NCBI GenBank assembly: GCA_018968805.1
Contig: JAGWZX010000005.1
Location: forward strand, 1 to 13,854
DNA length: 13,854 nucleotides
Reading direction: 5' to 3'
Source of the DNA: Patescibacteria group bacterium
GTDB lineage: Bacteria > Patescibacteriota > Minisyncoccia > Phycocordibacterales > SIBU01
Shown here: positions 1 through 13,854 of the stretch, one piece after another
Layout: every line of letters starts with the position of its first letter
Position numbering within the stretch: the first letter of the stretch is position 1
Notes under the pieces: generated by a model
What the model was told of the DNA's origin: nothing
Databases searched by the model: none
What the model saw: only the letters and a program-made list of their open reading frames with translations
Made by a program: the position numbers and the translations under genes

Positions 1-253
1 CGCCGATGAAAAAGGAGACAAACAAACCAGTCATGAGAAGAATGGCCGCGGAAATGACGACGGAAACCGCCGGATCGAAAATTATCGCCCAAATGCCTCC
101 GAGCGCCTGGAGCTCATCGGCGAGATGCCAAATGCCGCGCCATAAAAGAATGATGGTGACACCGCCGATGATGGCGTATGGAATGGGCGTGTGGCTCAAA
201 CGTTCGCGCACGCCGTCTTCCAGCTTATCAAAAAAATGGACTAGGCTTCTCAT
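1..253 (-). CDS. small membrane protein, N-terminal part (runs off window)
   Basis: An ATG at 253 opens a frame that reaches the left edge of the window without a stop (84 visible codons). It begins MRSLVHFFDKLEDGVRERLS, then has a hydrophobic stretch around residues 25-42 (IPYAIIGGVTIILLWRGIWH) and a second at about 55-83, so two membrane segments are visible. The charged, amphipathic N-terminus followed by WRGIWH resembles a conserved uncharacterised small membrane family I recall from CPR genomes; no function is known to me. It starts 10 nt after the stop of the upstream nucleotidyltransferase gene, with an AAGGAG inside the end of that gene (about 18 nt before the ATG, rather far for a ribosome site). 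It is probably the last visible member of the operon that starts near 2801. The C-terminus cannot be judged. Confidence 0.8.
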   Translation of the reverse strand, partial: MRSLVHFFDKLEDGVRERLSHTPIPYAIIGGVTIILLWRGIWHLADELQALGGIWAIIFDPAVSVVISAAILLMTGLFVSFFIG

Positions 254-263
254 TCTGGAAAGA

Positions 264-764
264 TTATCTTGTCTCCTTGTATTTTTTTAAAAGCCATGAA
301 CTTGATTGCATCTTGCCGCCGGCGCCGACATTATAAACCATCTTGATGCCGAGCTTATTCGCAAGTTTGACTTCCGGCACCGGGTCGCCGTCGGGCTTAC
401 GATCGCCGCCGTTGGCAAAAATATCCGGATGAATGGCGGATAAGGCTCGGCAGACGCTTCGGTCTTTGAAATATTCTCCGGGTTTGTGATCCGTCAGAAC
501 AACCCTGTCTACGCCGCGGATACCCTCCAGAATTTCCTTGCGCTCGGCTTCAGGCATGAAAATCGCGCCTTTTTTATCCAGAAGCCAATTGTCATTATTA
601 AGAATGACAACGAGCTCATCGCCAAGTTTTGCCGCCGCTTGAATAAGACGGATGTGTCCGACGTGAACCGGATCAAAGCCGCCGGAGACGGCGACGACTA
701 TTGGTTTTTTGGCGGCGGCGCGCGGCGCGCCGCCGCTTTTCTTATCTGTCATAAATCGCCACAA
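264..764 (-). CDS. cytidylyltransferase-fold nucleotidyltransferase (RfaE2/TagD-like)
   Basis: This 166-residue protein is a nucleotidyltransferase of the cytidylyltransferase superfamily. It has the nucleotide-binding signature GGFDPVHVGH near residues 29-38, followed by a Rossmann-like core. Late motifs are NGGDRKPDGDPVPE and VGAGGKMQSSSWLLKK, and the second corresponds to the SSS(W/K) region used for substrate or phosphate contacts in this fold. Relatives include the adenylyltransferase domain of HldE (heptose phosphate) and glycerol-3-phosphate cytidylyltransferase. Which sugar or alcohol phosphate is activated cannot be told from the sequence. The start is chosen as TTG 764 because GGGAG lies 6 nt upstream of it. 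The alternative ATG at 752 (MTDKKSGG) is 18 nt from that site. The permease gene ends 20 nt upstream, so this is an internal operon gene. Confidence 0.85.
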   Translation of the reverse strand: MWRFMTDKKSGGAPRAAAKKPIVVAVSGGFDPVHVGHIRLIQAAAKLGDELVVILNNDNWLLDKKGAIFMPEAERKEILEGIRGVDRVVLTDHKPGEYFKDRSVCRALSAIHPDIFANGGDRKPDGDPVPEVKLANKLGIKMVYNVGAGGKMQSSSWLLKKYKETR

Positions 765-784
765 TTATCGCTCCCTTTATGCAT

Positions 785-1573
785 TTAATCAAGCTTCATC
801 AAGAGCCCTCGCTGTTTGACCCAGCCGAACATTTTATAGAAAAAGAACAACACCAAAACAAGATAAACGCCGGCGACGGCGGAAGCTAAAACCAGCTCGT
901 GATAAGGAAACAAGCCACCCGCCATCACAGCGCGCATGCCTTCAAAAACATAGGTTGACGGCAGCAGATAAGAAACGTGCCGCACCCCTGCCGGCAGGGC
1001 CGAAACCGGATAGAACACCGCCGAGAACGGCTGGATCAGGAAAATAAAACCGAAGGCCAGCACTTGCGCCGAAGTGCCGAAGCGCAAAATCACCGCCATC
1101 GTGAACAAACCTATCGCCCAGCCGAAAATCAAAAGGACAATGATGAACGGGATGAGCGAAAAACCGAACTGGAAAATGTTGAACGCGTAAAACAGAGCGG
1201 CTAAAATTCCAAGCACAGCGCTAACGAGGACAATTTTAATAATGCCTAAAAACAAAGTGGAAAATAGAAATTCAATGATGCGAAGCGGGGTCACAAAAAT
1301 ATTGAGCAGGTTTTTTTCCCAAACCTCTTCCAAAAAAGCCACCGAGATGGATTGTTGGGCCGACTGCAAAAGACTCCAGAGAATAATCGCCCCCAGAAGG
1401 ACGGTAACTATATTCAGGTTCGCAATTTTCAGTTTTTGAATATAAACGCTCAAAAATCCCCACAAAAGCAGTTCCATGACCGGCCAGAAGAAAATGTCCA
1501 TGATGCGCGGAAAACTCCTCTTCATGAGGTAGAGGTGGCGGATCAAAAGGGCGTTGATGCGTTGGAATTTCAT
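785..1573 (-). CDS. ABC-2 type transporter permease
   Basis: The 262-residue protein is a membrane subunit of an ABC-2 export system. Six hydrophobic segments are visible at about residues 22-45, 55-75, 101-131, 138-165, 171-192 and 228-250, which is the usual count for ABC-2 permeases such as the DrrB/NodJ group. Between segments 5 and 6 lies a short amphipathic stretch (YPVSALPAGVRHVSYLLPSTYVFEGMR, given here only as the region near residues 188-214) that is typical of the family's C-terminal signature. The gene follows its likely ATPase partner after 63 nt. No clear ribosome site precedes the ATG at 1573. The cargo (polysaccharide, lipid or drug) cannot be inferred; a glycan role is possible because a sugar-phosphate-type nucleotidyltransferase follows, but that is only context. 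Confidence 0.9.
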   Translation of the reverse strand: MKFQRINALLIRHLYLMKRSFPRIMDIFFWPVMELLLWGFLSVYIQKLKIANLNIVTVLLGAIILWSLLQSAQQSISVAFLEEVWEKNLLNIFVTPLRIIEFLFSTLFLGIIKIVLVSAVLGILAALFYAFNIFQFGFSLIPFIIVLLIFGWAIGLFTMAVILRFGTSAQVLAFGFIFLIQPFSAVFYPVSALPAGVRHVSYLLPSTYVFEGMRAVMAGGLFPYHELVLASAVAGVYLVLVLFFFYKMFGWVKQRGLLMKLD

Positions 1574-1582
1574 ATTTTTACA

Positions 1583-1631
1583 TTTAACATGTGACTTTCG
1601 ACATTTGACTTATGGTTAATGGCCACATGTT
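1583..1631. repeat. 14-nt tandem repeat and 8-bp inverted repeat between ATPase and permease
   Basis: Two adjacent 14-nt units, TTTAACATGTGACT (1583-1596) and TTCGACATTTGACT (1597-1610), match at 11 of 14 positions. In addition AACATGTG (1586-1593) is perfectly complementary to CACATGTT (1624-1631), which could pair across a 30-nt loop in the mRNA between the two ABC genes. The 63-nt gap is the longest inside this operon. A role in setting the ATPase-to-permease ratio is possible but unproven. Confidence 0.4.
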
Positions 1632-1636
1632 GCATG

Positions 1637-2377
1637 TCAATTGTTCTGGCGGGCGATATGCAAGAACACGTCATTCAAATCTTCTTTGCCGTATTTTTTG
1701 ATCAGTGCTTCAGCCGTGCCTTCGTCCTTAACCTCGCCATGATTAATAAAAATAACCCGATCGCAAATTTCCTCCACCTCAGCCATGTTGTGAGAGGTGT
1801 AAAGCATCGTCACGCCGCGCTCGGCGCGAATCTTGAGAAGCATCTTCCGGGTCCGGTCGGCAATATCCGGATCAAGCGAAGATGTCGGCTCATCCAAAAG
1901 AAGAAGTTTCGGATCGTTCAAAAGGGCTTTGGTGAGATTGAGGCGGGTCAACTGGCCGGTTGAAAGACTTGATGTCATCTTAGGCAAAAGCTCCCGAATT
2001 TCAAAAAAATCAACAAGCTCGGCGATTTTCCCGTTGACATCTTTGACACCGTAAAGCCTGGCAAAGGTTTTCAAATTCTCGCTGACCTTGAGATTCCCCG
2101 GCAACGACACGTAAGGAGAAGAAAAATTCATCTTGCCTAAAATCTCTTCCCGATGGCGCTTCATGGGCAAACCGAATACCTGGATTTCACCGGAAGTCGG
2201 CGTTATCAAGTCGAGAATCATCTGAATGGTCGTGGTCTTGCCCGCGCCATTGGGACCCAAGAGACCGCAAATCTCCCCTTCATAGACGTTGAAGGAAACG
2301 CCGTCCACGGCCGCGACGCCGCTAAACTCCTTTCGCAAATTATTGACTGCGATAATGGTTTTATTTTTATCAGGCAT
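1637..2377 (-). CDS. ABC transporter ATP-binding protein
   Basis: This is the ATPase partner of the ABC-2 permease downstream. From ATG 2377 the protein has 246 residues. It carries a Walker A motif (GPNGAGKTT, near residue 42), a signature motif in the form LSTGQ instead of LSGGQ, Walker B with catalytic Glu (LLLLDEPTSSLD) and the switch His (TSHNM). The Q-loop region reads FSSPYVSLPGNL, so the usual Gln is absent at that place; I recall this FSSPYV form from a recognised subgroup of exporter ATPases. The ATG at 2377 overlaps the stop of the Nudix gene by 8 nt (ATGCCTGA), which suggests translational coupling. A TTG at 2410 would add 11 residues (MKVTKPVKIST) ahead of the domain; I consider it less likely. 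Confidence 0.92.
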   Translation of the reverse strand: MPDKNKTIIAVNNLRKEFSGVAAVDGVSFNVYEGEICGLLGPNGAGKTTTIQMILDLITPTSGEIQVFGLPMKRHREEILGKMNFSSPYVSLPGNLKVSENLKTFARLYGVKDVNGKIAELVDFFEIRELLPKMTSSLSTGQLTRLNLTKALLNDPKLLLLDEPTSSLDPDIADRTRKMLLKIRAERGVTMLYTSHNMAEVEEICDRVIFINHGEVKDEGTAEALIKKYGKEDLNDVFLHIARQNN

Positions 2378-2801
2378 CGTAGAAATTTTTACCGGCTTTG
2401 TAACTTTCAACGTAACTCGGCATGTTGGCGAAAAGCGGCTTTGGCAGACTTTCTATATCATACCAACCCCAACCGGCGCATTTTTCCGGCTCCATTACCC
2501 GCGGCTCGCCTTCGTGCCAGTCGGCGACAAAACCGATGTTGATGAAATGCTTAGGCGCGTAAACTTTCTCGTTATACAAACACAAAAACCTTAAGTTTTT
2601 AATTTCCAAACCTGTTTCTTCTTTCACTTCCCGCCGCGCGCAATCAATAAGGGACTCCAGATGCTCCACCGCCCCGCCCGGCGGCGCGTACTCTCCCTCG
2701 GCGTGAGAGCCTTTGCGCTTGCCCAACAGAACTTTTCCGTCTTTAAAGATTAAGACGCCGACCGAAACAGCAGGGCGCAAATTTTTGTCAAACTCACCCA
2801 T
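2370..2801 (-). CDS. Nudix hydrolase (MutT-like)
   Basis: The 143-residue protein has an intact Nudix box: G-AVEHL-E-SLIDCAR-REVKEETGL fits GX5EX7REUXEEXGU at every conserved position (about residues 43-65). Upstream is LLGKRKGSHAEGEYAPPGG, a strand-loop typical of MutT/NUDT15-like enzymes that hydrolyse nucleoside di- or triphosphates. The C-terminal half contains WGWYDIESLPKPLF, the usual final strand and helix. The substrate (8-oxo-dGTP, another damaged nucleotide, or a nucleotide sugar) is not evident. It is the first gene of the operon with the ABC transporter and overlaps the ATPase start by 8 nt. The ATG at 2801 lies only 8 nt after a strong -10 box, so the message is probably leaderless. 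Confidence 0.9.
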   Translation of the reverse strand: MGEFDKNLRPAVSVGVLIFKDGKVLLGKRKGSHAEGEYAPPGGAVEHLESLIDCARREVKEETGLEIKNLRFLCLYNEKVYAPKHFINIGFVADWHEGEPRVMEPEKCAGWGWYDIESLPKPLFANMPSYVESYKAGKNFYDA

Positions 2802-2809
2802 AATCGGAT

Positions 2810-2838
2810 ACTATATATTGCCAAGCGGAAATATTCAA
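2810..2838 (-). promoter_or_regulatory. promoter of the Nudix-ABC operon, probably leaderless
   Basis: On the minus strand TTGAAT (2833-2838), a 17-nt spacer and TATAGT (2810-2815) form a good sigma70-type promoter. The -10 box ends 8 nt before the ATG at 2801, so transcription should begin at or next to the start codon. There is no Shine-Dalgarno sequence, and none would fit. Between this site and the ackA stop (2914) only a weak imperfect hairpin is seen. Confidence 0.65.
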
Positions 2839-2911
2839 TTGCTCTTATTTCATTTTAGAGCGATAACTTCCATCCAATCATTCATCCGCTGGCGCAACTG
2901 TCTTGAAAACA

Positions 2912-4099
2912 TCACGGTTGAACTTTGAGAAAAGTTGCGGCAATCGCGGCAATCTCCCCCATCTCGTCCGTAACTATTACCGCGATATCTTTAGAGCTTT
3001 CCTGATTGATAAAAGCGTCAACACTTTCGGCCGCGTTGTTTTTGCTTTGGTCAAGCGCGAGGCCAAGACCGTCAAGGCCGCGCATGACGCGCTCGCGCAT
3101 GGCAAACGACCTCTCGCCGATACCGCCGGAAAACGTGACCAGGTCAAAGCCGTTAAGCGCGGCCGCGTAAGCGCCGATGTATTTTTTAATTCTGTAGGCA
3201 AATAAATCCAGCGCCAGCGCGGCGCGGCTGTCGCCTTCTTTCTCCAATTTCAAAAGATCGCGGATGTCGTTGCTTTCGCCGGAAACTCCGAGCAGGCCGC
3301 ATTCATGATACAAAAAAGATTCCAGCTTGTCGGGAGAAAGTTTCAATCGTTTGGCTAATTCTATGAGAGCGCCGGGATCAATATCCCCCGAGCGCGTTCC
3401 CATGACCAAACCTTCAAGCGGCGTAAAACCCATTGAAGTATCCACACTTTGTCCGTCTTTAACGGCGGTCACGCTCGCTCCGTTTCCTAAGTGGCACATA
3501 ATAACCCGCGAGGGCATGGTTCCCAGCGTAGCCTTCACCTTTCGGACAACCGATGAAAATGAAATGCCGTGATAACCGAAGCGGCGGATTTCAAATTTCT
3601 CAGCGATAGCGTGCGGAATAGCGTAGACGGACGCGACCGGAGGCATTGCGGCGTGGAACGCGCTGTCGGAAACGGCAATGACCGGAATTTTCGGGAGCAA
3701 TTTGTCAAGACGGCCGAGTTCAGCAAGCATCGGCTCGGCGTGGAGAGGCGCCAGACCCCGCTCGCTCTTCAATCTTTTTACAAACTCCGAATCGACCAGC
3801 CGGTGCTTTTGAAAAAATGATCCCGGGGCGACCACCCGAAAGCCGACGGCGCGGATTTCGCGCTCCGGCGCGGCCGCCGCGCCGGAGCGCTTGATTTCTT
3901 CCAAAACGCCGGCCAGTGCGTTTTCATAATCTTTTTCCGAAAGCATCCGTTTTTCTTTTGAGTCGCCTGTTTGGAAAGTCACGATAAAAGCTTCCGCCTC
4001 TTTTTCAAAATGAGCGAAAAACCTGCGCTCCGTTCCTTCATAGAGCGCGTACTTTTTTGAATCACTGCCTATATTAACAACGAGGTCTTTATCGCGCAT
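2912..4099 (-). CDS. ackA: acetate kinase family protein (divergent active-site motifs)
   Basis: Acetate kinase converts acetyl phosphate and ADP to acetate and ATP. The 395-residue length is normal. Clear family motifs are HLGNGAS (His203), DTSMGFTPLEG and MGTRSGDIDP (Arg236), FSGGIGERS near the C-terminus, and TDEMGEIA containing the late Glu. Other sites differ from the classical enzyme: NIGSDSKK instead of NxGSSSxK, RVVAPG (Arg88 kept) instead of RVVHGG, SDSAFH instead of FDTAFH (Asp145 kept), and RFGYHGISF instead of RYGxHGTSH. The key Arg, Asp and His residues are therefore mostly retained. The start ATG 4099 lies one base after the xfp stop, so translation is surely coupled to xfp. An upstream in-frame start at 4177 would overlap xfp by 77 nt and adds a non-homologous tail. 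Function is likely ATP generation from the acetyl phosphate made by Xfp. Confidence 0.9.
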   Translation of the reverse strand: MRDKDLVVNIGSDSKKYALYEGTERRFFAHFEKEAEAFIVTFQTGDSKEKRMLSEKDYENALAGVLEEIKRSGAAAAPEREIRAVGFRVVAPGSFFQKHRLVDSEFVKRLKSERGLAPLHAEPMLAELGRLDKLLPKIPVIAVSDSAFHAAMPPVASVYAIPHAIAEKFEIRRFGYHGISFSSVVRKVKATLGTMPSRVIMCHLGNGASVTAVKDGQSVDTSMGFTPLEGLVMGTRSGDIDPGALIELAKRLKLSPDKLESFLYHECGLLGVSGESNDIRDLLKLEKEGDSRAALALDLFAYRIKKYIGAYAAALNGFDLVTFSGGIGERSFAMRERVMRGLDGLGLALDQSKNNAAESVDAFINQESSKDIAVIVTDEMGEIAAIAATFLKVQP

Positions 4100-4100
4100 G

Positions 4101-6449
4101 TTATTTTTTCCATTGCCAATTTTCCACCTCCGGCATGTCCGCCCCGAACTCGCGGATGTATTTAGTATGCTCCGCAAGCTTAGCGCGGTATTTTACCGCC
4201 AACACTTCGGCTTTCGTGGCGCCGAGCACGCCGTTTTTAGCCATTAGTCCAAAAGCTTCAACGGCCAGATGCCAGCGGCTGGTTTCGTTGCGGACCTGCA
4301 TATCAAACGGTGTTGTCGTCGAACCGTTTTCAATGTAACCGTGCACGCTGAATCGCTCATCGTAACCTTTTTCGAAAAGCGCCTGTTTGACCACCTGCGG
4401 ATAACCGTGAAAATTGAAAATGACCGGCCGACTTTCCGTAAAGTAATCATTGAGATTGACAGGCACGCGGCATTCATCGTTGCCAAAACCCAACACGGAG
4501 AGTTCCATCACGTTCACGAAGCGCGCTTTGATTTCCGGCGCTTCGCGCTTGACTATATCAAGCGCGGCCAGCGCTTCCTTGGTGAGATAGTCGCCGGCCG
4601 CGGCAAATACGATGTCCGGATTTTTATCGCTCGCGAATTCCCAGGTCATAATGCCGGTTGCAAATTCTTTATCGGCAAGCGCGGGAGTAAGCCAGCGCGG
4701 TTCCAAAGTTTTTCCGGCCACAATCACATTGATTCGGTTTCGCGATTCAAGGGTGTGTTTGAGCACGGTGAGCGTGCTGTTGCCGTCCGGCGGGAAATAG
4801 ACTTTGACAAAACAGCCGGGCTTTTGGAGAAGCGAACCGATGAAGCCCGGGTTTTGGTGGGAAAAACCGTTGTGCTCCTGCCGCCAACCCGAGGAAGTCA
4901 GAATGTAATTGAGCGACGGGATGGCGCCGCGCCACGAAACTTCCGAAGCGCCTTTCAAAAATTTCAAATACTGATCGGCCATACTGCCGACGATCTGAAT
5001 GAATGCTTCGTAAGACGCGAACACGCCGTGCCGACCGGTCAAAACATAACCTTGCAGGAGACCTTGCAAACTATGTTCGGAAAGCATTTCCATGACTCGG
5101 CCGTCGGGCGCAAGATCTCTGTCCCACGGCATTTTTTCCAAAACGAACGCCCGGCTGGTTTGCGAAAAAACGGCGTCAAGCTTGTTAGAGTAAGCTTCAT
5201 CCGGCGACATCAGGCGGAAATTTTTATTTTTGCCGTTCAGTTTGAATACCTCCTCTAAAAACAATCCGGCGCGGCGCATACTGCTTGAACCGATGGTACC
5301 CGGCACGGCCGCGTCTTCGGAAAACTGCTCGGCCGAAGGCAACTCAAGCGGCGTCACGGCTTTGCCTCCGAAAGTATGTTTACTCATGCCCATACGAAAT
5401 TCCGGCGGCGGCACAAGAGACTTAATATCCGCGCAAAATCCCCCACCTTCCTCGTTGAACAACTCTTCAAACTTGTAACTCTTAAGCCAATCGGACACGG
5501 CGGAAAGCTCCTCGCGGTCAGTTTTGGCATTGGTCGCCACCACTTGATGAGCCAAACAATTGCCTTCGATTTTCTGGCCGTGCAACTCTTTGATGCCGGT
5601 CCAGCCTTTCGGCGTTTTGAGAACGATCATGGGCAACCGCCAGCCGCCGGGCGGCAATTTTCCGCCGGCGCGCGCCGACTTCTGGATAGCCCTGATTGAA
5701 CCGCGGCACTTCTCAAGTGTCTCCATCATGGTTCCGTACACAGAATCGTCTTCGCCTTCAACGATATGCGGCTCATAACCGTAGCCCGTAAAAAGCGCTT
5801 TGAGGTCGGCGTTGGTCATCCGGCCGAAAACGGTGGGGCCGGAAATTTTGTAGCCGTTCAAATGAAGAATCGGCAAAACCACGCCATTCGCCGCCGGATC
5901 AATAAATTTATGAAGGTGCCAAGCGGTTGCGGTTGGCCCTGTTTCCGCTTCGCCGTCACCGACAAGGCAGACAGCGATCAAATCGGGATTATCCAAAACC
6001 GCGCCGGAAGCCGTAGAAAGGGAGTAACCCAATTCCCCGCCCTCGAGAATGACACCCGGCGTACCGGGATTGCTATGACTTGGAAAACCGTACGGCCAAC
6101 TGAAATTTTTGGCGATGTAGGCAATACCCGCTTCGGTCAGTTTGGCCTCGGGATAGAATTTTTCAAGCGTGCCCTCCAAAAAAAGATTGGCTTGCAAAGC
6201 GGGAAAACCGTGGCCGGGGCCGAGCACGAAAAGCATTTCTTGTCCGTGCTTTTTGATAAGCCAGTTGAGATTGGCGTAGATAAAGTTGATGCCCGGGCTA
6301 GTGCCCCAGTGGCCCAGGAGACGCGGCTTGATGTCGGTAAAAACGAGCGGCCGCGCGCCAAGGACGTTGTCCTGTAGATAAATTTGCGCCGCCGTAAGGT
6401 AATTCGCCGCCCGGACGTACTTTTTAATTCGCTCTATCGAGTCGGTCAT
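4101..6449 (-). CDS. xfp: xylulose-5-phosphate/fructose-6-phosphate phosphoketolase
   Basis: Phosphoketolase is a thiamine-diphosphate enzyme that splits xylulose 5-phosphate (or fructose 6-phosphate) with phosphate to acetyl phosphate and an aldose phosphate. At 782 residues it has family length. Motifs seen in order are GPGHGFPALQANLFLEG (usual GPGHGGP, with Phe for the second Gly), FPSHSNPGTPGVILEGGELG, the cofactor motif GDGEAETGPTATAWHLHKF, LHLNGYKISGPT, SGWRQEHNGFSHQNPGF and ENGSTTTPFDMQVRNETSRW. The start ATG 6449 lies 8 nt after a TAAAAT box; the upstream GTG 6467 would precede that box and is less likely. It is followed directly by ackA, giving a two-gene acetyl-phosphate/ATP module. 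The PaaX/Cas2-like gene ends 36 nt upstream. Cytoplasmic. Confidence 0.96.
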   Translation of the reverse strand: MTDSIERIKKYVRAANYLTAAQIYLQDNVLGARPLVFTDIKPRLLGHWGTSPGINFIYANLNWLIKKHGQEMLFVLGPGHGFPALQANLFLEGTLEKFYPEAKLTEAGIAYIAKNFSWPYGFPSHSNPGTPGVILEGGELGYSLSTASGAVLDNPDLIAVCLVGDGEAETGPTATAWHLHKFIDPAANGVVLPILHLNGYKISGPTVFGRMTNADLKALFTGYGYEPHIVEGEDDSVYGTMMETLEKCRGSIRAIQKSARAGGKLPPGGWRLPMIVLKTPKGWTGIKELHGQKIEGNCLAHQVVATNAKTDREELSAVSDWLKSYKFEELFNEEGGGFCADIKSLVPPPEFRMGMSKHTFGGKAVTPLELPSAEQFSEDAAVPGTIGSSSMRRAGLFLEEVFKLNGKNKNFRLMSPDEAYSNKLDAVFSQTSRAFVLEKMPWDRDLAPDGRVMEMLSEHSLQGLLQGYVLTGRHGVFASYEAFIQIVGSMADQYLKFLKGASEVSWRGAIPSLNYILTSSGWRQEHNGFSHQNPGFIGSLLQKPGCFVKVYFPPDGNSTLTVLKHTLESRNRINVIVAGKTLEPRWLTPALADKEFATGIMTWEFASDKNPDIVFAAAGDYLTKEALAALDIVKREAPEIKARFVNVMELSVLGFGNDECRVPVNLNDYFTESRPVIFNFHGYPQVVKQALFEKGYDERFSVHGYIENGSTTTPFDMQVRNETSRWHLAVEAFGLMAKNGVLGATKAEVLAVKYRAKLAEHTKYIREFGADMPEVENWQWKK

Positions 6450-6457
6450 TGGCAAGT

Positions 6458-6487
6458 ATTTTAACACAAAAAGGTTAGCGTTGTCCT
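6458..6487 (-). promoter_or_regulatory. possible leaderless promoter of xfp-ackA
   Basis: On the minus strand TAAAAT (6458-6463) ends 8 nt before the xfp ATG at 6449. AGGACA (6482-6487) lies 18 nt upstream of it and matches the -35 consensus at four positions. The -35 overlaps the last codons of the regulator gene. The spacing fits the short-leader pattern seen at other genes in this window. Xfp may also be transcribed from the regulator promoter. Confidence 0.45.
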
Positions 6488-7064
6488 AGACCGAGCGTGC
6501 CGGCAAGCTAAATGCTGACCTCAAAGAAGTATCGCTCTCAATTTCTTCCACAATTAAATAAAGCATCTCGTTACCAAGTCTAAAATCCTTTTTCAACAGC
6601 GCCATAAAATCCTCACAATCGTACGGATAAATCCAAACGCTGTCCTGAAGTCTAAAAAAACCGACCGCGGCCAGAGATCGTCTCAATCTGTCTCTTTGCG
6701 GCCGCCAGCTTTCCCTGACATCAAAAATCAAGACGCGCCATTTCCCGTCCCACTTCTTCGGTTTCTTAATTTTTGTCCCACCTTCCGTGAGCATTTTAAG
6801 CGTCAAACGACCCTTATCAGAAATCTCAAGAAAACCGTCCTTCCTAACCAAAAGTCCTTGTTGTATCAATCTCTCGTAAGTTCTTTTGATTAATTCTTTC
6901 CGTCTTTTATACGGCTTGATGCCAAATGACTTAAGCACCTGGAGCGTATTCGGAGCGACCAGAGCCACGCTCAAAATACCCGCGCCGGCGATTGTTCCCA
7001 AAACCGCCTTCTTCAAAGCTTCTTTTCTCAATCTCTTCCTTGCTCTGACCTCCAATTCCCCCAT
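6486..7064 (-). CDS. PaaX-like regulator with Cas2-like C-terminal domain
   Basis: The 192-residue protein has a basic N-terminus (residues 1-20), a hydrophobic stretch (about 21-44), a winged-helix-like part (about 50-92, ending in LEISDKGRLTLKML) and a C-terminal ferredoxin-like Cas2/PaaX domain starting at KWDGKWRVLIFDV (about 104-116) with DSVWIYPYDCEDF at about 141-153 and LYLIVEEIE near 168-176. Proteins of this build are common in CPR genomes and are often labelled Cas2, but there is no CRISPR array or other cas gene here. A transcriptional regulator role like PaaX is the better inference. Its ATG lies within a long palindromic promoter/operator (7061-7102) that recurs twice in the window, which suggests autoregulation. 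It is immediately upstream of xfp-ackA and may control them. The hydrophobic stretch could be a buried helix or a membrane anchor. Confidence 0.8.
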   Translation of the reverse strand: MGELEVRARKRLRKEALKKAVLGTIAGAGILSVALVAPNTLQVLKSFGIKPYKRRKELIKRTYERLIQQGLLVRKDGFLEISDKGRLTLKMLTEGGTKIKKPKKWDGKWRVLIFDVRESWRPQRDRLRRSLAAVGFFRLQDSVWIYPYDCEDFMALLKKDFRLGNEMLYLIVEEIESDTSLRSAFSLPARSV

Positions 7065-7102
7065 ACACCAATTATATCCTATAGGAAATTATAAGTGTAT
7101 GA
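7061..7102 (-). promoter_or_regulatory. palindromic promoter/operator, copy C (regulator start)
   Basis: On the minus strand ATACACTTAT (7091-7100) and ATTGGTGTAT (7063-7072) form an inverted repeat with an 18-nt spacer. The exact midpoint carries a second perfect palindrome, TCCTATAGGA (7077-7086). TATAAT (7071-7076) overlaps the inner edge of the downstream arm and ends 6 nt before the regulator ATG at 7064. The 42-nt site matches copy A at 31 positions with no gap. It is most simply an autoregulatory operator over a leaderless promoter; the binding protein is inferred, not shown. Confidence 0.65.
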
Positions 7103-7171
7103 TTAAAAACACAATAAATAGAGATGTTGAGCGTTTACTATCGTAATATCGTTTAACTATGATCTAACAGC

Positions 7172-7213
7172 CAATACACCAATAATTCACGGTCGGATAT
7201 AATTGGTGTATAA
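7172..7213 (+). promoter_or_regulatory. palindromic promoter/operator, copy A
   Basis: ATACACCAAT (7174-7183) and ATTGGTGTAT (7202-7211) are perfect 10-bp inverted arms separated by 18 nt. TATAAT (7198-7203) overlaps the second arm on the plus strand, as in copies B and C, but the position of the ATG reads ATA here. No plus-strand gene follows, so it would drive transcription antisense to the broken Nudix gene or be a relic. The 174-bp gap 7065-7238 holds only copies C and A plus the hairpin at 7208. Confidence 0.6.
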
Positions 7214-7226
7214 ATTTTATACACTC
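7208..7226. repeat. 8-bp inverted repeat sharing a half-site with operator copy A
   Basis: GTGTATAA (7208-7215), ATT, TTATACAC (7219-7226) is a perfect inverted repeat. Its left arm reuses the GTGTAT of operator copy A, so the core hexamer ATACAC/GTGTAT occurs three times within 53 bp. It may be an extra protein half-site; it lacks a T-run expected of a terminator. Confidence 0.5.
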
Positions 7227-7238
7227 TAAATGCAGAGC

Positions 7239-7625
7239 TTACAATTCTAATGCTTTCAGGTTTTCATTTAATCCTTTTGCCGTATCGTATGAATCAAGAT
7301 CTTTGGCGTCTATCCACTCGTAAGTATCGTGGTCGGCTTGAACCATTGTAACCATCTCATTGTTAGATTCAAACAAAAACGGATGAATGAGCCAGTCTCC
7401 ATACCGATCCGATATTGAAAAATCATCCCCCTTCTTTACAAACTTAGCCGGCAAGCCGGTCTCTTTCAAAACTTGCGCCTTGGCTTAATTTTCTAAACTT
7501 CCATTCCCACTCAAAAATCCCGAAATAAATTCCCACTTCCCCGGATCAAAATGCTTATTATTTCTGCGCTTTAAAATAAGAACCCTCTTCCCGCATCTTA
7601 AGACTGTGACCGTAATTTCTTTCAT
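7239..7625 (-). pseudogene. Nudix family gene interrupted by an in-frame TAA
   Basis: From ATG 7625 the frame encodes MKEITVTVLRCGKRVLILKR and continues through FDPGKWEFISGFLSGNGSLEN (about residues 26-46), then meets TAA at 7485-7487. The same frame continues AKAQVLKETGLPAKF and on to HPFLFES, HDTYEWIDAKDL and YDTAKGLNENLKAL, which is the expected second half of a Nudix protein. Joined, it is a full-length 127-residue domain with a single nonsense codon and no frameshift. The Nudix box is also decayed: the conserved residues read G-X5-G-X7-A-Q-V-L-K-E-T-G, losing the first Glu, the Arg and two other Glu positions. The ATG overlaps the phosphatase stop as ATGA, confirming the original start and coupling. 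A TTG at 7469 could restart a fragment of 76 residues, which would lack the substrate-binding strands. A sequencing error at the TAA cannot be excluded, but the decayed box argues for true loss of hydrolase activity. Confidence 0.8.
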
Positions 7626-8161
7626 TGAGAATTCTTCAATTCGTAAACCCAGCCCGGCTGCCAATGCCAGGGCGCGGTTGCAGCTTCTTTAAGAGGAACG
7701 TGGTTAATTAAATTTTCCAGAGCGTATTGGGTGGCACGGTGACCGATAATCATTACTGTTTTACCGTCATAATTTTTGGCCAAATCGTCAAGAAAACTTT
7801 TCATCCTCTCTGTCGTCTGATTGTAACTTTCGCCATTGGGAAAAGGCGTGCTCACCCTGTTTGCCTTCTCTGCTTTCTGTTGCTCTTCACGACGCCTTGT
7901 AAAATCGCCGTAATCGCACTCGCGAAGCCGCTCGTCTGTGATTATCGGAACACTGTCGCCAAAAGCAAGTTCCGCCGTATGATATGAACGCTTCAAATCC
8001 GAACAGAAAACCACGGCGGGCTTTTCGCCACCATATCGCTCGCCCAATTCCCTCGCCTGCCGTTCGCCCAAAGGCGACAGATCAACATCAAAAAGCCCGG
8101 AGGCCAATCCGTCCTCATTGTCAAAAGTCGTCCCGTGCGCTTCAAAAATTATTTTGATCAC
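7622..8161 (-). CDS. histidine phosphatase superfamily protein (AHG variant)
   Basis: The 179-residue protein belongs to the phosphoglycerate-mutase-like His phosphatase fold. The catalytic motif is at the very N-terminus: IIFEAHGTTFDNE, where His9 is kept but the usual RHG is AHG. Other family features are the core region LSPLGERQARELGERY, CSDLKRSYHTAE with Arg and the Ser-Asp-Leu typical of the fold, RECDYGDF, FPNGESY, and the second histidine in IGHRATQYALE (His141). The C-terminus is WHWQPGWVYELKN. I recall a family with the same EAHGTT motif in CPR and some other bacteria, so the Arg loss is probably a family trait. The substrate is unknown. GTG 8161 is chosen because TACAAT lies 6 nt upstream and the domain begins at once; starts further up (8197, 8245) add sequence without similarity. 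Its stop overlaps the Nudix start. Confidence 0.85.
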   Translation of the reverse strand: MIKIIFEAHGTTFDNEDGLASGLFDVDLSPLGERQARELGERYGGEKPAVVFCSDLKRSYHTAELAFGDSVPIITDERLRECDYGDFTRRREEQQKAEKANRVSTPFPNGESYNQTTERMKSFLDDLAKNYDGKTVMIIGHRATQYALENLINHVPLKEAATAPWHWQPGWVYELKNSQ

Positions 8162-8167
8162 TTGAAA

Positions 8168-8173
8168 ATTGTA
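8168..8173 (-). promoter_or_regulatory. possible -10 box of a leaderless phosphatase promoter
   Basis: TACAAT on the minus strand ends 6 nt before the GTG start at 8161, the same distance as in operator copies B and C. No good -35 is visible at 16-18 nt (best TGGTGA). It lies just downstream of the terminator at 8198-8228, which is where a promoter is needed. Confidence 0.35.
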
Positions 8174-8197
8174 CCGCGAACGGCAATTATTCACCAT

Positions 8198-8228
8198 AAA
8201 AGAAAAAACGCGGACCTTGCGGAACGCG
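8198..8228 (-). terminator. intrinsic terminator after the aminotransferase
   Basis: On the minus strand CGCG, TT, CC, loop GCAA, GG, TC, CGCG forms a hairpin with a 2x2 internal loop and a GNRA-type tetraloop, followed by a T-run of six plus four more Ts after one C. It begins 20 nt after the aminotransferase stop and separates the PLP-enzyme operon from the phosphatase gene. Confidence 0.6.
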
Positions 8229-8248
8229 ATCTGATTGAAGAACAAGAT

Positions 8249-9586
8249 TCAGAACACGAATTTCACGGACTTGAGGCGCCTGACGGTCTCGTCAATGACC
8301 GCCTCTTCCGATGCCAAACCGCATTCGGGAACCGGCCGGAGCGTTACCGCCCAGCGCAACCACTGGCCGCCCGCCGCTTCGGCGTGCATAACCGAGATTC
8401 GGAGATAATCGCGCAGGAACTTCGCGCAGTCAGCGGCATCCTGGAAGATGACACCCTCGGGACTGGCAGTGATTGACTTCGGCGACGGCGTGAACTGGCA
8501 GAGGCCGGCGTCGGGCACGTGACCCTGGAAACCGGCCTCACGGAGACCGGACGCGAGTTTTTCGTGGAGAACCAGATAGCGGCGTCTGGTTTCCTCGGCA
8601 AACTCGGGATAACGGAGGCAAGACAGCCCGGAAACGATACTCGGGCCGAACATACCCGAGTCTTTCACGTCCATCACCTTGCGGAGCGCCTTGATGACCG
8701 TCGGATGCGCCGCTATCCAACCGAAACGGAGTCCTGTGGCATTCCAGCCCTTGGAAACGCTCTGGAGAACAATGCAACATTCCTCCCAACCCGGCACGGA
8801 TAGTACCGAAACCAGGTCGTCGAGGTATCGCAGGTCAATGTAGGCTTCGTCCACCACAAGCGTCACGCCGTACTGGCAAGCCCAGCCGATCAAGAATTCC
8901 CAATCGGATTTGGTATATCCCCTCCCTGTCGGGTTATGGGGAATATTGACGTACACAACCGGACGCGGGCCTGGCCTGCCGCGAACAATATCCGTCAGTT
9001 TGTCGGCATCAAACGACCATTGCCCGCTTAGGCGAACTAGCGGAACGTCAATCAGAATCGCAACACGCCGATTCATCGGACTGGCGATGACCTGGTAGCT
9101 CGGACTCGGGAACAAAAGCGTGGTGCCGTCGCCGAGAAGAAGCGTCGGTATGTACTCGGCAAGCGCCCGCTTTATTGAACCGGGCGAGTACTGAATCCAC
9201 TCCGGCGTCAAACTCCGGCCGCCCGGAAGAGCAACTTGATGCCGAGCATGGATCAATTCGGCAAGCATCGCGTGAGTGTCGCCCTGCATGATAGTCCCGG
9301 GAGTCGCGCGCGTGCCGGCAATATCCTTGTACCGGCTGGCGTCCCAAGCTTCGTAGAAATATTCCTCACCGACTTCCCAAGCTGTCTCGGGCATCTTCCA
9401 GGTCGGATCGGCCACCGATAGTTTGAGAAGCGCCGATTCCGGTCTGCCCGGATTGTTCGCCTTTTCCAACTCACGCTCTTCGGCCAAAACCGCGCTGAAC
9501 GAGTAGCCGCCGCCCGGGGTATCAAACTCGCGGCCGCCAATCCGCTCGGCGAATCGGGAACGCCATGTTTCATTCGTGGTATTCAT
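8249..9586 (-). CDS. class I/II PLP-dependent aminotransferase
   Basis: This 445-residue protein is a fold-type I aminotransferase. Motifs are NIPHNPTGRGY with the cofactor-contacting Asn, VVDEAYIDLRY with the Asp that pairs with the pyridine nitrogen and the following Tyr, and SVSKGWNATGLRFGW, where SVSK contains the Schiff-base Lys and GLRFGW the phosphate-binding Arg. Near the C-terminus MHAEAAGGQWLRWAV holds the Arg expected to bind the substrate carboxylate. The overall pattern is closest to the LL-diaminopimelate/aspartate aminotransferase group, but the substrate is not certain. It starts 18 nt after the decarboxylase stop, with GAAAGGAAAA ahead, and the two form an operon ended by the terminator at 8198. 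Composition is unusual for the window: about 32 Arg against 16 Lys. It could take part in lysine or diaminopimelate metabolism or in a small specialised pathway. Confidence 0.88.
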   Translation of the reverse strand: MNTTNETWRSRFAERIGGREFDTPGGGYSFSAVLAEERELEKANNPGRPESALLKLSVADPTWKMPETAWEVGEEYFYEAWDASRYKDIAGTRATPGTIMQGDTHAMLAELIHARHQVALPGGRSLTPEWIQYSPGSIKRALAEYIPTLLLGDGTTLLFPSPSYQVIASPMNRRVAILIDVPLVRLSGQWSFDADKLTDIVRGRPGPRPVVYVNIPHNPTGRGYTKSDWEFLIGWACQYGVTLVVDEAYIDLRYLDDLVSVLSVPGWEECCIVLQSVSKGWNATGLRFGWIAAHPTVIKALRKVMDVKDSGMFGPSIVSGLSCLRYPEFAEETRRRYLVLHEKLASGLREAGFQGHVPDAGLCQFTPSPKSITASPEGVIFQDAADCAKFLRDYLRISVMHAEAAGGQWLRWAVTLRPVPECGLASEEAVIDETVRRLKSVKFVF

Positions 9587-9604
9587 AGTTGTTTCGTTTT
9601 CCTT

Positions 9605-10876
9605 TCAGTTTATCCGGATTGTTTTTGGTTCGTGGTTAAGCGTAGCGTCCAAGTCCCCAATGGTCTCGGCGCGGCGAATCAGTTCCGCTTCTTTTCCGCC
9701 CTGCCGGAGCATTACTTCCTGCGGCCGTGTCGTGCCGTTGTAGTTGAAGCACATCACGATGCCGTGAGCGCCGGCGTCCTGTACAAGAACCGTGTCGCCG
9801 ATGCGAATGACCGGCAGAAGCCGGCCTGTGGCAAGGCGGTCAATGTTCTCGCAAATCTGACCGACGAGATTGACCCGCTCTTTCCTCTGCCGACGTTCCG
9901 CTCCGACAACCTTGGCATGATGGTACGACCCGTACATACCGTGGCGCATGAGGCCGTTCATGCCGACATCCAACCCGACATGAATCTGGTAAATGTCTTT
10001 GCGATTGATGGCGCTTGCCACCAAAACGCCGAACGGCCCCGTCATCCAACGGCCCATTTCCGTCCAAAGCGCCGGCGCGTAGCCGTGCTCATGTTTGAAC
10101 TCGGCCAAAACTGCGGCAAGCCGCTCGCCGACTTCGGCCATGTCCAACTCACGCTGTTTCGGCCGGTAGGGAATGCCGAAGCCGCCGCCGATGTCCGCGA
10201 AGTCAACGGGAATGCCCGTCGCCCGCTCCGCGATAGTTGCGGCCTTAAGAATAAGGCGCAGGACATTGATGAAGTAATCCGGCTCCAAGCAATTGGAACC
10301 GATCATCATGTGGATGCCGAAGTGTCTGGCGCCGCACGCTTTGGCGCGGCTATAGGCGGAAGCGAGCTCCTCCCACATAATGCCGTACTTCTGCTCCCAG
10401 GGTTTGCCGAATGACTGCAATCCGACCCTTGGTCCGGCGATGCGCCGGCCGGGATTGAGCCGGAAACAAATCATTTCTGGAAATTCCCGGACCTTGCCGA
10501 TGAGACTAATGTCGTCAAGGTTGATAATGCCGCCGAGGTGGTTCGCCTCGTCAAACCATTCGCGCCGGCTGTTGTTGGAGGTAAGGATGAACCGGCCCTG
10601 GGCGCCGATTTGTTCCATGAGATGCATCTCGTACATGGAACTGCAGTCAAAACCGAAGCCCATGGATTGCTGGAGACGCAGATTGGCGGGATTGTTCCAA
10701 GCTTTGACGGCGTACCATTGCCGGTAACCGGGGACATCGCGCATGTAGTGCTTTAGCGCCGCTCCCCGCTCCAATATACCCTGCTCGTCATAGACATAAC
10801 AGGGTGTGCCGAATTCCGAAAGAATTGCCGGGAGGGCCCGTTCAATGCGGGCCAGACTGCTTTTTGGTGTTGGCAT
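9605..10876 (-). CDS. PLP-dependent decarboxylase, LysA/ornithine decarboxylase family
   Basis: The 423-residue protein has the fold-type III decarboxylase architecture. WYAVKAWNNP (near residues 53-62) contains the cofactor Lys; HMMIGSN corresponds to the HxHIGS loop but with Met for the second His; DIGGGFGIPY is the glycine-rich phosphate-binding loop; EMGRWMTGPFGVL replaces the usual EPGR; CENIDRL carries the active-site Cys and Asp of the CESxD motif; and DAGAHGIVMCFNYNG matches GAYxxxxxxYNG with His for Tyr. It is thus a divergent LysA relative; diaminopimelate is plausible but other amino-acid substrates cannot be excluded. ATG 10876 is chosen because AGGAGG lies 5 nt upstream. An in-frame GTG at 10942 would extend it by 22 residues through the leader hairpin and is rejected. 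The protein is Arg-rich (roughly 2.5 Arg per Lys). The aminotransferase follows 18 nt downstream. Confidence 0.88.
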   Translation of the reverse strand: MPTPKSSLARIERALPAILSEFGTPCYVYDEQGILERGAALKHYMRDVPGYRQWYAVKAWNNPANLRLQQSMGFGFDCSSMYEMHLMEQIGAQGRFILTSNNSRREWFDEANHLGGIINLDDISLIGKVREFPEMICFRLNPGRRIAGPRVGLQSFGKPWEQKYGIMWEELASAYSRAKACGARHFGIHMMIGSNCLEPDYFINVLRLILKAATIAERATGIPVDFADIGGGFGIPYRPKQRELDMAEVGERLAAVLAEFKHEHGYAPALWTEMGRWMTGPFGVLVASAINRKDIYQIHVGLDVGMNGLMRHGMYGSYHHAKVVGAERRQRKERVNLVGQICENIDRLATGRLLPVIRIGDTVLVQDAGAHGIVMCFNYNGTTRPQEVMLRQGGKEAELIRRAETIGDLDATLNHEPKTIRIN

Positions 10877-10881
10877 GTTTG

Positions 10882-10887
10882 CCTCCT
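10882..10887 (-). promoter_or_regulatory. consensus ribosome binding site of the decarboxylase
   Basis: AGGAGG on the minus strand, 5 nt before ATG 10876. It is the strongest Shine-Dalgarno in the window and decides the start. It contrasts with the leaderless look of most other first genes here. Confidence 0.8.
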
Positions 10888-10930
10888 GTTTTTCGTTTTT
10901 GTGTTTATTGGTGCTGAATTGACAAGGACG

Positions 10931-10948
10931 GCCGCCGGCCACGGCGGC
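10931..10948 (-). promoter_or_regulatory. GC-only hairpin in the decarboxylase leader
   Basis: GCCGCC and GGCGGC form a 6-bp all-GC stem with a 6-nt loop in the roughly 95-nt leader between the promoter and the AGGAGG. There is no T-run, so it is not an intrinsic terminator. It may protect the mRNA or act in translational control; the leader is too short for a classical lysine riboswitch. Confidence 0.45.
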
Positions 10949-10979
10949 TCAAAGAGATGTTTCCTTGAATCCGGCGCTA

Positions 10980-11007
10980 ATACTACAAATAATCAGGCTC
11001 AAGTCAA
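10980..11007 (-). promoter_or_regulatory. promoter of the decarboxylase-aminotransferase operon
   Basis: On the minus strand TTGACT (11002-11007, five of six consensus bases), a 16-nt spacer and TAGTAT (10980-10985, four of six). It lies 104 nt before the decarboxylase ATG and 24 nt after the end of the DUF1653 gene, so the PLP pair has its own transcript with a real leader. Confidence 0.55.
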
Positions 11008-11030
11008 CACAAGCCAATCTTGGGACATTC

Positions 11031-11297
11031 TTATTTTCTTGAAAATGTCAGAATGTCATTTCGGTTCGGGAGAAATTTAAATCGGGGAGCTTTTTTGCCG
11101 GCCACTGTCACCTTCTCCGTAAACATCGCGGGCGGCCGCACCCACATTTTGCCGCGCGAACCAAGCTCTCGGTACACCACCATTTGTTCAAGTGTCTCGC
11201 TGTGTTTTGCCACGCCAAGTACTTCGTACTCTCTGCCTTTGAAGTGTCTATAAATTCCTGTTTTCAAACTTCGCAATGACCGTCCGTTATGTGTCAT
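11031..11297 (-). CDS. DUF1653 domain protein
   Basis: The 88-residue protein contains the small DUF1653 domain: GIYRHFKGREYEVLGVAKH (about residues 14-32), SETLEQMVVYREL, then KMWVRPPAMFTEKV (near residues 50-63), followed by a short tail. The domain is a compact all-beta fold of unknown function found widely in bacteria as a stand-alone protein. The ATG at 11297 lies 21 nt after the hicA stop with no Shine-Dalgarno; a TTG at residue 11 (LKTGIYRHF) would begin just before the conserved domain and is a reasonable alternative. It is probably the third gene of the hicBA transcript. Nothing suggests a functional link to the toxin. Confidence 0.8.
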   Translation of the reverse strand: MTHNGRSLRSLKTGIYRHFKGREYEVLGVAKHSETLEQMVVYRELGSRGKMWVRPPAMFTEKVTVAGKKAPRFKFLPNRNDILTFSRK

Positions 11298-11318
11298 AGA
11301 GTTGTATTGACGGAAACG

Positions 11319-11513
11319 TCATTTCTTGCGAATAACAGACACCCCCAAATCTTTGCAAATCTTCACCGCAAGAAAATCATTTATCTCGTTATGCCGCGGA
11401 ACAGTGGAGGTAAATTCTTCTCTTGGATTCAAAAACACGGAGTGCTTTTTACCTTCACGCACTAAAAGACACCCCTCCTTGTAAAGGTGGCGGACTAAAT
11501 TAATCCTTTTCAC
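11319..11513 (-). CDS. hicA: HicA-type mRNA interferase toxin
   Basis: From GTG 11513 the protein has 64 residues, the normal HicA size. It has the double-stranded-RNA-binding-like fold pattern: VKRINLVRHLYKEGCLLVRE, then GKKHSVFLNP with the catalytic His, VPRHNEINDFLAVKICKDLGV and a basic end. HicA toxins cleave mRNA and are held inactive by HicB, encoded here just upstream. The GTG lies 10 nt after the hicB stop with no ribosome site, so coupling to hicB is likely. An upstream in-frame start at 11609 would overlap hicB by 86 nt with unrelated sequence and is rejected. FTSTVPRHNE, where the family usually has a Lys/Gly-rich turn, is mildly divergent. Confidence 0.85.
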   Translation of the reverse strand: MKRINLVRHLYKEGCLLVREGKKHSVFLNPREEFTSTVPRHNEINDFLAVKICKDLGVSVIRKK

Positions 11514-11523
11514 GAAAGAAGAA

Positions 11524-11745
11524 CTACGCCGGGATAACGACTTGAATAGATTCCCGACGCGAATCCACTCCCCTGCCTTTCGCAAGACTGCGGTTGGTTT
11601 CAAGCACAAGCTGTAATGCTTCTTTTAGATTTTCTCGCGCTTCTTTGGTCGTTCGTCCTTGAGTATTGACCCCTGGTACCTCTTCAATCCACGCAACAAC
11701 ATGTTTTCCCAACTTTTGATATACGGCTGTAAATTCTCGCTTCAT
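11524..11745 (-). CDS. hicB: HicB-type antitoxin
   Basis: The 73-residue protein has the partial RNase H-like HicB fold: FTAVYQKLGKHVVAWIEEVPGVNTQGRT (about residues 5-32), then KEARENLKEALQLVLETNR. It is the short form with no C-terminal DNA-binding domain, so autoregulation, if any, needs another protein or the toxin-antitoxin complex. It is the first gene of the pair, as usual when the promoter serves antitoxin before toxin. TATAGT ends 9 nt upstream of the ATG, so the mRNA should be leaderless or nearly so. It neutralises HicA by binding. Confidence 0.87.
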   Translation of the reverse strand: MKREFTAVYQKLGKHVVAWIEEVPGVNTQGRTTKEARENLKEALQLVLETNRSLAKGRGVDSRRESIQVVIPA

Positions 11746-11754
11746 AGTACATCC

Positions 11755-11782
11755 ACTATAACATTTTGAGACCTAAAATCAA
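11755..11782 (-). promoter_or_regulatory. promoter of hicBA, probably leaderless
   Basis: On the minus strand TTGATT (11777-11782), a 16-nt spacer and TATAGT (11755-11760, five of six). The -10 ends 9 nt before the hicB ATG at 11745. A better-looking TTGACG just upstream has no -10 at a proper distance. Confidence 0.55.
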
Positions 11783-11795
11783 TTCCGCCGTCAAG

Positions 11796-11811
11796 CGCGT
11801 TTAATAACGCG
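11796..11811. repeat. 16-bp palindrome between hicBA promoter and operator copy B
   Basis: CGCGTT (11796-11801), TAAT, AACGCG (11806-11811) is a perfect inverted repeat. It sits 13 nt outside the hicB -35 and 2 nt from operator copy B, so it lies between two divergent promoters. It may be a toxin-antitoxin operator; without a T-run it is not a terminator. Confidence 0.45.
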
Positions 11812-11813
11812 GA

Positions 11814-11855
11814 CAATACACCAATGATTCACGGTCGTATATTATTGATGTATGA
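11814..11855 (+). promoter_or_regulatory. palindromic promoter/operator, copy B
   Basis: ATACACCAAT (11816-11825) and ATTGATGTAT (11844-11853) are 10-bp arms with one mismatch and the same 18-nt spacing as copies A and C. TATTAT (11840-11845) overlaps the second arm and lies 6 nt before an ATG at 11852, exactly the geometry of the regulator start. The 42 nt match copy A at 37 positions in the same orientation. The downstream frame (66 codons) runs into palindromic repeats and does not look like a protein. Confidence 0.6.
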
Positions 11856-11872
11856 GGTTTAGAATAAAGTTT

Positions 11873-11943
11873 GCCGCCCGTCCCATTCCCGCGGCAAGCC
11901 GTTCCCTCGGGAGCACCCTCGGCGGGGTTATTCCGCGGGCGGC
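11873..11943. repeat. GC-rich repeat with 8-bp inverted ends
   Basis: GCCGCCCG (11873-11880) and CGGGCGGC (11936-11943) are inverted ends of a 71-bp very GC-rich block containing further short inversions (CCGCGG-like pieces, CCCTCGGGAG). It is one of three GC-rich palindromic units stacked between a relic promoter and a truncated gene. I recall similar GC-rich palindromic dispersed repeats in CPR genomes; copy number here is unknown. Confidence 0.45.
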
Positions 11944-11960
11944 ATCGGGGAAGCTTTGTC

Positions 11961-11991
11961 GGACAGGAGCGAGCTCCGCTCGCTCCTGTCC
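11961..11991. repeat. perfect hairpin repeat, 14-bp arms
   Basis: GGACAGGAGCGAGC (11961-11974), TCC, GCTCGCTCCTGTCC (11978-11991). The arms are perfectly complementary with a 3-nt loop. No T-run follows on either strand, so it is a dispersed palindromic repeat (REP-like) and not a terminator. Confidence 0.7.
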
Positions 11992-11996
11992 ATTAG

Positions 11997-12043
11997 GCGG
12001 CCATTCATCCCCGCCCGCCAAGCGGGCGGGGATGAATGGCCGC
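11997..12043. repeat. perfect hairpin repeat, 22-bp arms
   Basis: A 22-nt arm (11997-12018, starting GCGGCCATTCATCCCC) is perfectly complementary to 12022-12043 around the 3-nt loop CAA. ATTAG (11992-11996) and CTAAT (12049-12053) extend the symmetry after a short bulge. No T-run follows. The size and perfection suggest recent insertion of a dispersed palindromic element. The truncated reading frame on the minus strand passes straight through it. Confidence 0.75.
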
Positions 12044-12208
12044 TACCACTAATCCGACTTTTTATGTCAGAAATTATTTTTTGTTGACCAACAAACTCAT
12101 CCAATTTTACAGTCGGAGTAATCTTCAACCAATCGGGTATTCCAGTTGTTGTATTCATGTAAAAATCTAACGATTTATTATAAATTTTCGCAAATTCTGT
12201 TGATTCTA

Positions 12209-13854
12209 TCACATCTTGCGGTGATGCGGGGCGTTTATCAGGCCGCATTGTTTATATTTGTAAGGGCGGCCGGTGGCGGGGTTAATCGCTCCGCACGGGC
12301 AGGGGTCGTTGCGGCCGATTTTGGGCGCGGCCGCGGCGGCCGCGCCGCCGGTTTGGATTTTATTGCCTTCACTGCCCTGGCCTATAGTCTGGGCTTGTTC
12401 GTGAATTTCTTTAAGACGGGAGTGTTCGGCGCGAAGAGCGGACGGGGCCGCCGCGCCCGCGGCGGGCGCGGCGGCAATCATCGGCAATAATCGCGCCACC
12501 TGATCCGCCGCGGCCGCTTCCATTTCGCGGAACAGGCGCAATCCCTCCTTTTTATACTCCACCAAAGGATCGCGCTGTCCGTAGGCGCGCAAATTGACCG
12601 AGCCGCGGGTGTAATCCATGAGTTCCAAATGCTCAACCCAGAACATGTCCACGGCTTGAAGCAAAAGTGTCCGCAGAATCCGGAAAAATTCCGCCTCGCC
12701 TATTGCCTTTTTCTTTTCAGCCGCAACATTTTCAATCTCTTCGCCGCCGCCGGTCACCTCCGCAAGCGTCGCCTCCAACTCCTTATCTGTGCCAAGCAAA
12801 ATCTTGCGCCGCCGTTCGTAAATTATTTTGCGCTGATGATTCAAAACGTCATCGTATTCCAAGACGTGCTTGCGAGCGTCGAAATTGAACCCCTCAATCT
12901 TAGTTTGCGCCGTTTCAAGCGAGCGGGTGATCAAGCGATTTTCAATCGGTTCGTCGGGTGCTATGCCGAACCGTCCCATTAGTTTTTTAATGGTGTCCGA
13001 AGCGAACACTCGCATCAAAGTATCCTCCAGCGACACGAAAAATTGCGTTTCGCCCGGGTCGCCTTGGCGGCCGGAGCGTCCGCGCAACTGATTGTCAATG
13101 CGCCGCGCGTCGTGGCGCTCGGTGCCCAAGACAAACAAGCCGCCGAGCATCTTCGCCTCCTCATATTGCTCGGCTGTGGCCGGATTGCCGCCAAGCTTGA
13201 TGTCCACTCCGCGACCGGCCATGTTCGTGGCTATGGTCACCGCGCCCTTGCGACCGGCTTGAGCGATGATCTCGCCCTCCCGCTCATGGTTTTTGGCGTT
13301 CAAAATTTCATGGGGCACGCCTTCGCGTTTTAGATATTCCGAAAGTAATTCGTTTTTTTCAATGGAAACGGTGCCAATGAGCATGGGCTGACCTTTGGCG
13401 TGGCGCTCCTTGACTGTCCGGGCGATTGCCTTAAACTTGCCTGTTTCGGTCTGGAAAATGAGATCGTTATAATCGCGCCGCGACGACGGTTTGTTGGTCG
13501 GTACCACCAGAGTATCCACGCCATAGACTTTGAAAAATTCTTCGGAGGAAGTTTTGGCTGTTCCGGTCATGCCCGACAATTTTTTGTAGAGCCGGAAATA
13601 ATTTTGGAAAGTAATCGAAGCCATCGTCCGCGACTCTTTCTGCACCGCCACGCCCTCCTTGGCTTCAATGGCCTGATGCAAGCCTTCGCTCCAACGCCGG
13701 CCGGGCTGAAGGCGCCCCGTGAATTCATCCACGATGATGACCTGGCCATCTTTGACCACATAAGCCTTGTCTTTTTCGTAAAGAGCTTTGGCTTTTACCG
13801 CCGTCTCCAAATGATGCACGTACTTGATGCCTTTCTCGGTGTAAATATTGTCCA
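12209..13854 (-). CDS. secA: protein translocase ATPase SecA, C-terminal part (5' end outside window)
   Basis: SecA drives export of unfolded proteins through SecYEG at the cytoplasmic membrane. About 548 codons are visible, the frame staying open to the right edge. Seen in order: DGQVIIVDEFTGR and RRWSEGLHQAIEAKEG, LSGMTGTAKTSSEEF, the second nucleotide-binding domain with TNMAGRGVDIKLGG and QLRGRSGRQGDPG, the helical scaffold/wing region (NFDARKHVLEYDDVLNHQRKI lies near its start), an Ala-rich linker, and a zinc tail. The tail reads NDPCPCGAINPATGRPYKYK followed by QCGLINAPHHRKM, so the usual CxCxSGxxxKxC(H/C) is expanded and only three Cys are present, with two His near the end. The first nucleotide-binding domain is outside the window. 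It is followed by the degraded region at 12158-11814. Confidence 0.97.
   Translation of the reverse strand, partial: DNIYTEKGIKYVHHLETAVKAKALYEKDKAYVVKDGQVIIVDEFTGRLQPGRRWSEGLHQAIEAKEGVAVQKESRTMASITFQNYFRLYKKLSGMTGTAKTSSEEFFKVYGVDTLVVPTNKPSSRRDYNDLIFQTETGKFKAIARTVKERHAKGQPMLIGTVSIEKNELLSEYLKREGVPHEILNAKNHEREGEIIAQAGRKGAVTIATNMAGRGVDIKLGGNPATAEQYEEAKMLGGLFVLGTERHDARRIDNQLRGRSGRQGDPGETQFFVSLEDTLMRVFASDTIKKLMGRFGIAPDEPIENRLITRSLETAQTKIEGFNFDARKHVLEYDDVLNHQRKIIYERRRKILLGTDKELEATLAEVTGGGEEIENVAAEKKKAIGEAEFFRILRTLLLQAVDMFWVEHLELMDYTRGSVNLRAYGQRDPLVEYKKEGLRLFREMEAAAADQVARLLPMIAAAPAAGAAAPSALRAEHSRLKEIHEQAQTIGQGSEGNKIQTGGAAAAAAPKIGRNDPCPCGAINPATGRPYKYKQCGLINAPHHRKM

Follow-up and report, generated by a model that had tools for sequence, protein, structure and literature searches.

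A family of genes encoding PaaX/Cas2-like proteins is bracketed by cognate palindromes of ~40 bp, and like palindromes are scattered between genes in the same genomes. Three such palindromes (copies A, B and C) occur in the window, the entire 13,854-nt stretch that was analyzed (contig JAGWZX010000005.1, assembly GCA_018968805.1, Patescibacteria group bacterium; Table 1). REP palindromes are known as partners of Y1 transposases (RAYTs), and we propose, with a probability of roughly 0.6, that A, B and C represent a palindrome-protein module in which a REP/RAYT-like unit is combined with a PaaX-type autorepressor.

Table 1. Palindromes and associated features in the window
Feature	Position	Strand	Context
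Copy C, 40-bp palindrome, core CTATAG	7061-7102	-	covers the Cas2-like gene's promoter and its start codon
-10 box TATAAT	7071-7076	-	downstream arm of C; 6 nt, then ATG of the gene at 7064
Cas2-like gene (192-aa winged-helix and PaaX_M/Cas2-like protein)	6486-7064	-	PF20803 match; putative binder
Copy A, solo palindrome, core CGGTCG	7172-7213	+	69 bp from C
Copy B, solo palindrome, core CGGTCG	11814-11855	+	upstream of hicB-like gene

The three copies are real and lie beyond chance. A preliminary description of this DNA had placed them at the positions and on the strands given in Table 1, with ungapped identities over 42 nt of 37 (A/B) and 31 (A/C), and these values were verified; B and C agree at 28 positions, A and C have the 17-nt arm GGATATAATTGGTGTAT in common, and A and B share the same orientation. 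Also correct was the report of a -10 box in each copy, followed after 6 nt by an ATG in B and C: A and C contain TATAAT and B contains TATTAT (5/6), with the ATG after B opening a 66-codon frame that has no Pfam match, and with no ATG directly after the box in A. All three copies are near-palindromic at the centre as well, and the core common to A and B differs from that of C, two points that had been missed. The motif ATACAC-N26-GTGTAT occurs at two places in the window (A and C), as compared with none in 200 dinucleotide shuffles, and the suggested search for it throughout the assembly (645 kb, 71% complete; spacers of 24-28) recovered the places of A and C only. A DNA similarity search of the same assembly with A returned B at E 7e-10 and C at E 2e-4, the remaining matches being two of 14 nt at E 0.69. 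An unfiltered scan of the window with a covariance model built from 57 sequences, A, B and C among them, returned these copies at E 7e-7 to 2e-5 (better strand) and the next best at 0.69; searching the copies' own genome gave seven rows, of which A, B and C on two strands would account for six.

Like palindromes accompany homologues of the Cas2-like gene. Using a weight matrix, and setting the threshold by the 99% level in 1,944 background windows that came from these loci themselves, we found a ~40-bp palindrome upstream of the gene in 78 of 80 relatives, downstream in 72 and on both sides in 72; no downstream palindrome of the window's own gene was found with this matrix, a point against the module. 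One further downstream copy (L056) sits in the background list, where it was counted because a frameshift had ended the predicted gene early. As the matrix had been trained on the tested loci, a sequence-independent test requiring at least 15 of 18 complementary pairs was run on 30 loci, five of which are also among the 80 and one of which is that of the window. Palindromes were detected on some side in 25 of these loci (the AT-rich site of L045 may be due to chance) and on both sides in 16, versus 0 of 144 background windows, and the signal reaches homologues of 30-35% identity. Within a locus, the upstream and downstream copies have 32.4 of 40 positions in common, as compared with 19.3 between loci, and the own-locus partner ranks first for 57 of the 72 flanking pairs.

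Several properties of the upstream copies are those of an operator. Forty-six of the 78 are placed like C, abutting the ATG to within 2 nt, and among these 46 a -10 box of 5/6 or better lies in the same arm in 28 and in the opposite arm in 8; the spacing at C suggests that its mRNA is leaderless. Dyad symmetry is highest in the outer half-sites and at the centre and lowest mid-arm, and palindrome similarity correlates with protein similarity (Mantel r 0.41, p 0.0005; 72 loci). The 38-bp ATACAC-N26-GTGTAT element over the gene's own -10, a candidate binding site, has the geometry of the E. coli PaaX site, given in PMC9493321 as TGATTC(N27)GAATCA. The upstream copies of the homologues thus bear out the earlier view that an operator-like palindrome, C, overlies the promoter from which the PaaX/Cas2-like gene is read; the shared geometry and the correlation favor the product of this gene as the best candidate binder. 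The placement, symmetry, correlation and geometry would also fit a plain PaaX-type transcription factor, with C as an autoregulatory operator, a second, looping operator, and a regulon including A and B, all of them being nothing more than binding sites that arose by ordinary mutation and selection. We consider this rather unlikely, since the paired downstream copies have no promoter function in view and since the scattered copies, described below, behave differently.

The window protein matches PF20803 (PaaX_M) at E 4e-20 (72.1 bits, cut-off 24) and scores below the cut-offs of both the PaaX model TIGR02277 (33.5 bits versus 264.55) and the cas2 model TIGR01573 (20.9 bits versus 24.5). At E 1 or better, each of the 32 aligned homologues matches both the PaaX and the cas2 model. 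Its predicted structure contains winged-helix helices and a wing at 54-93; no Pfam winged-helix match to the window protein was obtained at E 1 or better. Alignment of the predicted Cas2-like domain with E. coli PaaX and Cas2 chains gives middling Z. We take the likeness to Cas2 to reside in a ferredoxin-like domain that has an S-V-[WF] motif and whose first strand ends in an Asp. This residue, D115, presumably equivalent to the conserved first-strand Asp of Cas2, is invariant (Asp in 111 of 111 non-gap rows). Because PaaX chain 8a39 has Glu at this position (chain 3kfw has Thr), an acidic residue alone does not mean nuclease activity.

The protein therefore resembles PaaX in carrying a PaaX_M domain after a winged helix (the wing as predicted), and is unlike PaaX in its length (192 aa), ending after the Cas2-like domain, in failing the TIGR02277 cut-off and in the family's Asp at D115; the gene family is further distinguished by its two-sided flanking, by the presence of several paralogues in one genome and by its scattered sites. 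With Cas2 and VapD the family shares the ferredoxin-like domain, the conserved Asp and the S-V-[WF] motif, and all 32 members match the cas2 model weakly; it is set apart from them by the fusion to a winged helix and, for the window protein, by the subthreshold score. Unlike Cas2, it has no partner Cas1 in any of the 19 palindrome-positive genomes (Cas1 is present in 4 of 60 genomes overall). A Pfam scan of the 32 family members gave no match to Y1_Tnp, and the translation of the window protein contains no histidine.

Scattered copies, or solos, were sought with a palindrome model (R1) in a genome search under strict filters. Among the matches listed, R1 is represented in 16 of 23 protein-positive and 3 of 37 protein-negative genomes (Fisher p 1e-6). 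The seven protein-positive genomes with no R1 match among the matches listed, and the three palindrome-positive genomes with no Cas2-like protein match, count against the module, with the qualification that some of the seven do have flanking palindromes missed by R1. Palindromes outnumber genes in two genomes: G421 has 34 places (E 0.3 or better) versus 6 gene matches and G239 has 18 places versus 5 gene matches, gene-flanking palindromes being included in these counts. Across seven genomes, 52 of 61 solos best match a gene of their own genome, a figure that stood at 46 before a missing G426 gene was added (the comparison was first run with part of the G426 genes, and four were added later); the nine with no better home match lie in G379 (two sites of L135, L214, L216 and L217), G421 (L167 and L168), G239 (L187) and G407 (L205). 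Two G421 genes have seven and six solos, respectively. Whole solo sequences of 36-40 bp recur near-identically within one genome, which argues against individually selected PaaX-type operators.

The solos are without promoter preference. Among 73 of them, 45 lie in tandem, 12 in convergent, 10 in divergent and 4 in edge contexts and 2 inside genes, as compared with 46 tandem, 9 convergent and 14 divergent among 69 palindrome-free intergenic gaps; about six of the 73 rows are gene-flanking or outside the family (L188, three of L201, L193 at 1033 and L135 at 1457), and once these are taken out manually, 12 of the remaining 67 are convergent. The near-equal convergent shares (12/73 and 9/69) and the widely varying distance to the next gene also speak against a PaaX-type regulon. 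The proposal that A and B are operators of other promoters found no support. According to the preliminary description, its circuit would be refuted if the motif were dispersed with no link to promoters or PaaX/Cas2-like genes; as found here, scattered copies show no promoter preference, but they do accompany the PaaX/Cas2-like gene. An extension of the circuit to xfp-ackA (gene names from that description) found no support, as neither protein matches any of the 295 proteins encoded nearest to the 80 homologues. No palindrome separates the Cas2-like gene from the xfp frame (6350-6500 scanned), and because this frame follows closely on the same strand, its co-transcription from C is possible.

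A search of G421 with half-arms, free of selection for symmetry, yielded 19 hits, comprising nine complete palindromes and one lone half, and the arms are identical in eight of the nine, although the copies differ from one another. Among 40 copies from seven subfamilies, a set that includes a few gene-flanking copies, there are 25 matched double changes, 14 one-arm changes and 2 others; one-arm changes outnumber matched ones in G381_L057 (5 to 2), G426 (5 to 4) and G239_L241 (1 to 0), which counts against concerted change. R1 favors symmetric copies, a bias that weakens the matched-change argument, and selection for a two-fold binding site also predicts symmetric change, more slowly. In all three doubly anchored syntenic gaps, the solo is absent from the congener, a difference between orthologous gaps that sits poorly with a PaaX-type regulon: the palindromes at G381 sites 2 and 3 are missing from G379, and that at the G379 C4 site is missing from G381. 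Site 1 of G381, with a single anchor, was left out of this count; site 3 has only the left anchor in G380, and for the G379 site the window's genome provides just a 20-nt match as right anchor. The congener comparisons, in which aligned stretches are mostly ~63-79% identical, gave no base-exact empty site. At one compared site the loss extends beyond the palindrome to a gene judged by eye to be NUDIX-like.

In view of the flanking, cognacy, lack of promoter preference, matched changes and absent syntenic copies, our preferred reading makes C an operator-promoter for autoregulation, with A and B being copies that have dispersed. A dimer of the protein would bind its own palindrome, with winged helices on the two outer half-sites, which are separated by some three turns of the helix, and with central contacts; on the upstream copy, here C, it would cover the -10 and the start of the leaderless message and thereby repress itself. 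Such binding and autorepression are likely, and C is probably an autoregulatory operator. It is fairly probable that A and B represent this palindrome in dispersed form and do not act as operators of their neighbours. The palindromes may multiply via a folded-back state (hairpin or cruciform), to which we give even odds and which would explain the matched changes in both arms; that the protein, with its invariant Cas2-type Asp, takes part in this multiplication is a more tentative suggestion. Binding, autorepression and mobilization by the protein are all inferred here from sequence comparisons.

REP/RAYT systems (REPtrons, TnpA-REP), as described in PMC2817692 and PMC8266576, comprise a gene bracketed by two palindromes, with cognate ones between genes, and several gene lineages per genome, each with its own palindrome, whose symmetry is kept by matched changes. 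The Cas2-like family shares the bracketing (72/80 loci; the window's gene lacks the downstream copy), the scattered cognates, the multiple lineages with palindromes of their own and the matched arm changes. It differs in that the protein is winged-helix and Cas2-like, without a Y1 (HUH) domain; the palindromes, ~40 bp long, keep their symmetry almost to the centre; in 72 loci the two flanking copies are direct (36), inverted (16) or tied (20), whereas flanking REPs are always inverted; the copy upstream also acts as promoter; and copy numbers in the searched genomes reach tens at most. No GTAG-type tetranucleotide head was seen by eye in the 16-nt flanks of 66 listed sites, a few of them gene-flanking.

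It is improbable that Y1 (RAYT-type) transposases encoded in these genomes mobilize the scattered palindromes in trans as REPs, with the Cas2-like gene a passenger using them as operators. Y1_Tnp is found in 18 of 19 palindrome-positive versus 21 of 41 palindrome-negative genomes (p 0.001), including all three with palindromes but no Cas2-like match, and R1 matches occur in 15 of 18 protein-positive genomes with Y1 versus 1 of 5 without. Yet among Y1-positive genomes the palindromes track the Cas2-like protein (15/18 versus 3/21, p 2e-5), the bracketed genes are the Cas2-like ones, none of 25 Y1 genes (in 9 of 18 double-positive genomes) lies within 1 kb of an R1 site among the sites listed, solos are present in G379 (99% complete), which gave no Y1 match, and no GTAG-type head was seen by eye beside solos. 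The notion of bidirectional transcription terminators or other RNA hairpins, prompted by near-perfect 40-50-bp inverted repeats, some between convergent genes, can be set aside as extremely improbable, given that a run-out of five or more T within 8 nt is found after only 9 of 46 solos (counting either end) and after 7 of 72 downstream copies, that G-U pairs are rare within arms and the symmetry therefore resides at the DNA level, and that gene-specific sequence and a promoter-overlapping copy would go unexplained.

The module reading can be extended, as a possibility that we hold tentatively, to a REPtron-like mobile system in which a PaaX-like winged helix joined to a Cas2-fold nuclease, unrelated to known transposases, propagates its own ~40-bp palindromes via a folded-back intermediate without Cas1 or HUH, and controls itself through one of them, with up to about ten versions per genome of separate specificities. 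A Cas2-like gene with scattered cognate palindromes is an arrangement otherwise known from an unrelated mobile-DNA enzyme, and a second unrelated protein with the REP/RAYT genomic signature would suggest that this lifestyle arose twice. The family offers dozens of protein-palindrome pairs with distinct sequences from the very small genomes of tiny uncultured bacteria, in which gene regulation and mobile DNA are poorly known. It would also tie the Cas2 fold outside CRISPR to palindrome recognition, with a bearing on the route by which Cas2 entered spacer acquisition.

Of the three palindromes of about 40 bp in the window, copy C is best read as the putative operator-promoter of the Cas2-like gene itself, and copies A and B as putative scattered copies of that gene's palindrome. 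All three lie exactly where the preliminary description placed them, and its ungapped match counts among them proved correct on recount. The window contains the motif ATACAC-N26-GTGTAT twice, whereas none of 200 shuffles contains it; all centres are near-symmetric (CTATAG in C, CGGTCG in A and B), and A and C have a 17-nt arm in common. A search of the organism's own 645-kb assembly (71% complete) for similarity to copy A recovered B and C, but nothing else above chance. From the positions of its TATAAT and ATG, transcription from copy C would begin at about the start codon of the Cas2-like gene. The ATG reported to follow copy B is present, but the frame it opens is only 66 codons long and has no Pfam family.

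Palindromes and adjoining features of the window
Feature	Position	Strand	Basis
Copy A	7172-7213	+	sequence
Copy B	11814-11855	+	sequence
Copy C	7061-7102	-	sequence
TATAAT of copy C	7076-7071	-	sequence
ATG of Cas2-like gene	7064-7062	-	sequence
Short frame beside copy A, resembling NUDIX C-terminal part	7239-7469		by eye; no Pfam match
Adjoining aminotransferase and Orn/DAP/Arg-type decarboxylase genes	8249-10942	same strand	
HicA-like and HicB-like (UPF0150) genes adjoining copy B, then a DUF1653 gene	11319-11745 (Hic pair)		HicA-like slightly below Pfam cut-off
GC-rich inverted repeats beyond copy B, probably another repeat type	11960-11992; 11998-12042		weak covariance-model matches (E 9.7; 0.69)

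The proposed tie between a promoter palindrome and the Cas2-like gene was borne out in its homologues. In a weight-matrix scan of 80 loci from named genomes (the best 80 of 472 confirmed relatives), an upstream palindrome was found in 78 and a downstream one in 72, scoring above the 99% level set by 1,944 background windows; the rough consensus is cATACAcnAAnnnTACGCTATAGCGTAnnnTTngTGTATg. The end of the 40-mer coincides exactly with the start codon in 41 of the 78 upstream palindromes and lies within 2 nt of it in 46. A -10 element of at least 5/6 occupies the downstream arm in 28 of 46 ATG-abutting copies, versus 8 of 46 at the mirror position. Because the matrix had been trained on the scanned loci, palindromicity alone was assessed separately in 30 loci: at least 15 of 18 complementary pairs were present on some side in 25 and on both sides in 16, and in none of 144 background windows. 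Loci that pass this test extend to homologues of 30-35% identity, whose cores are, for example, CCTAGG or CATATG.

The window gene has no downstream palindrome in the matrix scan of its locus; on that side the frame previously called xfp lies close by, in the same orientation as the gene. The suggestion that the circuit extends to xfp-ackA found no counterpart, as neither protein had a match among the 295 proteins encoded nearest to the 80 homologues, nor, by tblastn, in the remaining loci examined. Another locus, L082 (2964-5149), has three like palindromes in series around its Cas2-like gene and a pair resembling, by eye, thymidylate synthase/dihydrofolate reductase; some of its neighbour genes are common to related loci L057, L064, L073 and L074.

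Upstream and downstream copies of one locus agree at 32.4 of 40 positions, and copies from different loci at 19.3; palindrome similarity tracks protein similarity (r 0.41, p 0.0005, 72 loci). Dyad symmetry peaks in columns 3-10 and at the centre and is lower in columns 11-16, and few G-U pairs occur within the arms, which argues for a dyad in the DNA and against an RNA stem. For PaaX, autorepression and the site TGATTC(N27)GAATCA are described (PMC9493321); PMC2770484 concerns a TetR-type regulator. Among the literature matches listed, mostly outside subscription papers and bioRxiv, no title or abstract opening reported this protein-palindrome association.

Similar palindromes are also scattered away from the gene (solos). 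R1, a covariance model built from 57 palindromes, has matches in 19 of 60 relatives: 16 of 23 genomes with the Cas2-like protein versus 3 of 37 without. With gene-flanking places counted in, one genome (G421) has 34 matched places at E <=0.3 and six gene matches, and another (G239) 18 and five. Nearly all solos are intergenic, with near-perfect symmetry to 19 bp on each side. Of 73 solo rows, 45 are tandem, 12 convergent, 10 divergent, four at contig edges and two inside predicted genes, compared with 46 tandem, nine convergent and 14 divergent palindrome-free gaps; about six rows are gene-flanking or outside the family, and without them the convergent share is 12 of 67. Two G421 solos (L171 and L172) are part of a longer inverted duplicate (324 bp, 78% identity).

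Three solos of G381, a congener of the window's genome, were compared with congeners. At site 3, two anchors are separated by 136 nt with the palindrome and, in the congener G379, by 59 nt without it; at site 2, G379 lacks both the palindrome and the adjoining NUDIX-like gene (646 versus 117 nt); site 1 has a single anchor. Conversely, one G379 solo is absent from the same gap of G381 (133 bp between genes) and from the window's genome (30-bp gap; right anchor weaker). All three doubly anchored comparisons thus differ, with boundaries that are not base-exact. The NUDIX-like gene (L246, 9111-9593) came or went together with its solo. In the pairs L061/L083, L063/L101 and L089/L120, the palindrome-gene unit is flipped or on the other side amid common neighbours, which suggests inversion or independent insertion.

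Y1 transposases may help to move the palindromes: they are present in 18 of the 19 palindrome-positive genomes, and among protein-positive genomes R1 matches occur in 15 of 18 with Y1 versus 1 of 5 without. However, none of 25 Y1 genes checked (in nine of those 18 genomes) has a listed R1 site within 1 kb, solos occur in G379, which gave no Y1 match, and among Y1-positive genomes palindromes still track the Cas2-like protein (15/18 versus 3/21, p 2e-5). Y1 transposase-type genes occur in 39 of the 60 relatives, many of them in open frames some 220-250 aa long. No palindrome-positive genome (0 of 19) has Cas1.

A search of G421 with one 18-nt half-arm (up to three mismatches, no selection for symmetry) gave 19 matches: one isolated half, and the rest paired into nine whole palindromes, of which two flank genes. 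In eight of the nine the two arms are identical, even though each arm varies by one to three bases from copy to copy. The 40 copies compared, from seven subfamilies, show matched double changes 25 times, one-arm changes 14 times and other changes twice; one-arm changes outnumber matched ones in three of the subfamilies, all small. This points either to copying between the arms via a folded-back state or to strong and rapid selection for symmetry. REP palindromes are described as behaving alike in matched arm change (PMC2817692), and traits of RAYT and REP are treated there and in PMC8266576.

The best match of a solo is a gene-flanking palindrome of its own genome in 46 of 61 cases, rising to 52 once a missing gene of G426 is added. 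Four genes of G421 are matched by seven, six, three and one solos. By these sequence affinities, the Cas2-like genes each have their own set of palindromes.
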